64,000 nt of DNA, from contig NZ_CP049867.1 of the NCBI RefSeq assembly GCF_011299595.1, forward strand, positions 3,162,001-3,226,000. Direction: 5' to 3'. The stretch is from Nocardioides sp. HDW12B (GTDB taxonomy: Bacteria; Actinomycetota; Actinomycetes; Propionibacteriales; Nocardioidaceae). Under the pieces are notes generated by a model. That model made no database searches, was not told the DNA's origin, and saw only the letters and a list, made by a program, of their open reading frames with translations. Made by a program: the position numbers and the translations under genes. How positions within the stretch are numbered: the first letter of the stretch is position 1; each line of letters begins with the position of its first letter. This document shows, piece after piece, positions 1 through 64,000 of the stretch.

Positions 1-112
1 CGGGGGCCCAGGTGGGTGCGGCGCCGGCAGGGGCGCTGGTCGCGGTGAACGCGGCCGCGGAGAGGGCGGCGGTGGACAGGGCGGCGAGGGCGGTACGGAC
101 GCGCGTGCGCAT
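1..112 (-). CDS. Secreted protein, N-terminal fragment only
   Basis: Only the first 37 codons lie in the window; the gene runs off the left edge. It starts at an ATG preceded by a good ribosome binding site (GAAGGAGA, about 8 nt upstream). The visible protein is a classical Sec signal peptide: an Arg-containing n-region, a long Ala/Leu-rich core and a likely cleavage site near APAGAAP. It lies downstream of moeZ on the same strand, separated by 121 nt that hold a long hairpin. The mature domain is not visible, so no function can be assigned. Confidence 0.7.
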   Translation of the reverse strand, partial: MRTRVRTALAALSTAALSAAAFTATSAPAGAAPTWAP

Positions 113-143
113 TGAACAGGTCTCCTTCGGAGCGGGCAGAGCG

Positions 144-179
144 GGCGGGGTGTCACTCGCTCAACGAGTGACCCCCGCC
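144..179 (-). terminator. Long imperfect hairpin between moeZ and the secreted-protein gene
   Basis: GTCACTCG at 152-159 pairs with CGAGTGAC at 165-172 around a 5-nt loop, and the stem continues as GGCGGGG / CCCCGCC with one bulged base, about 15 bp in all. There is no T-tract. It lies after the moeZ stop and before the next start, so it may terminate moeZ or be a leader structure of the secreted-protein gene. Confidence 0.5.
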
Positions 180-233
180 ACGGTTACTGCCCCTCGGGAC
201 CTTGTTCCCTCCCCTTTCGGGGGAACGGCGGCG

Positions 234-1445
234 TCAGTACGACGGCTGCGACGGGTCGATCTGGTTGACCCACGCCACCACGCCGCCGCCGACGTGCACC
301 GCGTCGGCGTACCCGGCGCCCTTGACGATCGCGAGGGTCTCGGCCGAGCGGACGCCGGACTTGCAGTGCATGACGACCTGCTTGTCGCTCGGCAGCTGCT
401 CGAGGGCGGAGCCGTTGAGGAAGTCGCCCTTCGGGATCAGCACCGCGCCCGGGATGTGGTTGATCTCGGCCTCGTTGGGCTCGCGCACGTCGACCAGCAC
501 GAAGTCGCGGTCACCGTTCTCGCGCTCCTTGAGCCAGTGCTCCAGCGTGCTCACCGAGATGGTGGCGTCGGCAGCGGCGTCGGCCGCCTCCTCGCTGATC
601 GCACCGCAGAAGGTCTCGTAGTCGATGAGCTCGGTGACCGTCGGGTTGTCGCCGCACAGCGCGCAGCTCGGGTCCTTGCGGACGCGCAGCTTGCGGTACT
701 CCATCTCGAGGGCGTCGTAGATCATGAGCTTGCCGACCAGCGGCTCGCCGATGCCGGCGAGCAGCTTGATGGCCTCGTTGACCTGGATCGAGCCGATGCT
801 GGCGCACAGCACGCCTAGCACGCCGCCCTCGGCGCACGACGGCACCATCCCCGGCGGGGGCGGCTCGGGGTAGAGGCAGCGGTAGCAGGGGGCGTCGACG
901 CCCTCGGCGGTCGGCCAGAAGACCGACGCCTGGCCGTCGAAGCGGTAGATCGAGCCCCAGACGTAGGGCTTGTTCAGGAAGTACGCCGCGTCGTTGACCA
1001 TGTAGCGCGTCGCGAAGTTGTCGGTGCCGTCGACGATGAGGTCGTAGTCGGCGAAGATCTCGAGCACGTTGTCGTTGTCGAGACGCTCGTTGTGCACGAT
1101 CACGTTCACCAGCGGGTTGGCCTCCTTGATGGAGTCCCGCGCCGACTCGGCCTTGGGCCGGCCGATGTCGCTCTGCCCGTGGATGATCTGGCGCTGCAGG
1201 TTGGACTCGTCGACCTCGTCGAACTCGGCGATGCCGAGCGTGCCGACGCCGGCCGCGGCCAGGTAGAGCAGCGCCGGGGAGCCGAGCCCGCCGGCGCCGA
1301 TGACCAGCACCTTGGCGTTCTTGAGCCGCTTCTGACCGGTCATCCCGACGTCGGGGATGATCAGGTGCCGGCTGTAGCGGCGTACCTCGTCGATGGTGAG
1401 CTCGTCAGCCGGCTCCACCAGGGGCGGCAGGGACACAGCGGGCAC
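234..1445 (-). CDS. moeZ: MoeZ-type adenylyltransferase/sulfurtransferase (E1-like plus rhodanese)
   Basis: A 403-aa two-domain protein that adenylates the C-terminal glycine of small ubiquitin-like sulfur carriers and transfers sulfur to them, serving molybdopterin and related thiocarboxylate-dependent pathways in the cytoplasm. The N-terminal ThiF/E1 domain carries GAGGLG at residues 50-55 and the TDN segment (DGTDNFATRY). The C-terminal rhodanese domain carries the loop HCKSGVR with the active Cys near 361. Two CxxC pairs (CYRC and CALC) could bind zinc; I recall the first being lost in mycobacterial MoeZ. I chose the GTG at 1445 because GAGGAG lies 5 nt upstream; a longer reading from an upstream GTG lacks this support. 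It diverges from the TetR gene. Confidence 0.93.
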   Translation of the reverse strand: MPAVSLPPLVEPADELTIDEVRRYSRHLIIPDVGMTGQKRLKNAKVLVIGAGGLGSPALLYLAAAGVGTLGIAEFDEVDESNLQRQIIHGQSDIGRPKAESARDSIKEANPLVNVIVHNERLDNDNVLEIFADYDLIVDGTDNFATRYMVNDAAYFLNKPYVWGSIYRFDGQASVFWPTAEGVDAPCYRCLYPEPPPPGMVPSCAEGGVLGVLCASIGSIQVNEAIKLLAGIGEPLVGKLMIYDALEMEYRKLRVRKDPSCALCGDNPTVTELIDYETFCGAISEEAADAAADATISVSTLEHWLKERENGDRDFVLVDVREPNEAEINHIPGAVLIPKGDFLNGSALEQLPSDKQVVMHCKSGVRSAETLAIVKGAGYADAVHVGGGVVAWVNQIDPSQPSY

Positions 1446-1575
1446 ATCTACTCCTCGGGCTTCGGGTGCGGTCACCGGGCACAACAGCGGCGACCGGCTT
1501 CATGTTCCCGACCTTTGCCCACCACGGCGCGCGAGGTCTCATGATCCGATACGCGGTCCCGGCGTTACCGCGGAG

Positions 1576-1581
1576 TAGGCT
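1576..1581 (+). promoter_or_regulatory. -10 hexamer TAGGCT, leaderless arrangement
   Basis: TAGGCT is followed by 7 nt and then the GTG start of the TetR gene. No ribosome binding site lies at a usable distance, so transcription probably starts at or next to the start codon. Confidence 0.5.
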
Positions 1582-1588
1582 CACGCGG

Positions 1589-2218
1589 GTGAGCGACACA
1601 GACCAGATGCGTCCGCGCGGCGGCCGCCTGCCGCGCAAGGCCCGACGCGCCCAGCTGCTCGACTCCGCCCTCGAGGTGTTCGTCGCCCAGGGCTACCACT
1701 CCGCTGCCATGGACGACATCGCCGAGCGCGCTGGTGTCTCCAAGCCGGTGCTCTACCAGCACTTCCCGGGCAAGCTCGACCTCTACCTCGCGCTGCTCGA
1801 GCAGTCCTCGGACCGGATCATCGACGCCACCAAGGTGGCGCTCGCCTCGACCACCGACAACAAGCTGCGCGTGATCGCCACCATGCAGGTCTTCTACGAC
1901 TACGTGGCCAACGCGCAGGGCGCCTTCCGGCTGGTCTTCGAGTCCGACCTGACCAACGAGCCCGCGGTGCGCGCCCAGGTCGACCGGGTCACCTCGGTGT
2001 GCGCCGACGAGATCACCCACGTCATCAGCGAGGACACCGGGCTCTCGCCCGAGGCGTCGCGCCTGCTCGCGGTCTCCCTCGTCGGCATGGCCCAGGTCAG
2101 CGCGCGCTACTGGCTGGCCGAGGGCGGCGAGATCGACCAGTCCGACGCCGCCCAGCTCGTCGCCGGGCTCGCGTGGCGCGGCATCAGCCGCTTCCCGCGC
2201 GCCGACGAGCAGGCCTGA
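1589..2218 (+). CDS. TetR-family transcriptional regulator
   Basis: A 209-aa regulator. The N-terminal helix-turn-helix covers about residues 20-65, with the typical DDIAERAGVSKPVLYQHFPGK recognition region; the rest is the helical ligand/dimerisation domain. The GTG start was chosen over an upstream ATG because the family homology begins a few residues later and a TAGGCT hexamer lies 7 nt before it. It sits between moeZ (divergent) and DUF3107 (same direction), the same order I recall for mycobacterial Rv3206c-Rv3208-Rv3208A. The ligand and targets cannot be read from sequence. Confidence 0.9.
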   Translation: MSDTDQMRPRGGRLPRKARRAQLLDSALEVFVAQGYHSAAMDDIAERAGVSKPVLYQHFPGKLDLYLALLEQSSDRIIDATKVALASTTDNKLRVIATMQVFYDYVANAQGAFRLVFESDLTNEPAVRAQVDRVTSVCADEITHVISEDTGLSPEASRLLAVSLVGMAQVSARYWLAEGGEIDQSDAAQLVAGLAWRGISRFPRADEQA

Positions 2219-2423
2219 CCGCTCGGCGTCCCCGCTCCTCGAGGCCGGTGGTCGAGGCCGCTGCGTCCGCCCGCGTCCGCCCGCGTCCGCCCGCAGCGAA
2301 CGTCCTGGGCCCAGCCCCCGCCACCTGGCACCGTAGGGTGGACAACGGCCCTCCGGGGCCTGCGCCGGCCCTCGCCGGCGCCCCAGACGCGCACGACAAC
2401 GCACGACGGAGAGAAGGTCACCG

Positions 2424-2648
2424 GTGGAGGTCAAGATCGGGGTGCAGTTCGCCAACCGCGAGCTCGTCATCGACAGCCAGGACTCGAGCGACGACATCGA
2501 GAAGGCCGTCAGCGCCGCTCTCAGCGGGGAGACCTCGGTGCTCGCCCTCACCGACAGCAAGGGTCGCCGCGTGATCGTCCCGACCGACAAGCTCGCGTAC
2601 GTCGAGCTGGGGTCGCCCTCCTCGAGCCAGGTCGGCTTCCGCTCCTGA
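2424..2648 (+). CDS. DUF3107 family protein
   Basis: A 74-aa protein starting at GTG behind a GAGAAGG ribosome binding site. It is acidic, has no membrane segment or signal peptide, and has the pattern of the actinobacterial DUF3107 family (MEVKIGVQFANRELVID at the start, VIVPTDKLAYVELG near the end). The family is small, cytoplasmic and conserved, often beside the TetR gene as here; no reaction is established that I can rely on. It is followed directly by a 360-bp block of repeats. Confidence 0.88.
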   Translation: MEVKIGVQFANRELVIDSQDSSDDIEKAVSAALSGETSVLALTDSKGRRVIVPTDKLAYVELGSPSSSQVGFRS

Positions 2649-2672
2649 CCCACCCGCTGCACGGAGCAGCGA

Positions 2673-3006
2673 GCGCCAGCCAGCCCGGTGGTCGAGCAGC
2701 GAGCGCCAGCGAGCGTCGTCGAGACCGGCCCACCCGCTGCACGGAGCAGCGAGCGCCAGCCAGCCCGGTGGTCGATCTCGACAGGCTCGATCCACGGAGC
2801 AGCGAGCGCCAGCGAGCGTCGTCGAGACCCGGTGACCGGGCGCCAGCCAGCCCGGTGGTCGAGCAGCGAGCGCCAGCGAGCGTCGTCGAGACCGGCCCAC
2901 CCGCTGCACGGAGCAGCGAGCGCCAGCCAGCCCGGTGGTCGATCTCGACAGGCTCGATCCACGGAGCAGCGAGCGCCAGCGAGCGTCGTCGAGACCCGGT
3001 GACCGG
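2673..3006. repeat. Perfect tandem duplication of a 167-bp dispersed-repeat cassette
   Basis: Bases 2673-2839 are repeated exactly at 2840-3006. Each unit holds a mosaic of short palindromic modules: GGTGGTCGAGCAGCGAGCGC running to GTCGTCGAGACC, and a second type, GGTCGATCTCGACAGGCT, running to TCGATCCACGG. Part of the module is also present just upstream at 2650-2672. The block fills the space between DUF3107 and the 3' end of the ferritin-like gene. Long open frames through it on both strands are artefacts of the repeat. Modules of this kind are scattered through Nocardioides-type genomes. Confidence 0.85.
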
Positions 3007-3014
3007 GCGCCCAG

Positions 3015-3758
3015 CTACGGCGCCAGGCCCAGCGACTCCATGCGAGCCGTGTGGTTCTCGGTGAGCCGGGTGAAGAGCCGGCTGATCGCCGCCAGGTCCA
3101 TGCCGGGACGGTCGACGCCGCCCGCCAGCAGGGCCGTCAGCGCGTCCCGCTCGGCCGCGACCCGCTGCGCCTGGGTCAGCGCCTCCCCCATGAGGCGACG
3201 CCCCCACAACGCCAGGCGCCCGCCGACCCGGTGGTCCTCGGCGATCGCGGCGCGCACCCGGTCGACGACGAAGGCCGCGTTGCCGGTGTCGCGCAGGTTC
3301 TCGATGATGACGCGGCGGGTGTCGGCGTCGAGGAACGCCGCGATCTCGCTGTAGAAGTCCGCGGCCAGGCCGTCACCCACGTAGGCCGTCACCAGCCCCT
3401 CGAGCCAGTCCGAGGACGCCGTACGCACGTGGAAGGCGTCGAAGGCCTCCACGAAGGACTGCATCGCCTCGATCGGGTCGGCCCCGAGCTGCTCGAGGTG
3501 GTCGCACAGCCGCTCGAAGTTGCCGAGCTCACGCGAGGCCATGCGGGCCAGCTCGGCCTTGTCGCGCAGCAGCGGGGCGGTCGAGGCGTCCTGGGCGAGC
3601 CGCTGGAAGGCCGTGATCTCGCCGTACGCGATGGCGCCGAGCAGGTCGACGACCGCCTCCCGGTACACCGGGTCCTGCAGCGCGACGGAGCTCGCGGAGC
3701 CGGACGACGCGCCGGGTGGGCCTGCTGGGACGGCCCCCTCGGGCGACGGTTCGGTCAT
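3015..3758 (-). CDS. Ferritin-like fold protein (MiaE/ferritin-like superfamily)
   Basis: A 247-aa mostly helical protein. After a Pro/Ser-rich N-terminus (about 30 residues) it follows the four-helix ferritin-like pattern with candidate metal ligands in EITAFQ, SRELGNFERLCDHL and AEDHR. It resembles the actinobacterial ferritin-like protein beside rhlE (Rv3210c-like, from memory), related to tRNA-hydroxylase-type proteins, but the substrate is unknown. The ATG start lies 6 nt from a TAGGCT hexamer, suggesting a leaderless message. Its stop is only a few bases from the tandem repeat block. Confidence 0.8.
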   Translation of the reverse strand: MTEPSPEGAVPAGPPGASSGSASSVALQDPVYREAVVDLLGAIAYGEITAFQRLAQDASTAPLLRDKAELARMASRELGNFERLCDHLEQLGADPIEAMQSFVEAFDAFHVRTASSDWLEGLVTAYVGDGLAADFYSEIAAFLDADTRRVIIENLRDTGNAAFVVDRVRAAIAEDHRVGGRLALWGRRLMGEALTQAQRVAAERDALTALLAGGVDRPGMDLAAISRLFTRLTENHTARMESLGLAP

Positions 3759-3764
3759 GGGCGC

Positions 3765-3770
3765 AGCCTA
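3765..3770 (-). promoter_or_regulatory. -10 hexamer TAGGCT of the ferritin-like gene
   Basis: On the minus strand TAGGCT is followed by 6 nt and the ATG at 3758. Confidence 0.5.
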
Positions 3771-3814
3771 CCGATACCATGAGGTGACACTTTCAAGAGA
3801 CGAAGGCCAAGATC

Positions 3815-5377
3815 CTGACCACCTTCAGAGACCTCGGGGTCCTCCCCGAGATCGCCGACGCCCTCGAGCGCGGCGGTATCACCACTCCCTTCCCGATCCA
3901 GGAGATGACGCTCAGCGTCGCCCTCCTCGGCACCGACCTCATCGGCCAGGCGCGCACCGGCACCGGCAAGACGCTGGCGTTCGGCATCCCGCTGCTGCAG
4001 CGCACCGTCGCTCCGCACGACCCCGACCACGAGGACCTCGCTGCCCCCGACAAGCCCCAGGCGCTCGTCGTGGCCCCCACCCGCGAGCTCGCGGTGCAGG
4101 TGGCCAACGACCTGAAGCTGGCCGCCACCGACCGCGGCACCCGCATCCTCACCATCTACGGCGGCATGCCCTACGAGCCCCAGCTCGACGCGCTCAAGGC
4201 CGGCGTCGAGGTGGTCGTCGGCACGCCCGGTCGGCTGCTCGACCTGGCCAACCGCGGCGCGCTGGACCTCTCGCACGTCAAGGTCCTCGTCCTCGACGAG
4301 GCCGACGAGATGCTGGACCTCGGCTTCCTGCCCGACGTCGAGCGCATCCTGTCCAAGACCCCGGCCACCCGGCAGACGATGCTGTTCTCGGCCACCATGC
4401 CGGGCGCGATCGTGGCCCTGGCGCGCACCCACATGCGCCACCCGGTGAACATCCGCGCGGAGTCCGCCGCGGAGACCCACATGGTGCCGGCGACCGCGCA
4501 GTTCATCTACCAGGTGCACGACCTGGACAAGGTCGAGATGCTCGCCCGCATCCTCCAGGCGGAGAACTCCGGCCTGACGATCTGCTTCACCCGCACCAAG
4601 CGCCAGGCGCAGCGGGTGGCCGACGACCTCGCCGAGCGCGGGTTCCCGACCTCGCCGCTGCACGGCGACATGGCGCAGGTGGCCCGTGAGAAGGCGATGG
4701 CGAAGTTCCGCGAGGGCAAGGTGCGCGTGCTCGTGGCCACCGACGTCGCGGCCCGCGGCATCGACGTCCAGAACGTCACGCACGTCATCAACTACAACTG
4801 CCCCGAGGACGACTCGACCTACGTGCACCGCATCGGCCGCACCGGTCGTGCCGGCGCCACCGGTGTCGCGATCACGTTCGTCGACTGGGCCGACGTGACG
4901 CGCTGGAAGGTCATCAACAAGACGCTCGGGCTGCCGTTCGAGGAGCTGGCGGAGACGTACTCGACCTCCGAGCACTTCTTCCACGACCTCGGCATCCCGC
5001 GCGACGCCAAGCCCCGCGTCGGTCCTCCGGTCGAGACACCGGGTACGACGATCAAGGCCCGTGGCGGGTCCGGCGGGTCCTCCTCCGGGGGTCGCTCCGG
5101 TGGGTCGGGCCGCTCCGGCGGTCGCGACTCGGACGCCGGCTCGTCCGGCTCGTCGGCAGAGCGCCCGGCGCGGAACCGCAACCGGACCCGCAGCCGCACC
5201 CGCAGCGGGCAGTCGGTCGACGGTGCTGCCCCGTCGGGCGACTCGACCGGCTCGTCGGCCCCCGCGCCGTCGACGCCGGCGGCCGAGGGCTCGGCCGACC
5301 GTCCCCCGCGCAAGCGCAACCGTCGCCGCAGCAGCGGCTCGGGGGCCGGGGCAGCCGCCTCGACCGCCGGCGACTGA
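3815..5377 (+). CDS. rhlE: DEAD-box RNA helicase, RhlE type, probable CTG start
   Basis: An ATP-dependent RNA helicase, 520 aa if it starts at CTG 3815. The first in-frame ATG (3905) falls after the Q-motif sequence PFPIQ, so it cannot be the start of a complete protein. An in-frame stop at 3785-3787 limits the choice, and CTG 3815 gives MTTFRDLGVLPEIADAL, the usual family N-terminus, with GAAGG 8 nt upstream. Motifs in order: ARTGTGKT, PTRELAVQV, GTPGRLLD, DEAD, SAT, ATDVAARGID, HRIGRTGRAG. The C-terminal 130 residues are a Gly/Ser/Arg tail with two RNRxRxR-like basic patches, probably RNA-binding. It diverges from the ferritin-like gene. Confidence 0.93.
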   Translation: MTTFRDLGVLPEIADALERGGITTPFPIQEMTLSVALLGTDLIGQARTGTGKTLAFGIPLLQRTVAPHDPDHEDLAAPDKPQALVVAPTRELAVQVANDLKLAATDRGTRILTIYGGMPYEPQLDALKAGVEVVVGTPGRLLDLANRGALDLSHVKVLVLDEADEMLDLGFLPDVERILSKTPATRQTMLFSATMPGAIVALARTHMRHPVNIRAESAAETHMVPATAQFIYQVHDLDKVEMLARILQAENSGLTICFTRTKRQAQRVADDLAERGFPTSPLHGDMAQVAREKAMAKFREGKVRVLVATDVAARGIDVQNVTHVINYNCPEDDSTYVHRIGRTGRAGATGVAITFVDWADVTRWKVINKTLGLPFEELAETYSTSEHFFHDLGIPRDAKPRVGPPVETPGTTIKARGGSGGSSSGGRSGGSGRSGGRDSDAGSSGSSAERPARNRNRTRSRTRSGQSVDGAAPSGDSTGSSAPAPSTPAAEGSADRPPRKRNRRRSSGSGAGAAASTAGD

Positions 5378-5398
5378 CCGCGCCACCCCGGCGCGAAA

Positions 5399-5464
5399 CG
5401 TCGCGCGTGCACGCGCGAAGCGTCACTCGTGCACGCGCGAGGCGTCACTCGTGCACGCGCGAGA
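5399..5464. repeat. Three tandem 22-bp units in a convergent intergenic region
   Basis: Three head-to-tail copies (5399-5420, 5421-5442, 5443-5464) share the core CGTGCACGCGCGA; the last two differ only at the final base. The first contains the 14-bp palindrome GCGCGTGCACGCGC. They lie between the 3' ends of the helicase gene and the L,D-transpeptidase gene and may form stacked hairpins that end transcription. Confidence 0.7.
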
Positions 5465-5502
5465 CGCCGGCTGTGCAGATCCTGCGCAGCCGGCGACGTA
5501 CG

Positions 5503-6168
5503 TCAGGCGGTGACGACCACGGTGGTGCCCACCGGGGCGAAGCGCCACAGCGCCTTCGCGTCGTCGGGCCACTGCCGGATGCACCCGTGGCTCTGGGCCG
5601 TCCCCAGCTCGGCGCGGGTCTGCACCTTGCGCCCCTCGGTGTCGATCGGGATGTCGTGGAACCCGATGGCGGCGTTGTCGCCCTGGGTGAAGCGCACCAT
5701 GAAGCGCATCGAGCCGGAGCCGTCGAAGGCGTAGGCCTGCTCGGAGCGGCTGTAGACCTCGTAGGTGCCCGGGTCGAGGTTGTCGTAGACGCTGCCCGAG
5801 ACCGGGTAGCTGCGGGCGGCGCGGCCGTTGTCGCGCACCAGCCACACGTGCTGGTCGCTCATGTCGAACACGACCCGGCGTCCCGACCCGCTGTCGGACG
5901 GTACGGCGAGCGGGGTCTCGTCACGCTGGACCGACTCCGGGCTGGTGTCCAGCTGCGGGGCGACCTGGGCGGCGGAGTCGTTGGCCGCGCCGGCCAGGGG
6001 CGCGTCGTCGCTCTGCGTCACGCCGGTGGCGGGCGGTGCGGCGTACGCCCCGGTGCTGGCGGGTCCACCGACGCCGATGAGCGCGCCGACGACCGCAGTC
6101 CCGGTGACCAGGGCCGCCGTCCCCGCGGCGAGGACCCGCCCCCGGCGCACCGTCACCGCTGCGCTCAT
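5503..6168 (-). CDS. L,D-transpeptidase (YkuD domain), secreted
   Basis: A 221-aa exported enzyme that would make or remodel 3-3 peptidoglycan cross-links. Residues about 13-38 form a hydrophobic signal/anchor segment. The C-terminal YkuD domain carries the catalytic signature GTAQSHGCIRQ, with the nucleophilic Cys, and an upstream His in AIGFHDIP. The ATG was chosen because it overlaps the ParA stop as ATGA, giving translational coupling; a longer in-frame reading has no support. The region between the membrane segment and the catalytic domain is low-complexity and acidic. Confidence 0.9.
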   Translation of the reverse strand: MSAAVTVRRGRVLAAGTAALVTGTAVVGALIGVGGPASTGAYAAPPATGVTQSDDAPLAGAANDSAAQVAPQLDTSPESVQRDETPLAVPSDSGSGRRVVFDMSDQHVWLVRDNGRAARSYPVSGSVYDNLDPGTYEVYSRSEQAYAFDGSGSMRFMVRFTQGDNAAIGFHDIPIDTEGRKVQTRAELGTAQSHGCIRQWPDDAKALWRFAPVGTTVVVTA

Positions 6169-6938
6169 GCTCCGGCGCCGGCCTTCGCGCGGGTCATCAG
6201 GTTGCCGGCCACCTCGCGGTAGGCGTCGGCGCCGCGGTGCTTGCGGGTGGTGCTGAGGATCGACTGCCCGGCGGCGGGCGCCTCGGCGAAGCGGATCGAC
6301 TTCGGGATCGGCGGCTCGACCACGTCGAGGGAGTAGGCCTCGGAGATGTTGTCCAGCACGGCACGGGCGTGGTTGGTGCGCCCGTCGTACAACGTCGGCA
6401 GCACGCCCCAGACCTGGAGCTCGCGGTTGGTGAAGCGGCGTACGTCGTGCACGGTGTCGAGCAGCTGCCCGACGCCGCGGTGCGACAGGGTCTCGCACTG
6501 CAGCGGGATGAGCACGCCGGTGGCGGCGGTCAGCGCGGCCACCGTCAGCACGCCGAGGGACGGCGGGCAGTCGAGCAGCACCCAGTCGTACTCCGGCAGC
6601 TCGTCGACGGCACCTCGGATGACGTACTCGCGGCCCGTGCGGGTGAGCAGGTCGGCCTCGGCACGCGCCAGCTCGATCGTGGCGGGGAGGAGGTCGATGC
6701 CCTCCTCGGTGGTGACGATGACCTCGGTGGGGTCCAGGCCCTTAGTCAGCACGTGGTGCACCGACAGCTCGAGGTCCTCGGGGTCGATGCCCAGGGAGAA
6801 GGTGAGGCAGGCCTGGGGGTCGAGGTCGACCAGCAGGACGCGCTGGCCGCGCTCGGCGAGCGCCGCACCCAGCGACGCCACGGTCGTCGTCTTGGCGACG
6901 CCGCCCTTCTGGTTCGCGATCGCGAGAACGGTGCTCAT
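6165..6938 (-). CDS. ParA-family ATPase (solitary)
   Basis: A 257-aa P-loop ATPase of the ParA/MinD family with the deviant Walker A KGGVAKTT near residue 11, Walker A' LLVDLDPQ and Walker B VLLDCPPSLG. There is no parB partner beside it and the next gene encodes an L,D-transpeptidase, so a role in positioning or envelope processes is more likely than plasmid partition. It matches the ParA gene I recall near rhlE in mycobacteria (Rv3213c). Minus-strand CAGAAT lies 6 nt before the ATG, a weak leaderless-type promoter. It diverges from the SDR gene across 60 bp. Confidence 0.9.
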   Translation of the reverse strand: MSTVLAIANQKGGVAKTTTVASLGAALAERGQRVLLVDLDPQACLTFSLGIDPEDLELSVHHVLTKGLDPTEVIVTTEEGIDLLPATIELARAEADLLTRTGREYVIRGAVDELPEYDWVLLDCPPSLGVLTVAALTAATGVLIPLQCETLSHRGVGQLLDTVHDVRRFTNRELQVWGVLPTLYDGRTNHARAVLDNISEAYSLDVVEPPIPKSIRFAEAPAAGQSILSTTRKHRGADAYREVAGNLMTRAKAGAGA

Positions 6939-6998
6939 GCCGGCATTCTGCCCGAGGGCGTTGCCTCAACCGCGCAGCGTCCATGGAATGCTCGGGGC

Positions 6999-7763
6999 AT
7001 GTCGCGCTCCGTCGCCCTCGTCACCGGCGCCACCGCCGGCATCGGCCTCGCCTTCGCCCAGCAGCTCGCCGCCCGTGGCGACGACCTCGTGCTGGTGGCC
7101 CGCAACCGCGAACGCCTCGAGGAGGCGGCCGCCACGCTGCGCCGCGAGCACGGCGTCGAGGTCGAGGTGCTCGTCGCCGACCTCGCCGACCGCGCCCAGC
7201 TGGCGACCGTCGAGGCGCGGCTCGCCGACCCCGCCCGCCCGGTCGACCTGCTGGTCAACAACGCCGGTTTCGGGCTCAAGCACGGCTTCCTCGACAACGA
7301 CGTCGAGGCCGAGCAGGAGATGCTCGACGTCCTCGTCACCGCGGTGCTGCGGCTCTCGCACGCGGCGCTGCGGTCCATGGTCGAGCGCGGCAGCGGTGGC
7401 GTCATCAACGTCTCCAGCGTGGCCGGCTACCTGCCGCGCGGGACCTACTCGGCGGCCAAGGCCTACGTCACCCAGCTCTCGCAGTGGGCCGACCTGACCT
7501 ACCGGGACCGCGGCGTGCGCACGATGGCCCTGCTGCCCGGCTTCACCCGCACCGAGTTCCACGAGCGCATCGACGTCGGCCGCGACTCCGCGCCCTCGTG
7601 GCTGTGGCTCGACGTCGACCCGCTGGTCGCGACCGCGCTCAAGGACTACGCCCGGGGCCGCTCCATCTCGGTGCCCGACGTCCGCTACAAGGTGCTGGCC
7701 AACGTCGCGAAGTACACCCCCGCGAGCCTCCAGGCCCGCTTCCAGACCCTCGGCCGCAAGTAG
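6999..7763 (+). CDS. Short-chain dehydrogenase/reductase
   Basis: A 254-aa NAD(P)-dependent oxidoreductase with the Rossmann signature TGATAGIG at residues 8-15, NNAG near 86-89, the catalytic Ser in NVSSVAGYLPRG and the YSAAK motif (Tyr/Lys). The C-terminal part matches the clade of acyl/ketone reductases annotated only as SDR, so the substrate is unknown. The ATG lies 6 nt after AATGCT, which fits the leaderless pattern of this region; longer readings run through ParA in another frame and are spurious. It converges on the PHP gene across a large palindrome. Confidence 0.9.
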   Translation: MSRSVALVTGATAGIGLAFAQQLAARGDDLVLVARNRERLEEAAATLRREHGVEVEVLVADLADRAQLATVEARLADPARPVDLLVNNAGFGLKHGFLDNDVEAEQEMLDVLVTAVLRLSHAALRSMVERGSGGVINVSSVAGYLPRGTYSAAKAYVTQLSQWADLTYRDRGVRTMALLPGFTRTEFHERIDVGRDSAPSWLWLDVDPLVATALKDYARGRSISVPDVRYKVLANVAKYTPASLQARFQTLGRK

Positions 7764-7790
7764 CCCCGCACACCGCCTCGCGCGGCTGCC

Positions 7791-7878
7791 GGTTTCCCAC
7801 GGTATGTCGACGAACTGGCACTCCCCACGCTCCGGACGCCATGGGGAGTGCCAGTTCTCCTGCATACCGTGGGAAACC
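7791..7878. repeat. Nested palindromic element between convergent genes (copy A)
   Basis: Two perfect nested stems: outer arms GGTTTCCCACGGTATG (7791-7806) and its complement at 7863-7878; inner arms AACTGGCACTCCCCA (7813-7827) and its complement at 7842-7856. It lies between the stops of the SDR and PHP genes and could act as a terminator on both strands. The element at 44810-44903 shares the pattern GGTTTCnCnnGGTA outside and TGGCnCTnCCC inside, so the two are probably related copies. Confidence 0.75.
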
Positions 7879-7896
7879 AGCAGGCCCCAGGAGCGG

Positions 7897-8775
7897 TCAG
7901 GGACGGGTGGGGCGGGTGGGGCGGGTGGGGCGGGCGGCCTGGGCGGCCTCGGCGGCGGCGAGGAGCCGGTCGAGCTGGGCCGGGGCGGTGGTGTTGCAGC
8001 CGAGGTCGTGGTCGACCTTGCCGGTGCCGTGGTAGTCGCTGGAGCCGGTGACGACCAGGTCGAGGTCGCGACCGATGGCAGCCAGCTCGGTGCGCTGGGC
8101 CGCGTCGTGGTCCTGGTGGTCGACCTCGATGCCGGTCAGCCCCGCCTCCTGCAGCGCGGCGAAGCCGTCGCGGCCCAGGGCACCGTCGCCGTTGCGGCCC
8201 CACGGGTGCGCCAGCACGGTGACGCCGCCGGCGTCGCGCACCAGGCCGATCATCGCGACCAGGTCGGCCGCGTCGCGGGCGACGTACGCCGGACGGCCCG
8301 GCGAGAGCAGCCGGTCGAAGGCCTCGTCGCGGCTCGCGACGATCCCGTGGTCGACGAGCACGTCGGCGACGTGGGGCCGCCCGAGGGCGGTCGCGCCGGC
8401 CGACTTCGCCGCCACCTCCTGCTCGGTGACCGGGTAGCCGAGCTCCTGCAGCTTCGCCACGATCCGCGGCATCCGCTCGTCGCGCCCGCGCAGCACCTCG
8501 TCGAGCGCTGCGACCAGCGGTCCGTGACCGGGGTCCGGCAGGTAGCCGAGCAGGTGGGCGCTGCGCCCGGCGTGGCGGCAGCTGATCTCCATGCCCTCGA
8601 CCAGCCGCAGCCCCTGCGCGTCGGCCTCGGCGCGCGCCTCGTCCCAGCCGACCGCGGTGTCGTGGTCGGTCAGGCCGAGCACGTCGAGTCCGGCCGCCAC
8701 GGCCTCGCGCACCAGCTCGGTGGGCGTCACGGTCCCGTCCGAGCGGTCGGTGTGGGTGTGGAGGTCGATGCGCAC
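7897..8775 (-). CDS. PHP-domain phosphoesterase
   Basis: A 292-aa metal-dependent phosphoesterase of the PHP superfamily (3',5'-nucleotide phosphatase/RNase AM type). Metal-binding motifs are visible: DLHTHTD at the N-terminus, DHDTAV, ISCRH, VLAHPWG and SSDYHG. The likely substrates are 3',5'-bisphosphonucleotides or short RNA ends, by family. The GTG start has TAGCCT 6 nt upstream (leaderless). The C-terminus ends in four TRP/PTR repeats encoded by a short tandem repeat that runs up to the stop codon and looks like recent slippage. Confidence 0.88.
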   Translation of the reverse strand: MRIDLHTHTDRSDGTVTPTELVREAVAAGLDVLGLTDHDTAVGWDEARAEADAQGLRLVEGMEISCRHAGRSAHLLGYLPDPGHGPLVAALDEVLRGRDERMPRIVAKLQELGYPVTEQEVAAKSAGATALGRPHVADVLVDHGIVASRDEAFDRLLSPGRPAYVARDAADLVAMIGLVRDAGGVTVLAHPWGRNGDGALGRDGFAALQEAGLTGIEVDHQDHDAAQRTELAAIGRDLDLVVTGSSDYHGTGKVDHDLGCNTTAPAQLDRLLAAAEAAQAARPTRPTRPTRP

Positions 8776-8781
8776 GCATCC

Positions 8782-8787
8782 AGGCTA
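8782..8787 (-). promoter_or_regulatory. -10 hexamer TAGCCT of the PHP gene
   Basis: Minus-strand TAGCCT, 6 nt, then GTG at 8775; leaderless arrangement. Confidence 0.5.
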
Positions 8788-8828
8788 GTCGCGCGCGCCG
8801 CGCGCGCCGTACGACGTGCGGGGCACGG

Positions 8829-9470
8829 TCACCAGGCCGGCGGCACGACCCCGAACGGCAGCGCCATCAGCTCGGGACCCAACCCGGACACGTCCAGCAC
8901 CTCGGGCATCGCCGGCAGCAGCAGCACTGCCGAGGCGGGTCGCACCACCACCCACAGCCACCGTCCCGCAGCCTCGCCGACGAGGACGGCACGGTCCAGC
9001 AGCGGCTCGTCGTCGGGCACGCTGACGGCCCACAGCGGCACGGCGTTGCCGTCGACCCGGATCTTGAGCATCGGGGAGCCGACCCCGGCCTCCCGGCCCG
9101 GGTCCGTCTGGTCGACGCCGGCCACCCGCGCGCCGAGACCGACGCCCGGCTCCTCGGACACCAGCGCGAGCTCGACCACGCCCTCGGCGTCGCTGGCGCC
9201 CACGACCCCCACCACCGCAGCCCGCGGCTCGTCGGTGTCGAGCTCGCCGCGCACGACCCCGAAGTCGGTGACCTGCCAGCCCGGCGGCAGCGGCCAGGGC
9301 AGCCAGGTGGCGAGGGGCTCGGCGCGGCCGAGGTACTCCGCGAAGGTCTCGTAGTCGAGGGCCTCCGCCCGCCACAGCGGCGCCAGATCGGCGTGGGTCG
9401 GGCACCGCCAGCCCTCGTCACCCTCCAGCACCGACTGCGGGCACCGCGGGCACTCCGGACGCAGCGACAT
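8829..9470 (-). CDS. DUF6758 family protein
   Basis: A 213-aa cytoplasmic protein that begins with a small zinc-ribbon-like head (CPRCPQ...WRCPTH, residues 8-26) followed by a conserved [37 protein letters not shown]-type region and a mixed alpha/beta C-terminal half. It matches the actinobacterial family I know as DUF6758; its function is unknown. It is followed by the PHP gene on the same strand with a gap of about 50 nt, so the two may be co-transcribed. GACCGT 6 nt before the ATG is a possible leaderless -10. Confidence 0.75.
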
Positions 9471-9537
9471 GGGTCAACGGTCGCGGTACGTCGCACCGAC
9501 GTCAACCGTCCCGGGGCCGTGGACCGTCCCCAGCGCC

Positions 9538-9543
9538 TACCGT
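9538..9543 (+). promoter_or_regulatory. -10 hexamer TACCGT of the NUDIX gene
   Basis: TACCGT, 6 nt, then GTG at 9550; leaderless arrangement. Confidence 0.5.
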
Positions 9544-9549
9544 GGCGGC

Positions 9550-9993
9550 GTGGACGTCGTACGCGTGGCCTGCGCCGGAGCCGTCGTCAGGGACGCGCAG
9601 GGCCGGATCCTGCTGGTCCGGCGCGGCACCGAGCCCGGCCGCGGCCTGTGGTCGGTGCCGGGCGGTCGGACGGAGCCCGGCGAGACGAGCGCCGAGGCCG
9701 CGGTGCGCGAGGTCCGAGAGGAGACCGGGCTGCGGATCGTCGTCGAGAGACCGGCCGGCACGGTCGAGCGGCCGGGCCCGGGTGGGGTGGTCTACGTGAT
9801 CGACGACGTCGTCGCGGTGCCCGCCCCCGGGGTCGACCCGACCGACGTGCGGGCCGGGGACGACGCCGACGAGGTCCGCTGGGTCGGGGCCGAGGACCTC
9901 GCTCGGCTGGACCGGGCCGGAGCACTGGTCGACGGGCTCGTGGAGGCCCTCAGCGGCTGGGACCTGCTGCCCCGCCCCTCCGGGACGTCGTAG
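9550..9993 (+). CDS. NUDIX hydrolase
   Basis: A 147-aa NUDIX-fold pyrophosphohydrolase with the full Nudix box: [24 protein letters not shown] (residues about 38-61). It cleaves a nucleoside diphosphate linked to an unknown moiety; the substrate cannot be read from sequence. The GTG was chosen because [12 protein letters not shown] is the normal N-terminal strand of the fold and a TACCGT hexamer is correctly placed. It converges on the histidine phosphatase gene, with a hairpin overlapping its stop codon. Confidence 0.88.
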
Positions 9994-10017
9994 GTCCGGT
10001 CGGCGGTAGACCGGACC
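9993..10017. terminator. Convergent terminator hairpin
   Basis: GGTCCGGTC (9993-10001) pairs perfectly with GACCGGACC (10009-10017) around a 7-nt loop. The first base belongs to the NUDIX stop codon. It serves either or both converging genes. Confidence 0.6.
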
Positions 10018-10031
10018 GGACGGCGCGCGGG

Positions 10032-10598
10032 TCAGGCGTTCCAGCGGGTGATGACCGGTGAGCCCCGGTCGACGCCGAGCACGCTCACCGTCGCGGTGTC
10101 GAGGTGGAGGAAGCGGCCGTGGTCCACCGGCTGGCCGAGCCACCGGGCCGCCAGCACCCGCAGGGCGTGGCCGTGGCTGAAGACGAGCGTGCGCGGGACC
10201 TCGCGCGCGGCCGTCACCACCCGGTCGAGCCGGGCGGCCACGTCGTCGGCGCTCTCGCCCCCGGGGGCCGGGTGGGTCCAGATCGACCAGCCCGGCACGG
10301 TCTCGCGGATCTCCGGCGTCGAGATGCCCTCGTAGTCGCCGTAGGCCCACTCGACGAGGTCCTCGTCGACCGCGGCGTCGCCGTGACCGGCGAGCTCCGA
10401 GGTCCGCCGCGCCCGCAGCCGGGGGCTGGTGAGGACCCGGTCGAAGCTCACCCCGGCCAGCTTCTGCGGCAGTCCGCCCGCCACGCGCTCGCCCTCCTCG
10501 GTCAGCGGGAGGTCGGTGACCGAGGTGTGCTTGCCGGAGCGGCTCCACTCGGTCTCGCCGTGCCGGACCAGCCAGAGCTCGCTGTCGTCAGTCGCCAT
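10032..10598 (-). CDS. Histidine phosphatase (phosphoglycerate-mutase-like)
   Basis: A 188-aa phosphatase of the histidine phosphatase superfamily. The RHG triad with the phospho-accepting His is in WLVRHGETEWS (residues 9-19), followed by TSPRLRARRT, E in LVEWAYGDYEG and the second catalytic His in LVFSHGHALR. By family it could be an acid phosphatase or phosphoglycerate-mutase-like enzyme; the length suits a small acid phosphatase. It is followed by no gene on its own strand before the NUDIX gene. CAGGAT 6 nt before the ATG is a possible leaderless -10. Confidence 0.88.
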   Translation of the reverse strand: MATDDSELWLVRHGETEWSRSGKHTSVTDLPLTEEGERVAGGLPQKLAGVSFDRVLTSPRLRARRTSELAGHGDAAVDEDLVEWAYGDYEGISTPEIRETVPGWSIWTHPAPGGESADDVAARLDRVVTAAREVPRTLVFSHGHALRVLAARWLGQPVDHGRFLHLDTATVSVLGVDRGSPVITRWNA

Positions 10599-10625
10599 GG
10601 GGCCATCCTGCCCCGAACCGGGCGT

Positions 10626-11159
10626 TCAGTCCTGCTCGGGACCGGGCCAGTTCTTGTCGGCCTGCGGGACGGGGCGGCCGGGCTGCTCCCCGCCGCGCGC
10701 CTCGAGGTAGCTGTCCTTGGGCACCATCACCTTGCGGCGGAAGATGCACACGACCTTGCCGTCCTGGTTGTAGCCGATGGTCTCGACGTGCACCACGCCC
10801 CGGTCGTCCTTGGACGTCGACTCCCACTTGTCGAGCACCCGCGTCTCGCCGTACAGGGTGTCGCCGTGGAAGGTCGGCGCCACGTGGCGCAGCGACTCGA
10901 TCTCGAGGTTGGCGATCGCCTTGCCGGAGATGTCGGGCACCGACATGCCGAGCAGGATCGAGTAGACGTAGTTGCCGACCACGACGTTCTTGGCGAACTG
11001 CGTGGTCTTCCCCGCGTAGTTCTCGTCGAGGTGCAGCGGGTGGTGGTTCATCGTCAGCAGGCAGAACATGTGGTCGTCGAACTCGGTGACCGTCTTGCCG
11101 GGCCAGTGCTTGTAGGTCGCGCCGACCTCGAACTCCTCGTAGCTGCGGCCGAACTGCAT
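10626..11159 (-). CDS. MaoC-family (R)-hydratase/dehydratase
   Basis: A 177-aa hot-dog fold protein of the MaoC dehydratase family, acting on 2-enoyl-CoA or a related CoA thioester. The hydratase region includes FDDHMFCLLTMNHHPLHLDENYA, with the Asp/His pair expected of MaoC hydratases, at about residues 27-49. The ATG at 11159 was chosen because AGGAG lies 6-7 nt upstream; a longer in-frame start lacks one. Upstream of and on the same strand as the histidine phosphatase gene, with a 27-nt gap. Family members often work in methylmalonyl/mesaconyl-CoA or fatty-acid pathways. Confidence 0.87.
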   Translation of the reverse strand: MQFGRSYEEFEVGATYKHWPGKTVTEFDDHMFCLLTMNHHPLHLDENYAGKTTQFAKNVVVGNYVYSILLGMSVPDISGKAIANLEIESLRHVAPTFHGDTLYGETRVLDKWESTSKDDRGVVHVETIGYNQDGKVVCIFRRKVMVPKDSYLEARGGEQPGRPVPQADKNWPGPEQD

Positions 11160-11274
11160 GCTCACTCCTGGGTACGCCGACGACTGGGTCGCCTCATCCT
11201 GCCAAGCCGAGCCCGCCCGTGGACCCGGTCCCGCGGTGACAGTCACCACACCCGCGGGGTCCCCCGGGGGTCGC

Positions 11275-11280
11275 TACGCT
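11275..11280 (+). promoter_or_regulatory. -10 hexamer TACGCT of the sulfotransferase-like gene
   Basis: TACGCT, 6 nt, then ATG at 11287; leaderless arrangement. Confidence 0.5.
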
Positions 11281-11286
11281 CGCCCG

Positions 11287-12390
11287 ATGGCCACGCTGCA
11301 CCTCCACGTCGGTGCTCCCAAGAGCGGCAGCACCTACGTCCAGCAGGCGCTGCACGCCAACGCGCCGGCGCTCGAGGCCGCGGGCACCCTGGTGCCCGGC
11401 CGGCGCGTGGACCACTTCCGCCTGTGCGCCTGGACCCTCGACCAGCACACCCTCATGCCGCACCCGCGACGGGTGCGGACCTCGGCGCGCGAGCTCCTCG
11501 ACGAGACCCGCGCGTGGCTGGCCGGGCCCGGGGACCGGTCCGTGGTCATCAGCCACGAGCTGTTCGCGGCTGCCACCGACGAGCAGATCCGGCGCCTCCA
11601 GGAGGAGACGGCCGGCGCCGCCCTGCGGGTCCACTACGTCGCCCGGCCGTTGTCGCGCACGGTGCCGGCGGAGTGGCAGCAGGCCGTCAAGGGCGGCAGC
11701 TCGATGACGCTCGGCGACTTCGTCGCGGGGGTGGTGGACCGCTTCGACGCGCACCCCGAGGAGCAGCCGACCATCATCGGCGAGTCCGACGTGGTCGCGA
11801 AGTTCGCCGCCCTCCACGACGTGACCCACGTCGTGCCCCGCTGGGCCGGTCGGGTCGGGGCCGAGAACGTCACGGTGGTGACCATGCCGAGGGCGGGCAG
11901 CGACCGGACCGAGCTCTGGCGACGATTCCTCTCCGCGACCGGGCTGCCCACCGACGGTCTCCCGGTGCCCGACGACGCGCGGCCGAACGTGTCGCTGGGG
12001 GCCGTCGAGGCCGAGGTGCTGCGGCGCGTCAACGCCCTGCGCGCGCCCGGGCCCGGTGGCGTCTCGCCGGACGGCGCGTCCGGTGCCGTACGCCGCCTGG
12101 CCCACCGCCTGGTGGAGTCCTCGCCCTCACCGGTGGAGATCGTGCTGCCCGAGCACGCCCGGGACTGGGCGCGCCGTCAGTCCGAGCGGATCGTGGCGCA
12201 CCTGGAGTCCTCCCCGTGCCTCGTGGTCGGCGACCCGGCCGAGCTGCTGGTCGACGAGTCGGGCGCTGCGACGGGACCGCTGCCCGAGGACCTGGACGCG
12301 GAGGTCCTCGCCGAGGCGGCGACGCGCACCGTGGCGGCCCTGCTCGAGGAGCAGGGCCCCGACGCTCCGCCGGCGCCGTCCCGGGCCTGA
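11287..12390 (+). CDS. Sulfotransferase-like P-loop protein
   Basis: A 367-aa protein with the N-terminal 5'-phosphosulfate loop HVGAPKSGSTYVQ (residues 7-19), the hallmark of PAPS-dependent sulfotransferases, and a second conserved region VHYVARPLSRTVPAEW (about 116-131) that resembles the 3'-phosphate-binding part. The C-terminal third is divergent. By family it would transfer sulfate to a carbohydrate or other acceptor. Its position beside a LicD fusion and a glycosyltransferase suggests a surface-glycan acceptor, which is inference. Start set by the leaderless promoter and by homology at the second residue. Confidence 0.75.
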   Translation: MATLHLHVGAPKSGSTYVQQALHANAPALEAAGTLVPGRRVDHFRLCAWTLDQHTLMPHPRRVRTSARELLDETRAWLAGPGDRSVVISHELFAAATDEQIRRLQEETAGAALRVHYVARPLSRTVPAEWQQAVKGGSSMTLGDFVAGVVDRFDAHPEEQPTIIGESDVVAKFAALHDVTHVVPRWAGRVGAENVTVVTMPRAGSDRTELWRRFLSATGLPTDGLPVPDDARPNVSLGAVEAEVLRRVNALRAPGPGGVSPDGASGAVRRLAHRLVESSPSPVEIVLPEHARDWARRQSERIVAHLESSPCLVVGDPAELLVDESGAATGPLPEDLDAEVLAEAATRTVAALLEEQGPDAPPAPSRA

Positions 12391-12396
12391 GCCCGG

Positions 12397-12410
12397 GCCG
12401 GGCGCCCGGC
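12397..12410. terminator. GC-rich palindrome between convergent genes
   Basis: GCCGGGCGCCCGGC is a perfect 14-bp palindrome in the 21 nt between the sulfotransferase-like and DUF5302 stops. Confidence 0.45.
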
Positions 12411-12411
12411 G

Positions 12412-12642
12412 TCAGGCGCCTCCGCCGCCGGCCTTGCGCCGGTGCATGTGCACGCCTCCGAGCGGGCCGTGGGTGTCGGGCCCGTGGCCCTTCTCCTTCT
12501 TGTGGCCGTGCTCGTCGACCCCGCTGACGTGCGCCTTCTTGCGCTCGAGGGCCTCGCGCATCCGGGCCTTGACGTCCTCGCCCGCGCCCCCGTCCGTGCC
12601 CTCGTCCGTGCGGCCGGTCTCGTCGTCGTGGTGGTCAGCCAT
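12412..12642 (-). CDS. DUF5302 family small protein
   Basis: A 76-aa highly charged protein. The motif DVKARMREALERKKAH (about residues 23-38) is the core of the actinobacterial DUF5302 family; the tail is Gly/His/Lys-rich (GVHMHRRK). The ATG at 12642 has GAGGAG 7-8 nt upstream; an upstream in-frame ATG lacks one. Small, soluble, of unknown function; the His-rich tail could bind metal, but that is speculation. Confidence 0.8.
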   Translation of the reverse strand: MADHHDDETGRTDEGTDGGAGEDVKARMREALERKKAHVSGVDEHGHKKEKGHGPDTHGPLGGVHMHRRKAGGGGA

Positions 12643-12760
12643 CGTCTGCTCCTCACCGAGCTGCTCGAGCCTGCTGGGACCACGAGCCTGCCACGTCGGC
12701 GCTGCCGGGGCCATGCGTTAGATTCGCCGGGCCTCTCCCCCGACCCGAGGACGGACCCGC

Positions 12761-14677
12761 ATGCGAGCTCGAATCGGCAGGGCGCGACGCGCCGCCGTCC
12801 GACGTGCGCGCGAGCGCGGCCTGCTCCCCGGTGCCGCGACGTCAGGTGCCACGGCGCCCCTGTCCGCGCCGTCGGGCCCGGCCGTCGGCATGGTCGAGCA
12901 CTTCTCGCGCCGGCTGGTCGTCGGGTGGATCTCGCTGCCGGCCGACGCGCCCGCGGCCCGCGTCAGCCTGGTCGCCGACGACTTCGTGCTGGCCTCGACC
13001 TACGCAACGGCGAGCTCCGCGATGTCGGGCAGCCACAGCGCGCTGCGGGGCGGCAAGGTCAGCACGGACAGCACGGCCAAGAACAGCAAGGACAACGAGA
13101 CCGCGCCGGGCGACGACGCCGTCGGCACGGCCGAGGACCCGCGCCACGACTGGCAGGGGACCCTGATCAAGGGCCCCGACGACGACCGCCGCAACAGCAC
13201 CGAGCAGATCCGTGTCTTCTCGTTCCGGGTCCGCGGCATCTGGCCCTACGTCGGTCGGCGGACACAGCTGAGCGTGCAGGTCGACGGGCGGGCGTTGCCG
13301 ATCTTCCGGCACGGGATGTTCCTGCGGCCCCGCGGCCGCGGCAAGCGCACCCTGCACGAGCTGCGGGAGAAGTTCGCCGAGGGCTACCTGCTGAACCAGC
13401 AGGGCCAGGTCGCGCTCTCGAGGACCCTGGACCGGCAGTGGCAGGACGCGATGCTCCGGCTGCACCACCGGGTCCACGAACTCGTCGCCGAGCAGTTCGG
13501 CCACCGGACGTTCGCGATCTACGGCACCCTGCTCGGCGCGGTCCGCGAGGGCGGGCCGATCGGTCACGACGCCGACTTCGACACGGCGTACCTCTCGGAG
13601 CACACGCACGGCGCGCGGGCCGCGGAGGAGCTGGTCGAGATAGCGCTGGCGCTGGTCGCCGACGGGCTCGAGGTGGAGTGCGGCGCCACCGCGCTGCACG
13701 TGTCGGACCCCGGCCGCCCGGGCGAGCGCATCGACCTCTTCCACTGCTACTTCGACGACGAGGGCGCGATCGCCTTCCCGTTCGGGGTGGCCGGCACCAC
13801 CCCCTTCACCGGCGAGGACTGGGGCGGTCTCACCGCGACCCCGTTCCTGCACGACGAGATCCTGGTGCCGGTGGGCGCCGAGAAGCTCGTGGCCCACCTG
13901 TACGGCGACGACTGGCAGCGACCCAAGCCGGGCTTCAACTGGGCCATCGACCGCACCGGGTGGTCCGTCGAGGGCCGGCTCAGCACCGAGCAGCAGACGA
14001 AGGTGCACTGGGCGAACTTCTACAGCCGCAACCGCTTCACCGACGGCTCGTCGTTCTGCCGCTTCGTCCTCGAGCGCGAGGACGCCCCCCGGCACCTCGT
14101 CGACATCGGCTGCGGCGACGGCCGCGACGCCCGCGCGCTGGCGGCTGCGGGCAAGACCGTCCTGGGTCTCGACGCCTCGCCGGAGGGCGTACGACGCGCC
14201 CGCGAGAGCGCCCGGGAGGCCGGCCTCGACGAGCGCGCCTCCTTCGAGGTCTGCGACGTCACCGACCTCGACGCCGTCGAGCGGCTGCTGGGGTCGATGA
14301 CCGCACGCACCGACGGCCCGGTCGGCTTCTACCTGCGCTTCTTCCTGCACGCGATCCCGGAGCGCGCCCAGGACGACCTGCTGCGCCAGGTCGCCGCGTC
14401 GGCCCGCCCGGGCGACCTCCTGCTGGCGGAGTTCCGCACGCTCGGCGACGAGGGGCAGCACAAGGCGCACGGCAAGCACTACCGCCGCTACCAGGACGCC
14501 GAGGTCTTCCGCGAGCAGCTCGGGCCGCGCTACGGCTTCGCGGTGCAGTACTTCCAGGAGTCGCGCGGGCTCTCGCCGTACGGCGACGAGGACCCGATGC
14601 TCTGCCGGGTCGTGGCCCGGCGTGCCGACACCCGGCTCCTCGGCACCGCGCACCAGCCCGCCTTCCCGGCCGGGTAG
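12761..14677 (+). CDS. LicD-family phosphotransferase fused to a SAM-dependent methyltransferase
   Basis: A 638-aa multidomain protein. Residues about 45-190 form a beta-rich region (VVGWISLPADAPAARVSLVADD) interrupted by a low-complexity insert of Ser, Asp, Lys and Asn. Residues about 240-410 hold the LicD signature YGTLLGAVREGGPIGHDADFD, the nucleotidyltransferase-fold motif of enzymes that put phosphocholine-like groups on surface polymers. Residues about 430-600 are a class I methyltransferase (VDIGCGDGRDARALAAAGK, LGLDASPEG). A single protein carrying both would decorate and methylate a glycan substituent. The next gene is a glycosyltransferase 26 nt away, the gene before a sulfotransferase-like protein. 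The substrate is unknown. Confidence 0.82.
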   Translation: MRARIGRARRAAVRRARERGLLPGAATSGATAPLSAPSGPAVGMVEHFSRRLVVGWISLPADAPAARVSLVADDFVLASTYATASSAMSGSHSALRGGKVSTDSTAKNSKDNETAPGDDAVGTAEDPRHDWQGTLIKGPDDDRRNSTEQIRVFSFRVRGIWPYVGRRTQLSVQVDGRALPIFRHGMFLRPRGRGKRTLHELREKFAEGYLLNQQGQVALSRTLDRQWQDAMLRLHHRVHELVAEQFGHRTFAIYGTLLGAVREGGPIGHDADFDTAYLSEHTHGARAAEELVEIALALVADGLEVECGATALHVSDPGRPGERIDLFHCYFDDEGAIAFPFGVAGTTPFTGEDWGGLTATPFLHDEILVPVGAEKLVAHLYGDDWQRPKPGFNWAIDRTGWSVEGRLSTEQQTKVHWANFYSRNRFTDGSSFCRFVLEREDAPRHLVDIGCGDGRDARALAAAGKTVLGLDASPEGVRRARESAREAGLDERASFEVCDVTDLDAVERLLGSMTARTDGPVGFYLRFFLHAIPERAQDDLLRQVAASARPGDLLLAEFRTLGDEGQHKAHGKHYRRYQDAEVFREQLGPRYGFAVQYFQESRGLSPYGDEDPMLCRVVARRADTRLLGTAHQPAFPAG

Positions 14678-14703
14678 CACCGGCAGGACGCGAGGCTGTG
14701 CGG

Positions 14704-15870
14704 ATGGAGGACCAGGGGGCGCCGGACCCGCGACGCACCGTCGTGCTGCTGGCGCGCCACCTCGACGGCTCCGGGGGCGTGACGCGCAGCGTGAGCAACC
14801 TGGCCAACGCCCTGGCCGGTGCCGGGCTCGACGTCTCGCTGGTCGCGCTCTTCCGTCGCGGCAGGCCCCGCTACGAGCTCGACGAGCGGATCGCCGTCAG
14901 CTACCTGCGCAGCCTGCGGCCGCGCGCGCTGGCCAACCTCGGGCCCCGGGCGCAGGCGCTGGACGCCCGACCGAGCGAGCTGTGCGACCCGGGCGAGGGC
15001 ATGACGGCCCTGACCGACCGCCGGCTGGAGACCTTCCTGCGCGAGCTCGGTCCCTGCACCCTGGTCACCCACCGTCCGCCGCTGCACCAGGCGGCCGCCC
15101 GGTGGGCACCTGAGCACGTGGTGACGCTGGCGGTCGAGCACACGTCCTTCGAGATCCGCGAGGGCTACGACATCGAGGCGATCACCGCCGCCCTGCCGTC
15201 GCTCGACCGGCTCGTCCTGCTCACCGAGGAGAACCGCGCCGCCTGGCGCGCCCACCTCGGGTCGGACGACCGGCTCGCGACGATCCCCAACGCCGTACCC
15301 ATGGCGCTGCCCACGGGGCGGCCGCGGGAGTCCTGGGACGCCCCGGTCGTCGTCGCCGCCGGCACCCTGATGCCGCTCAAGGGCTTCGACCACCTCGTGC
15401 GCGCCTTCGCCCCGCTGGTGCCCGAGCTGCCCGCGTGGCGGCTGCGCATCTTCGGGCGCGGGTCCGAGCGCGCGCCGCTGGAGCAGCTGGTGGCCGACCT
15501 CGGCGTGGGGGCGTCCGTCGAGCTCGCCGGCTTCACCTCCTCCCTCGAGCAGGAGATGCTCGCGTCCTCGGTCTATGCCATCTCCTCGTCCAGCGAGGGC
15601 CTGCCGATGGTGATGCTCGAGGCGATGAGCGCCGCCCTGCCCGTCGCCGCGCTCGACTGCAGCGGCGTGCGCGAGCTGGTCGACGACGGCTCGACGGGGC
15701 TGCTGGTGCCGCAGGGCGACGAGGCAGCCCTCACCGACGCGCTCCGGCGGCTGATGACCGACACCGACCTCCGCCGCCGCTTCGGGCTGGCCGGGCAGGC
15801 GCTGGCCGCCCGCTACGGCCCCGGCAGCGTGGCCGCGCAGTGGCGCGCGCTGATCGACCAGCTGGCCTGA
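14704..15870 (+). CDS. Glycosyltransferase, GT-B fold, GT4-like
   Basis: A 388-aa glycosyltransferase with the glycosyltransferase-4 layout: N-terminal GGVTRSVSNLANALAGAG, a middle LMPLKGFDHLVRAFAPL region that starts the donor-binding domain, and the nucleotide-sugar site SSEGLPMVMLEAMSAALPV near residues 297-315. Uses a nucleotide sugar to extend a glycan in the cytoplasm. ATG 14704 was chosen because GAGG lies 8 nt upstream; an in-frame GTG 6 nt earlier is too close to it. Probably in an operon with the LicD fusion gene; its 3' end is 9 nt from the convergent pgm gene. Confidence 0.87.
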   Translation: MEDQGAPDPRRTVVLLARHLDGSGGVTRSVSNLANALAGAGLDVSLVALFRRGRPRYELDERIAVSYLRSLRPRALANLGPRAQALDARPSELCDPGEGMTALTDRRLETFLRELGPCTLVTHRPPLHQAAARWAPEHVVTLAVEHTSFEIREGYDIEAITAALPSLDRLVLLTEENRAAWRAHLGSDDRLATIPNAVPMALPTGRPRESWDAPVVVAAGTLMPLKGFDHLVRAFAPLVPELPAWRLRIFGRGSERAPLEQLVADLGVGASVELAGFTSSLEQEMLASSVYAISSSSEGLPMVMLEAMSAALPVAALDCSGVRELVDDGSTGLLVPQGDEAALTDALRRLMTDTDLRRRFGLAGQALAARYGPGSVAAQWRALIDQLA

Positions 15871-15879
15871 GCCCGTCCC

Positions 15880-17523
<1,644 letters not shown>

Positions 17524-17529
17524 GGGTCG

Positions 17530-17535
17530 ACCCTA
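17530..17535 (-). promoter_or_regulatory. -10 hexamer TAGGGT of pgm
   Basis: Minus-strand TAGGGT, 6 nt, then ATG at 17523; leaderless arrangement. Confidence 0.5.
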
Positions 17536-17567
17536 GACCGGCACGCCGGCGCCGCCCAGGGGCCGGC

Positions 17568-18638
17568 TCACTCCCAGGTCGTCGGCACCCCGTGCCCGAC
17601 GGTCGCGCCGAGGACCTCCTCGGTCCCGCCGGGCCAGGTCGTCAGCCGCACGAGGAACTCGTGCGGGCCCCCCTCGACGCGGCGCGACGGCTCGGCCCGC
17701 AGGTGCGCGAGCGGGGCGTCCGCGGTGGTCGCGGCGCCGAGCGCGTCGAGGCGGTCGAGCACGCGGGTCTTCTCCTCGACGGAGAGGTACTGCCACATCA
17801 CCGAGTGCCACAGCACCGTGAGGGTGCCGGGCCGCGTCGTCAGCGCCTCCACCACGTCGCCGGCCGCGGCACGTCGTACCTCCGCGGGGACGGAGTCGGC
17901 CACCCGGAAGGCGGCACGGAGCCGCTCCAGCCGGGCGGTCTGGTCGGGCCAGACGTACGCCGTGAGCGCGAGCCGTCCCTCGGTGGACCCGACGTCGACC
18001 GGCATCACGTCGCTGCCGATCCGCTCGACCACCCGCAGCCCCGGCCACGGCTCGAGCGGTCGGCCCTGCCAGGCGCCGGTGATCACCAGGCCGGCGTCGT
18101 CGGGGCCGAAGCGCCGCCCGGTGTCGTCGAGATAGACGTAGTGGTCGGCGCGCAGGTTCAGCCCGGCGGAGGACCCGATCTCCACCAGCCGCACCGGCAG
18201 GTCGCCCGCGCGGACGCGCAGCTGGAGGAGCCCGCCGTACAACGCGGTGGCACGACCCACCTCGTTGGTCTGCGGCGGCCGGTCGAGCCAGGAGCGGACC
18301 TCGTCGGGTCGCTCGGCCAGCAGATCGACGAAGGCGCGCCACCCGCCGTCGGGCTCCCAGGTGCCGCCGACGGAGGGGTAGTACGCCGCCAGCGCGCCCG
18401 CCCGCCGCTCGAGCACCATCCGGTGCACCGACCCGAGCAGCCGCAGGCCCAGTGCCGACGGACCAGGTGCGTCCTCGTGACCGGCTAGCACGGTGCGCAG
18501 CACGGCGCCGTCCTCGGCGCCGTCCTCGGCGCCGCCCTCGAGGGCCTCCACCACCCGCGTCAGCAGGTCGGCGTACATCGGCGAGCCCATGGCCGCGCAG
18601 GCCTCCGCCTGCTCGGCCAGGGCGCGCACGAGGTCCAC
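17568..18638 (-). CDS. DUF2332 family protein
   Basis: A 356-aa cytoplasmic protein of the actinobacterial/proteobacterial DUF2332 family, recognisable from QTNEVGRATALYGGLL and RLVEIGSSAGLNLRADHYVY in the middle and VLWHSVMWQYLS in the C-terminal half. The GSSAGLNL segment resembles the glycine-rich loop of class I methyltransferases, so a methyltransferase-like fold is possible; no activity is known to me. The GTG start has CAGGCT 7 nt upstream. It diverges from a lipoprotein gene across 44 bp. Confidence 0.82.
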   Translation of the reverse strand: MDLVRALAEQAEACAAMGSPMYADLLTRVVEALEGGAEDGAEDGAVLRTVLAGHEDAPGPSALGLRLLGSVHRMVLERRAGALAAYYPSVGGTWEPDGGWRAFVDLLAERPDEVRSWLDRPPQTNEVGRATALYGGLLQLRVRAGDLPVRLVEIGSSAGLNLRADHYVYLDDTGRRFGPDDAGLVITGAWQGRPLEPWPGLRVVERIGSDVMPVDVGSTEGRLALTAYVWPDQTARLERLRAAFRVADSVPAEVRRAAAGDVVEALTTRPGTLTVLWHSVMWQYLSVEEKTRVLDRLDALGAATTADAPLAHLRAEPSRRVEGGPHEFLVRLTTWPGGTEEVLGATVGHGVPTTWE

Positions 18639-18669
18639 GGAAGCCAGCCTGCCACGCCGCCCGCCGTCC

Positions 18670-18675
18670 TAGGCT
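18670..18675 (+). promoter_or_regulatory. -10 hexamer TAGGCT of the lipoprotein gene
   Basis: TAGGCT, 7 nt, then ATG at 18683; leaderless arrangement. Confidence 0.5.
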
Positions 18676-18682
18676 CGGGCCC

Positions 18683-19444
18683 ATGACTCACCCGCGCACC
18701 CGCGCCCGCTCGTACGTCGTCCCGCGCACCGCCGGCGCGCTCGCCGGCGTCCTGCTGCTGGCCGCGCTCGCCGGCTGCGGCGGCGGTGACGGCGACACCG
18801 GGGGCGGCGAGACGGCCGGCGACGACCCGTCGGCCGGCGCGAGCACGTCGGACACGCCGTCGCCGAGCCCCTCCGAGACGGAGAGCAGCACGGAGAGCAC
18901 CGAGAGCACGGAGAGCACGGAGAGCAGCGAGGCCGACGACGTCGTCGATGCCGACTTCGACGACGGCCGCTTCACCTCGTCGGCCTACGCGTTCACCCTC
19001 CCCGACGGCTGGGGGGACGGCAGCGAGCAGACCGCCCAGCCGATGATCGGCGCCGTGGGCTACGACCCGGGGCCGGGGCGGGTGGCCTTCAGCGACAACG
19101 TCAACGTGGTCGTCAACACCGCCGCTCCGCCTTTGTCGGCGCAGCAGCTCGAGCGGCAACTGGTGCGCGAGGCCGCGGACCTGACCGAGACCACCCGTGT
19201 CCAGGACCGGACCGAGATCGCGGGGATCCCCGCCGTGCACCTCAGCGCGACCGGCAGCAGCGGCGCGGCCTCCGGCACGACCGACGGGGTGCCGATCGCG
19301 CAGGAGCAGTACGCGGCCTACTCCGAGCAGGTGCTCTTCATCGTCACCTTCACCCACGCCCGGGCGACGCCCACCGACGAGCGGGTCGAGGACGTCGAGG
19401 CGGTGCTGGGCTCGTGGGAGTGGCCGGACACCGAGGCGTCCTGA
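18683..19444 (+). CDS. Lipoprotein of unknown function with Ser/Thr/Glu linker
   Basis: A 253-aa exported lipoprotein: a positively charged n-region, hydrophobic core and lipobox LAALAGC (Cys near residue 32). A flexible linker rich in Gly, Asp, Ser, Thr and Glu follows, containing four STE repeats encoded by a run of 9-bp units around 18881-18927. The C-terminal 170 residues form a compact domain starting YAFTLPDGWGD, resembling the PsbP/LpqN-like lipoproteins common in actinobacteria. No catalytic motif is visible. Confidence 0.82.
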   Translation: MTHPRTRARSYVVPRTAGALAGVLLLAALAGCGGGDGDTGGGETAGDDPSAGASTSDTPSPSPSETESSTESTESTESTESSEADDVVDADFDDGRFTSSAYAFTLPDGWGDGSEQTAQPMIGAVGYDPGPGRVAFSDNVNVVVNTAAPPLSAQQLERQLVREAADLTETTRVQDRTEIAGIPAVHLSATGSSGAASGTTDGVPIAQEQYAAYSEQVLFIVTFTHARATPTDERVEDVEAVLGSWEWPDTEAS

Positions 19445-19481
19445 GCCGGGAGGCGGCCCAGGAGACGCCCGGGGAGGCGGC

Positions 19482-20678
19482 TCAGCGCTCCTTGTAGACG
19501 TCGAGCAGGCGGCGACCGATGATCATCCGCTGGATGTCCGCGGTGCCCTCGCCGATGAGCAGCATCGGGGCCTCGCGGTAGAGGCGCTCGATCTCGTACT
19601 CCTTGGAGAAGCCGTAGCCGCCGTGGATGCGGAACGAGTCCTCGACGACCTGCGAGCAGTACTCCGAGGCGAGGTACTTCGCCATGCCGGCCTCGAGGTC
19701 GTTGCGCTGGCCCTTGTCCTTGACGCGCGCGGCCTTGACCATCATCGCGTGGGCGGCCTCGACCTTGGTCGCCATCTCGGCGAGCCGGAACAGCACGGCC
19801 TGGTGCTCGGCGATCTTCTTGCCGAAGGTCTCGCGCTGCTGGGCGTAGGAGACGCCGAGCTCGAAGGCGCGGTTCGCGACCCCGCAGCCACGGGCGGCGA
19901 CGTTGACGCGGCCGACCTCGACGCCGTCCATCATCTGGTAGAAGCCCTTGCCGGGAGCGCCGCCGAGCACCTGGTCGGCCGAGATCCGGTGGCCCTCCAG
20001 GATCATCTCGGTGGTGTCGACCCCCTTGTAGCCCATCTTCTCGATCTTGCCGGGGATGGTGACGCCCTGCGCGGTCTCGCCGAAGCCGGCCTCCTTCTCC
20101 ACCAGGAAGGTCGTCATGTTCTTGTAGACCGAGTCGGCGCCCTCGTCGGTCTTGACCAGCACCGCGACCAGGTTCGACGAGCCGCCGTTGGTCAGCCACA
20201 TCTTCTGGCCGGTGATGGAGTAGTCGCCGTCCTCGCCCTTGACGGCCTTCGTCGTGATGGCCGCGACGTCGGAGCCGCAGCCGGGCTCGGACATCGAGAA
20301 GGCGCCGCGCACCTCGCCGGTCGCCATGCGCGGGAGGTACTTCTGCTTCTGCTCCTCGGTGCCGTGGTGCATGAGCATGTAGGCGACGATGAAGTGGGTG
20401 TTGATGACGCCGGAGACGCTCATCCAGCCGCGGGCGATCTCCTCCACGGCGAGGGCGTAGGTCAGCAGGGACTCGCCCAGGCCGCCGTACTCCTCGGGGA
20501 TCATCAGGCCGAAGACGCCGAGCTCCTTGAGGCCCTCGACGATCTCCGTCGGGTACTCGTCCTTGTGCTCCAGCTCGGTGGCCACCGGCAGGATCTTCTC
20601 GTCGACGAAGACGCGGACCGCCTTGAGGATCTCCTCCTGGATGTCGGTCAGACCCTCGGTCTCGCACAGGCGGGGCAT
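19482..20678 (-). CDS. Acyl-CoA dehydrogenase
   Basis: A 398-aa FAD enzyme of the acyl-CoA dehydrogenase family that introduces a trans-2 double bond in an acyl-CoA. Signatures: FSMSEPGCGSDVAAITT (substrate/FAD region), MWLTNGGSSNL, KMGYKG and the C-terminal IGEGTADIQRMIIGRRLL with the catalytic-base Glu in GEGT. Chain-length preference cannot be told. The ATG at 20678 has AAAGGA upstream, and homology starts there; a longer frame is not supported. It is preceded by a promoter with an inverted repeat. Confidence 0.93.
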   Translation of the reverse strand: MPRLCETEGLTDIQEEILKAVRVFVDEKILPVATELEHKDEYPTEIVEGLKELGVFGLMIPEEYGGLGESLLTYALAVEEIARGWMSVSGVINTHFIVAYMLMHHGTEEQKQKYLPRMATGEVRGAFSMSEPGCGSDVAAITTKAVKGEDGDYSITGQKMWLTNGGSSNLVAVLVKTDEGADSVYKNMTTFLVEKEAGFGETAQGVTIPGKIEKMGYKGVDTTEMILEGHRISADQVLGGAPGKGFYQMMDGVEVGRVNVAARGCGVANRAFELGVSYAQQRETFGKKIAEHQAVLFRLAEMATKVEAAHAMMVKAARVKDKGQRNDLEAGMAKYLASEYCSQVVEDSFRIHGGYGFSKEYEIERLYREAPMLLIGEGTADIQRMIIGRRLLDVYKER

Positions 20679-20776
20679 GGCGTGTCCTTTCGACGACAGG
20701 CACGGGCCGCTCGGTGGTCGGCGGGCCCGGGGAAGCACAGCGGGCGGCGGCGAGATCGACCTCGCCACCGCCCGCC

Positions 20777-20794
20777 ATGCTACTTCTCGGTAGC
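20777..20794 (-). promoter_or_regulatory. Promoter/operator of the acyl-CoA dehydrogenase gene
   Basis: On the minus strand TAGCAT (20782-20777) is a plausible -10. The inverted repeat GCTAC-N6-GTAGC (20779-20794) overlaps it, so a repressor bound there would block the promoter. No regulator gene is adjacent. Confidence 0.4.
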
Positions 20795-20819
20795 CCGCCG
20801 TGACCTGTGCAGTTCTTCA

Positions 20820-20837
20820 CACGGGCCCGGGCCCGTG
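20820..20837. terminator. GC-rich palindrome after the DNase-like gene
   Basis: CACGGGCCCGGGCCCGTG is a perfect 18-bp palindrome about 10 nt past the stop of the endonuclease/exonuclease/phosphatase gene and before the acyl-CoA dehydrogenase promoter. Confidence 0.55.
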
Positions 20838-20847
20838 CGGGTCACGC

Positions 20848-21807
20848 TCAGCGCGTGCGCTGCCGCAGCGGGACCGCCACGTCGGCCAGGATCACCGGGT
20901 GGTCGGTGGTCCGCTGGACCAGCGGGGTCCGCTGGGCGAGGTAGTTGAACAGCCGCAGGTACGACGAGCCGAAGATCCAGTCGATCCGGGTGTCGCGCGG
21001 GGCGACGCACCGGGTCGTGCCGAAGGAGCCGCCGTTGGCCGCCTTCATCGGCGCCCGCGACGTCATCGCGCAGTGGTAGGTCTCCTTCTCGTTCATGTCC
21101 CCGGTGATGACGAGCGGGATGTTGGTCTCGTGGAGCCGGTTGGCCAGCGCGATCTCGTCGTTCTTGGCCATCGTGCGCCACTTCAGCTGCGGGGCGCGGT
21201 GGCGGGTGCTGGCCGGGTTGTGGAAGTTGGCCACCCACAGCAGGCGACCGGAGGCCTTGTGCCGCATCAGCAGGTAGGGCATCGGGACCCGCACACCGTC
21301 GAAGTAGGTGATGGGAACGGTGTTGGCCTCGACCAGCTCCCACTTGCTCGTCCGCCACGCGATGGAGTTGTGGGTGGCGTAGTTGGTCAGCTCGTCGCCG
21401 GGGTACATGTCCCAGGCGCCCTTGGTCACGCCCATGAACTGGTCGTGCTGGACCCGGTTGAGCTCCTGGAAGCCCACGATGTCGACGCCGTTGTTGTCGA
21501 GGATCTTCACCGTCGCCGGCGTGCGCACGGTGCTGCTCGCGAAGCTCCTCTTGTTGGCCCGGGGGCCGTCGGTGTGGTTGGCCCCGAGCACGTTGAAGCT
21601 GGCGACCCGCACGACGGGGGCGGTGCTGGCCATCCGCGAGAACGGCGTGGTGACGGTCGGCGGACCGGAGTCCGGCGCAGGGCCGGTGAGGACCAGCCCG
21701 GTGAGCAGGGCGGCCAGCGCCAGCACGAGCGTGCCGACGGTGGGCAGCCACCAGGTGGGGCGGGTCGGGACGACCCGGGCGGTGCGAGCGGCCACGGACG
21801 TGCGCAT
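20848..21807 (-). CDS. Secreted endonuclease/exonuclease/phosphatase-fold protein
   Basis: A 319-aa protein with an N-terminal membrane segment (WWLPTVGTLVLALAALLTGLV) acting as signal or anchor and a DNase-I-like catalytic domain. Visible motifs are VASFNVLGANH, VGFQELNR, VANFHNPAST, ITGDMNEKETYH and RIDWIFGS, which carry the Asn, Glu, Asp and His positions of the metal-dependent phosphoesterase active site. The substrate could be nucleic acid, a phospholipid or a phosphoinositide-like molecule. The ATG at 21807 has AAGGAG 5 nt upstream; the longer in-frame start lies in untranslated leader sequence. Confidence 0.87.
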   Translation of the reverse strand: MRTSVAARTARVVPTRPTWWLPTVGTLVLALAALLTGLVLTGPAPDSGPPTVTTPFSRMASTAPVVRVASFNVLGANHTDGPRANKRSFASSTVRTPATVKILDNNGVDIVGFQELNRVQHDQFMGVTKGAWDMYPGDELTNYATHNSIAWRTSKWELVEANTVPITYFDGVRVPMPYLLMRHKASGRLLWVANFHNPASTRHRAPQLKWRTMAKNDEIALANRLHETNIPLVITGDMNEKETYHCAMTSRAPMKAANGGSFGTTRCVAPRDTRIDWIFGSSYLRLFNYLAQRTPLVQRTTDHPVILADVAVPLRQRTR

Positions 21808-22084
21808 GCGGACTCCTTCGATCATGGGCAGACGACCGCGATGCGGTGGGGGTGTGTCTGCCGGCTCTCCCAGTGAGACGACGGTAGAACACCCGTGGGA
21901 CGGGTGGGGCAGAATGCACCAAAGGGACGACAACGACCAACACGACACGCCGTGACAACACGGACAACTTCTGTCACATCAGTCACAATGGTCTCGCACG
22001 TCACAGCGTCGTCCGTGCCCATAGGCGCCGCACGTCGCCCCGCGGGCTCGGGCGATCACCCGCGGGAGCGCGGCGCGCGGGGAC
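21808..22084. promoter_or_regulatory. Divergent intergenic region with repeated TGTGAC/GTCACA boxes
   Basis: This region, lower in GC than its neighbours, separates the DNase-like and MgtE-like genes. Between about 21950 and 22015 it carries several TGTCACA/GTCACA/GTGAC words in both orientations, including two TGTGAC copies 9 bp apart on the minus strand. They look like regulator sites or parts of divergent promoters; no match to a specific regulator is claimed. No gene is seen here. Confidence 0.35.
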
Positions 22085-22090
22085 TACCCT
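22085..22090 (+). promoter_or_regulatory. -10 hexamer TACCCT of the MgtE-like gene
   Basis: TACCCT, 6 nt, then GTG at 22097; leaderless arrangement. Confidence 0.5.
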
Positions 22091-22096
22091 GACGTC

Positions 22097-23401
22097 GTGA
22101 CCACCTCCCCCAGCCGCGTCTTCGTGGGCCGACTGACCGGGCTGCAGGTCTTCGACCCCGCGGGCGACCAGGTCGGGCGGGTCCGCGACCTCGTGATCCT
22201 GCTGCGCCCCGGCGGCCGGCGCCCCCGCGTGCTCGGGCTCGTCGTGGAGGTGCTCGGACGCCGCAACGTCTTCCTGCCCATGACCCGGGTCACCAGCATC
22301 GACAGCGGCCAGGTCATCACCACCGGCGTGGTCAACATGCGGCGCTTCGAGCAGCGGGCCGGCGAGACCCGCGTCGTGGCCGAGATGCTCGACCGCAAGG
22401 CCTCCGCCCGGCACAGCGACCTCCAGGGCACGGTCTTCGACCTCGCCATCGAGCAGGAGCGCAGCCGCGACTGGGTCATCAGCCGCGTCGCCCTGCAGGA
22501 GGGGTCCAAGCGCTTCGGCCGCAAGGGCCAGACCCACGTCCTGGAGTGGGAGGACATCGACGGCTTCACCCCCGAGGAGGCCCAGGGCGCGACCCACCTG
22601 CTCGCCGCGCTCGAGGAGATGAAGGCCGCCGACCTCGCCCACGTCATCCACGACCTGCCCGCCAAGCGGCGTGGCGAGGTGGCGGCCGCGCTGGCCGACG
22701 AGCGGCTCGCCGACGTCCTCGAGGAGCTGCCGGAGGAGGACCAGGTCGAGATCCTCGGCCAGCTCGACGACGAGCGCGCCGCCGACGTCCTCGAGGAGAT
22801 GTCGCCCGACGACGCCGCCGACCTCATCGCCGAGCTGCCGCCGGAGACGGCCGAGGCGCTGCTGGCGCTGATGGAGCCCGACGAGGCCGAGGACGTGCGC
22901 CGGCTGCTGTCCTACGAGGACCGCACCGCCGGCGGCATGATGACCACCGAGCCGATCATCCTGCCCCCCGACGCCACCGTGGCCGAGGCCCTCGCCCACG
23001 TCCGCCAGGCCGAGGTCACGCCCTCCCTGGCCGCGCTCGTCTACGTCACCCGCCCCCCGCTCGAGCCGCCCACCGGCCGCATGATCGGCGTCGCCCACAT
23101 CCAGCGCCTGCTGCGCGAGCCCCCCAGCACGCTGGTCGGCTCGGTGGTCGACGAGGGCGTCACCGCCCTCAAGGTCGGCGACACCCTCGAGGACGTCGCG
23201 CGGCACCTCGCGACGTACAACCTGGTCGCCGCCGCCGTCACCGACGACAACAACCGGCTGCTCGGCGCGGTCACCGTCGACGACCTCCTCGACCACCTGC
23301 TGCCGGAGAACTGGCGCGACCACGACTCCGCCGAGAGCCGCCTGCCCACCGCCGCGCGCGCCGCCCGGTCGCTGCCGGGGAGGCTCCGTGGCCAGGCGTG
23401 A
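22097..23401 (+). CDS. Soluble MgtE N-domain/CBS protein with PRC-barrel head
   Basis: A 434-aa cytoplasmic protein. Residues about 8-160 look like two PRC-barrel-type repeats (VGRLTGLQVFDPAGDQVGRVRD; LQGTVFDLAIEQ). Residues about 165-280 form the helical MgtE N-terminal repeat domain (DERLADVLEELPEEDQVEILGQL), and the rest is a CBS pair (MTTEPIILPPDATVAEAL; LGAVTVDDLLDHLLP). The magnesium-channel membrane domain of MgtE is absent, so it is a regulator or sensor rather than a transporter. It overlaps the DUF1003 membrane protein gene by 14 nt, and the two may act together. Resembles mycobacterial Rv1232c (from memory). Confidence 0.87.
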   Translation: MTTSPSRVFVGRLTGLQVFDPAGDQVGRVRDLVILLRPGGRRPRVLGLVVEVLGRRNVFLPMTRVTSIDSGQVITTGVVNMRRFEQRAGETRVVAEMLDRKASARHSDLQGTVFDLAIEQERSRDWVISRVALQEGSKRFGRKGQTHVLEWEDIDGFTPEEAQGATHLLAALEEMKAADLAHVIHDLPAKRRGEVAAALADERLADVLEELPEEDQVEILGQLDDERAADVLEEMSPDDAADLIAELPPETAEALLALMEPDEAEDVRRLLSYEDRTAGGMMTTEPIILPPDATVAEALAHVRQAEVTPSLAALVYVTRPPLEPPTGRMIGVAHIQRLLREPPSTLVGSVVDEGVTALKVGDTLEDVARHLATYNLVAAAVTDDNNRLLGAVTVDDLLDHLLPENWRDHDSAESRLPTAARAARSLPGRLRGQA

Positions 23402-23999
23402 GCCGGGCTCGGAGGGCGGTCGCGAGCGACGTACCCCCCGCCTGGACCAGCCCCGCGACGCCCGCCGCCTGGTGCCGCTGCGCCCCCAGCTCGAGGACGA
23501 CACGTTCGGCCGCTTCGCCGAGCGCTTCGCGCGCTTCATGGGCACCGCGCGCTTCCTGCTCTACATGTCCGGCTTCGTCGTCGCGTGGCTGATCTACAAC
23601 TGGCTGGCCCCCGACGACGCCAAGTTCGACCCGTTCCCCTTCATCTTCCTCACGCTGATGCTCAGCCTCCAGGCGTCGTACGCCGCCCCGCTCATCCTGC
23701 TCGCGCAGAACCGGCAGGAGGATCGCGACCGCGTCATCGCCGAGGGCGACCGGATGGCCAACTCCCGCGCCCACGCCGACATGGAGTTCCTGGCCCGCGA
23801 GATGGCCAGCCTGCGGATGGCCCTCGGCGAGGTCGCGACCCGCGACTACGTGCGCTCGGAGCTGCGGACGCTGCTGTCCGAGATCGACGACCGGATGGCG
23901 CCCGACGAGCCCGCCGCCGCCCTCGACGAGCCCCTCGAGCCGCGTGACCAACCCGACCCCGGACGCCGCGGGAGCAGCACCGGCGGGCACGTAGGCTGA
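23388..23999 (+). CDS. DUF1003 membrane protein
   Basis: A 203-aa protein with a basic N-terminus and two transmembrane helices (about 54-72, FLLYMSGFVVAWLIYNWLA, and 84-105, PFIFLTLMLSLQASYAAPLILL), followed by the conserved QNRQEDRDR motif and a cytoplasmic helix: the DUF1003 pattern. GTG start with GGGGAGG 5 nt upstream; the start lies inside the previous gene, which indicates coupled translation. The function is unknown; the pairing with a soluble MgtE/CBS protein suggests ion-related membrane work. The last bases of the gene contain the -10 of mrp. Confidence 0.87.
   Translation: MARREPGSEGGRERRTPRLDQPRDARRLVPLRPQLEDDTFGRFAERFARFMGTARFLLYMSGFVVAWLIYNWLAPDDAKFDPFPFIFLTLMLSLQASYAAPLILLAQNRQEDRDRVIAEGDRMANSRAHADMEFLAREMASLRMALGEVATRDYVRSELRTLLSEIDDRMAPDEPAAALDEPLEPRDQPDPGRRGSSTGGHVG
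23992..23997 (+). promoter_or_regulatory. -10 hexamer TAGGCT of mrp
   Basis: TAGGCT lies within the last codons of the DUF1003 gene, 6 nt before the mrp ATG at 24004, giving mrp its own leaderless promoter inside the operon. Confidence 0.5.
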
Positions 24000-24003
24000 G
24001 GTC

Positions 24004-25158
24004 ATGACTTCCCCGTCCACCGAGCAGATCACCGCTGCCCTCGCCACCGTCAACGACCCCGAGATCCGCCGCCCCCTCACCGACCTGGGGATGGTCGACG
24101 AGATCCGGGTCGGCGACGACGGCGACGTCGAGGTGCGGATCCTGCTCACCGTGTCCGGCTGCCCCATGCGCGACACCCTGACCAACGACGTCACCGCCGC
24201 GGTCGCCAAGGTCCCCGGCGTCAGCCGCGTCGCCGTCGAGTTCGGCGTGATGAACGACGAGCAGCGCTCGAACCTCCAGGCCTCGCTGCGCGGCGGCAAG
24301 GCCCCCAAGGAGATCCCCTTCGCCAAGCCCGGCTCGCTGACCCGCGTGATCGCGGTCGCCTCCGGCAAGGGCGGCGTCGGCAAGTCCTCGGTCACCGTCA
24401 ACCTCGCCACCGCGATGGCCCGTCAGGGACTCAAGGTCGGCATCGTCGACGCCGACATCTACGGCCACTCCGTCCCGGCCATGCTCGGGATCGCCGACCA
24501 CCGCCCCACGCAGGTCGAGGAGATGATCATGCCCGTGCCGACCGAGGAGGGCCCCTCGGTCATCAGCATCGGCATGCTCAAGCCGCGGCGCGACCAGGTC
24601 GTCGCCTGGCGCGGACCCATGCTCGACCGGGCGCTGGTGCAGATGCTGGCCGACGTCTACTGGGGCGACCTCGACGTGCTGCTCCTCGACCTCCCGCCCG
24701 GCACCGGCGACGTCGCGATCTCGCTGGGCCAGCACCTGCCCAACGCCGAGGTCGTCGTGGTCACCACCCCGCAGGAGGCGGCCGCCGAGGTCGCCGAGCG
24801 CGCCGGCACGATGGCCTCGATGATGCACCAGCGCGTCGTCGGCGTCGTGGAGAACATGTCCTTCCTGCCCTGCCCGCACTGCGGCCCGGAGCACCGTCTC
24901 GACGTCTTCGGCACCGGCGGCGGCGAGCGCGTCGCGCGCACGCTGTCGCAGCGCCTCGGCTACGACGTGCCGCTGCTCGGCGACATCCCGCTCGACGAGC
25001 GGCTCCGCGCCGGCGGCGACCTCGGCAAGCCCCTGGTCACCAGCGACCCCGACGCCCCGGCCGCACGCTCGCTCAGCGGGATCGCCGAGCGCCTCTCCGG
25101 CCGCGGCCGCGGGCTCGCCGGCATGCAGCTCGGGCTGGCTCCGGCCGGGAAGCGCTGA
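24004..25158 (+). CDS. mrp: Mrp/ApbC-type Fe-S cluster carrier ATPase
   Basis: A 384-aa P-loop protein that carries and delivers Fe-S clusters in the cytoplasm. It has an N-terminal MIP18/DUF59 domain (residues about 5-90, with LGMVDEIRV and GCPMRDTL), the deviant Walker A SGKGGVGKSS near 120-128, DADIYGHSVPAMLG, LLLDLPPGTGD and the cluster-binding CPHC near 290-293. Length and layout are those of full-length Mrp. It follows the MgtE-like/DUF1003 pair and precedes tatB, the order I recall for Rv1232c-Rv1224 in mycobacteria. Confidence 0.95.
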   Translation: MTSPSTEQITAALATVNDPEIRRPLTDLGMVDEIRVGDDGDVEVRILLTVSGCPMRDTLTNDVTAAVAKVPGVSRVAVEFGVMNDEQRSNLQASLRGGKAPKEIPFAKPGSLTRVIAVASGKGGVGKSSVTVNLATAMARQGLKVGIVDADIYGHSVPAMLGIADHRPTQVEEMIMPVPTEEGPSVISIGMLKPRRDQVVAWRGPMLDRALVQMLADVYWGDLDVLLLDLPPGTGDVAISLGQHLPNAEVVVVTTPQEAAAEVAERAGTMASMMHQRVVGVVENMSFLPCPHCGPEHRLDVFGTGGGERVARTLSQRLGYDVPLLGDIPLDERLRAGGDLGKPLVTSDPDAPAARSLSGIAERLSGRGRGLAGMQLGLAPAGKR

Positions 25159-25201
25159 GCGACGCCGTGCCGGTGGGGGAGGCTGAGCAGGTGGTGCGGC
25201 G

Positions 25202-25549
25202 ATGATGGGGATCGGGTTCGCCGAGTTCCTCGTCATCGGCGTGGTGGCCATGCTGGTCTTCGGACCCGACCGGCTGCCCGACTTCGCCCGTCAGGCCGGC
25301 CGCATGATCCGCCAGGTCCGCGGCCTCGCGCGCCAGGCGCGCGACGACATCCGCACCGAGCTCGGCCCCGAGTACGCCGACTTCGAGCTGACAGACCTCG
25401 ACCCCCGCCGGGCCATCCGCAAGCACGTGATGGAGGCCTGGGAGGACGACGAGGACGACGAGGACGACGAGGACGACGTCAAGAAGGCCCCGGCGGCCCC
25501 GCCGCTGCGTTCCGGCGAACGGCCGCCGTACGACCACGAGGCCACCTGA
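25202..25549 (+). CDS. tatB: Sec-independent translocase component TatB
   Basis: A 115-aa Tat system subunit with one N-terminal membrane helix (FAEFLVIGVVAMLVFGPDRLP, residues 6-26, with the Gly-Pro hinge typical of TatA/B), an amphipathic helix (RMIRQVRGLARQARDDIR) and a charged C-terminal tail containing a (DDE)n acidic run. With TatC it binds twin-arginine signals of folded exported proteins. An in-frame stop at 25184 forces the start to 25202 or 25205 (adjacent ATGs). It lies 43 nt after mrp and converges on htrA. Confidence 0.92.
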   Translation: MMGIGFAEFLVIGVVAMLVFGPDRLPDFARQAGRMIRQVRGLARQARDDIRTELGPEYADFELTDLDPRRAIRKHVMEAWEDDEDDEDDEDDVKKAPAAPPLRSGERPPYDHEAT

Positions 25550-25595
25550 GCGGCGCTCGCCCCGCCCGCTCGACGCGGGTGCCTGGTCGGCGACG

Positions 25596-27128
25596 TCAGC
25601 CGACGCGTCCGGCCAGCGTGACGTCGACCTCCTGCTCGTCGCCGTTGCGCTCCACGGTGAGCGTCACCGTCTGCCCCGGGCGCTGGCTGCGGATCTTGAC
25701 GATCAGCGAGTTCGCGTCGGACACGAAGGTGCCCTCGATCTCGGTGACCCGGTCGCCGGTGCGCAGCCCCGCCTCCGCGGCCGGGGTGCCCTCCTCGACC
25801 TCGATGATGTCGGCGCCCGGGCGGTTCTTGCTGGTCCGCACGCTGGCCCCGATGACGGGGTACTCCGCCTCACCGGTCTGGAGGATCTGGCGGGCGGTGA
25901 AGCGGACCTGCTCCATCGGGATCGCGAAACCGACCCCGATGTTGCCGCCCTGGCCGCCGAAACCACCACCGGTCGTGGCGATGGCCGAGTTCACCCCGAC
26001 CACCTGGCCCTGCAGGTTGACCAGCGGTCCTCCCGAGTTGCCCGGGTTGATCGCGGCGTCGGTCTGCACGGCGTTGATGTAGGACGAGTCGTCCTCCGCC
26101 CCCACGCTCACCGGCCGGTCGAGCGCGCTGACGATGCCCGAGGTGACGGTGCTGGACAGCCCCAGCGGGGAGCCGATGGCGACGACGGTCTGGCCGACGA
26201 CCATCTTGCGCGAGCTGCCGAGGGCGGCGGGACGCAGCCCGCGGGGGTCCTTCACGTCGAGGACGGCGATGTCGTAGACGGGGCTGCGGCCCACCACCGT
26301 GGCGGTGCGGGCGCGGCCGTTCATGTCGACGACGTCGATCTCGGCGCCCTCCTCGGCGATCGCGACGACGTGGTTGTTGGTGATGACGTGGCCCGCGCGG
26401 TCCACGACGAAGCCCGAGCCGGTGCCGCCCTGGGCCTCGGCGTCGTCGTCGTTGACGACCCGGACCTGGACGGTGCTGGGCAGGAGGCGGGAGGCCACGG
26501 CCGCCACGCTCGTGTTGCCGGGCGCGAGGGGCTCGGCGTACTCCTCGGCGAGGGGGTCGTCCCCCAGCCCGACCGACCCACCGTCGTCGGAGCGCAGCCC
26601 GAGCAGCAGGCCGCCTCCGAGCAGGCCGCCGACGAGCCCGGCCACGAGCGCGGCGGCGATCGCGACCGGGAGGATCCAGCCGTTGCCCCGCCGGGCCGGG
26701 CCCTGCGGGTAGCCGGGGGGCGGGCCGTAGGGACCGTAGGGGCTCCCCGGGCCCTGGCCGTAGCCCGGGCCGGGAGGTCCGTACGGCGGTCGGCCGGGAC
26801 CTCCGGGACCTCCGGGACCTCCGGGACCTCCGGGCCCTGCGGGTCCGCCCGGGGGGCGACCCCAGCCGGGCGGCGGGCCGTAGCCGGGAGGACCGGACGG
26901 CGGGCGCTGGCCCGGCGACGGCGTGCCGGGGGCGGTGCCGGAACCGGGACCGGGGCCGGGGGCGGCACCGGTGGGCAGCACGCGGGTGGGCTCGTCGCCG
27001 CTGGCCGAGGCCCAGGGGGACCCCGGGCGGGGCTCGTAGGGACCGGGTCGGGCCGGGATCGGCTGGGTGTCGTCCGCGGACGCGCCGGACCTGTCCTCGG
27101 CTGCTGGCTCGTCCCCGGGTGCACTCAC
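25596..27128 (-). CDS. HtrA/DegP-like membrane-anchored serine protease with PDZ domain
   Basis: A 510-aa envelope quality-control protease. The N-terminal 150 residues are disordered, Pro/Gly-rich, with a GPGGPGGPG run from five 9-bp repeats near 26790-26840; one membrane helix (VAIAAALVAGLVGGLLGGGLLLGL) follows; then a trypsin-like domain with His near 252 (ITNNHVV), Asp near 286 (YDIAVLDV) and Ser near 365 (GNSGGPLVN); and a C-terminal PDZ domain. GTG 27128 was chosen because AACAAT lies 6 nt before it; ATG 27146 or TTG 27155 would add 6 or 9 residues. It follows sigE directly, without the usual rseA between them. Confidence 0.9.
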   Translation of the reverse strand: MSAPGDEPAAEDRSGASADDTQPIPARPGPYEPRPGSPWASASGDEPTRVLPTGAAPGPGPGSGTAPGTPSPGQRPPSGPPGYGPPPGWGRPPGGPAGPGGPGGPGGPGGPGRPPYGPPGPGYGQGPGSPYGPYGPPPGYPQGPARRGNGWILPVAIAAALVAGLVGGLLGGGLLLGLRSDDGGSVGLGDDPLAEEYAEPLAPGNTSVAAVASRLLPSTVQVRVVNDDDAEAQGGTGSGFVVDRAGHVITNNHVVAIAEEGAEIDVVDMNGRARTATVVGRSPVYDIAVLDVKDPRGLRPAALGSSRKMVVGQTVVAIGSPLGLSSTVTSGIVSALDRPVSVGAEDDSSYINAVQTDAAINPGNSGGPLVNLQGQVVGVNSAIATTGGGFGGQGGNIGVGFAIPMEQVRFTARQILQTGEAEYPVIGASVRTSKNRPGADIIEVEEGTPAAEAGLRTGDRVTEIEGTFVSDANSLIVKIRSQRPGQTVTLTVERNGDEQEVDVTLAGRVG

Positions 27129-27209
27129 CGGGCCATTGTTCCCCATGGGGTGCAACCCGACCCCCGGAGTACGACGATCGGGCGACGGCCGGACGCCCGC
27201 GGAGCCCGG

Positions 27210-27890
27210 TCAGAGACCGAGGCTCGGCACCCCCAGCACCGGGGGCCGGACCCGGGGACCGCGACGGGCGGGTCGCTCCGGGGTCGGGCGCGCGGCCCGC
27301 GGGTCGCGGTGGGCCAGCGCCCGCCGCAGCTGGGTGCGGCCCCGGTGGAGGCGGGAGCGCACCGTGCCCACCTTCGCGTCCAGGACCGAGGCCGCCTCGG
27401 CGTAGCTGAGACCCTCGAGGTCGACCAGCACCACGACGGCCCGCACCGGCGCGGCCAGGGCGGTCAGCGCGCTCTCCACGTCGGACTCGAAGGTCTCGTC
27501 CAGCAGGACGGTGTCGGCGGCCTCGGCGGGCCTGACCCGCGCCTCCAGGTGGTCGCCCCACGGGTCGACCCGGGTGCGGGCCCGACGACGGGCGTGGTCG
27601 AGGAAGAGGTTGGTCGTCACCCGGTGCAGCCAGCCCTCGACGCCGTCGGGTCGCAGGGTGTCGGCGGAGGTGAGGGCACGGACGAAGACCTCCTGGGTGA
27701 GGTCCTCGGCGTCCGACCGGTTGCCGGTCAGGCGGGTCGCGAGCCGCAGCACGCGGCCGCGGTGGCGTCGTACGAGCTCCGCGGGCTCCGTGGCCTGGGC
27801 GCCCTGAGTGCCCTGGACGGGCCGCGCGGCCTGGACGGGGACCGGGCGCGAGGGGCTGACCGTCCCCTCCTCGATCAGCACGCCGCTCAT
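27210..27890 (-). CDS. sigE: ECF sigma factor, SigE-like
   Basis: A 226-aa extracytoplasmic-function sigma factor. Region 2 covers about residues 38-105 (DAEDLTQEVFVRAL; VEGWLHRVTTNLFLDHARRR), and region 4 about 135-190 (LVDLEGLSYAEAASVLDAKVGTVRSRLHRGR). A basic, Pro-rich tail of about 30 residues follows. Neighbouring htrA, tatB and an O-methyltransferase match the mycobacterial sigE locus, so it likely controls the envelope-stress response. The ATG is 6 nt from TAGCGT. No adjacent anti-sigma factor is present. Confidence 0.9.
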   Translation of the reverse strand: MSGVLIEEGTVSPSRPVPVQAARPVQGTQGAQATEPAELVRRHRGRVLRLATRLTGNRSDAEDLTQEVFVRALTSADTLRPDGVEGWLHRVTTNLFLDHARRRARTRVDPWGDHLEARVRPAEAADTVLLDETFESDVESALTALAAPVRAVVVLVDLEGLSYAEAASVLDAKVGTVRSRLHRGRTQLRRALAHRDPRAARPTPERPARRGPRVRPPVLGVPSLGL

Positions 27891-27896
27891 GGCTCG

Positions 27897-27902
27897 ACGC
27901 TA
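27897..27902 (-). promoter_or_regulatory. -10 hexamer TAGCGT of sigE
   Basis: Minus-strand TAGCGT, 6 nt, then ATG at 27890; leaderless arrangement. Confidence 0.5.
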
Positions 27903-28010
27903 GTGACCGGGGCTGAGAACCGGCTGAGGGTCTGCCGAGGTGACGCTGCGAAGCCGGGGTGCTGCCGATCGGTTAGAGTCCGCCTGAGCACACGACCCTG
28001 AGGGGGAGCT

Positions 28011-28646
28011 ATTTCCACCGGACTCAAGCCCGCCAGCTGGACCTACGCCGAGCAGTTCGTCGCCGAGGACGAGGTGCTGGGCAACGCGCGGGCGCGGGCG
28101 CAGGAGGTCGGGGTGAGCCCCGTCGGCTCCGGCGCCGGAGCGGCCCTGCGGTTCCTGGCGTCGGTCATCGAGGCCCGCGCCGTCGTCGAGATCGGCACCG
28201 GCACCGGCGTCTCCGGGGTGTGGCTGCTGCGCGGCATGACCTCCGACGGCGTGCTCACCACGGTCGACACCGAGGCCGAGCACCAGCGGCTGGCCAAGAA
28301 GTCCTTCACCGAGGCCGGCATCCCGCCGCAGCGGGCGCGCCTGATCAACGGCTCGGCGCTCGACGTGCTCCCCCGCCTGACCGACGGCCACTACGACCTG
28401 GTCTTCTGCGACGGCGACAAGCGCGAGTACGGCGACTACCTCGCCGAGGCGCTGCGGCTGCTGAAGCCCGGCGGCCTGGTGGCCTTCGACAACGCGCTGT
28501 GGCACGACCGCGTCGCCGACCCGGCCCAGCGCGATCCCGAGACCGTGGCCGTGCGCGAGCTCGGTCGCAGCGTCCAGGAGCACGAGGGTCTCGTCCCGCT
28601 GCTGCTGCCGATGGGCGACGGTCTGCTGGTGGCGCGCAAGCTCTGA
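28011..28646 (+). CDS. Class I SAM-dependent O-methyltransferase, probable ATT start
   Basis: A 211-aa O-methyltransferase (catechol/caffeoyl-CoA type fold) with the SAM site VVEIGTGTGVSGVWLLRG, an acidic DTEAEHQ segment and the metal/catalytic region VFCDGDKREYGDYLAEALRLLKPGG. The first in-frame GTG (28074) would delete family-conserved sequence (SWTYAEQFVAEDE). An in-frame stop at 27999-28001 limits the choice, and the only start-like codon is ATT 28011, preceded by AGGGGGAG and giving MSTGLKPASWTYAEQF. Mycobacterial Rv1220c occupies the same place beside sigE. TAGAGT at 27974-27979 is a plausible -10. Confidence 0.87.
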   Translation: MSTGLKPASWTYAEQFVAEDEVLGNARARAQEVGVSPVGSGAGAALRFLASVIEARAVVEIGTGTGVSGVWLLRGMTSDGVLTTVDTEAEHQRLAKKSFTEAGIPPQRARLINGSALDVLPRLTDGHYDLVFCDGDKREYGDYLAEALRLLKPGGLVAFDNALWHDRVADPAQRDPETVAVRELGRSVQEHEGLVPLLLPMGDGLLVARKL

Positions 28647-28657
28647 GCACCGGTCCG

Positions 28658-29209
28658 TCAGGACAGGTCGATCCAGTAGCGCAGCTTGCCCTCGCGGGTG
28701 TCCTCGTAGACGCCGCCCGCACTCTCGATCGTGCGCCGTGAGGCCTCGTTGTCGACGTCGCAGGTGATGAGCACCGGGTCGATGTCGAGCTCGTCGCAGA
28801 CCTCGAGCATCTGCAGCAGCGCCGACCCGGCCAGTCCCCGGCTCCGCGCGGTCGGGCGTACGGCGTACCCGATGTGGCCGCCCCAGGTGTAGAGCAGCTC
28901 GTTGAGCTCGTGGCGCAGCGAGATGCGTCCGACGTACTCGTCGTCCTCGGCCATCCATAGCTCGGTGAACGGCACGAACTGGCGCGGGCGGGGCGCGTCC
29001 TCGTCGCGCTGGCGCACCAGGAAGCGGCACAGCGCGGCGAACTCCTCGGGGTCCTCGAGCCCCTGGCGGGTGAACTCCACCCCGGCGAAGCCGGCGTCGG
29101 CGGACCAGGACAGGAGGTTGGCGTACATCGCCTCGTCGGCGGCGACGAACTCGTCGGCCGCGGCGAGGAACGAGCGGTGGAAGCGCGGGTGGGGGTCGAC
29201 CAGCCTCAT
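28658..29209 (-). CDS. GNAT-family N-acetyltransferase
   Basis: A 183-aa acetyltransferase. The acetyl-CoA region is IGYAVRPTARSRGLAGSALLQMLEVC (about residues 107-132), followed by LITCDVDNEASRRTIESAGGVYE, the standard motif B. The overall type resembles predicted GNATs that act on small molecules; the substrate is unknown. The ATG gives MRLVDPHPRFHRSF, where homology starts; a longer in-frame start overlaps the aminopeptidase. It is 16 nt downstream of the leucyl aminopeptidase stop and probably co-transcribed. Confidence 0.87.
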   Translation of the reverse strand: MRLVDPHPRFHRSFLAAADEFVAADEAMYANLLSWSADAGFAGVEFTRQGLEDPEEFAALCRFLVRQRDEDAPRPRQFVPFTELWMAEDDEYVGRISLRHELNELLYTWGGHIGYAVRPTARSRGLAGSALLQMLEVCDELDIDPVLITCDVDNEASRRTIESAGGVYEDTREGKLRYWIDLS

Positions 29210-29225
29210 GGGTGCACGTGCCGCG

Positions 29226-30842
29226 TCACGGGCGGCCGCGGCCCCTCGACGGCGCCCGCCCCGAGGTGCGGACACCGTCGAGGGGGTCACGCTGCTCCAG
29301 CCAGTGCAGCAGCAGCCGAGCCCCGAAGCCGGTGGCGCCGGGGGTCCACTCGAAGGCGTCGACCGGGGAGTCCCCGACCGAGGCGATGTCGAGGTGGGCC
29401 CACGGCACGTCGCCGGTGAAGTGCTGCAGGAAGAGCGCTGCGGTGATGGCGCCCGGCGAGCCGGCGGCGTTGTCGGCGTCGGCGACCTTCGACTCCAGGC
29501 GCTCCTCGTAGTCGGCCACCAGCGGCAGCCGCCACAGCGGCTCCCCCGCGGCCTTGCCGGCGACGTCGAGCTGCGCGGCGAGGCCGTCGTCGTCGGCGAA
29601 GAGGCCGCCGGTGCGCTGGCCCAGGCTGATCTTGACCGCCCCGGTCAGCGTCGCCACGTCCACGAGCACGTCGGGCTTGAGCTCGGCGACGGCGTAGGCG
29701 AGCGCGTCAGCCAGCACCAGCCGCCCCTCGGCGTCGGTGTTGGTGACCTCGCTGGTGCGGCCGCCGTAGTGGCGGACCACGTCGCCGGGACGCAGCGAGG
29801 AGCCGCTGACGGAGTTCTCGGCGCAGGCCATCAGCCCGGTCACCTTCACCGGGCAGTCGAGGGCGGCGAGCTGCTCCATGACCGCCAGCACCACACCGGC
29901 GCCGGTCATGTCGCGCTTCATGTTCATCATCGCGTCGGCCGGCTTGATGGACAGGCCGCCGGTGTCGAAGGTGATGCCCTTACCGACGAGCACCACGTGC
30001 GGCGTACGCCGTGAGGCCCGCGACGGCGCGTAGTCGAGCTGCACCAGCCGGGGCGGGTTGGCCGAGGCCTGACCGACCCCGGTCAGGCCGCCGAAGCCCC
30101 CGTCACGCAGCTGCGTCTCGTCCCACACCCGGATGTCGAGCTTCTGCGCGGACGCGACCTCGGCCGCCCGCTCCGCGAGCCACACCGGGGTCTTCTCGTT
30201 CGAGGGCACCAGCGCCAGCGTGCGCGCGGCCCAGCCGGCGCCACCCGTGGCGAGCGCGGCCTCGAGAGCCGTCTCGCGGGCGGACGGGCGCACCAGCCCG
30301 GCCAGCACGACCTGGGGCGCGAGCCCGGGGTCGCCGGTCTTGAGGTCGTAGCGGAAGCCCCCCAGCACCAGGCCCTCGACGAAGGCGCGCAGGCCCGCGT
30401 CGTCGGCGAGCGCCGGCACCGTGGTCACGACCCGTCGCGGGCCCGTGGCGTCGCCGGCGCGCTGGGGCGAGCGGGAGCGGCGTACGACGGCGGCACCGGC
30501 GCGACGCAGGTCGGTCGGCGTGGAGGAGCCGACCCCGACCAGCAGGAGCGTGAGGGGTGCGCCGCCGTCCCCGCTGTCCTGGTCGCCGGGGTCGCGGGCG
30601 CTGCGGGACAGCAGCACGTGCTCCACGACCTCGCCGGCGCGGCCCTTCGCCCCCTGGTGCTCGAGCAGGGCGATCAGGTCGACGTCGACGCGCTCGAGCA
30701 GCTCGGCGGCCCCCGGGCCGAGGACGAGCGTGCCGTCCTCGGCCAGGAACGGCAGCGCCAGCACGTCAGCCCCAGGCAGCTCGGACGCGAGGTCCTCACC
30801 CAGGCTGACGTGCGGTCGCAGTGGCGTGTTCGGGAGCGTCAT
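29226..30842 (-). CDS. Leucyl aminopeptidase (M17)
   Basis: A 538-aa cytosolic dinuclear-metal aminopeptidase that trims N-terminal residues from peptides. The C-terminal catalytic domain has GKGITFDTGGLSIKP (metal/catalytic Lys region), MKRDMTGAGVVLAVM, the M17 signature NTDAEGRL near 366-373 and VDVATLTGA. The N-terminal domain has the usual divergent alpha/beta form. Its start codon is placed unusually: the ATG lies in the 4-nt loop of a perfect 8-bp hairpin whose 5' arm holds the likely Shine-Dalgarno (see 30831-30850). It ends 16 nt before the GNAT gene. Confidence 0.93.
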   Translation of the reverse strand: MTLPNTPLRPHVSLGEDLASELPGADVLALPFLAEDGTLVLGPGAAELLERVDVDLIALLEHQGAKGRAGEVVEHVLLSRSARDPGDQDSGDGGAPLTLLLVGVGSSTPTDLRRAGAAVVRRSRSPQRAGDATGPRRVVTTVPALADDAGLRAFVEGLVLGGFRYDLKTGDPGLAPQVVLAGLVRPSARETALEAALATGGAGWAARTLALVPSNEKTPVWLAERAAEVASAQKLDIRVWDETQLRDGGFGGLTGVGQASANPPRLVQLDYAPSRASRRTPHVVLVGKGITFDTGGLSIKPADAMMNMKRDMTGAGVVLAVMEQLAALDCPVKVTGLMACAENSVSGSSLRPGDVVRHYGGRTSEVTNTDAEGRLVLADALAYAVAELKPDVLVDVATLTGAVKISLGQRTGGLFADDDGLAAQLDVAGKAAGEPLWRLPLVADYEERLESKVADADNAAGSPGAITAALFLQHFTGDVPWAHLDIASVGDSPVDAFEWTPGATGFGARLLLHWLEQRDPLDGVRTSGRAPSRGRGRP

Positions 30843-30850
30843 CGCTCCCG
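30831..30850 (-). promoter_or_regulatory. Start-codon hairpin of the leucyl aminopeptidase gene
   Basis: On the minus strand CGGGAGCG-ATGA-CGCTCCCG forms a perfect 8-bp stem with the ATG in the loop. The 5' arm contains GGGAG, so folding would hide the ribosome binding site. Confidence 0.55.
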
Positions 30851-30865
30851 GTGTCGAGGCTGAGA

Positions 30866-31033
30866 TCAGCCCACGACCTGATGGAGGGCCGCCTCCAGGG
30901 CGCCGGCCTCCTCGGCGTTGAGCTCGACCACGAGGCGGCCTCCGCCCTCGAGCGGGACGCGCATGACGATGCCGCGGCCCTCCTTGGTCACCTCGAGCGG
31001 ACCGTCGCCCGTCCGCGGCTTCATCGCCGCCAT
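30866..31033 (-). CDS. DUF3117 family protein
   Basis: A 55-aa protein that matches the very conserved actinobacterial DUF3117 family: MAAMKPRTGDGPLEVTKEGRG at the start and LVVELNAEEAGALEAALHQVVG at the end. GGAAGAGG upstream of the ATG supports this start over a longer in-frame reading. The function is unknown; mycobacteria keep it (Rv1211, from memory) near tag, DivIVA-like and dap genes, as here. The stop is 23 nt before the leucyl aminopeptidase start. Confidence 0.88.
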   Translation of the reverse strand: MAAMKPRTGDGPLEVTKEGRGIVMRVPLEGGGRLVVELNAEEAGALEAALHQVVG

Positions 31034-31121
31034 GCGAACACCTCTTCCTGTGTCACCAGCATGCTGGTCGGTCCGCGGGCGAGGGCCAAGCACCCCCGCT
31101 CCGGCGAACCGGATCGACGCC

Positions 31122-31127
31122 TATTAT
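31122..31127 (+). promoter_or_regulatory. -10 hexamer TATTAT upstream of the enoyl-CoA hydratase gene
   Basis: TATTAT is a near-consensus -10, unusual in this GC-rich window. It lies 8 nt before an in-frame GTG (31136) and 44 nt before the ATG (31172), so the message is either leaderless from the GTG or has a short leader. Confidence 0.5.
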
Positions 31128-31171
31128 CTCCCACCGTGTCCGTGTGCGGCACATCACCCCTGGGAGAGCCG

Positions 31172-31981
31172 ATGACGTCAGCCAGCAGCAGCGCCGACCA
31201 GCCCGTGATCGTGACCCGTGAGGGCGGCGTCGCGACCCTCACGCTCAACCGTCCCGAGGCCATGAACAGCCTCGACGTGGCGACCAAGGAGGCCCTGCTC
31301 GCGGCCGTCACCGAGGTCGCCGAGGACCCGGCGGTGCGCTGCGTCGTGCTCACCGGCACCGGCCGCGCCTTCTGCGTGGGCCAGGACCTCAAGGAGCACG
31401 TCGGGCTGCTCGAGCAGGGTGCCGAGGTGCTCTTCACGACCGTCCCGGAGCACTACAACCCGACCGTGCTGGCGCTGGCGACGATGCCGAAGCCGGTGAT
31501 CGCGGCGCTCAACGGGGTGGCCGCGGGCGCGGGGGCCAGCCTCGCTCTGGCCTGCGACTACCGGATCGCCGCCGACTCCGCGGGCATCAACCTGGCCTTC
31601 TCCGGCATCGCGCTGTCCTGCGACACCGGGTCGTCGTGGACCCTGCAGCGGCTCGTCGGGCCCGCCAAGGCGCTGGAGCTGCTCTACGAGCCGCGCACGA
31701 TCAAGGCCGACGAGTGCGCCGACCTGGGCATCGTCACCCGCGTCGTGGCCGGCGACGAGCTGGCCGCGGAGGTCGCGACCCTGGCCGGGCGCCTGGCCGC
31801 CGGCCCGACCCTGTCGTACGCCGCCATCCGGCGCTCGGTGCACTTCGCCGCCACCCACGACCTGCCGTCCTCGCTGGACTTCGAGGCCCGGATGATGACC
31901 GAGACCGGCGGCACCGAGGACCACCGCAACGCCGTCGACTCCTTCGTGGCCAAGCAGCGCCCCACCTTCCACGCCCGCTGA
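31172..31981 (+). CDS. Enoyl-CoA hydratase/isomerase (crotonase family)
   Basis: A 269-aa crotonase-fold enzyme. The oxyanion-hole segments are RAFCVGQDLKEHVG (about residues 67-80) and VAAGAGASLALACDYRIA (about 113-130), and SGIALSCDTGSSWTLQRLVG follows. The sequence is closest in type to the PaaG-like hydratase/isomerases of phenylacetate or fatty-acid catabolism; no other paa genes are present, so the pathway is open. The ATG has GGGAGAG upstream; an in-frame GTG 36 nt earlier, close to TATTAT, is a real alternative. Converges on tag across a large inverted repeat. Confidence 0.9.
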   Translation: MTSASSSADQPVIVTREGGVATLTLNRPEAMNSLDVATKEALLAAVTEVAEDPAVRCVVLTGTGRAFCVGQDLKEHVGLLEQGAEVLFTTVPEHYNPTVLALATMPKPVIAALNGVAAGAGASLALACDYRIAADSAGINLAFSGIALSCDTGSSWTLQRLVGPAKALELLYEPRTIKADECADLGIVTRVVAGDELAAEVATLAGRLAAGPTLSYAAIRRSVHFAATHDLPSSLDFEARMMTETGGTEDHRNAVDSFVAKQRPTFHAR

Positions 31982-32024
31982 CCCCTCCCGGGCCCGCTCC
32001 GCCATGGAACGCGGGACCTCCGCC

Positions 32025-32243
32025 CATGTAACGCGGGGTTATGGACGCCGACCAAGGCTCACAACGCGTGGGAGGCGTCCATAAGACTCGGTCGGACGGG
32101 ACTCACGTCCGGCCGGCCGTGCTCGAGCGGCCGCCTGCCCGGCGTACGTCGGAGAACGGCGACCCGCCCCAACCGGGCAGGGGTTGTGGACGCCCACCAC
32201 GGGTTGTGACCCTTGCGAGCCGTCCATAACCCCGCGTTACATG
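32025..32243. repeat. Large inverted-repeat element between convergent genes
   Basis: Perfect 23-bp arms at 32025-32047 and 32221-32243 (sharing AACGCGGGGTTATGGAC) enclose 173 bp. The next roughly 50 bp inside each arm are also similar in inverted orientation, and each half has its own internal repeat (TTATGGACGCC with its complement near 32072-32082). The mirrored halves create small open frames on both strands that start MDADQGSQ and MDGSQGSQ; I treat them as non-coding. It fills the space between the enoyl-CoA hydratase and tag stops. Confidence 0.7.
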
Positions 32244-32276
32244 CGGTTTCGGAGGGGTTCGGGTCGGGAGCGGGCG

Positions 32277-32861
32277 TCAGCGGGCGGTGCAGTCGGCGAG
32301 GTGGTCGTTGACCATGCCGGTGGCCTGCATCAGGGCGTACGCCGTGGTGGGGCCGACGAAGCGGAAGCCGCGGCGCTTGAGCTCCGTGGCCATGGCGGTC
32401 GACTCCCCCGTCACCGCTGGTACGTCGCCCAGCCTGCGCGGGGCGGGCCGGTCCCCGTCCGGCGCGAAGGACCACAGCAGCGCGTCGAGGCCGCCGTCGA
32501 GATCGAGCACCGCACGGGCGTTGGACACCGCGGCCTCCACCTTCGAGCGGTTGCGCACGATGCGGGTGTCGGTCAGCAGCTCGGCGACCCGCGCCTCGTC
32601 GTACGACGCCACCACGGCGGGGTCGAACGCACTGAAGACCTCCCGGAAGGCCTCGCGCTTGCGCAGGATCGTGATCCAGGACAGCCCGGACTGGAAGGCC
32701 TCCAGCGTGAGCCGCTCGAAGAGCGCCGACTCGCCGTGGACCGGGCGGCCCCACTCCTCGTCGTGGTAGGCGAGGTAGTCCGGGGTGCTCAGCCCCCAGG
32801 GACAGCGCAGCCCCCCGTCGGGCCCGGGCCGGGCGCCGTTCGAGGTCTCAGGCTCCGTCAC
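32277..32861 (-). CDS. tag: DNA-3-methyladenine glycosylase I
   Basis: A 194-aa base-excision enzyme removing 3-methyladenine from alkylated DNA. Family features: RCPWG at residues 16-20, DYLAYHDEEWGRPVHGE, LTLEAFQSGLSWITILRKREAFREVF (substrate pocket), and RFVGPTTAYALMQATGMVNDH, which includes the conserved C-terminal His region. Length is normal. The GTG start overlaps the DivIVA-like stop as GTGA, indicating coupled translation. Mycobacterial tagA has the same neighbours. Confidence 0.93.
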   Translation of the reverse strand: MTEPETSNGARPGPDGGLRCPWGLSTPDYLAYHDEEWGRPVHGESALFERLTLEAFQSGLSWITILRKREAFREVFSAFDPAVVASYDEARVAELLTDTRIVRNRSKVEAAVSNARAVLDLDGGLDALLWSFAPDGDRPAPRRLGDVPAVTGESTAMATELKRRGFRFVGPTTAYALMQATGMVNDHLADCTAR

Positions 32862-33232
32862 TCGGTGGTCCCGGTGCGCGCATCGCCCCCGGTGGTCCCG
32901 CTCCGCGCATCGCTCCCGGTGGTCCCGCTCCGCGCGTCGCCCCCGGGGGTACCGCTCCGCGCGTCGCCCCCGGTGGTCCCCGGCGCCCCGCGGGCGTCGT
33001 CGACCTGGACGGCGAGCCGCTCGAGCAACGCGTCGACCTCCGACATCCGGTAGCCGCGGAACGCGGTGGTGAAGCGCACCCGTCGCAGGTCGGAGGCCGA
33101 GAGCGGACCATCCGGGACCCGCGGGTCGGGCCGGTCGTCGAAGGTCTCCTCCAGGCCCCCGCCGCGCCCGACCGCGACGACGGCGACCACCCCGAGGACG
33201 GCCATCACCAGGAGCGCGAAGAACCAGGTCAT
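32858..33232 (-). CDS. DivIVA-domain membrane protein with C-terminal repeats
   Basis: A 124-aa protein: an N-terminal transmembrane helix (WFFALLVMAVLGVVAVVAVG), then a DivIVA-domain motif (VRFTTAFRGYRMSEVDALLERLAVQV, residues about 52-77), the pattern of small DivIVA-domain proteins that track curved or growing membrane. The tail consists of four 9-residue repeats (TGGDARSGT type) encoded by 27-bp tandem units at about 32865-32985. The ATG overlaps the LOG stop (ATGA) and its stop overlaps the tag start (GTGA). Likely envelope-associated; the repeat number may vary between strains. Confidence 0.85.
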   Translation of the reverse strand: MTWFFALLVMAVLGVVAVVAVGRGGGLEETFDDRPDPRVPDGPLSASDLRRVRFTTAFRGYRMSEVDALLERLAVQVDDARGAPGTTGGDARSGTPGGDARSGTTGSDARSGTTGGDARTGTTE

Positions 33233-34002
33233 CGGTCGATGCTCCCACCCGAGGCGTCGCGCTCCTCGCGGGCGGCGACCATGACCGCCACAGCCTCGTC
33301 GGGGTCGTCGGTCAGCGTGAGCAGGTCGAGGTCGCCCGGGCTGACCTTGCCGCCCGCGACCGCGGTGTCGCGCAGCCAGGCCAGCAGGCCCGACCAGTAG
33401 TCGACGCCGACCAGCACGACCGGGAAGGACGTCACCTTGCGGGTCTGCACCAGCGTCAGCGCCTCGAAGAGCTCGTCGAGGGTGCCGAGCCCGCCGGGCA
33501 GCACCACGAAGCCCTGGGAGTACTTCACGAACATCGTCTTGCGGGCGAAGAAGTAGCGGAAGTTCACGCCGAGCTCGACGTAGGGGTTCAGGCCCGCCTC
33601 GAAGGGCAGCTCGATGCCGAGACCCACGGAGGTCCCGCCCGCCTCGGTCGCGCCCTTGTTGGCCGCCTCCATCGCCCCGGGACCGCCGCCGGTGATGACG
33701 GCCAGCCCGGCCTCGGCCAGACCGCGGCCGACCTGCTCGGCGACCGCCCAGACCGGGTCGTCGGTCGTCGTCCGGGCGGAGCCGAAGACCCCGACGGCCG
33801 GCCCGAGCTCGGCCAGCGCCCCGAAGCCCTCGACGAACTCGCTCTGGATCCGCAGCACGCGCCACGGGTCGGTGTGCACCCAGTCGGACGCGCCCCGGGA
33901 GTCGAGCAGGCGCTGGTCGGTGGTGGTGCCGCCGGGGTGGCTCTGGCTGCCGCGCAGCCGCACCGGTCCGCGGTAGCGGTCGGTCTCGTCGCGGGAGGTC
34001 AC
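33229..34002 (-). CDS. LOG-family (TIGR00730) Rossmann-fold protein
   Basis: A 257-aa protein of the lonely-guy/lysine-decarboxylase-like family: GVFGSARTTTDD, TGGGPGAMEAANKGA and the catalytic signature PGGLGTLDELFE. Related enzymes release cytokinin-type bases from nucleoside monophosphates or act as nucleotide 5'-monophosphate nucleosidases; the actinobacterial role is unsettled. The GTG start overlaps the dapE stop as GTGA. The first 40 residues form an extension usual for this actinobacterial subgroup. Confidence 0.9.
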   Translation of the reverse strand: MTSRDETDRYRGPVRLRGSQSHPGGTTTDQRLLDSRGASDWVHTDPWRVLRIQSEFVEGFGALAELGPAVGVFGSARTTTDDPVWAVAEQVGRGLAEAGLAVITGGGPGAMEAANKGATEAGGTSVGLGIELPFEAGLNPYVELGVNFRYFFARKTMFVKYSQGFVVLPGGLGTLDELFEALTLVQTRKVTSFPVVLVGVDYWSGLLAWLRDTAVAGGKVSPGDLDLLTLTDDPDEAVAVMVAAREERDASGGSIDR

Positions 34003-35099
34003 GACGTGCCCGCCAGCCACGCCCGCAGCTGCGCGGCGACCCGGGCCACGTGCTCGACGGGCACGTGCTCGTCCTGGCGGTGGGCGTACATCGGGTCGCC
34101 GGGGCCGAAGTTGACCGCCGGCACCCCGAGCCCGCTGAAGCGTGCGACGTCGGTCCAGCCGAACTTCGGGTTCGCCTCTCCCCCGACGGCGGTGACGAAG
34201 TCCCGCGCCGCCGGTACGCCGAGTCCGGGCAGGGCGCCGGGCGAGGAGTCCTTGACCTGCACGAGGTGCGGGGCGAAGAGGTCGGTGAGGAAGGCCAGCG
34301 CCTCCTCCTCGGACCGGTCGGGGGCGAAGCGATAGTTGACCGAGACCACGCAGGTGTCGGGCACGACGTTGCCGGCCACCCCGCCGGCGATGCCGACCGC
34401 GTTCAGGCCCTCGCGGTACTCCAGGCCGTCGATGACCGGGCGGCGCGCCTCGAAGGCGGCCAGCTTCTCCAGCACCGGGGCGGCGGCGTGGATGGCGTTG
34501 GAGCCCATCCAGGAGCGGGCCGAGTGGGCCCGCTGGCCGGTGAGCGTGACCTCGACGCGCATGGTGCCCTGGCAGCCGGCCTCGACGACGGCGTTCGAGG
34601 GCTCCATGAGGACGGCGAAGTCGGCCTCGAGCAGGTCGGGGCGGGCGGCGGCGAGCTTGGTCAGGCCGTTGCGCTCGGCCTCGACCTCCTCGCACTCGTA
34701 GAACAGGTAGGTGACGTCGCGCGGCGGGTCGGTGACGGTGGCGGCCAGGTGCAGGCCCACCGCGACCCCGCCCTTCATGTCGCAGGTGCCGAGGCCGTGC
34801 AGGATGCCGTCCTCCAGGCGCGACGGCAGGTTGTCGTGCTCGGGCACGGTGTCGAGGTGCCCGGCGAGCACCACCCGGTCGGCCCGGCCGAGCTGCGTCC
34901 GGGCGACGACGGTGTGGCCGAACCGCTCGACCTCGAGGTGCGGGTAGCGGCGCAGCAGACCCTCGACGGCGTCGGCGATCGCCTGCTCGTCGCCGCTCAC
35001 CGAGGGGATGTCGACCAGCCGGCGGGTCAGCTCGAGCGGGTCCCCGACGGCGTCGGCGAGGTGGTCGGACAGAGGGGTGGCAGGGGACATGTCGACCAT
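33999..35099 (-). CDS. dapE: Succinyl-diaminopimelate desuccinylase
   Basis: A 366-aa M20 metallopeptidase-fold enzyme that removes succinate from N-succinyl-LL-2,6-diaminopimelate in the succinylase route to meso-DAP and lysine. Motifs: VLAGHLDTVP (metal His/Asp), GTCDMKGGVAVGLHLA (bridging Asp), LFYECEEVEAERNG (catalytic/metal Glu) and, at the C-terminus, the region YAHRQDEHVPV with the last metal His. The ATG at 35099 has GAGG 4 nt upstream; ATG 35090 is possible. First gene of a coupled operon dapE-LOG-DivIVA-tag, divergent from dapD. Confidence 0.93.
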   Translation of the reverse strand: MVDMSPATPLSDHLADAVGDPLELTRRLVDIPSVSGDEQAIADAVEGLLRRYPHLEVERFGHTVVARTQLGRADRVVLAGHLDTVPEHDNLPSRLEDGILHGLGTCDMKGGVAVGLHLAATVTDPPRDVTYLFYECEEVEAERNGLTKLAAARPDLLEADFAVLMEPSNAVVEAGCQGTMRVEVTLTGQRAHSARSWMGSNAIHAAAPVLEKLAAFEARRPVIDGLEYREGLNAVGIAGGVAGNVVPDTCVVSVNYRFAPDRSEEEALAFLTDLFAPHLVQVKDSSPGALPGLGVPAARDFVTAVGGEANPKFGWTDVARFSGLGVPAVNFGPGDPMYAHRQDEHVPVEHVARVAAQLRAWLAGTS

Positions 35100-35167
35100 C
35101 CAACCTCATGGCACCGACGCACCCCGCCGTACGCCGTGGCGGGGCCGGGACGGTTGCCCGACTTCGG

Positions 35168-35173
35168 TAGCCT
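35168..35173 (+). promoter_or_regulatory. -10 hexamer TAGCCT of dapD
   Basis: TAGCCT, 6 nt, then GTG at 35180; leaderless arrangement. Confidence 0.5.
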
Positions 35174-35179
35174 GCCCCC

Positions 35180-36181
35180 GTGAGCACCCCCTCCTCCGGC
35201 CCGTCCGCCACGCCCTCGTCGACGTCGTCCACGCCCGCCGTCGAGGCCCACGGATCCGCCCTCGTCACCCGGGTCGCCGGAGGCGAGGGCACCGTGCTCG
35301 ACGCGTGGTTCCCCGCCCCGGCGCTGGGCGCCCCCGCGGCGGGCCACGCAGCACCGGCCGAGCTCGCGTCGCTGGCCGGCGAGGACGAAGTGCGCGGCGT
35401 CGTCCGCGAGGTCGTCGAGGTCCACGTCACCGACCTCCAGTCGCCGCCGACCGACACCGTCGACGCGTGGCTGCGCCTGCACCTGCTGAGCCACCGGCTC
35501 GTGCGCCCCCACGGCGTCAACCTGGACGGCGTCTTCGGGCTGCTGACCAACGTGGTGTGGACGAGCGTGGGTCCCTGCGCCGTCGAGGGCTTCGAGCAGA
35601 CCCGGCTGCGGCTGCGGGCCGCCGGCCACCACGTGACCGTGCTGGGGGTCGACAAGTTCCCCCGGATGACCGACTACGTGCTGCCCTCCGGCGTCCGCGT
35701 CGCCGACGCCGACCGGGTCCGGCTCGGCGCCCACCTGGCCTCCGGCACCACCGTCATGCACGAGGGCTTCGTGAACTTCAACGCCGGCACGTTGGGCTCC
35801 TCCATGGTCGAGGGCCGCATCAGCGCCGGCGTCGTCGTCGGCGACGGCTCCGACGTCGGCGGGGGCTCCTCGATCATGGGCACGCTCTCGGGCGGCGGCA
35901 CCCAGGTCATCTCGGTCGGCGAGCGGTGCCTGCTCGGCGCCAACGCCGGCCTCGGCATCACCCTCGGTGACGACTGCGTCGTCGAGGCCGGCCTCTACGT
36001 CACCGCCGGCACCAAGGTGCTCGTCCACGAGGGCGACGGCACCCGCGTCGCCAAGGCGCGGGAGCTCTCGGGCGCGAGCAACGTGCTGTTCCGACGCAAC
36101 TCCACCACCGGCGCGGTCGAGGCCGTGCCGTGGAAGGGCGACGGCATCGCCCTCAATGCCGCCCTGCATGCCAACGACTGA
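35180..36181 (+). CDS. dapD: 2,3,4,5-tetrahydropyridine-2,6-dicarboxylate N-succinyltransferase
   Basis: A 333-aa acyltransferase that succinylates tetrahydrodipicolinate, the step before DapC and DapE. The N-terminal 30 residues are a disordered Ser/Thr/Pro extension. The C-terminal half is a left-handed beta-helix: [50 protein letters not shown] region with hexapeptide repeats and the conserved [11 protein letters not shown] active-site segment. It belongs to the actinobacterial DapD class. The GTG start fits the leaderless promoter. Its last 14 nt overlap the next gene. Confidence 0.95.
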
Positions 36182-37187
36182 CCCCGACGCCGGGAGGTCG
36201 GGCGACGCGCGGGAGAACGGCCGGGTCCTGCTGCCGCTGCTCGCCGTCGTCGTGGTGGTCGTGCTGGGGGTCGCGCTCGCCGTACGCCTGGGGGCGGGGC
36301 CGTTCCCGGACTCCGAGGTGTGCCGCGCCGAGGTCGGCGACGTCACCGCGGAGCTGAGCGGCGAGCAGGCCGAGAACGCCAGCCTCATCGCCGGCATCGG
36401 CGTACGGCGAGGTTTGCCGGCCCGCGCGGTCTCCATCGCACTCGCGACGGCGTTCCAGGAGAGCAAGCTGGAGAACCTCGAGGGCGGCGACCGCGATTCC
36501 CTCGGGCTGTTCCAGCAGCGGCCCTCGCAGGGCTGGGGCAGCGCCGAGCAGATCAGCGACCCGGTCTACGCCACGAACGCCTTCTACGACGGGCTGGTGG
36601 AGATCGAGGGCTACGAGGACATGCGGATCACCGAGGCCGCCCAGGCGGTGCAGCGCTCGGGCTTCCCCGAAGCCTACGAGGAGCACGCCGAGGGGGCGCG
36701 CGCGCTGGCGTCTGCCCTGACCGGCTACAGCCCCGGGGCGTTCTCGTGCGTGGTGCGCCACGGTGACCTGGAGGCCGAGGAGCCGGGCGAGCGTGGCCTC
36801 ACCGCGCGCGCCGAGGCCGCGGTGGTCGACGTGGAGCGGGTCTTCGGAGAGCTGCCACTCGGGGGGTTCTCGCCCGAGGGCGTCACCACCGGGCACATGG
36901 AGGGCTCGGCGCACTACGCCGGCCGCGCCGTCGACGTCTTCTTCCGGCCGGTGAACGACGCGAACCTGCGACGCGGGTGGGCCGTCGCGCAGTACCTCGT
37001 CGCGAACGCCGAGCGCCTCGGCGTCGACCACGTCATCTTCGACGACCGCATCTGGTCCAGCGGGCTGCGCTCCGAGCAGGGCTGGCGCGACTACGACGCC
37101 CCGGTCGAGTCCTCGACGGCGCCGGCCACCCGCGTGATCCTCGAGCACCGCGACCACGTCCACCTCGACGTGGTCGAGGGCGGCTGA
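36168..37187 (+). CDS. Membrane-anchored protein with lysozyme-like and M15-like regions
   Basis: A 339-aa protein: a short cytoplasmic head, one membrane helix (about residues 21-42, [17 protein letters not shown]) and an extracellular part. Residues about 65-180 hold [34 protein letters not shown], which looks like a lysozyme-like/transglycosylase fold with a candidate catalytic Glu in FQESK. The C-terminal part has [11 protein letters not shown] and HRDHVHLD, the spacing of metal ligands in M15-type peptidases. It may therefore be a bifunctional wall hydrolase, but activity is inferred only. The ATG lies inside dapD's end, so it is translationally coupled to meso-DAP synthesis. Confidence 0.78.
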
Positions 37188-37351
37188 CGGCTGCTGAGGG
37201 CGGGACCTTCGCCCCCCGTCGGTCCTGACCTTCCCCGGATCGGCACCTGCCCCCTCGCCCTGGGCGGCTCCCGAGCCCCACACTGTCGTCAGTCGGGTGG
37301 GGTGCTCGGCGGGGGACGCCGGACGTGGGCCGGCAGGCAAGAGGAGCAGAC

Positions 37352-37639
37352 ATGGGATCGACCTCGATGATGTACACGATGGGCATGGCGCTCGACCGGG
37401 CGGCGGACGGCGGGCACCCGGTGAGCATCCTCGTGGAGGGCTCGTGGGTCGACGGCCAGATCGCCGCCGTCGACAGCATGGGGGTCGTCCTGGAGGGCAA
37501 CGACGGCGACCACACCGTCATCCGCGTCGACCGGGTGGCAGCGGTGAAGGTGCACGCGGAGTCGCCGTTCCGCACGTCGATCTCGCGGGCACCGGCGGCG
37601 CCCGAGGCGCGTCCCATGCCCGGCCCGCGGACCGCCTGA
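37352..37639 (+). CDS. Small conserved protein, tandem paralogue 1
   Basis: A 95-aa protein starting at ATG behind GAGGAG. It shares about two thirds of its residues with the next gene: TSMMYTMGMALDRAA, a central WVDGQIAAVDSMGVVLEG strand-rich core and a basic PMPGPRTA tail. No signal peptide or membrane segment. The core resembles an SH3/Sm-like small beta barrel (short alternating strands, GVVLE and RVAAVKV), which is only a visual impression. Function unknown. Confidence 0.8.
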   Translation: MGSTSMMYTMGMALDRAADGGHPVSILVEGSWVDGQIAAVDSMGVVLEGNDGDHTVIRVDRVAAVKVHAESPFRTSISRAPAAPEARPMPGPRTA

Positions 37640-37781
37640 GGCACCTCCGGCCGGGCACCCGATCGGTCAGACTTGGCGGGACCTTGGTCCGGAATCGGGT
37701 TTGTCCGCTTTCGTCACGACTGTCGGTTGCGCCATCCTGAGGACGTGCCGCGGGGGCGCGGCCACCAGGAGGGGACGAGAC

Positions 37782-38072
37782 ATGCAGACGTCGATGCTCT
37801 ACACGATGGGGATGGCCCTGGACCGGGCCGCCGAGCACGGACACCCGGTGCGGTTGCTGGTCGAGGGGGCCTGGCTCGACGGCAGCATCGCCGCCGTCGA
37901 CAGCCTCGGGGTCGTGCTCGAGACGGCTCAGGGCCACCACTCGGTGGTGCGCCTCGAGCGCGTCGCCGCCGTCAGCGTCGCCTCCGAGTCGCCCCTGCGG
38001 GCGCCGATCGCGCGCACGCCGTACCGCGAGGAGACGGTCGTGCGCCCGATGCCGGGCGCACGCACCGCCTGA
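37782..38072 (+). CDS. Small conserved protein, tandem paralogue 2
   Basis: A 96-aa paralogue of the preceding gene (TSMLYTMGMALDRAAEHGHP, WLDGSIAAVDSLGVVLE, RPMPGARTA), with CAGGAGGGGACGAG before its ATG. The pair arose by tandem duplication but each copy has its own 140-160-bp upstream region, and both of these contain GGCGGGACCTT and ACTGTCG, so each may be transcribed separately. The stop is 3 nt from the convergent dapC stop. Confidence 0.8.
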   Translation: MQTSMLYTMGMALDRAAEHGHPVRLLVEGAWLDGSIAAVDSLGVVLETAQGHHSVVRLERVAAVSVASESPLRAPIARTPYREETVVRPMPGARTA

Positions 38073-38075
38073 GCC

Positions 38076-39239
38076 TCAGGCGGGCCGGCCCAGCCGCGCG
38101 ACCGCGGCGCCGACGCGCTCGTCGGTCGCGGTGATCGCGACGCGCACGTGGCGGGTCCCGGCGGTGCCGTAGAAGTCGCCGGGCGCGACGAGGATGCCGC
38201 GGTCGGCCAGCCAGGCGACCGTGTCCCAGCAGGGCTCGTCGCGCGTCGCCCACAGGTAGAGCGCTCCCTGCGAGTGGTCGACGGTGAAGCCGGCGCCCAG
38301 CAGCGCGTCGCGCAGCGCCGTACGCCGTGCCGCGTAGCGCTCGCGCTGCTCCGCGACGTGGGCGTCGTCGTCGAGGGCGGCAGCCATCGCGACCTGCATC
38401 GGACCGGGCAGCATGAGCCCCAGGTTCTTGCGCACCGCCGTCAGCTCCGCGACGACCGTGGGATCGCCGGCGACGAAGGCGCAGCGGTAGCCGGCCAGGT
38501 TCGACCGCTTCGACAGCGAGTGCACGGTGAGGATCCCGGTGACGTCGCCGTCGCAGACGTCGGGGTGCAGCACCGAGACCGGCTCGGCGTCCCAGCCGCT
38601 CTCGAGGTAGCACTCGTCGGAGACCAGCAGCGCCCCGCGCTCGCGGCACCACGCCACGACCTTGCGCAGGTGCTCGACGGGGAGGACCTGACCGGTCGGG
38701 TTCGACGGCGAGTTGATCCACACCAGGGTCGGGCTCTCCGGACCGAGGCTGGTCAGCGCGTCGGCGGCCACGACGCGGGCCCCGGCGAGCGCGGCGCCCA
38801 CGGTGTACGTCGGGTAGGCCAGCCGCGGGGCGACCACGAGGTCACCGGGGCCGAGCCCCAGGTGGGTCGCCAGGCCGGCGATCAGCTCCTTGGAGCCGAC
38901 GCTCGGCAGTACTTGGCGCGGCTCGAGGCCGACCGCCCCGGCGCGCCGCTCGAGCCAGCCGACGATCGAGGCGCGCAGGGCCGGCGTGCCGATGGTGAGG
39001 GGGTAGCCCGGGGAGTCGGAGGCGTCGGCGAGCGCCTGACGCACGACGGCCGGGGTCGGGTCGACCGGGGTGCCGACCGAGAGGTCGACGATGCCGTCGG
39101 GGTGCGCCCGAGCGCGATCGCCCATCGGGACCAGCGCGTCCCAGGGGAAGTCGGGGAGCCGCCCGGAAACCGGACGTGCCGCCCACCGGGGAGCCCCGGG
39201 AGACGGCACGGTCGAGTCGTTCGAGGACCCCGAGGTCAC
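38076..39239 (-). CDS. dapC: Succinyldiaminopimelate transaminase
   Basis: A 387-aa fold-type I PLP aminotransferase that makes N-succinyl-LL-DAP from its keto precursor with glutamate as donor. Visible: GYPLTIGTPALRASIVGWLERR, SPSNPTGQVLP (Asn binding PLP O3'), SDECYLE, and the PLP-lysine in HSLSKRSNLAGYR; C-terminal Arg in HVRVAI. The GTG start overlaps the ferredoxin stop as GTGA, so both are translated together; pairing of fdx with dapC is typical of actinobacteria (Rv1177-Rv1178, from memory). With dapD and dapE it completes the succinylase branch in this window. Confidence 0.92.
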   Translation of the reverse strand: MTSGSSNDSTVPSPGAPRWAARPVSGRLPDFPWDALVPMGDRARAHPDGIVDLSVGTPVDPTPAVVRQALADASDSPGYPLTIGTPALRASIVGWLERRAGAVGLEPRQVLPSVGSKELIAGLATHLGLGPGDLVVAPRLAYPTYTVGAALAGARVVAADALTSLGPESPTLVWINSPSNPTGQVLPVEHLRKVVAWCRERGALLVSDECYLESGWDAEPVSVLHPDVCDGDVTGILTVHSLSKRSNLAGYRCAFVAGDPTVVAELTAVRKNLGLMLPGPMQVAMAAALDDDAHVAEQRERYAARRTALRDALLGAGFTVDHSQGALYLWATRDEPCWDTVAWLADRGILVAPGDFYGTAGTRHVRVAITATDERVGAAVARLGRPA

Positions 39240-39562
39240 TCGTCGTGCTCCTGCGGGGGCAGCGCGGCGACGACGGGGTGGTCCTTCTCGATGACGCCCA
39301 TCTTGGCGGCGCCGCCGGGAGAGCCGAGGTCGTCGAAGAACTCCACGTTGGCCTTGTAGTAGTCCTTCCACTGCTCCGGGGTGTCGTCCTCGTAGTAGAT
39401 GGCCTCCACCGGGCAGACGGGCTCGCAGGCTCCGCAGTCCACGCACTCGTCGGGGTGGATGTAGAGCATGCGCGAGCCCTCGTAGATGCAGTCGACAGGA
39501 CACTCGTCGACACAGGCGCGGTCCTTCAGGTCCACACAGGGCTCGGCGATGACGTAGGTCAC
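39236..39562 (-). CDS. fdxA: 7Fe ferredoxin
   Basis: A 108-aa ferredoxin with two cluster sites: CVDLKDRACVDECPVDC for the [3Fe-4S]/[4Fe-4S] pair and CVDCGACEPVCP for the second. The C-terminal 45 residues (WKDYYKANVEFFDDLGSPGGA) are the usual extension of the Mycobacterium/Streptomyces 7Fe class. It is a cytoplasmic one-electron carrier; the partner enzyme is unknown. GTG start behind GAGGAGGAACCAG. A minus-strand TAGGCT at 39622-39627 is a plausible -10 about 60 nt upstream. Confidence 0.95.
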   Translation of the reverse strand: MTYVIAEPCVDLKDRACVDECPVDCIYEGSRMLYIHPDECVDCGACEPVCPVEAIYYEDDTPEQWKDYYKANVEFFDDLGSPGGAAKMGVIEKDHPVVAALPPQEHDE

Positions 39563-39625
39563 CTGGTTCCTCCTCGACGGGTGCGCCCGTGGCAGTCACG
39601 GGCGGAGATGCTGGCTCCGACAGCC

Positions 39626-39631
39626 TAGTAT
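39626..39631 (+). promoter_or_regulatory. -10 hexamer TAGTAT of the GNAT gene
   Basis: TAGTAT lies in the divergent fdxA/GNAT promoter region, 88 nt before the GTG at 39720. It overlaps the putative fdxA -10 on the other strand, so the two promoters probably interfere. Confidence 0.4.
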
Positions 39632-39719
39632 CCACACGCGCCGTTGACGCGGCGCCCTCCCGAAGTCTCGCTCCGCGTCGCCCGACGTCCCGCTCCCACG
39701 CTTCCCGAAGAAGGACCCC

Positions 39720-40766
39720 GTGCCCCTGCCGACCGCCCTCGGGCCCGCCTGCCTGGGGCTGCGCGTCGTCGTACGGCGCGTGCTGCCCGGCGAGACCGGC
39801 CCGAGCGGCGGGCCGGCGATGACCGACGTGCTCGGGGTGCTGGAGAGCTGGGAGGACGACGCGCTGACGGTGCGGCGCGAGGACGGCTCAGTCGTCCGGG
39901 TCGACCGGTCGACGCTGGTCTCGGGCAAGGCAGTGCCGCCGCGGGCGTCGGTGCGCCACCGGGTGCCGGCCGAGGTGGCCGCCCGGAGGGCGCTGGGCTC
40001 GTGGCCGGCCGTCGAGGCCGAGCCGCTCGGCGACTGGGTGCTGCGGGCGTCGGGGGGCTTCAGCGCCCGGGCCAACTCGGTGTTCCTCACCGGCGACCCG
40101 GGGATGCCCTGGGACGAGGCCGTGGCGCGGGCACGGGCGTTCTACGCCGAGCGCGACCTGCCGGCGTGGGCGCAGGTCGTCGTCGGCTCCCCCGAGGACC
40201 TGCGCGCCGACGCCGAGGGGTGGCACCAGGCCCGCCCCGGTGAGGCCGACTCGCTGCTGCAGGTCGCCTCGGTCGCCCAGGCCGTCCGTCAGGCGCGCGA
40301 ATTCCGTTCACAAGAACGTTCAGACCCTCCCCGTGACGGCGTGGACGGGGATCTGAACGTTCTTGTGAACGAGATGTTCGTCCGAGAGGAGATGACCGAC
40401 GGGTGGCTGGCGACCGACGAGCGGGCCCGCGAGCGGCCGGAGGCGTCGCGGGCGGTGCTGGAGGGGCCGGACCACGTGGCGTTCGTGACGCTCGAGGTCG
40501 ACGGCGCGGTCGTGGCGCGGGCCCGGGCGGCGATGCCCGACAGCGACGACTGGGTCGGCCTCACCGACGTGTGGGTCGACCCCGAGCGGCGCCGCGGCGG
40601 GCTGGCCCGGTCGGTGGTGGGCGCGCTGATGCCGTGGGCGGCCGAGCGGGGCGCGAGCACGGCGTACCTCCAGGTCCGCGCGGACAACGCCGCCGGGCTG
40701 GCGCTCTACCAGCGGTTCGGGTTCGTCACCCACCACGCCTACCGCTACCTGCGCCTGCCGGACTGA
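39720..40766 (+). CDS. GNAT-family N-acetyltransferase with N-terminal SH3-like region
   Basis: A 348-aa protein. Residues 1-75 form a small beta domain (LGLRVVVRRVLPG, TDVLGVLESWEDDALTVRREDGSVVRVD), the head found in a class of actinobacterial GNATs; the rest resembles a double GNAT, with the acetyl-CoA loop VWVDPERRRGGLARSVVGALM near 282-302 and ALYQRFGFVTHHAYRYL near the end. GTG start behind AAGGA. A 65-nt perfect-stem palindrome (40306-40370) interrupts the coding sequence in frame and encodes the odd stretch FRSQERSDPPRDGVDGDLNV between the two halves. The substrate is unknown. Confidence 0.87.
   Translation: MPLPTALGPACLGLRVVVRRVLPGETGPSGGPAMTDVLGVLESWEDDALTVRREDGSVVRVDRSTLVSGKAVPPRASVRHRVPAEVAARRALGSWPAVEAEPLGDWVLRASGGFSARANSVFLTGDPGMPWDEAVARARAFYAERDLPAWAQVVVGSPEDLRADAEGWHQARPGEADSLLQVASVAQAVRQAREFRSQERSDPPRDGVDGDLNVLVNEMFVREEMTDGWLATDERARERPEASRAVLEGPDHVAFVTLEVDGAVVARARAAMPDSDDWVGLTDVWVDPERRRGGLARSVVGALMPWAAERGASTAYLQVRADNAAGLALYQRFGFVTHHAYRYLRLPD
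40306..40370. repeat. Palindromic element inside the GNAT coding sequence
   Basis: GTTCACAAGAACGTTCAGA (40306-40324) pairs with its complement at 40352-40370, and TCCCCGT (40328-40334) with ACGGGGA (40345-40351), leaving a 10-nt loop and one 3-nt bulge: 26 paired bases. It is read through in frame. Local GC is clearly below that of the gene. Confidence 0.85.
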
Positions 40767-40776
40767 CCCCCGAGTA

Positions 40777-40798
40777 CGTCGCTCCGCTCGGAGCGACG
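40777..40798. terminator. Convergent terminator hairpin
   Basis: CGTCGCTCC (40777-40785) pairs with GGAGCGACG (40790-40798) around GCTC, in the gap between the GNAT and VanW stops. Confidence 0.6.
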
Positions 40799-40812
40799 CT
40801 CGCCGGGCGGGC

Positions 40813-42606
40813 TCACTCGCAGATGACGGTGTCCGAGGGCGTGTAGACGGTCGTGTCCTTCTCGCGCTTCACGACCTCCGACGAGCCGGGCTCGCGGAAG
40901 ATCCGGGTGACGTCGACGGTGAAGCCGCCGTACCCCTCGTTGGGCACGCAGTCCTCGCCGCTGCCGTAGCGGGTGTCGGGCGAGGTGAAGTCGTACTGCC
41001 CGCTGGTGACCGACTCGATGTCCCACACCTTGGTCGACCACATCCGCACCGTCAGCCCGCCGGTGCCGCCGGGAGCGCTCGGGCTGTGGATGGCCTGGAT
41101 GAGCACCCCGTAGTCGGTGTCGTTGCGGAACTTCAGGTCGACCACCGGGAACGCGACGGTGGCCTCGCGCCCCATCGGGTAGCGGTCGATGTAGAACGAG
41201 TGCGGCTTGTGCTCGACGTCCTCGAGCCCGGCGAAGAACGCCGCGTTGTACGTCGTGGTGGCCACCTGGCTGACCCCGCCGCCGAGCTCGGACTTGAAGA
41301 CGCCGTCGCTGATGATGAAGCCCTCGGTGAAGCCGTTCGCCCGGGTGCGCTCGCCGACCGTCTCGTTGAGGCTGAAGGTGTCGCCCGGCGCCAGCACGGT
41401 GCCGTCGATCAGCTCCGCCGCCCGGCCGATGTTGGTGTTGCGGTAGTCCTCGTGCGGGTAGTAGGTCGGGAACTCCGAGACCTTCTCGCGGATCTGCCAG
41501 TCGCGGGCCTCCGCGGTGCTGATCGCCGGGTCGACGGGACGCGGGTCGATGCGGGCGCGTCGGTCGGCTCCGGTGCCGGTGAGGAGATCGGGCAGGACCT
41601 CGACGATGCGGTCGCGGTCGATGGTCGCGCCACGACGTCCGGGCACGACCTCGGGCCGCCCGTCGCGGATCGCGACGGTCGCGTCCACCGGCTCGCGCGC
41701 CACCGACCGGGTCGCGGGGCCGAAGAGCCGCAGCAGCCGGTCCTCGTCGACCCGCGGCACGAGCTCGCCGTCGTCGACCTCCATGGAGAGCGCGTCGGCG
41801 AACTGGGCCGGGCGGACCGTGACGTCCCGGGGCCCGAAGCTGTAGACGACCGACGCGGACATCGCGGGGTTCGCGAAGTCGCGCATGGCCTCGCTGACCT
41901 GCCGCGCGGAGAGCTCGGGCCGCGCGTTGCGCACGGGCAGCGGCACCACCTCGCGGGTCGGGAACGACGCCACCACCTGCGCGACCGCCGCCGACACGTC
42001 GAGGCGCCGACCCGGCTCGGGGTAGACCGGGCGCGCCCGTCCGTCGCCGAACTCCACGTCGCCCTCGACCGGCGCGACGTCGACGCGACCGGCCACCTCC
42101 TCGAGCCGCTGCTCGAGGAGGTCGTCGATCGTCACCACGACGGGGTCGTAGTCCTCGCCCCCGACGAACGACTCCCAGATGTCGGCCGGGTGCCAGCTGC
42201 GGCCCACCGGGACCTGCTCGACGGAGGCAGCGGCATCGACCTCGAGCCCCACCTCCTCGGGGTCCAGGGCGAACTCACGGTCGGAGGCGGCCACCACCAG
42301 CGGGCGGCGCTGCGCGTCGGCGAGCCCGCGACGCAGCTCCGCCGCCGCGGCCTGGGGCTTGAGCCCTCCCACGTCGACGCCGGCCACGGTCGTGGCGCGC
42401 GGCAGCCGGTCGCTGGCCAGCACGTAGCCGGCGAGGTAGAAGCCGCCCACGATCACCGCCACGGCCACCGTGAGCCACACGAGGATCCGTCGGTCCCGTC
42501 GCCGCCGTGACCGCTCGCGCTCCTGCTCCCGCGCGTCGTCGGCGTCGTCGGGGCGGTCAGGGTCGTCGGCGCGGTCGTCGAGCCACGATGTCGGTCCGGA
42601 GGTCAC
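40813..42606 (-). CDS. VanW-family membrane-anchored protein
   Basis: A 597-aa envelope protein. A charged cytoplasmic head of about 40 residues leads to one membrane helix (VWLTVAVAVIVGGFYLAGYVLA, about 43-64), then two or three repeats of the putative peptidoglycan-binding domain that accompanies VanW, and the VanW domain proper (about 395-530) with SLNETVGERTRANGF and the conserved GGGVSQVATTTYNAAFFAGL. VanW proteins are linked to the wall and named from vancomycin clusters, but the biochemical role is not established; no van genes are present here. GTG start 7 nt from TACCCT. Confidence 0.9.
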   Translation of the reverse strand: MTSGPTSWLDDRADDPDRPDDADDAREQERERSRRRRDRRILVWLTVAVAVIVGGFYLAGYVLASDRLPRATTVAGVDVGGLKPQAAAAELRRGLADAQRRPLVVAASDREFALDPEEVGLEVDAAASVEQVPVGRSWHPADIWESFVGGEDYDPVVVTIDDLLEQRLEEVAGRVDVAPVEGDVEFGDGRARPVYPEPGRRLDVSAAVAQVVASFPTREVVPLPVRNARPELSARQVSEAMRDFANPAMSASVVYSFGPRDVTVRPAQFADALSMEVDDGELVPRVDEDRLLRLFGPATRSVAREPVDATVAIRDGRPEVVPGRRGATIDRDRIVEVLPDLLTGTGADRRARIDPRPVDPAISTAEARDWQIREKVSEFPTYYPHEDYRNTNIGRAAELIDGTVLAPGDTFSLNETVGERTRANGFTEGFIISDGVFKSELGGGVSQVATTTYNAAFFAGLEDVEHKPHSFYIDRYPMGREATVAFPVVDLKFRNDTDYGVLIQAIHSPSAPGGTGGLTVRMWSTKVWDIESVTSGQYDFTSPDTRYGSGEDCVPNEGYGGFTVDVTRIFREPGSSEVVKREKDTTVYTPSDTVICE

Positions 42607-42613
42607 GGGGTCC

Positions 42614-42619
42614 AGGGTA
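42614..42619 (-). promoter_or_regulatory. -10 hexamer TACCCT of the VanW gene
   Basis: Minus-strand TACCCT, 7 nt, then GTG at 42606; leaderless arrangement. Confidence 0.5.
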
Positions 42620-42701
42620 CGAACACCCGCCGACGTACGCCGCCCGACGCTCTCAGCCGAACGGTCCCGACCTGGCGCTCACCCGGCCGCCGGGCCGGGC
42701 G

Positions 42702-43610
42702 TCACAGACCGGCGAAGAGGTCGCTCTCCCAGCCACGCTCGTCGACCGGGCCCTTCGTGCCCTTCGCCAGCCGGTAGACCTCGGTGCCCCAGACCTGGTT
42801 GCCGAGGTTGTTCGACAGCGCGAAGAACGGCCCGTCGACCTCGATCTGCGTCGCGTGGGCGGCCATGGCGGCCATCTTCTGCTCGGCGTACGCCGTGCCG
42901 TCGACCTCGCAGGCGATCGCCTCGTCGGGGACCATGAACCGCGGCGGGTTGTCGTAGTCCATGTCGGAGAACGGGTTCTCGATCCCGTTCTCCTTCATCA
43001 TGCGTGCGCCCTCGCGCATCTTGGACAGCGACATCGCCGTCCAGTAGATCTTCGCGACGTCCCAGGGCTCGCCCAGGTCGAGACGGTAGTGGGGCACTGC
43101 CGCGAGCTGTGCGGCGTACATCGCGACACGGTGGGCCTGGATATGGTCCGGGTGACCATAATTGCCGAACTCGTCGTAGGTGACGAGGACCTGCGGGCGC
43201 ACCTCGCGGATGACCTCGACCAGCAGATGAGCCGCCTCGGTCAGGTCCGCGCGCCAGAAGATGTCCGTGCGGTCGGTCTCGGCCGGCTTGGCGTGGCCGG
43301 TCTCGTCCCACTCCATGCCGGAGTCGCGGTAGTGGCCGGGGCCTCCGAGGAAGCGGTGGTCGGTGACGCCGACCTCCTTCATCGCCGCCTCGAGCTCGCC
43401 GACGCGGTGGGCGCCGAGCCCGTCCTCCTTGTCGGCGGCCAGGTGGGCGAGGTCGGGGACCAGCACCTCCCCCTCCTCGCCGAGGGTGCAGGTCACGAGC
43501 GTGACACCGCGCCCCTCCGCGACGTAGCGCGCCATGGTGGCGCCATTGTTGATCGACTCGTCGTCGGGGTGCGCGTGCACCAGCAGCAGCCGCTGCTCGG
43601 GGGACTCCAT
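42702..43610 (-). CDS. mca: Mycothiol S-conjugate amidase
   Basis: A 302-aa zinc amidase of the LmbE/PIG-L family that cleaves mycothiol S-conjugates to a mercapturic acid and GlcN-Ins, a detoxification step found only in actinobacteria that make mycothiol. Zinc ligands: AHPDDES near the N-terminus and GHPDHIQAH (about residues 155-163). The length and the segments [14 protein letters not shown] and [17 protein letters not shown] favour Mca over the related deacetylase MshB. The ATG is 6 nt from TACAGT. The VanW gene downstream is on the same strand. Confidence 0.9.
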
Positions 43611-43616
43611 AGGGTC

Positions 43617-43622
43617 ACTGTA
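43617..43622 (-). promoter_or_regulatory. -10 hexamer TACAGT of mca
   Basis: Minus-strand TACAGT, 6 nt, then ATG at 43610; leaderless arrangement. Confidence 0.5.
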
Positions 43623-43667
43623 GGAGCAGCGCCGCGGCCCCGCGCCCGCGGCAGGAGGAGGTCGACG

Positions 43668-44765
43668 ATGACGAGCCCGTCCCGCAGCGCACCGACCCTG
43701 GTCCCGGGCCTCGCGGCCGACGACGCCATCGACGCGCTCGTCGAGGCCAGCGGCGGCCGCGTCGGCCTCACGGGCGTGCTCGGGCACCTCAACCGCGTCG
43801 CCGAGCCGGCCTGGGGGCCGGGGTCGGCGGTGAGCCACGCCTTCGCGTGGGACGAGGCCGACCAGCGCAGCCGCCGGTGGTGGCCCCAGGGCGTCACCTC
43901 CTCGTCCGAGGCGCGCCTGCCCCGAGGTGACCCCTGGCCCGGGCCGCCGGTGCTGCTGACCACGTCCTACGCCAAGAAGGTCGGCGGGCTGGACAAGGGC
44001 TCCCGCATCACGGTGGCCGACCTCGGCGACCCCGACCGGGTGCGCTACCGGCACGTGCTGCTGGTCCGCGCCGTGCGCGACGACACCGGCGCCGTCGACC
44101 TGCGCCCGGTGAAGGCGCACGCCGGCGGGGTGGTGTGGCACGGGCCCTGGCTCTACGTCGCCGCCACCCGCCGCGGCGTCCTGGCCTTCCGCCTCGACGA
44201 CGTCGTGCGCGTGTCCCCCGCACCACCGGATCGTCTCGGGCGCCACGAGGACGGTGACGGGCTGGCCGGGTTCGGGCACGGCTACGCCCTGCCGCTGCAC
44301 CACGTGCTCGGCCCGCCGGAGCCCTCGGACGGGGAGGCCGCGACCCCGCCGGCGATGCGCTACTCGTTCCTCTCCCTGGCGCGCGGGCTCGACGGCAGGA
44401 CGGCGCTCCTCGCCGGGGAGTACGACGCGGGCGGCGGCACCCGGCGCCTGGTCGTCTTCGACCTCGACGCGACGGGCGCTCCGGTCACCGACCCGTCCGG
44501 GGTGGCGGCCTCGACCCACGTCGCCGACGGGGTCGATCGCATGCAGGGTGCGGTGTGGCTGCCCGACGGTCGGCTCGCGGTCACCGCCAGCGACGGTCGC
44601 TACCGGCGCGGGCACCTGTGGGTCGGTGCGCCGGGCGCGCTCGAGCGGCGGCGGAGCGCCGTACCGGTGGGGCCGGAGGACCTGACGTCCTGGCCGGAGC
44701 GGGGCGAGCTGTGGACCGCCACCGAGTACCCGGGCCACCGCCTCGCCGTGGCCCTCCACCTCTGA
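43668..44765 (+). CDS. Unknown protein, possible beta-propeller-like
   Basis: A 365-aa protein starting at ATG behind AGGAGGAGG. It has no signal peptide or membrane segment. It has repeated short beta-rich blocks with a hydrophobic-Trp/Tyr pattern ([80 protein letters not shown]) reminiscent of propeller blades, with KVKAHAGG-like turns. I do not recognise the family. Transcribed divergently from mca across 57 bp; it converges on another unknown gene across a nested palindrome. Confidence 0.75.
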
Positions 44766-44809
44766 GCCGCTCCACCCGGTTTCACCCACCCCACCCCTTC
44801 TGCCGGGTT

Positions 44810-44903
44810 GTCGGTTTCACTAGGTACCTAGTGATCCTGGCGCTTCCCGAGCGAAGTTTCGTGCGGGAAGCGCCGGTTTCACTAGGTACCTAGTGAAACC
44901 GAC
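44810..44903. repeat. Nested palindromic element between convergent genes (copy B)
   Basis: Perfect 25-bp outer arms at 44810-44834 and 44879-44903, each containing the self-complementary CACTAGGTACCTAGTG, enclose 11-bp inner arms GGCGCTTCCCG (44839-44849) and its complement (44864-44874). It fills the space between two convergent unknown genes. Architecture and core words match copy A at 7791-7878. Confidence 0.8.
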
Positions 44904-44914
44904 ACGGCACCGGC

Positions 44915-45322
44915 TCAGTCGGCGGCGACGCGCTGCGCGGGGACCCGCGCCTGCTGGGCGACGATGTGGACGGTGACGTAGTGGCCGTTGCTGCCGGCGC
45001 GGGTGGCGCCCTGGAACTCGATCTGGTCCTTGTCGACGAGCAACGAGTGGGCCTCCCAGAACGGGTAGCGCAGGCGGTCCTCCCACATGAGCTCGAGGCG
45101 CCGGGCGACCTCGCTGCGCGAGAGCTGCTCGGGGAACGTGAACATCGCGATGACGAGCTGGTCGAGGTCGTCGGTGTACTCGACCTCCACCTCCTCGAAG
45201 AGGCCGACGGAGGCGAGCGCGGTGCGCAGGTCGGACTGCACGGCGCGGAGCTCCTGGGCCGACCCAGGGCTGGCGTTGACCTGCACCGCCCGACGCATCT
45301 TGTGGTACTGCGCGATCTCCAC
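44915..45322 (-). CDS. Conserved protein of unknown function
   Basis: A 135-aa soluble protein beginning VVEIAQYHKMRRAVQVNASPGSAQELRAVQSDL, with a long helical N-terminal half and a beta-rich C-terminal half (LLVDKDQIEFQGATRAGSNGHYVTVHIVAQ). The GTG at 45322 has GGGAAGGG about 9 nt upstream and matches where the conserved-looking sequence begins; an in-frame ATG at 45358 without a ribosome site would add 12 residues. I do not recognise the family. It lies downstream of the acyl-CoA dehydrogenase, with hairpins between. Confidence 0.7.
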   Translation of the reverse strand: MEIAQYHKMRRAVQVNASPGSAQELRAVQSDLRTALASVGLFEEVEVEYTDDLDQLVIAMFTFPEQLSRSEVARRLELMWEDRLRYPFWEAHSLLVDKDQIEFQGATRAGSNGHYVTVHIVAQQARVPAQRVAAD

Positions 45323-45441
45323 GACCTTGGTCCCTTCCCTCGTCCCCTGGGTTCCCATGATGGTGCGCGCACACGGGACGTTTCCAGGGAAGATGCCGGG
45401 CCCGGGCATATTCAGGACCTAGGGCACAGGTCAGTTCAGGA

Positions 45442-45470
45442 CCTTCGGGTCCGCCCGGATCGGGCGACTG
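45442..45470 (-). terminator. Hairpins after the second acyl-CoA dehydrogenase
   Basis: Past the stop of the minus-strand dehydrogenase lie CGCCCG-atc-CGGGCG (about 45455-45469) and GGACC-cgaa-GGTCC (about 45442-45456), two adjoining stem-loops in the untranslated gap before the next start. Confidence 0.45.
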
Positions 45471-45495
45471 GTCCCGTGGGGCCCGGGACGGGGTC

Positions 45496-46656
45496 TCAGA
45501 ACCCCAGGGACCGCCCGATGATCTCCTTCTGGATCTCGGTGGTGCCCCCGTAGATCGTCTGGATTCGGCTGTCGAGGAACGCCTGCGCGATGGGGTACTC
45601 CAGCATGTAGCCGTAGCCGCCGTGCAGCTGCACGCCGCGGTCGACGATCTTGGTCTGGAGCTCGGTGGTCCACCACTTCGCCATGGCCGCCCCCACGGCG
45701 TCGAGCCGGCCCTCGTTGTGCCGACGCACGCAGTCGTCGACGTACACCTGGCAGACCTCGGTCTCGGTGGCCATCTCCGCAATGAGGAACCGGTTGTGCT
45801 GGAAGACGCCGATCGGCTTGCCGAAGGCGGTGCGCTCCTTGGCGTAGGCCATCGACATGGCGAGCACCTGCTGGCAGGCCGCGGCCGCCATCATCGCGAT
45901 CGAGAGCCGCTCCTGCGGCAGGTTCATCATCAGGTAGATGAACCCCTGGCCCTCCTCGCCGAGCAGGTTCTCCTTGGGCACCACCACGTTGTCGAAGAAC
46001 AGCTCGGCGGTGTCCTGGGCCTTGAGGCCGACCTTCTCGAGGTTGCGGCCGCGCTCGAAGCCCTCCATGCCGCGCTCGACGACGAGCAGGCTGATGCCCT
46101 GGTGGCCGGCCTCCGGGTCGGTGCGCACGACCACGACGACGAGGTCGGACAGGATGCCGTTGCTGATGAAGGTCTTCGACCCGTTCACCACGTAGTGGTC
46201 GCCCTTGTCGACCGCGGTGGTGCGGATGCCCTGCAGGTCGCTGCCGGCGCCCGGCTCGGTCATCGCGATGGCCGTGATGAGCTCGCCGCTGACGCAACCG
46301 GGCAGCCAGCGCTGCTTCTGCTCCTCGGTCCCGAGCGACGAGAGGTAGGGGACGATGATGTCGGTGTGGACGATGAAGCCGGGCCCGCTGGCTCCGGCCC
46401 GGGCCGACTCCTCGGCCATCACCTGGTTGTAGCGGAAGTCGCTGACGCCGGCGCCGCCGTACTCCTCGGCGACGTCGAAGCAGAGCAGGCCCTGCTCGCC
46501 GGCCTTGCGCCACACCTCGCGGGAGACGACGCCGTCGGCCTCCCACTGCTTGTGGTGGGGCACGACCTCGCGCTCCATGAAGGTGCGCACGGTCTGGCGG
46601 AACGACTCGTGCTCCTCGGTGAACAGGTCGCGCTTCTCCTGCGTCGCTGCGGTCAT
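45496..46656 (-). CDS. Acyl-CoA dehydrogenase
   Basis: A 386-aa acyl-CoA dehydrogenase. Signatures: IAMTEPGAGSDLQGIRTTA, KTFISNGILSD, AMMAAAACQQVLAMSMAYAKERTAFGKPIGVFQ, LHGGYGYMLEYPIAQAF and the C-terminal IQTIYGGTTEIQKEIIGRSL. In the usual position of the catalytic Glu (IYEGT) this protein has Gly (IYGGT), as in the long-chain/isovaleryl-like branches where the base comes from an earlier helix. Its ATG overlaps the LLM oxidoreductase stop (TGATG). The two genes form an operon driven from the divergent MerR/LLM promoter. Confidence 0.93.
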   Translation of the reverse strand: MTAATQEKRDLFTEEHESFRQTVRTFMEREVVPHHKQWEADGVVSREVWRKAGEQGLLCFDVAEEYGGAGVSDFRYNQVMAEESARAGASGPGFIVHTDIIVPYLSSLGTEEQKQRWLPGCVSGELITAIAMTEPGAGSDLQGIRTTAVDKGDHYVVNGSKTFISNGILSDLVVVVVRTDPEAGHQGISLLVVERGMEGFERGRNLEKVGLKAQDTAELFFDNVVVPKENLLGEEGQGFIYLMMNLPQERLSIAMMAAAACQQVLAMSMAYAKERTAFGKPIGVFQHNRFLIAEMATETEVCQVYVDDCVRRHNEGRLDAVGAAMAKWWTTELQTKIVDRGVQLHGGYGYMLEYPIAQAFLDSRIQTIYGGTTEIQKEIIGRSLGF

Positions 46657-47684
46657 CAGCTGATCCACTCCTTGAGCTGCGAGATCGTCTTCGCGGGGTC
46701 CTCGCTGGCCGGGACGACGTTCAGGTGCGTGACGCCGGAGGCCTGGAAGGCCGCGATGCGCTCCTTGATGTAGGACTCCGGTCCCACGAGGTTGCACATC
46801 TCCAGCAGGTCCTCCGGTACGGCGGCCGCCGCCTCGTCCTTCTTGCCGTCGAGGTAGAGGTCCTGGATGAGCTCGGCCTCCTTCTCGTAGCCGTACTGCA
46901 CGCACAGGTCGTTGTAGAAGTTCTTGCCCTTGGCGCCCATGCCGCCGATGTAGAGCGCGAACATCGGACGGGCGAAGTCGAGCATGCCCTTGACGTCCTC
47001 ACCGATCGACACCATGCCGCCGGCCGCGATCTGCAGCGGGCCCAGCTCGGCCGAGCGCTTCGCCGCTCCGGTGGCGAGCGAGTCGCCCCACACCTTCTCG
47101 GCCAGCTCGGGAGCGTAGAGGTGCGGCAGCCAGCCGTCGGCGTACTCGGCGGTGGCGGCGACGTTCTTCTGCCCCAGCGAGGCGATCCAGATCGGGATGG
47201 TGTCGCGCTCGGGCTTGGTGAGCATCTTGAGCGGCTTGCCGAGACCGGTGCCCTGCCCCTCGGGCAGCGGCAGCTTGATGATGCCGTCGTTCTCGAGCTT
47301 CTCGCGCTTGAGCGCCCGGCGGACGAGGTCGACGACCTCCCGGGTGCGGCCCAGCGGCTTCTCGTAGGGCAGGCCGTGCCAGCCCTCGATGACCTGGGGG
47401 CCGGAGGCACCGAGGCCGAGGATCGCGCGGCCGCCGGAGATGTTGTCGAGACCGGCGGCGGTCTGCGCGATCAGCGCGGGCGTGCGCGAGTAGATGTTGA
47501 GGATGGCCGAGCCGATCTCGACGGTCTCGGTCTTCGCCGCGAGGTAGCCCATGAGCGTCGGCGAGTCGAAGCCGTAGGCCTCCGCGACCCAGACGGTGTC
47601 GAGGCCGGCCTTCTCCCACGCCACGACCTGGTCGGCGGCGTTGCGGGGGTTGCCGTCGTACATCAACGGGGTGGAGAGCTTCAT
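46656..47684 (-). CDS. LLM-class F420-dependent oxidoreductase
   Basis: A 342-aa luciferase-like (alpha/beta)8 protein; actinobacterial members mostly use cofactor F420. Typical features: AEAYGFDSPTLMGYLAAKT, EIGSAILNIYSRTPALIAQTAAGLD, GGRAILGLGASGPQVIEGWHG and KPLKMLTKPERDTIPIWIASLGQKNV. It is often annotated as an alkanesulfonate-monooxygenase-like or F420-dependent enzyme of lipid metabolism; pairing with an acyl-CoA dehydrogenase suggests an acyl-CoA or lipid substrate. ATG behind GAGGACGG. A TAGGCT -10 lies about 45 nt upstream. Confidence 0.9.
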   Translation of the reverse strand: MKLSTPLMYDGNPRNAADQVVAWEKAGLDTVWVAEAYGFDSPTLMGYLAAKTETVEIGSAILNIYSRTPALIAQTAAGLDNISGGRAILGLGASGPQVIEGWHGLPYEKPLGRTREVVDLVRRALKREKLENDGIIKLPLPEGQGTGLGKPLKMLTKPERDTIPIWIASLGQKNVAATAEYADGWLPHLYAPELAEKVWGDSLATGAAKRSAELGPLQIAAGGMVSIGEDVKGMLDFARPMFALYIGGMGAKGKNFYNDLCVQYGYEKEAELIQDLYLDGKKDEAAAAVPEDLLEMCNLVGPESYIKERIAAFQASGVTHLNVVPASEDPAKTISQLKEWIS

Positions 47685-47727
47685 GGACCGTCCTCGGCTG
47701 TGGTGGTGGGTCGGGGCTGTGCTGCGG

Positions 47728-47760
47728 AGCCTAAGACCCTGACAGTAATACTGTTAGAGT
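47728..47760. promoter_or_regulatory. Divergent promoter with palindromic operator (MerR/LLM operon)
   Basis: ACAGTAATACTGT (47742-47754) is a 13-bp palindrome. TAGAGT (47755-47760) is the -10 for the MerR gene on the plus strand, and minus-strand TAGGCT (47733-47728) is the -10 for the LLM operon, so the palindrome touches the upstream parts of both promoters. A MerR dimer bound there could control both directions. Confidence 0.55.
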
Positions 47761-47792
47761 CCGTGGGGAACACCACAGCAGGAGGAAGTCCG

Positions 47793-48545
47793 GTGACCGA
47801 GCGCGAGGCCGCGGATGGCACGGAGGAGCACACGCTCACCGTCGACGAGCTCGCCGCCGCGACGGGCCTGACGGTCCGCAACACCCGCTACTACGCGAGC
47901 CTGGGCCTGCTGCCCCCGCCGGTACGCCGCGGACGGGTCGCCTTCTACGGTCCCAGCCACCTCGCCCGCCTCGAGCTGGTGCGGGCCCTGCAGGACCACG
48001 GCTTCACGCTGTCGGCGATCGAGCGCTACCTCGCCAACGTCGCCGAGAGCGCGACGCCGGCCGAGCTCTCGGTCCAGCGCGCCGTGCTCACCGCGTGGCG
48101 GCCCAGCCGGCGCGAGGACGTGCGGGCCGAGGAGCTCGCCGAGCGTGCCGGCCGCCCGCTGAGCGAGGACGACGTCGCGTGGCTGGTCGACGTCGGGGCG
48201 CTGCGCCGGGTCGGTCGCGACTTCCAGGCCCTGCCGGTGCTGCGGCTCGCCGTCGAGCTGCTCGACGTGGGCATGCCGGTCGCCGGCATCCGGGCCGCGG
48301 ACCGCGCCGTACGCCGTCACATGGGTGAGCTGGCCGACGAGCTGCAGGGCATCCTCGACGACGTGCTGGCCGGCTACGACGTGGCTGCCATGTCGCGCGA
48401 CGAGGCGCGTGAGCTCGAGCAGGCCCTGGGGGCGCTGCGGACGCTGACCCTGGACTCGATCGTCGAGAGCTTCCAGCACGCCGCCCACCAGCTGGCGACG
48501 CGGTCGCTGACCACGTCGCCCCTCTCGGACACCGCGCACGGCTGA
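47793..48545 (+). CDS. MerR-family transcriptional regulator
   Basis: A 250-aa regulator. The N-terminal winged helix (residues about 14-85) is TVDELAAATGLTVRNTRYYASLGLLPPPVRRGRVAFYG followed by HLARLELVRALQDHGFTLSAIERYL, the standard MerR DNA-binding domain; the C-terminal effector domain is long and helical without Cys clusters, so it does not look like a metal sensor. GTG start with AGGAGG 6 nt upstream. It diverges from an LLM/acyl-CoA dehydrogenase operon that it presumably regulates, in the manner of MerR-type lipid-catabolism regulators. A lipoprotein gene follows 12 nt later. Confidence 0.9.
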   Translation: MTEREAADGTEEHTLTVDELAAATGLTVRNTRYYASLGLLPPPVRRGRVAFYGPSHLARLELVRALQDHGFTLSAIERYLANVAESATPAELSVQRAVLTAWRPSRREDVRAEELAERAGRPLSEDDVAWLVDVGALRRVGRDFQALPVLRLAVELLDVGMPVAGIRAADRAVRRHMGELADELQGILDDVLAGYDVAAMSRDEARELEQALGALRTLTLDSIVESFQHAAHQLATRSLTTSPLSDTAHG

Positions 48546-48557
48546 GGCGGGTACGAC

Positions 48558-49439
48558 GTGGGGCTGGGCGGGCGGCTGGGCGAGCGGCTGGGCGGGCGAC
48601 ACCTGGTCACCGCGCTGGTGCTCGTCGTGCTGCTGACCTCTGCCGGGTGCACGACGCAGGAGGCGTCCGACGAGACCTCCGCGGTCCGGGCGCCGCGCCT
48701 GACCCTGGGGCTGACGCAGCTGATCCCGGAGGAGGGCACCGACCAGGCGCTGCTGCGCGTCACCAACGACGGCGACGAGCCGCTGCTGGTGACGGCGGTC
48801 GGTCTCGACTGGGCGGGGTACGGCCCGGCCTTCGCCGTGCCCAACGACGCGACCGTCGCGCCCGGGCAGACGCTCGACCTGCGGACGACGCTGCCGGAGC
48901 CGGTGTGCGACGACCGCTCCCCCGAGCCCGCCGCCGGTGTCCTCGACACCAGCACCGGCCGGGTGGTGGTGCCGCTGAAGGACCTCAGCCAGGACTACCT
49001 GCGCCGGCTCTGGCGCACGCAGTGCGACGCCCGGCTGGTCGCCGAAGCGCTGTCGGTGGACTTCGAGGGCGGGTGGAGCCAGGAGGGCGTCGGCGACGAC
49101 GCCTCGACCGCGAGCACCCTGGTCCTGACACGGCGCTCCGGCGACGAGCCGCTCGAGGTGCGCCGGGTCGACGGCAGCGTGCTCTACGACCTGGCGCTGG
49201 ACGCTCCGCTGCGGGTCGCTCCCGGCGAGGCCGGCGGCCGCACGACCGTGCGCATCCTGCCCGGCAACCGATGCGACGAGCACGCCCGCGGCCAGGCGAC
49301 GGCGCCGTTCGACTTCGAGCTCGGCCTCGTCGTCGGGGACCGGCGCGTGACCGTGCCGTTCCCGGTCTCCACCGCGACCTCCAACGCCGCCCAGACCATG
49401 CTCGACCGGGTCTGCGGCAGGGTCACCACCGCAGGGTGA
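48558..49439 (+). CDS. Lipoprotein of unknown function
   Basis: A 293-aa exported lipoprotein with the lipobox LTSAGC (Cys near residue 31) after a hydrophobic segment. The start region repeats GRLGERLGGR-like units. The mature part seems to hold two beta-sandwich-like domains: LLRVTNDGDEPLLVTAVGLDW and DDRSPEPAAGVLDTS; later TLVLTRRSGDEPLEVRRVDGSVLYD. Four Cys in the mature protein (after CDDRSP, TQCDAR, RCDEH and RVCGR) may form two disulfides. No enzyme motif. Starts 12 nt after the MerR stop, so probably the same transcript. Confidence 0.75.
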   Translation: MGLGGRLGERLGGRHLVTALVLVVLLTSAGCTTQEASDETSAVRAPRLTLGLTQLIPEEGTDQALLRVTNDGDEPLLVTAVGLDWAGYGPAFAVPNDATVAPGQTLDLRTTLPEPVCDDRSPEPAAGVLDTSTGRVVVPLKDLSQDYLRRLWRTQCDARLVAEALSVDFEGGWSQEGVGDDASTASTLVLTRRSGDEPLEVRRVDGSVLYDLALDAPLRVAPGEAGGRTTVRILPGNRCDEHARGQATAPFDFELGLVVGDRRVTVPFPVSTATSNAAQTMLDRVCGRVTTAG

Positions 49440-49546
49440 GACGCCGACGGGGACGCCGGACGAGACTCCGGAGCCGCCGGCTGGGACACGGGCGGGGACG
49501 TCAGCTGCGACGTCGGCTGAGAGACGGCTGCAGCCTCGGCTGAGAC

Positions 49547-49588
49547 ACCGACGGGCGCACCCCCCGCCAGGAGGATGCGCCCGTCGGT
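49547..49588. terminator. Convergent inverted repeat
   Basis: ACCGACGGGCGCA (49547-49559) pairs perfectly with its complement at 49576-49588 around a 16-nt loop, in the 160-nt gap between the lipoprotein and small secreted protein stops. No gene is seen in that gap. Confidence 0.55.
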
Positions 49589-49600
49589 CGAACCGCTCGG

Positions 49601-49948
49601 TCAGCTCGGCGGCGGCGGCGGCGGCGTGTAGGGCTCGCACGCCGAGTGTGCGGGGTTGCCCAGGGCGATTCCCTGGTTGCCGTCGCACTCGTACCCCTGG
49701 TTGCCGTCGGACTCGTCAGGCGCCTGGCCCGGCGGGTTCTTGTCGTCGGCGTTGCCCTGCGAGCCGGCGAGGTGAGGCGCCTTGCCCTGGCCGTTGCCCG
49801 ATGGGAAACCCGGGTTGGGGCAGTAGTTGCCACAGTCGGTGTTGTCGTTGAACGTCGGCTTCCCCGCGTGGGCGGCCGGCGTGGCGAAGGCGAAGACGGC
49901 CAACGAGGCCGCCGCGGTCGCGCCGAGGCGCGAGATCGTACGGTTCAT
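49601..49948 (-). CDS. Small secreted protein with GYECDGNxGI motif
   Basis: A 115-aa exported protein: signal peptide MNRTISRLGATAAASLAVFA... ending in AHA before GKPTF. The mature part is Asn/Gly-rich and contains the short conserved block GYECDGNQGIALGNPAHSACEP, seen in many small secreted actinobacterial proteins, with a Pro-rich C-terminus. Four Cys suggest two disulfides. The ATG at 49948 has AAGGGG 5 nt upstream. The function is not known. Confidence 0.8.
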   Translation of the reverse strand: MNRTISRLGATAAASLAVFAFATPAAHAGKPTFNDNTDCGNYCPNPGFPSGNGQGKAPHLAGSQGNADDKNPPGQAPDESDGNQGYECDGNQGIALGNPAHSACEPYTPPPPPPS

Positions 49949-50018
49949 GAGATCCCCTTGCTCGGTGCCGCCTCCCGAGTTCCCCCCCGGGTGGATCAGC
50001 ACATTGGTGGTGTGACGG

Positions 50019-50030
50019 CCTAACGTTAGG
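50019..50030 (-). promoter_or_regulatory. Palindrome upstream of the small secreted protein gene
   Basis: CCTAACGTTAGG is a 12-bp palindrome about 70 nt before the ATG. It contains TAACGT, a possible -10 on the minus strand, so it may be an operator. Confidence 0.35.
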
Positions 50031-50092
50031 GAGACCGAACGGTCACGCGCCAGGGTCCAAAGGGCCCTTGCGCACCACCCGATCCGTCGTGG

Positions 50093-50854
50093 TCACGCCC
50101 ACCGACGCGCGATCCCGTAGGCCTGCGCCCCGTATCCCCCACCGAACAGCACGGCGTGCACGAGCAGGCAGTGCAGCTGGTGCACCCCCACCCGCTCGGA
50201 CCGCCCGGCGGCCGGTGGGTGCGCCTCGTCGTAGCCGGCCAGCAGCGCGTCGAGGTGCGGCGCCCCGAAGAGCGCCAGCAGCGCCAGGTCGGTCTCGCGG
50301 TGCCCGCCGTGGGCGGCCGGGTCGATGAGCACCACCCCGTCCGCGGTCCACATCACGTTGCCCGACCACAGGTCGCCGTGGATGCGTGCCGGGCGGTCGT
50401 CGGTGTCCAGCTCCCCGCCGGCGACCCGCTGCACGAGCCGCTCCAGGACGACGACCTCCCCGGCGTCGTACAGCCCGGCGTCACGGCACCGCGCCACCAT
50501 CGGCGCCAGCCGCGCCTCGGCGGAGAAGGCACCCCAGGTGGCCCAGGCCCCGAGCGGCAGCGGGAGCGGCTGGGACAGCGGTCCGAAGAACCCGGCACCG
50601 GTCCATCCCGCGGGCGGGCTCCCCCAGGCGTCGGCGCCGGCGTCGTGGGTGGCGGCCAGGGCACGACCGAACGAACGGGCAGCTTCCCGGGTCGGGGACA
50701 CCGGGACGAGCCGTTCGAGGTCGAGGTGCCCGTCCGAGCGTGCGTCGACCTCGACGACGCGCGCCCCGTCGGCGGCGCGCAGCCACTCCAGCCCGGCCGC
50801 CTCCCAGGCGAAGTAGCCGGGGGGTGCGGTGGGATCGGCCTTGCGGAACGTCAA
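50093..50854 (-). CDS. Fructosamine kinase family protein
   Basis: A 253-aa kinase-fold protein of the fructosamine-3-kinase/ribulosamine kinase family, which phosphorylates sugars on glycated amines to trigger deglycation. The Brenner-type catalytic segment is ARIHGDLWSGNVMWTADGVVLIDPAAHGGHRETDLALLALFG (HGDLWSGN; DPAAHGG), and WEAAGLEWLRAA matches the N-lobe. The start is TTG 50854: it overlaps the previous stop as TTGA and gives MTFRKADPTAPPGYF; readings starting further upstream would lie inside the methyltransferase gene. It ends an apparent operon. Confidence 0.87.
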   Translation of the reverse strand: MTFRKADPTAPPGYFAWEAAGLEWLRAADGARVVEVDARSDGHLDLERLVPVSPTREAARSFGRALAATHDAGADAWGSPPAGWTGAGFFGPLSQPLPLPLGAWATWGAFSAEARLAPMVARCRDAGLYDAGEVVVLERLVQRVAGGELDTDDRPARIHGDLWSGNVMWTADGVVLIDPAAHGGHRETDLALLALFGAPHLDALLAGYDEAHPPAAGRSERVGVHQLHCLLVHAVLFGGGYGAQAYGIARRWA

Positions 50855-51318
50855 CGCACGGGCCCGACCCACCGCGGCACGGTGGAGCGGTAGGAGGCGT
50901 AGCGGTCGCCGAAGAGCTCGGCCATCGACGCCTCCTCGGGCGGGATCTGCAGGTTGTCGATGACGGCCACCCAGGCCAGCAGCGGCAGGGCGGCGGCCGG
51001 ACGCCCGCGCCACACCGCGTGTGCCGTCAGCACGCCCGCCATGCCGACGTACATCGGGTTGCGGGTGTGGGCGAACGGGCCGTCGACGACGAGCTCGGTG
51101 GACTCACCGAGCCTGATCGGGTTCACGGTCGTGCCGCGGCGGCGGAAGCCACCGGCTGCGGAGCCCGCGAGCCCGGCCGACGCGGCCGCGACAGCGACCG
51201 CCACGGCACGGCGTGGCGCCGAGGGGCGAGGCCGGGGCACGAGGGCCCGCTGGGCCAGGGCGGCGGCCAGGCCGAGCACGGGCGGTGGGACGGGGAAGCC
51301 TCGGGTCGTGTGCGCCAT
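50851..51318 (-). CDS. Isoprenylcysteine methyltransferase-like membrane protein
   Basis: A 155-aa membrane protein of the PEMT/isoprenylcysteine carboxyl methyltransferase-like family. Two or three hydrophobic segments are visible (VLGLAAALAQRALV, AVAVAVAAASAGLAGSAAGG, AALPLLAWVAVI), with the family motif GPFAHTRNPMYVGMAG and the C-terminal LFGDRYASYRSTVPRW (SAM and catalytic region). The substrate is unknown. The ATG is 6 nt from TAGCCT, whose TAG is also the stop codon of the NUDIX gene. The stop overlaps the fructosamine kinase start. Confidence 0.85.
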   Translation of the reverse strand: MAHTTRGFPVPPPVLGLAAALAQRALVPRPRPSAPRRAVAVAVAAASAGLAGSAAGGFRRRGTTVNPIRLGESTELVVDGPFAHTRNPMYVGMAGVLTAHAVWRGRPAAALPLLAWVAVIDNLQIPPEEASMAELFGDRYASYRSTVPRWVGPVR

Positions 51319-51324
51319 CGACTC

Positions 51325-51330
51325 AGGCTA
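51325..51330 (-). promoter_or_regulatory. -10 hexamer TAGCCT, overlapping the NUDIX stop codon
   Basis: Minus-strand TAGCCT, 6 nt, then ATG at 51318. Its first three bases are the TAG stop codon of the upstream NUDIX gene. Confidence 0.5.
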
Positions 51331-51732
51331 GGCCTCGGGCGCCTCTCCCGCGAGCAGCCGCCGGCGCAGCTCGGGCAGGAAGGGGCGGTCCGGCTCCAGC
51401 CAGTCGACGTCGCCGAGCTCGTCGGCGCCCAGCGCCCGCACCCGGTCGTGCTCGAGCGGTCGCGGCTCGTCGTCGGTGGCGCACACCGCCACCCGCAGCA
51501 GGAGGCTGTCCCCGATGGGCTGCTCACCCGCGAGCCACCCCACCACGCGCGCCTCAACCCCCAGCTCCTCGCGCAGCTCGCGCACGACGGCGGCCTCCGG
51601 CGACTCCCCGGGCTCGACCTTCCCACCGGGGAGCTCCCAGCGTCCGGCGGCCGCCGGCGGGGAGGTACGCCGTGCAGCGAGGACCGTGCCGTCGCGCAGC
51701 AGGGCGGCGCCGACGACCAGGGTCCTGGTCAC
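51328..51732 (-). CDS. NUDIX hydrolase, MutT-like
   Basis: A 134-aa (deoxy)nucleoside-triphosphate pyrophosphohydrolase-like protein. The Nudix box [24 protein letters not shown] (residues about 36-59) is complete, and the RWELPGGK context is that of MutT-type sanitising enzymes. The substrate is inferred only by that resemblance. GTG start with GAGGG, part of the MOSC stop region, about 4 nt upstream. It lies 7 nt after the MOSC stop and is presumably in the same operon. Confidence 0.88.
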
Positions 51733-51739
51733 CCGGCCC

Positions 51740-52573
51740 TCACAGCGGCGCCACCGTGTCGCCCACGCGCACCTCGGCGGCCGGGCCCTCGGCGCCCAGC
51801 TCCGGGACGAGACGGACGCCGAACCAGGTCGTCGCGTCCCACCTCCGGTGCCGCGCGAGGGTGCGGATCGGCTCGGCGGTGGTCTCGAGGCTGTCCAGCG
51901 CGATGGTCGTCATCACGCACCGGTCACAGAGCTCGCCCTGCCGGTACGTCGTGCCGCCGATGCGCAGGCGCTGCCAGCCGTCCTCGGCGAACGGCTCCTC
52001 CCCGTCGACGACGACGTTGGGGCGGAACCTCTCCACGGCCTCCTCCGGGTCGAGCCACTCCTCCTGGGACTCCTCGAGCACCCAGTCCCGCAAACGCTGC
52101 ACTGATGTCTGACTGACAAGAAGAATCGGTCCGGCGTCGGCCAGGCTCATCGACTCCCCGGGCCGCCCGCCGTGGGAGGCGCCGATCTCGCGAGCGGACG
52201 GGTCGGCCAGCCGCACGAACCGCAGCGGACGACCCACGAGGTCCGACAGCCACGTGCTCGCACCCGCGTCGCCGAGAGCCAGCCGGCTCACCCGGCTGAA
52301 GCCGACCTCCACGGTGGGGGCGTCGGGAGCGACGGTCGGCAGAAGGCACTCCGCCCCCTCGCGCGTGACGAGCCTGACCGCACCGTCGCCGGTGGGCTCA
52401 GCCGTGACGCCGAGCAGGGCGTGGCACTCGCGCGCCGTGACCGGGCGCCCGTCCGGGTCGACCAGGGCCCACCGCCGGTCCTCGTGCAGCCCCTGCGGCG
52501 TGACGACCGCGTGGTCGGTGCGGGTCCCCGCCATCGACTTCACCGGGTACGTCGTCAGCCGGGTCACCTGCAC
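51740..52573 (-). CDS. MOSC domain protein with beta-barrel N-domain
   Basis: A 277-aa protein of the YcbX/mARC-like family: an N-terminal MOSC_N beta-barrel ([22 protein letters not shown]...[11 protein letters not shown]) and a C-terminal MOSC domain ([35 protein letters not shown] with the Cys that binds molybdenum cofactor sulfur in homologues). Such proteins are molybdenum-cofactor enzymes that detoxify N-hydroxylated compounds. GTG start 6 nt from TAGGGT. The moeZ gene is 50 kb away in the same window. Confidence 0.88.
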
Positions 52574-52579
52574 CCGGTC

Positions 52580-52585
52580 ACCCTA
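52580..52585 (-). promoter_or_regulatory. -10 hexamer TAGGGT, overlapping the PAP2 stop codon
   Basis: Minus-strand TAGGGT, 6 nt, then GTG at 52573. Its TAG is the stop codon of the upstream PAP2 gene. Confidence 0.5.
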
Positions 52586-53266
52586 GAGGGCAGGAGCCGT
52601 CCTGGCCGGTCGGCGCCGCGACGGCACCAGCGCCTCGCCCAGGCCGGCACAGGCGACGGCGATCAGGACCGACGCGACCACGTCGCTGGGTCGGTGCCAG
52701 GCGAGCACCACGGTCGCGAGTCCCACCGCCCCCACGACCGGGAGGGTGACCAGGAGGGTGGGCGCGCGCAGCACCCGCGGCACGGCGAGCACGAGTGCGG
52801 CCGCGACACCCGCGACCGCGGCGACGTGCCCGCTGGGGAACGAGTTCATCATCGTGGCGTCGAGCAGCGAGGGCCGCTCGAGACCGGCCTTGAGCACCTG
52901 CGAGACCACCACCGTCGTCGCCGCCACCGCCGCCACCACGACCGCGCGCCAGGGTCCGTGCACGGCGCCGGCGAGCGCGGCGACGGCCCCGGTCACGAGC
53001 AGCAGCAGCGGCACCTGGCCGACCTCGCCGAGGAGCCGGGCGGCCCAGCCGGTGTCCTCGACGGTCGTCGCCGCCCAGGTCATGAGCCGGTCGTCGACGT
53101 GCTGACCGGTGGGCGTCAGCACCGCGAGCAGGTAGACGCCGCCGACCGAGGCGGCCGCGACCAGGGCGGTGGCCCACGCCGCGACGGTCCGGGCCCGGCC
53201 ACCCCCGACGGGCTCCGGGCGGACGACGGTCCCGGGCTCGCGCGGCGGGGTGGTCAGGGGGCTCAT
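52583..53266 (-). CDS. PAP2-family membrane phosphatase
   Basis: A 227-aa integral membrane phosphatase with about six helices. The three PAP2 motifs are present: KAGLERP (start of motif 1), FPSGHVAA (motif 2) and VLAWHRPSDV (motif 3, His and Asp). It would dephosphorylate an isoprenoid or lipid phosphate at the membrane face. The ATG at 53266 follows a run of charged residues; a longer in-frame reading is not supported. CACAGT 6 nt upstream is a possible leaderless -10. The stop doubles as the -10 of the MOSC gene. Confidence 0.87.
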   Translation of the reverse strand: MSPLTTPPREPGTVVRPEPVGGGRARTVAAWATALVAAASVGGVYLLAVLTPTGQHVDDRLMTWAATTVEDTGWAARLLGEVGQVPLLLLVTGAVAALAGAVHGPWRAVVVAAVAATTVVVSQVLKAGLERPSLLDATMMNSFPSGHVAAVAGVAAALVLAVPRVLRAPTLLVTLPVVGAVGLATVVLAWHRPSDVVASVLIAVACAGLGEALVPSRRRPARTAPAL

Positions 53267-53372
53267 GCACCGACTGTGCCCGGGCGACCTGACAGTTCCC
53301 TGTGAGCCCGCTGGCCCGCGGGTGTGAGCCCGGCACCCTGGTGGACGGACCACGCTGGAGGACACTGACCCG

Positions 53373-53687
53373 GTGATCACCGAGCACGCCCTGCTGCCCG
53401 TCGTCCCCGGCCGCGAGGAGGAGTTCGAGCGTGCGCTCGACGACGCCCTCCCGATCATCGCCGGCATGCCCGGGTTCGGCGGCCTGACGGTCAGCCGGGG
53501 GATCGAGTCGCCCTCGACGTACCTCCTGCTCGTCGCGTGGGACTCCCTGGAGGACCACACGGAGGGGTTCCGCGGCTCGCCGGAGTACGCCCGTTGGAAG
53601 GCGCTGCTGCACGAGTTCTACGACCCGTTCCCGGTCGTGGAGCACTTCGCGGCCGTCGCGACCGTCGCGCCCGATGGGGCACGATAG
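53373..53687 (+). CDS. Antibiotic biosynthesis monooxygenase (ABM) domain protein
   Basis: A 104-aa dimeric alpha+beta barrel protein of the ABM family (ITEHALLPVVPGREEEFERALDDALPIIAGMPGFGGLTVSRGIE and YLLLVAWDSLEDHTEGFRGSPEY). Some members are haem-degrading or quinone-forming monooxygenases; others have unknown roles. GTG start behind GGAGG at about 11 nt, somewhat long. No cofactor-binding His cluster can be assigned from sequence. The next gene starts 6 nt after its stop. Confidence 0.85.
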   Translation: MITEHALLPVVPGREEEFERALDDALPIIAGMPGFGGLTVSRGIESPSTYLLLVAWDSLEDHTEGFRGSPEYARWKALLHEFYDPFPVVEHFAAVATVAPDGAR

Positions 53688-53692
53688 GGGGC

Positions 53693-53878
53693 ATGCAGGG
53701 AGCGATCGTCGGGGACCCGGCCCAGCGCTGGAAGTGCTGGGTGATCACCCACAAGTACGTCCGCATTCGCTACCCCGACAGCCCCGACGGCTACTTCCTG
53801 CGTTGCGCGCGCTGCGGCAAGGAGCGGGAGGAGCGTGGCGGCGCCGGCTACTCCGGCGGGATGGACCTCGGCTCCTGA
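53693..53878 (+). CDS. Small zinc-ribbon-like protein
   Basis: A 61-aa protein: MQGAIVGDPAQRWKCWVITHKYVRIRYPDSPDGYFLRCARCGKERE... with WKCW and CARCGK, which could form a small zinc-binding or redox site. It resembles short actinobacterial proteins with a WxxHxW...YxxCxxCGK pattern. It starts 6 nt after the ABM stop and precedes the desaturase by 56 nt. Function unknown. Confidence 0.72.
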   Translation: MQGAIVGDPAQRWKCWVITHKYVRIRYPDSPDGYFLRCARCGKEREERGGAGYSGGMDLGS

Positions 53879-53934
53879 CGGGCCCGTCGGCGGCGGCGTA
53901 CGGTGGAGGAGGGGCCCGACCCGAGGAGCCGCAC

Positions 53935-54888
53935 ATGCCGGACACACCGACCAACCTGCTCGAGCAGCTCGAGCCCGTCGTGGCCGAGAACCTCGACCGC
54001 CACCTGGGCCTGGCCCAGGAGTGGCACCCCCACGACTACGTCCCGTGGAGCCAGGGGCGCGACTTCGCCTTCCTCGGCGGTGAGGACTACTCACCCGAGC
54101 AGTCGCAGCTGTCGGAGACCGCCAAGGCCGCGATGTTCACCAACCTGCTCACCGAGGACAACCTGCCCTCCTACCACCGCGAGATCGCCACCCGCTTCGG
54201 GCGGGACGGCGCCTGGGGCACCTGGGTGGGCCGTTGGACCGCGGAGGAGAACCGGCACGGCATCGCGATGCGCGACTACCTCGTCGTCACCCGCGGTGTC
54301 GACCCGGTCGAGCTCGAGCGGGCGCGGATGGACTACATGACCTCCGGCTACGACTCCGGCGACAAGACCGCGCTGGAGGCCGTGACCTACGTGTCCTTCC
54401 AGGAGCTGGCCACGCGGGTCTCGCACCGCAACACCGGCAAGGTGACCGGCGACCCGATCGCCGACAAGATGCTGGCGCGGATCTCCAAGGACGAGAACCT
54501 GCACATGGTCTTCTACCGCAACATCGTCGCGGCGGCGCTCGAGATCGCCCCCGACGAGACGATGCGGGCGATCGCCGACGAGGTCATCGGCTTCGAGATG
54601 CCCGGCGCGACCATGGCCGGCTTCCGGCGCAGCTCGATGATCATCGCCAAGGCCGGGATCTACGACCTGCGCCTGCACCACGACGAGGTGATCATGCCGA
54701 TCCTGCGGCACTGGAAGGTCTTCGACCGCTCCGACTTCGGCCCCGTCGGCGAGCAGGCCCGCGACGACCTGGCCCAGTTCCTGTCCGCGCTGGACAAGCA
54801 GGCGGCGACGTTCGTCGACCGGCGCGCGGTCGGGCGCGAGCGCGACATCGCGCGGGGGCGGGACAACTCGGCCGACATCGCCTCCTGA
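53935..54888 (+). CDS. Acyl-[ACP] desaturase (DesA-like diiron)
   Basis: A 317-aa soluble diiron fatty-acid desaturase of the DesA1/DesA2 family in actinobacteria. The two iron-binding helices carry EENRHG (about residues 104-109) and DENLHM (about 188-193), giving Glu and His ligands; SYHREIATRFGRDGAWGTWVGRW and SHRNTGKVTGDP are also typical. It introduces a double bond into an acyl-ACP with a ferredoxin donor. ATG with GAGGAG 6 nt upstream. It is followed by a VOC protein after 16 nt. Confidence 0.9.
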   Translation: MPDTPTNLLEQLEPVVAENLDRHLGLAQEWHPHDYVPWSQGRDFAFLGGEDYSPEQSQLSETAKAAMFTNLLTEDNLPSYHREIATRFGRDGAWGTWVGRWTAEENRHGIAMRDYLVVTRGVDPVELERARMDYMTSGYDSGDKTALEAVTYVSFQELATRVSHRNTGKVTGDPIADKMLARISKDENLHMVFYRNIVAAALEIAPDETMRAIADEVIGFEMPGATMAGFRRSSMIIAKAGIYDLRLHHDEVIMPILRHWKVFDRSDFGPVGEQARDDLAQFLSALDKQAATFVDRRAVGRERDIARGRDNSADIAS

Positions 54889-54904
54889 GGGCAGGTACGT
54901 CGAC

Positions 54905-55249
54905 GTGCGGCACGTCTTCGCGGGCATCCGCGTCTCCGACCTCGAGGCCTCGGCGGCCTGGTTCGAGCGACTGCTCGGCCGGGCGGCCGACTTCGCCCCC
55001 AACGACACCGAGCTGGTCTGGGACCTCAACGAGGGCGGCTCGCTCTTCCTCGAGCGGTCGTCCGAGGGCGCGGGTTTCGCGCGGGTGACGGTGTTCGTCG
55101 ACGACCTGGAGGCGTTCCTCGCCGCGGCCGCGTCGCGGGGCGTCGAGCCGACGAAGCGCGAGACCTACGACAACGGCGTGCGGCACGCCACCTTCCACGA
55201 CCCCGACGGCAACGACGTCAGCTTCGGCGACCTGCCCGCTGCTCCCTGA
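54905..55249 (+). CDS. VOC (glyoxalase/dioxygenase) superfamily protein
   Basis: A 114-aa two-module VOC-fold protein: VFAGIRVSDLEASAAWFERLLGR and RVTVFVDDLEAFLAAAASRG...HATFHDPDGNDVSFGD. The fold binds a divalent metal in glyoxalase I, dioxygenases and fosfomycin-resistance enzymes; here the typical His/Glu set is only partly visible, so the function is open. GTG start 16 nt after the desaturase stop; it ends 16 nt before a convergent methyltransferase gene. Confidence 0.85.
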   Translation: MRHVFAGIRVSDLEASAAWFERLLGRAADFAPNDTELVWDLNEGGSLFLERSSEGAGFARVTVFVDDLEAFLAAAASRGVEPTKRETYDNGVRHATFHDPDGNDVSFGDLPAAP

Positions 55250-55265
55250 CCTGGGTGCGTCACCG

Positions 55266-55925
55266 TCAGTCGTCGCCGAGGCCGTGCTTGCGCAGCAGCA
55301 GCGCCCCGTGGAGGAAGCGCTCGTCGGGACCCGGCTCGCGGACGCGCCGGTGGGTCTCCTCCAGGCCCGCGTCGTGCAGCCGGGCGACCAGCTCGTCGGT
55401 GGGCCACAGGTATCCGGTCACGACGCGGTGGTCGTAGGCGACGACCTCGCCGCGCTCTCCGTCCTGGTCCGCCTTGAAGCCGACGAGCAGACGCCCGCCG
55501 GGCACGAGCACCCGCGCCACCTCGGCGAGCACCGTGCCGAGGTCCTCCGGCGGCGTGTGGATGAGGGAGAACCAGCAGGCGGCGCCGTCGAGCGTCTCGT
55601 CGTCGAAGGGGAGGTCGGACAGCGAGCCGACCTGGACGTCGAGGTCGGGGTGCGCCAGGCGGGCCATCGTCACGAAGACCGGAGAGAGGTCGACGGCGAC
55701 GACGTCGAGGCCCTGGTCCGCGAGGTGCGCCGCCCAGTGGCCGGGCCCGCAGCCGAGGTCACCGACCCGGACGCCGCCGTCGTCGAGCACTAGCCGGGCG
55801 AGCTCGCCGTACGCAGCCCGGTCGGCCGGGTGTGCCCGACGGACGTCGGCGAAGAGCTCGGCGTACTGCGGGGCGAGACGGTCGTAGGCCTCGCTGACGT
55901 CGCGTTCGCTCGGGGTGGTCGGCAC
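55266..55925 (-). CDS. Class I SAM-dependent methyltransferase
   Basis: A 219-aa methyltransferase of the type 11 (UbiE-like) fold: VGDLGCGPGHWAAHLADQG is the SAM-binding loop, VVAVDLSPVFVTMARLAHP the acidic loop, and EVARVLVPGGRLLVGFKAD the post-catalytic strand. The substrate is not known. GTG start 3 nt after the previous stop, so it belongs to the operon epimerase - unknown membrane protein - methyltransferase. Confidence 0.87.
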   Translation of the reverse strand: MPTTPSERDVSEAYDRLAPQYAELFADVRRAHPADRAAYGELARLVLDDGGVRVGDLGCGPGHWAAHLADQGLDVVAVDLSPVFVTMARLAHPDLDVQVGSLSDLPFDDETLDGAACWFSLIHTPPEDLGTVLAEVARVLVPGGRLLVGFKADQDGERGEVVAYDHRVVTGYLWPTDELVARLHDAGLEETHRRVREPGPDERFLHGALLLRKHGLGDD

Positions 55926-55928
55926 CGC

Positions 55929-56654
55929 TCAGCTGCTCGTGGTGCTCCGGCCGAGCGCCTCGAGGAACCGGGGCGCTCCGCCGTAGCGCTGCCAGACCTC
56001 GGGCGGCACGTGGCGCCACGGGGCGGCAGCCTTCTCGAGCTCCTCGAACATCTGGTCCTCGCCCGACCAGAACCGCCACGGGGTGACGCGCGTGACCCAC
56101 CCGGGCTGGAAGGCGAAGCCGAAGCCGAGGTCGTCGATGGCGGCGCGGACCTGCTCGGTCAGGAGAGCCTGGCCGAAGGCCGGGTCGCCCACCGTCTGCC
56201 AGCGCCGGTCGAAGCGGCCGTCGCCGACCTCGAACTCCGGCACGTTGGCGGTGAGCTGCTCGCGGCCCATCTTGTGGTTGCCGCGCACCACCGACAGACG
56301 CGGGAAGTCCTGCTCGACGGCGATCGCGACGATGTTGTAGCTCTCGGAGTCGGTCTGCCCCTCGCCGGGGTCCGGCTCCTGCTGCGTCCACCGCAGGCTC
56401 ATGAACCGCACGCCCTGGTGCTCGCCGACGACCGCGTCACGGATTCTGCCGCCGGGCCGGATCGCGCGGGCGAAGGGCCAGCCCTCCCAGCCGCTGAGCG
56501 CCTCGAAGCTGTCGTCGGGCAGGCGCTGGAAGCCACGCTCCTCGATGGCGGCCTTGCCGCGCTGGGTGCGACGCACCGAGCGGACGACGACGAGGACCAT
56601 CGCCAGGGCGAGCAACGCGAAGGCGGATCCGAAGATGATCGCGGGGAGCGGCAC
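55929..56654 (-). CDS. Single-pass membrane protein of unknown function
   Basis: A 241-aa protein with one N-terminal membrane helix (LPAIIFGSAFALLALAMVLVVV, residues 3-24) and a soluble cytoplasmic or exported domain, by topology most likely cytosolic, since a basic RSVRRTQRGK segment follows the helix. It includes WEGWPFARAIRPGGRIRDAVVGEHQGVRFMSLRW and FAFQPGWVTRVTPWRFWSGEDQMFEELEKAA. I do not recognise a catalytic motif. GTG 4 nt after the epimerase stop. Confidence 0.75.
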   Translation of the reverse strand: MPLPAIIFGSAFALLALAMVLVVVRSVRRTQRGKAAIEERGFQRLPDDSFEALSGWEGWPFARAIRPGGRIRDAVVGEHQGVRFMSLRWTQQEPDPGEGQTDSESYNIVAIAVEQDFPRLSVVRGNHKMGREQLTANVPEFEVGDGRFDRRWQTVGDPAFGQALLTEQVRAAIDDLGFGFAFQPGWVTRVTPWRFWSGEDQMFEELEKAAAPWRHVPPEVWQRYGGAPRFLEALGRSTTSS

Positions 56655-56657
56655 GGG

Positions 56658-57563
56658 TCACGCCCGTCCGGTGCCGGGGTCGTCGAGGACGTCGCGCCAC
56701 GAGTGCTGCGGGTCGAAACCCACCAGCTCACGCGCCTTGTCGATGGCGTAGAACGTCTCGTCGCGCCCCATCTCCCGGCGCACCTCGACGCCGTCGTAGA
56801 ACCGCTCGATGACCTCGCTCGTCGTCGCGGTCACGGACATGTCGGCGTTGGCGACGTTGAACACCTGGTAGCCGAGGCCGTCGGTCTCCAGGCAGCGCTG
56901 GACCATCTGGCCCAGGTCGCGCACGTCGATGTAGGCGAAGATGTTGCGCCGCCGCAGGGACGGGTCGGTCAGGAACGGCGGGAACATCTCGGCGTACTCG
57001 TGGGGCTCGATGACGTTGTTGATCCGCAGGCCGTAGACGTCGGCGCCCGTGCGGCGCTGGAAGGAGCGCGCCGTCACCTCGTTGGCCACCTTCGACGTCG
57101 CGTAGGAGTCCTCCGGGACCGTTGGGTGCTCCTCGTCGACGGGGACGTAGAGCGGCTTGCGCTCGCCCTGCGCGAAGCAGACGCCGTACGTCGTCTCCGA
57201 GGACGCGAAGATGACCTTCTTGATCCCCAGGCGGGTGGCGGCCTCGAGCACGTTGTAGGTGCTGACCGTGTTGGTGGCGTACGTCGTGGCGTCACTGGTC
57301 ACGAGGATCGCCGGGATGGCGGCGAAGTGGACGACGGCGTCGTACGACGGCTTCTCGTCCAGCTCCAGCTCGTCGAAGGAGGCCGTGCCCGCGAGGGCGG
57401 AGTAGACCTCCCCGGCGTTCGTGAGGTCGACGCGGAGGTCGTTGACGTGGGGGTGCTTGAGGGGGACGAGGTCGGCGTTGGTGACCTGGTGACCCTGCTC
57501 GGCGAGGTAGGGCGCGACGTGCTTGCCGGCCTTGCCGCTGCCACCGGTGAAGAGGATGCGCAT
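56658..57563 (-). CDS. NAD-dependent epimerase/dehydratase (extended SDR)
   Basis: A 301-aa sugar-nucleotide epimerase/dehydratase-like protein. Rossmann loop GGSGKAGKHVAPYL (residues 7-20, a GxxGxxG type), DLTNAGEV, AAIPAI and the active site SYATSKVANE with the YxxxK pair. The type resembles nucleoside-diphosphate-sugar epimerases; the sugar is unknown. First gene of a three-gene operon; its ATG lies 61 nt before the next gene's 3' end. Alternative: a reductase of the same family. Confidence 0.88.
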   Translation of the reverse strand: MRILFTGGSGKAGKHVAPYLAEQGHQVTNADLVPLKHPHVNDLRVDLTNAGEVYSALAGTASFDELELDEKPSYDAVVHFAAIPAILVTSDATTYATNTVSTYNVLEAATRLGIKKVIFASSETTYGVCFAQGERKPLYVPVDEEHPTVPEDSYATSKVANEVTARSFQRRTGADVYGLRINNVIEPHEYAEMFPPFLTDPSLRRRNIFAYIDVRDLGQMVQRCLETDGLGYQVFNVANADMSVTATTSEVIERFYDGVEVRREMGRDETFYAIDKARELVGFDPQHSWRDVLDDPGTGRA

Positions 57564-57622
57564 GGCGTCTGTCTACCCCTCGTGGCCGGGGTCCAGTCCT
57601 CCCCGGCCACGCGGGCAGCGGC

Positions 57623-58141
57623 TCAGGACGTGACGCAGTGGTGCCAGAACAACTGGCCGGAGGCGTTGGTGACGCTGAAGCCAAAGCTGTCGAGGGCGAT
57701 GGGCGTGTGCGGGTACTCCGTCGTGAAGTCTCCGCTGAACTCGTACTGACTGAGGTTCCCGTCCGCCCACGTGTACTCGTCGTGCGTCGCGATCCACCGG
57801 AGCTCGGCGATGGTCGGGAGCCGGCCGCCGCGCCGGTTGCAGTCGTCGACCGCGGACTGGTGGCTCGTCGGGCCGGTGGCGACGCGACGGACACAGCCCC
57901 CGAACGCCTTGGACTCCCCGGTGGCGCATCGGGTGTTCAGTCGATCGCGCGGGATCGACCCGGGAGCGACGTCGCGGCCTGCGATCGTGCCGTCGCGGAT
58001 GTCGCGACTCTGGACCGTGTCGTCCTTGATGTCGCTCGAGGTGATCTGCCCGGCGGCGTAGCCCACCCCGCCCGAGGCGAGGACGAGCGCGGCGACGACG
58101 AGGAGCAACGAGGGGGTCAGGCGGTGTCGAGGTCTCGGCAT
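57623..58141 (-). CDS. Secreted protein with ITSSDIKDGT-type repeats
   Basis: A 172-aa exported protein: signal peptide LLLVVAALVLASGGVGYAAGQ, followed by turn-rich repeats ITSSDIKDDTVQSRDIRDGTIAGRDVAPGSI as in many actinobacterial surface proteins, and a C-terminal domain (DDCNRRGGRLPTIAELRWIATHDEYTWADGN) that resembles the C-type-lectin/FGE-like Trp-rich repeats. Likely surface-bound or secreted; the function is unknown. The ATG has TACCGT 5 nt upstream. Confidence 0.78.
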   Translation of the reverse strand: MPRPRHRLTPSLLLVVAALVLASGGVGYAAGQITSSDIKDDTVQSRDIRDGTIAGRDVAPGSIPRDRLNTRCATGESKAFGGCVRRVATGPTSHQSAVDDCNRRGGRLPTIAELRWIATHDEYTWADGNLSQYEFSGDFTTEYPHTPIALDSFGFSVTNASGQLFWHHCVTS

Positions 58142-58325
58142 GCCTCACGGTATTTCTCGCTCCGCGACGCGTGCAGGGACAGAGGTCCTGGGGCGTTGCC
58201 CCTCGCGGACTGCCTCCGGTCTCGGACTCGATGGTTCGCCGTGGTCGCGCGATCGTGTGCGATCGGAGTCACCCTGGCGGCAGCAGATGCACACGATCCG
58301 GGCTCGGCCGCGCCGGCCTCCGCCG

Positions 58326-59402
58326 TCAGACGTTGAAGCGGAACTCCACGACGTCTCCGTCGGCCATGACGTAGTCCTTGCCCTCCATGCGGACCTTGCC
58401 GGCCGACTTGGCCGCGGCCATCGACCCGGACCCGACGAGGTCGTCGAAGGACACGACCTCGGCCTTGATGAAACCCTTCTGGAAGTCGGTGTGGATGACG
58501 CCGGCGGCCTCGGGAGCGGTGGCGCCCTTGCGGATCGTCCAGGCGCGCGACTCCTTCGGCCCGGCGGTCAGGTAGGTCTGCAGGCCGAGGGTGTCGAAGC
58601 CGACGCGGGCCAGCACGTCCAGGCCGGGCTCGTCGATGCCCATCTCGGCGAGCATCTCGCGCGCCTCGTCCTCGTCGCCGAGCTCGACGAGCTCGGACTC
58701 GAACTTCGCGTCGAGGAAGATCGCCTCGGCCGGCGCCACGATGTCGCGCATCTGCTGCTTGAGGTCCTCGTCGCCGAGCTCGTCGGCGTCGCAGTTGAAG
58801 ACGTAGATGTAGGGCTTCGCCGTGAGCAGCGACAGCTCGCGGATCAGGTCGCGGTCGATCGTCGTGGCGATGATCGGCGTGCCCGCCTCGAGCGCCTCCA
58901 TCGCCTCCTTGGTGGCGTCGAGGTTAGCCTTGAGCTCCTTGCGGCCGCGCGCATCCTTCTCCAGACGCGGGATCGCCTTCTCCACGGTCTGCAGGTCGGC
59001 CAGGATCATCTCGGTCTGGATCGTCGAGATGTCGGAGGCCGGGTTCACCTCGCCGTCGACGTGGGTGACGTCCTCGTCGCGGAAGACGCGCGTGACCTGG
59101 CAGATCGCGGCCGACTCGCGGATGTGCGAGAGGAACTTGTTGCCCAGCCCCTCCCCCTGCGAGGCGCCGGCGACGATGCCGGCGATGTCGACGAACTCGA
59201 CGGTGGCGGGCAGGATCTTGGCCGAGGAGAAGATCTCGGCGAGCTTCGCCAGGCGCGGCTCGGGCACACCGACGATGCCGACGTTCGGCTCGATGGTCGC
59301 GAAGGGGTAGTTCGCCGCGAGCACGTCGTTCTTGGTGAGCGCGTTGAACAGGGTCGACTTGCCGGCGTTGGGGAGACCGACGATCCCGATGGTGAGTGCC
59401 AC
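58326..59402 (-). CDS. ychF: Redox-regulated ribosome-binding ATPase YchF
   Basis: A 358-aa P-loop protein of the Obg-like family that prefers ATP to GTP and binds ribosomes. G1 GLPNAGKST at residues 8-16, G3 DIAGIVAGASQGEGLGNKFL, NCDADE in place of the classical NKxD, and a C-terminal TGS domain (TIRKGATAPEAAGVIHTDFQKGFIKAEV). The GTG at 59402 has TAGAAT 8 nt upstream. A very conserved housekeeping gene. It diverges from the desulfurase-like gene across 64 bp. Confidence 0.95.
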   Translation of the reverse strand: MALTIGIVGLPNAGKSTLFNALTKNDVLAANYPFATIEPNVGIVGVPEPRLAKLAEIFSSAKILPATVEFVDIAGIVAGASQGEGLGNKFLSHIRESAAICQVTRVFRDEDVTHVDGEVNPASDISTIQTEMILADLQTVEKAIPRLEKDARGRKELKANLDATKEAMEALEAGTPIIATTIDRDLIRELSLLTAKPYIYVFNCDADELGDEDLKQQMRDIVAPAEAIFLDAKFESELVELGDEDEAREMLAEMGIDEPGLDVLARVGFDTLGLQTYLTAGPKESRAWTIRKGATAPEAAGVIHTDFQKGFIKAEVVSFDDLVGSGSMAAAKSAGKVRMEGKDYVMADGDVVEFRFNV

Positions 59403-59410
59403 GTGCCGGG

Positions 59411-59416
59411 ATTCTA
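59411..59416 (-). promoter_or_regulatory. -10 hexamer TAGAAT of ychF
   Basis: Minus-strand TAGAAT, 8 nt, then GTG at 59402. Confidence 0.5.
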
Positions 59417-59453
59417 CGGCGGCGCAGGACGCGGAGCCGAATCGTGCACGACG

Positions 59454-59459
59454 TACCGT
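59454..59459 (+). promoter_or_regulatory. -10 hexamer TACCGT of the desulfurase-like gene
   Basis: TACCGT, 7 nt, then GTG at 59467; leaderless arrangement. Confidence 0.5.
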
Positions 59460-59466
59460 CTGCCGG

Positions 59467-60720
59467 GTGAGCAGCGACCAGCCGAGACCCGAGACCGCCG
59501 CCGAGTTCACCGCCCGCGTCCGGGCCGCGTTCCCGGCCCTCAGCGACACCGGTGACGGTACGGCGTACTTCGACGGGCCCGGCGGGTCCCAGGTCCCGGC
59601 CGTCGTGGCGCGGGCCGTCGCCGACGCCATGACCGCGGGGCTGTCCAACCGCGGCACCGTGACCGCGTCCGAGCGTCGCGCCGAGGAGGTCGTCGTCGCC
59701 GCTCGCGCCGCCCTCGGCGACCTGCTCGGCAGCGACCCCCGCGGCGTGGTCCTCGGCCGCTCGATGACGCAGCTGACCTTCGACGTCGCCCGCACGCTCG
59801 CCGACGACTGGGGCCCCGGCGACGAGGTGATCGTCACGACGCTCGACCACGACGCCAACCTCCGCCCGTGGGTCACCTGGGCCCAGCGCGCCGGCGCCAC
59901 GGTCAAGCGGCTCGGCTTCGACCCTGTTACCGCCGAGCTGGACGACGTCACGCCCCTGCTGTCCGACCGCACCCGGCTCGTCGCGGTCACCGCCGCCTCC
60001 AACCTGTTCGGCACCCGGCCCGACGTCCGCGCCATCGCCGACGCCGCCCACACCTCCGGTGCCCTCGTGTACGTCGACGCGGTGCACCTGACCCCGCACG
60101 CCGTCGTCGACCGCGCGGCCCTCGGCGCCGACTTCCTGGCCTGCTCGCCCTACAAGTTCTTCGGGCCGCACCTCGGCGCGGTGGCGGCCGACCCGGCGCT
60201 GCTGGAGATCCTGCGGCCCAACAAGCTGCTGCCCTCGACCGACACCGTCCCGGAGCGGTTCGAGCTCGGGACGCTGCCCTACGAGCTCCTCGCCGGCGTG
60301 ACCGCGGCGGTCGACTTCATCGCCGACCTCGCGCCGGGCACGGCCACGACCCGTCGGGAGCGCATCGTCGCCTCGATGACCCACCTCGAGGTGCACGAGG
60401 GCGCGCTGTTCAGCACCCTGCTGCACGCGCTCGCGGGGATCGACGGCGTCACCCTCCACGGCAACGCCACCCACCGCACCCCCACGGCGCTCTTCTCGGT
60501 CGCCGGCCGCACCGGCCGGGAGGTCCACGAGGCGCTGGCGACCGAGGGGGTCAACGCCCCGGCCAGCCACTTCTACGCCCTCGAGGCGTCCCGCCACGCC
60601 GGTCTCGGGGACGCCGGCGCCGTCCGGGCGGGCCTCGCGCCGTACACCTCCGAGAGCGACGTGGAGCGCCTCCTGACGGGCGTCGGGAGGCTCGCCGCCG
60701 CGGCCTCGAGCGTGCCCTGA
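59467..60720 (+). CDS. Class V aminotransferase/cysteine desulfurase-like protein
   Basis: A 417-aa PLP-dependent fold-type I enzyme of the NifS-like (class V) family. Visible: FDGPGGSQVP, NRGTVTASERRAEE, VIVTTLDHDANLRPWV, VDAVHLTPHAVVD (Asp and His of the PLP pocket) and the PLP lysine in SPYKFFGPHLGA. It lacks the flexible Cys-containing loop of true desulfurases at the expected place, so kynureninase-like or other class V chemistry is equally possible. GTG start 7 nt from TACCGT. No fe-s genes adjoin. Confidence 0.87.
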   Translation: MSSDQPRPETAAEFTARVRAAFPALSDTGDGTAYFDGPGGSQVPAVVARAVADAMTAGLSNRGTVTASERRAEEVVVAARAALGDLLGSDPRGVVLGRSMTQLTFDVARTLADDWGPGDEVIVTTLDHDANLRPWVTWAQRAGATVKRLGFDPVTAELDDVTPLLSDRTRLVAVTAASNLFGTRPDVRAIADAAHTSGALVYVDAVHLTPHAVVDRAALGADFLACSPYKFFGPHLGAVAADPALLEILRPNKLLPSTDTVPERFELGTLPYELLAGVTAAVDFIADLAPGTATTRRERIVASMTHLEVHEGALFSTLLHALAGIDGVTLHGNATHRTPTALFSVAGRTGREVHEALATEGVNAPASHFYALEASRHAGLGDAGAVRAGLAPYTSESDVERLLTGVGRLAAAASSVP

Positions 60721-60843
60721 GCGTCCACGGGGCGGGCGTCCGTGTAAGACAACGCCGCATGTCAGCTCCGGACCCCCTACCATCGAGGTGGGGCAAGGGT
60801 CGGCGAGGGGTCGTCGACCGGAGCGGGACGGGAGTGTGCCGGG
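60721..60843. promoter_or_regulatory. Upstream region of the sensor kinase
   Basis: The 123-bp gap contains TACCAT (60778-60783), a plausible -10 that would give a leader of about 55 nt. No gene or further element is seen. Confidence 0.35.
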
Positions 60844-62091
60844 GTGGCAGTCGTGCAACCGACCGCTGAGCCCGTACGGGTGAGGGCGGTGGCGCCGATG
60901 AGATCGGCACCGGACGAGCTGGAGGCGAGGGCGGAGCGCGCCCTGGCCCGTGACGTCCTCGCGACCTCGCAGGACACCGACGTCCAGGAGATCGTCAACC
61001 TGCTGCACAGCATCTGCGACGTCGACATCGCCGCGGTGGCCGTGCCCGACAACGGCCAGTTCCACTACCTGGTCACCGCCGGCATCGACCCGCTGGCCAG
61101 CGACGCCGCCGACACGATGTGCCAGCACACGATGCGTGCCGACCAGCTCGTGGTCGTGCCCGACACCGCCGAGGACCCGCGCTTCGCCGTGAGCCCCTTC
61201 GCCGACGGGCGGATCATGTCGCTGCGCTTCTACGCGTCGGCTCCGCTGCACGCACCCACGGGCACCATCGTGGGTCGGCTCTGCGTCTTCGACACCAGCC
61301 CGCGCGACCTGACGCCGCTGCAGGAGCAGGCGCTCCTGACGCTGGCCGACAGCGTCTCCTCCATCCTCGACCTGCGCCAGCGCAAGCTCGACGCCCCGGC
61401 GGCCGCGGAGGCGGCCGCCGCACGCGGGGCGCACGACGAGGTCGTGAGCGTGGCCTCCCAGGTCAGCCACGACCTGCGGGTGCCGCTGACGGCGCTGAGC
61501 ACCAGCCTCGGGATGCTCGAGGAGTCGACGCCGCCCGACGAGTCGCCGCTGCGCCGCAACCTGCTGGCCAGCGCGCTGCGGAGCACCGCCCGCATGGCGA
61601 GCCTGGTGGACGGGCTGCTGCGGCTCAACGACGTGCAGCGCGGCCTCGACCTGGTCGAGGTCGACCTCGGTGAGGCGGCGCGGCAGGTGGTCCTCGACCT
61701 GGAGGGCCTGATCACCGAGACCGGCGCGACGGTGTCCGTCGGGGCGATGCCCTCGGTGCGCTGCGACGAGGGACTGATCGCCGCGGCCCTGCTGAACCTC
61801 GTCAGCAACGCCGCGAAGTTCGCCCGCCCCGGCGTCGCCCCGGTCATCGAGGTCGCGGCACGACGTACGGCGTTCGGGGTGCGCGTGCTCGTGCGCGACA
61901 ATGGGATCGGGATCCCGCCGGAGGACCGGCACCGCGTCTTCGCGCTCTTCTCACGGCTCACCCACACGCCCGGTCACGGCATCGGCCTGACGACGGTCGC
62001 CCGGGTCGCCGAGGCCCACGGCGGGATGGTCGGCATCGACGACGGCCCCTCGGGCGTCGGCTCCGAGATCTGGTTCGAGCTCCCCGCCTGA
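60844..62091 (+). CDS. GAF-domain sensor histidine kinase, cytoplasmic
   Basis: A 415-aa kinase without membrane segments: a GAF domain (about 35-180; GRIMSLRFYASAPLHAPTGTIVGRLCVFDTSPR), a dimerisation and phosphoacceptor segment VSHDLRVPLTALSTSLGMLEEST with the His near 209, and a HATPase domain (N box NLVSNAAKF, G1 DNGIGIPPED, G2 GHGIGL). It likely senses a small molecule or light-type cofactor in the GAF domain. No response regulator gene lies next to it, so its partner is elsewhere. GTG start. Confidence 0.9.
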   Translation: MAVVQPTAEPVRVRAVAPMRSAPDELEARAERALARDVLATSQDTDVQEIVNLLHSICDVDIAAVAVPDNGQFHYLVTAGIDPLASDAADTMCQHTMRADQLVVVPDTAEDPRFAVSPFADGRIMSLRFYASAPLHAPTGTIVGRLCVFDTSPRDLTPLQEQALLTLADSVSSILDLRQRKLDAPAAAEAAAARGAHDEVVSVASQVSHDLRVPLTALSTSLGMLEESTPPDESPLRRNLLASALRSTARMASLVDGLLRLNDVQRGLDLVEVDLGEAARQVVLDLEGLITETGATVSVGAMPSVRCDEGLIAAALLNLVSNAAKFARPGVAPVIEVAARRTAFGVRVLVRDNGIGIPPEDRHRVFALFSRLTHTPGHGIGLTTVARVAEAHGGMVGIDDGPSGVGSEIWFELPA

Positions 62092-62109
62092 CCCGCCACC
62101 GGGGCGGGT
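62091..62109. terminator. Convergent terminator hairpin
   Basis: ACCCGCC (62091-62097) pairs with GGCGGGT (62103-62109) around 5 nt, overlapping the histidine kinase stop and 8 nt before the DUF2252 stop. Confidence 0.55.
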
Positions 62110-62117
62110 CGCGCCGG

Positions 62118-63434
62118 TCAGGTGGCGGCGATGCCGATCCGGCCGGTGCGGAACGCGTCGACGAACAGCGCGTGGTCGTGGCGGACCTTCTGGGCGTAGT
62201 CCACGCCGAACTCGGTCACCGCCTCGACGAACGCGCGACGACGCCCCTCGAGGCTCTCGCTGATGGCGTCCTCGACCTGGAAGCTGACCAGCGACTGGTC
62301 GCTGTCCTCGTCGGAGGCGCAGTGCACCTTGGCGGTGGCGCGGCCGAGCTGCTCGACGACCGGAGCGATCTCCGACGGCTCGTAGAGCGAGCCCCAGTCG
62401 AGGTCCATCTCGTACGGCGAGATCTCCGCGACGACGTAGCCGACGCCGTCGACCGTGGTGAACCCGAGGTTCGGGTCGGTGTGCGACTGCAGCGCCCGCT
62501 GGCTGACGACCGTGCGCTGGCCCTCGTGCTCGAAGTAGCGCTCGACCTTCTTGGTGTCGACGAAGCGGCTGACGGCCGGCACGTTGGCCTGCTTCATCGA
62601 CAGCACCACGTCGTTGTCGAGCGACTGGCTGAAGCCCTCGACGAGCACGTTGTACGCCGGGAGCCCGGCGCTGCCGATGCCGAAGCCGGACATCCCCACG
62701 ATGTCGCGGACGTCGTAGAACAGCGAGCGGTTGATGCGCTTGGTGTCGGGGATGGACTCCAGGTAGGCGTCGAACGCCTTCTCGATCTTGCGCCGCTCGG
62801 TCTTGGACAGGTGGCGGGCCGCTCCCCCCTCCTTGAACATGCGCACGCCGGTGTCCTGGCTGGTCATCCCGTCGAGCATGGCCGCACGGGTGGACTGGCG
62901 CGCCTTCTGCAGCAACGCCTGGACGGGCCCGTCGGTGTTGTGGAGCTGGAGAGCGAAGTCGTCGTCCTCGACGACCTCGGTGTAGTGCGTGACCTGGGCG
63001 AGGTAGCCGCGCAGGTAGCGCCCGATGAGGGACCGGACGTCCTCCTCCGGCAGCGCCTTGCTCCAGCCCAGCAGCGCCAGGCTCGCGCTGAAGCGCTTGA
63101 GGTCCCACGTGTAGTGCCCCAGGTAGGCCTCGTCGAAGTCGTTGACGTCGAAGACGAGCCGGCCGTCGGCGTTCATGTAGGTGCCGAAGTTCTCGGCGTG
63201 CAGGTCGCCGTGGATCCAGATGCCGCCGCTGCGCTCGTCGACCCAGGGGTCCTCCTCCGGGGTGACGTCGGCGTAGAACAGGCACGCGGTGCCGCGGTAG
63301 AACGCGAAGGGGTCGACGGCCATCTTGCGGTACTTCACCCGGAACGCCGCGGGGTCGGCCTTCATCAGCGGCGCGAAGGCCTCGCCGAGGACGTCGATGA
63401 TCTGCTTCTGGCGGCGGTCGTCGGCTTTCGTCAC
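62118..63434 (-). CDS. DUF2252 family protein (kinase-like fold)
   Basis: A 438-aa protein of the DUF2252 family. Motifs resemble the aminoglycoside/choline kinase fold: GIWIHGDLHAENFGTYMNADGRLVFDVNDFDEAYLGHYTWDLKRF, which carries the HGDxHxxNF catalytic loop and the DFDE metal-binding Asp. A role in phosphorylating a small molecule is inferred from the fold only. The GTG at 63434 starts VTKADDRRQKQIIDVLG; CATGGT 6 nt upstream is a possible leaderless -10. Longer in-frame readings overlap the xth promoter and lack support. Confidence 0.85.
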   Translation of the reverse strand: MTKADDRRQKQIIDVLGEAFAPLMKADPAAFRVKYRKMAVDPFAFYRGTACLFYADVTPEEDPWVDERSGGIWIHGDLHAENFGTYMNADGRLVFDVNDFDEAYLGHYTWDLKRFSASLALLGWSKALPEEDVRSLIGRYLRGYLAQVTHYTEVVEDDDFALQLHNTDGPVQALLQKARQSTRAAMLDGMTSQDTGVRMFKEGGAARHLSKTERRKIEKAFDAYLESIPDTKRINRSLFYDVRDIVGMSGFGIGSAGLPAYNVLVEGFSQSLDNDVVLSMKQANVPAVSRFVDTKKVERYFEHEGQRTVVSQRALQSHTDPNLGFTTVDGVGYVVAEISPYEMDLDWGSLYEPSEIAPVVEQLGRATAKVHCASDEDSDQSLVSFQVEDAISESLEGRRRAFVEAVTEFGVDYAQKVRHDHALFVDAFRTGRIGIAAT

Positions 63435-63497
63435 CCCGACACCATGCCCGCTCGCACCGGGGAGCACACGCCGCTGTGGACCGCGTCGGGCCGGGGG

Positions 63498-63503
63498 TAG
63501 CCT
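63498..63503 (+). promoter_or_regulatory. -10 hexamer TAGCCT of xth
   Basis: TAGCCT, 7 nt, then GTG at 63511; leaderless arrangement. Confidence 0.5.
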
Positions 63504-63510
63504 GCCCGGC

Positions 63511-64000
63511 GTGCGCCTGGCCACATGGAACGTCAACTCCGTCCGCTCCCGCATCGACCGCGTGGAGGCGTTCCTGACCCGCCACGACGTCGACGTCCTC
63601 GCCCTGCAGGAGACCAAGGCCCGTGACGACCAGTGGCCCACGATGGGGCTGCAGGCGATGGGCTACGAGGTCGCGACCAACGGCTACAACCAGTGGAACG
63701 GCGTCGCGATCGTCTCCCGCGTCGGGCTGGAGGACGTGACGCCCGGCTTCTCCGCCATGCCGGAGTACGGCGACCCGCCGGTCAGGGAGGCGCGCGCGCT
63801 CGCCGCGACCTGTGGCGGCGTACGGCTGTGGTCGCTGTACGTGCCCAACGGACGCAAGGTCGGCGACCCGCACTACGACTACAAGCTGGCCTGGCTGGAG
63901 GCGCTGCGCGCGGAGGCGACCGCCTGGTCCCGGGCCAACCCCGAGGTGCCGGTGGCGCTGGGCGGCGACTGGAACGTCGCCCCGCAGGACGAGGACGTGT
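63511..64000 (+). CDS. xth: Exodeoxyribonuclease III, partial at right edge
   Basis: The first 163 codons of a DNase-I-fold AP endonuclease/3'-phosphatase (exonuclease III). MRLATWNVNSVRSRIDRV contains the metal-binding Asn, LALQETKARDDQWP the Glu, WSLYVPNGRKVGDPHYDYKLAWLEAL the active-site Tyr region, and VPVALGGDWNVAPQDEDV the Asp/Asn pair. The rest lies beyond the window. It diverges from the DUF2252 gene across 76 bp. The GTG start fits the leaderless promoter. Confidence 0.92.
   Translation, partial: MRLATWNVNSVRSRIDRVEAFLTRHDVDVLALQETKARDDQWPTMGLQAMGYEVATNGYNQWNGVAIVSRVGLEDVTPGFSAMPEYGDPPVREARALAATCGGVRLWSLYVPNGRKVGDPHYDYKLAWLEALRAEATAWSRANPEVPVALGGDWNVAPQDEDV

Follow-up and report, generated by a model that had tools for sequence, protein, structure and literature searches.

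A hairpin in frame within a GNAT gene

The window, by which we mean the whole 64,000-nucleotide stretch of the Nocardioides sp. HDW12B genome analysed here, contains an ORF for a Rv0428c-like GNAT acetyltransferase that carries a palindromic element (Table 1). The ORF matches PF24553 (E 2e-27) and Acetyltransf_1 (E 1.5e-16), and its top NCBIfam model, the N-acetylglutamate synthase CG3035 family, gave 160.8 of 280 bits, well under the cut-off. The element (40305-40371) has a perfect 20-bp stem, in which the outer pair C40305/G40371 extends the pairing of the 19-nt arms, and an inner 7-bp stem separated from the arms by a 3-nt bulge, an arrangement well above chance expectation. The original prediction of a hairpin in frame in this ORF and AT-richer than the gene was borne out, since the GC content of the 65-nt segment is 0.569 compared to 0.775 for the remainder of the gene, and its GC3 is 0.50 compared to 0.94 for the GNAT gene. 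The predicted RNA fold of positions 40286-40390 has a free energy of -57.5 kcal/mol (z -6.75 vs shuffles), and the DNA fold of positions 40297-40379 has a z of -8.17 vs shuffles. When the window was searched for the arm with up to three mismatches, only these two matches were found, and none of 100 dinucleotide shuffles gave two matches (mean 0.00). An in-frame ATG at 40373 lies directly past the stem.

Table 1. Features of the GNAT locus (window positions).
Feature	Position	Strand	Remark
Host ORF, 348 aa, Rv0428c-like GNAT acetyltransferase	39720..40766	+	Element in frame between the two halves
Left outer flank, consensus GCACATTTC	40297..40305	+	Weak match at the GNAT copy; alignment of 13 copies
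Left arm of the family-A palindrome (GTTCACAAGAACGTTCAGA)	40306..40324	+	The left arms of the 12 other copies match it
Variable core, 27 nt	40325..40351	+	Inner 7-bp stem 40328-40334/40345-40351
Right arm, 19 nt, perfect inverted copy of the left arm	40352..40370	-	Inverted-repeat comparison
Right outer flank, consensus GAAATGTGC	40371..40379	+	Reads GAGATGTTC at the GNAT copy; alignment of 13 copies
Separate short hairpin just 3′ of the GNAT stop (CGTCGCTCC-GCTC-GGAGCGACG)	40777..40798	+	The gene's own end hairpin; sequence unrelated to the element

We compared the host protein with 29 aligned homologues. Matches occurred in 61 genomes, from which 30 loci were retrieved, one of them being the window's own. 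Between fixed anchors, the linker measures 47 residues in the window GNAT and 23-43 (mode 31) in the homologues, none of which has a stretch matching the insert. GNAT linkers differ widely among relatives, and three of the 29 are nearly as long (41-43 residues). The linker is thus longer than in the homologues, by a net gain of about 16 residues and not the 22 or so originally expected. Solved structures match the C-terminal GNAT fold only and do not cover the linker, and a structure predicted from the single sequence (mean pLDDT 45.8) was set aside.

An Rfam search of the element gave no family match, apart from a single chance match to SNORD88 under the cut-off. A phage origin was also considered and rejected, as the best of 54 records returned at E values up to 10 had an E of 4 and was read as chance. 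Integron attC sites and DNA uptake signals were considered only in passing and dropped.

A dispersed family of palindromes

A search of the genome (4.19 Mb, one contig) with the arm pattern, allowing up to three mismatches, found 30 arms, and BLAST with the element returned the same places. They include 13 strong copies of a palindrome of about 83 bp, hereafter family A, of which 12 lie outside the window. All placed arm matches occur in palindrome pairs, except for a single arm at 333102, and the 30 arms gave no sign of an insertion sequence that shares these ends and could be the parent. The 13 clear copies score 56.7-95 bits (both strands counted) under a covariance model derived from them, and five further places in the genome score 22.7-37.7 bits.

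The consensus of family A is GCACATTTC-GTTCAAAAGAACGTTCAGAACCCC-core-GGGGTTCTGAACGTTCTTTTGAAC-GAAATGTGC, where each arm contains the sub-palindromes GTTC-N4-GAAC and GAACGTTC. The core between the 19-nt arms is 27 nt long in 12 copies and 28 in one. Between copies, the left arms are 89% and the right arms 94% identical, and the two arms of one copy share 95%. Within the core, on the other hand, the inner 17 nt show 31% identity among the 12 copies compared vs 29% in shuffles (the largest of 200 being 32.5%), with one core pair reaching 71%. Two-sided changes occur at eight stem pairs, a number matched by one of 500 shuffles, whereas slid controls gave one to six (six at +3). Hence, the palindrome as such is maintained, and the data fit its upkeep either by selection or by hairpin-templated repair. 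No consistent direct repeat indicative of a target duplication was found beside the 13 copies.

Placement at gene ends

Eleven of the 13 copies have a coding-like stop codon at a distance of 6-24 nt from the core, three of them on both sides, while 117 of 4000 random placements meet the same stop criterion (in a 400-kb sample, with a slightly laxer ORF filter). The two remaining copies lie inside ORFs, namely the GNAT gene and an MDMPI_N-like gene. Three further copies are overlapped by ORFs that pass the GC filter; these ORFs were judged spurious because the neighbouring genes carry Pfam matches. The neighbours are mostly ordinary metabolic genes, with a Pfam match in 16 of the 18 scanned proteins (the MDMPI_N-like host included). 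The copies are clustered, with four gaps under 10 kb (P 0.0003 vs a uniform placement, which takes no account of the gene-end bias). The gene-end copies may act as transcription terminators: the hairpin itself is present and, unlike in a textbook intrinsic terminator, no U-run follows the stem.

A second in-frame copy

The second in-frame copy, at 3857111, lies in a TIGR03086/MDMPI_N gene (contig positions 3856932-3857546) whose product matches TIGR03086 with 88.9 bits (cut-off 83) as well as PF11716. The segment with the palindrome measures 53 residues in this protein, vs 36-39 in the eight closest homologues and 37-44 in eight further ones, which include one paralogue from the same genome. 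The palindrome is read in different frames in the two genes. Both host proteins have a net gain of some 16 residues over most relatives, which is less than the 65-nt core would add, and so host sequence was partly replaced, lost or diverged and the insertion was not clean. Over 83-84 nt, the frame is open in 12 of the 13 copies on the given strand and in all 13 on the other, which should make translation through the element easy.

Distribution in relatives

A search of 293 further genomes from this taxonomic family gave no full copy of family A. The other copies of the 65-nt sequence that were originally proposed as a check were thus found in the genome itself and in none of these relatives. 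With up to two mismatches, the arm occurs in two of the 294 family genomes, namely in the genome itself and as a single-arm match in G054, and with one mismatch in none of the four other members of the genus. Across 61 genomes, the covariance model gave, outside the genome itself, only weak matches (E 0.003-0.08) in two genomes of one genus, G013 and G047. Two of the loci concerned (L112 and L115) are direct repeats around GTTCATGTGAAC or GTTCACGTGAAC, with a faint likeness to the arms. No palindrome of family A or B was seen where G054, G018 and G047 have a single-arm match, and these matches were rejected. The exact doubled motif was found in five stretches of the genome_contigs collection, a scan that may leave out near genomes; all five come from SAR324-type MAGs, differ in their flanks, have a gap of 24-25 nt where family A has 27, and were judged unrelated. 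These stretches (L075-L079) have in common a palindrome GAACGTTCAGA...TCTGAACGTTC, which is probably a separate repeat.

A search of the genome for the Y1 transposase domain PF01797 gave no match, while control matches were obtained in five of 14 genomes, including E. coli. A RAYT gene may have been lost earlier or be present elsewhere. A literature search at the level of titles returned no description of such a repeat in this group.

Other palindromes in the genome and its relatives

A second family with related outer arms, family B (TTTCGnnCACAAGTTCGCTCATGTGAC...GTCACATGAGCGAACTTGTGCACGAAA), occupies ten places in the genome (e.g., L182, L183 and L180). A coding-like stop lies nearby in eight of these, one copy is situated between divergent ORFs (167530), one was not called by the filter, and none lies in a coding-like ORF. 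In other genomes, six of 28 orthologous or homologous gene ends carry a perfect palindrome with arms of at least 10 nt and unrelated sequence, the longest, with 23-bp arms, being just past the stop of the GNAT ortholog in G001 (L090).

Palindromes with arms of at least 12 nt and a span of up to 95 were counted in 400-kb samples (Table 2). Taken together, the sample counts and the gene-end cases indicate that long gene-end palindromes are common in the group and that some families are private.

Table 2. Palindromes per 400-kb sample; the expectation is an estimate based on mononucleotide shuffling of half the stretches.
Genome	Palindromes	Shuffle expectation	At most 60 nt from a coding-like stop	Only inside coding-like ORFs
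Own	38	12	21	7
G001	37	4	16	12
G017	42	8	16	9
G002	44	10	19	16

Several other palindromes were observed in passing. At window positions 44812-44901, there is one of the same layout whose arms are themselves palindromic (CGGTTTCACTAGGTACCTAGTG); the 24-nt palindrome GTTTCACTAGGTACCTAGTGAAAC from this place occurs at one site in the 400-kb sample of the genome itself, at three in that of the sister G002 and at none in those of G001 and G017. Another perfect palindrome, GAACTGGCACTCCCC...GGGGAGTGCCAGTTC, lies at window positions 7812-7857, and two loci of G017 (L248 and L250) are palindrome arrays with the arms GGTGTATCGAGAC and CGGCACTCGACCA.

Discussion

The hairpin in the window is a copy of a dispersed palindrome family with a REPIN-like layout and no full copy in the sampled relatives, and two copies of this family lie in frame in ORFs. 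On the reading that we consider likely, these two are translated as passenger peptides. Family A would spread within the genome, probably via a single-stranded hairpin intermediate or by template switching during replication. Most of the surviving copies would be those just past stop codons, where they are presumably harmless and may serve as two-way gene-end hairpins, either stopping transcription or protecting mRNA 3′ ends. The GNAT and MDMPI_N-like copies could have entered a linker or loop that tolerates them, the frame being kept by the net gain, and the DNA hairpin carried by the ORF would then be translated into a short passenger peptide. The original proposal of a mobile palindromic element kept in frame stands as regards the dispersed family of 13 copies, two of them in ORFs, whereas movement is inferred, with no empty-site strain, mobilising enzyme or consistent target duplication found. 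Two observations had been named in advance as speaking against the proposal, homologues carrying the same residues without the palindrome and the lack of any second copy, and neither was made.

The strong association with gene ends raises the question of whether the palindromes are ordinary species-specific terminators, which arose or were copied in place and are not mobile, the ORF copies being rare misplacements. The stop at a distance of 6-24 nt, seen for 11 of the 13 copies, would fit this, as would the similar placement of eight of the ten family-B copies and the perfect palindromes of other sequence at six of the 28 related gene ends elsewhere. We nevertheless consider this explanation unlikely, since a copying process is needed for 13 unrelated genes to have 19-nt arms that are nearly identical, two copies lie inside translated ORFs, the stem has no trailing U-run, and the family-B copy at 167530 is situated between divergent ORFs. 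The arms could also be putative sites of a dimeric DNA-binding protein, either a regulator or a chromosome-organising protein, in which case the arms and their spacing would be selected and the core would be a mere spacer. Conserved arms around a free core with a length of 27 nt in 12 of 13 copies, the sub-palindromes in each arm and the clustering of the copies are all compatible with such sites; however, the intergenic copies lie at gene 3′ ends and not upstream of promoters, the covariation of the arms within a copy is more simply explained by hairpin pairing, and the sampled relatives have no full copy, so that we regard this as quite unlikely. That the hairpin regulates the GNAT message as an RNA structure, one of the roles originally suggested, for instance by pausing translation or providing an internal start for the catalytic half, seems highly improbable. 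The very stable RNA fold and the ATG just past the stem would suit this role, but 12 other copies of the sequence lie with unrelated genes, the 29 aligned GNAT homologues are shorter at this point and have no matching stretch, and no Rfam family matches the element.

Compared with known systems, the family resembles REPINs in its layout. REPINs are REP doublets forming hairpins, with 430 doublets in SBW25, and are paired with a RAYT gene (Bertels and Rainey 2011, PMC3116915). As described there, they have two conserved inverted ends and a less conserved spacer, can form a hairpin in single-stranded DNA or mRNA and are mostly extragenic, as is the case for family A; but they number hundreds of copies and have the RAYT, whereas family A has 13 strong copies in a genome that gave no Y1_Tnp match. 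GTAG- and CGTC-tagged REPs are reported as small palindromes that for the most part follow coding regions, between tandem and convergent ORFs, with some intragenic (PMC3733652). Family A is likewise found mostly downstream of genes, with some copies inside them; its arms, however, are longer than a single REP of 20-40 bp, and the GTAG/CGTC tag is absent from the ends of all 13 aligned copies. Because both the tag and the RAYT are absent, we do not assign family A to the REP or REPIN families. MITEs are similarly short, non-coding and dispersed and have inverted repeats, but family A has no consistent target duplication and no insertion sequence sharing its ends.

The Rickettsia palindromic elements measure 105-150 bp, and about half lie in ORFs, with conserved peptides in the set cited (PMC10969869, PMC2229807). 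According to these sources, they too are dispersed palindromes that occur in frame in genes for unrelated proteins as well as between genes, and the analogy, already drawn in the original prediction, is strengthened by the second in-frame copy at 3857111. On their description, they are set apart from family A, which is about 83 bp long, has two of 13 copies in ORFs, is read in two frames and encodes no conserved peptide. We therefore describe family A as REPIN-like in its layout and RPE-like in its ORF copies, and as a member of neither. In summary, family A is new but of an already known kind, and such repeats are common in the genome and its relatives.

With two independent cases in different frames, these results extend the Rickettsia-type finding, that palindromes are translated in working genes, to a genome of high GC content whose enzymes include those of the mycothiol and F420 types. 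The missing Y1 transposase raises the question of how the palindromes copy themselves and keep their symmetry. As a speculation with the odds against it, genome-private palindromes without tag or transposase might be portable gene ends, that is, self-copying elements in which hairpin-templated repair keeps the arms identical and the cores stay free, which are replaced fast between species at gene 3′ ends and are occasionally translated in frame as new linkers. With several private gene-end families per genome, the turnover of gene-end hairpins can be tested by strain comparison.
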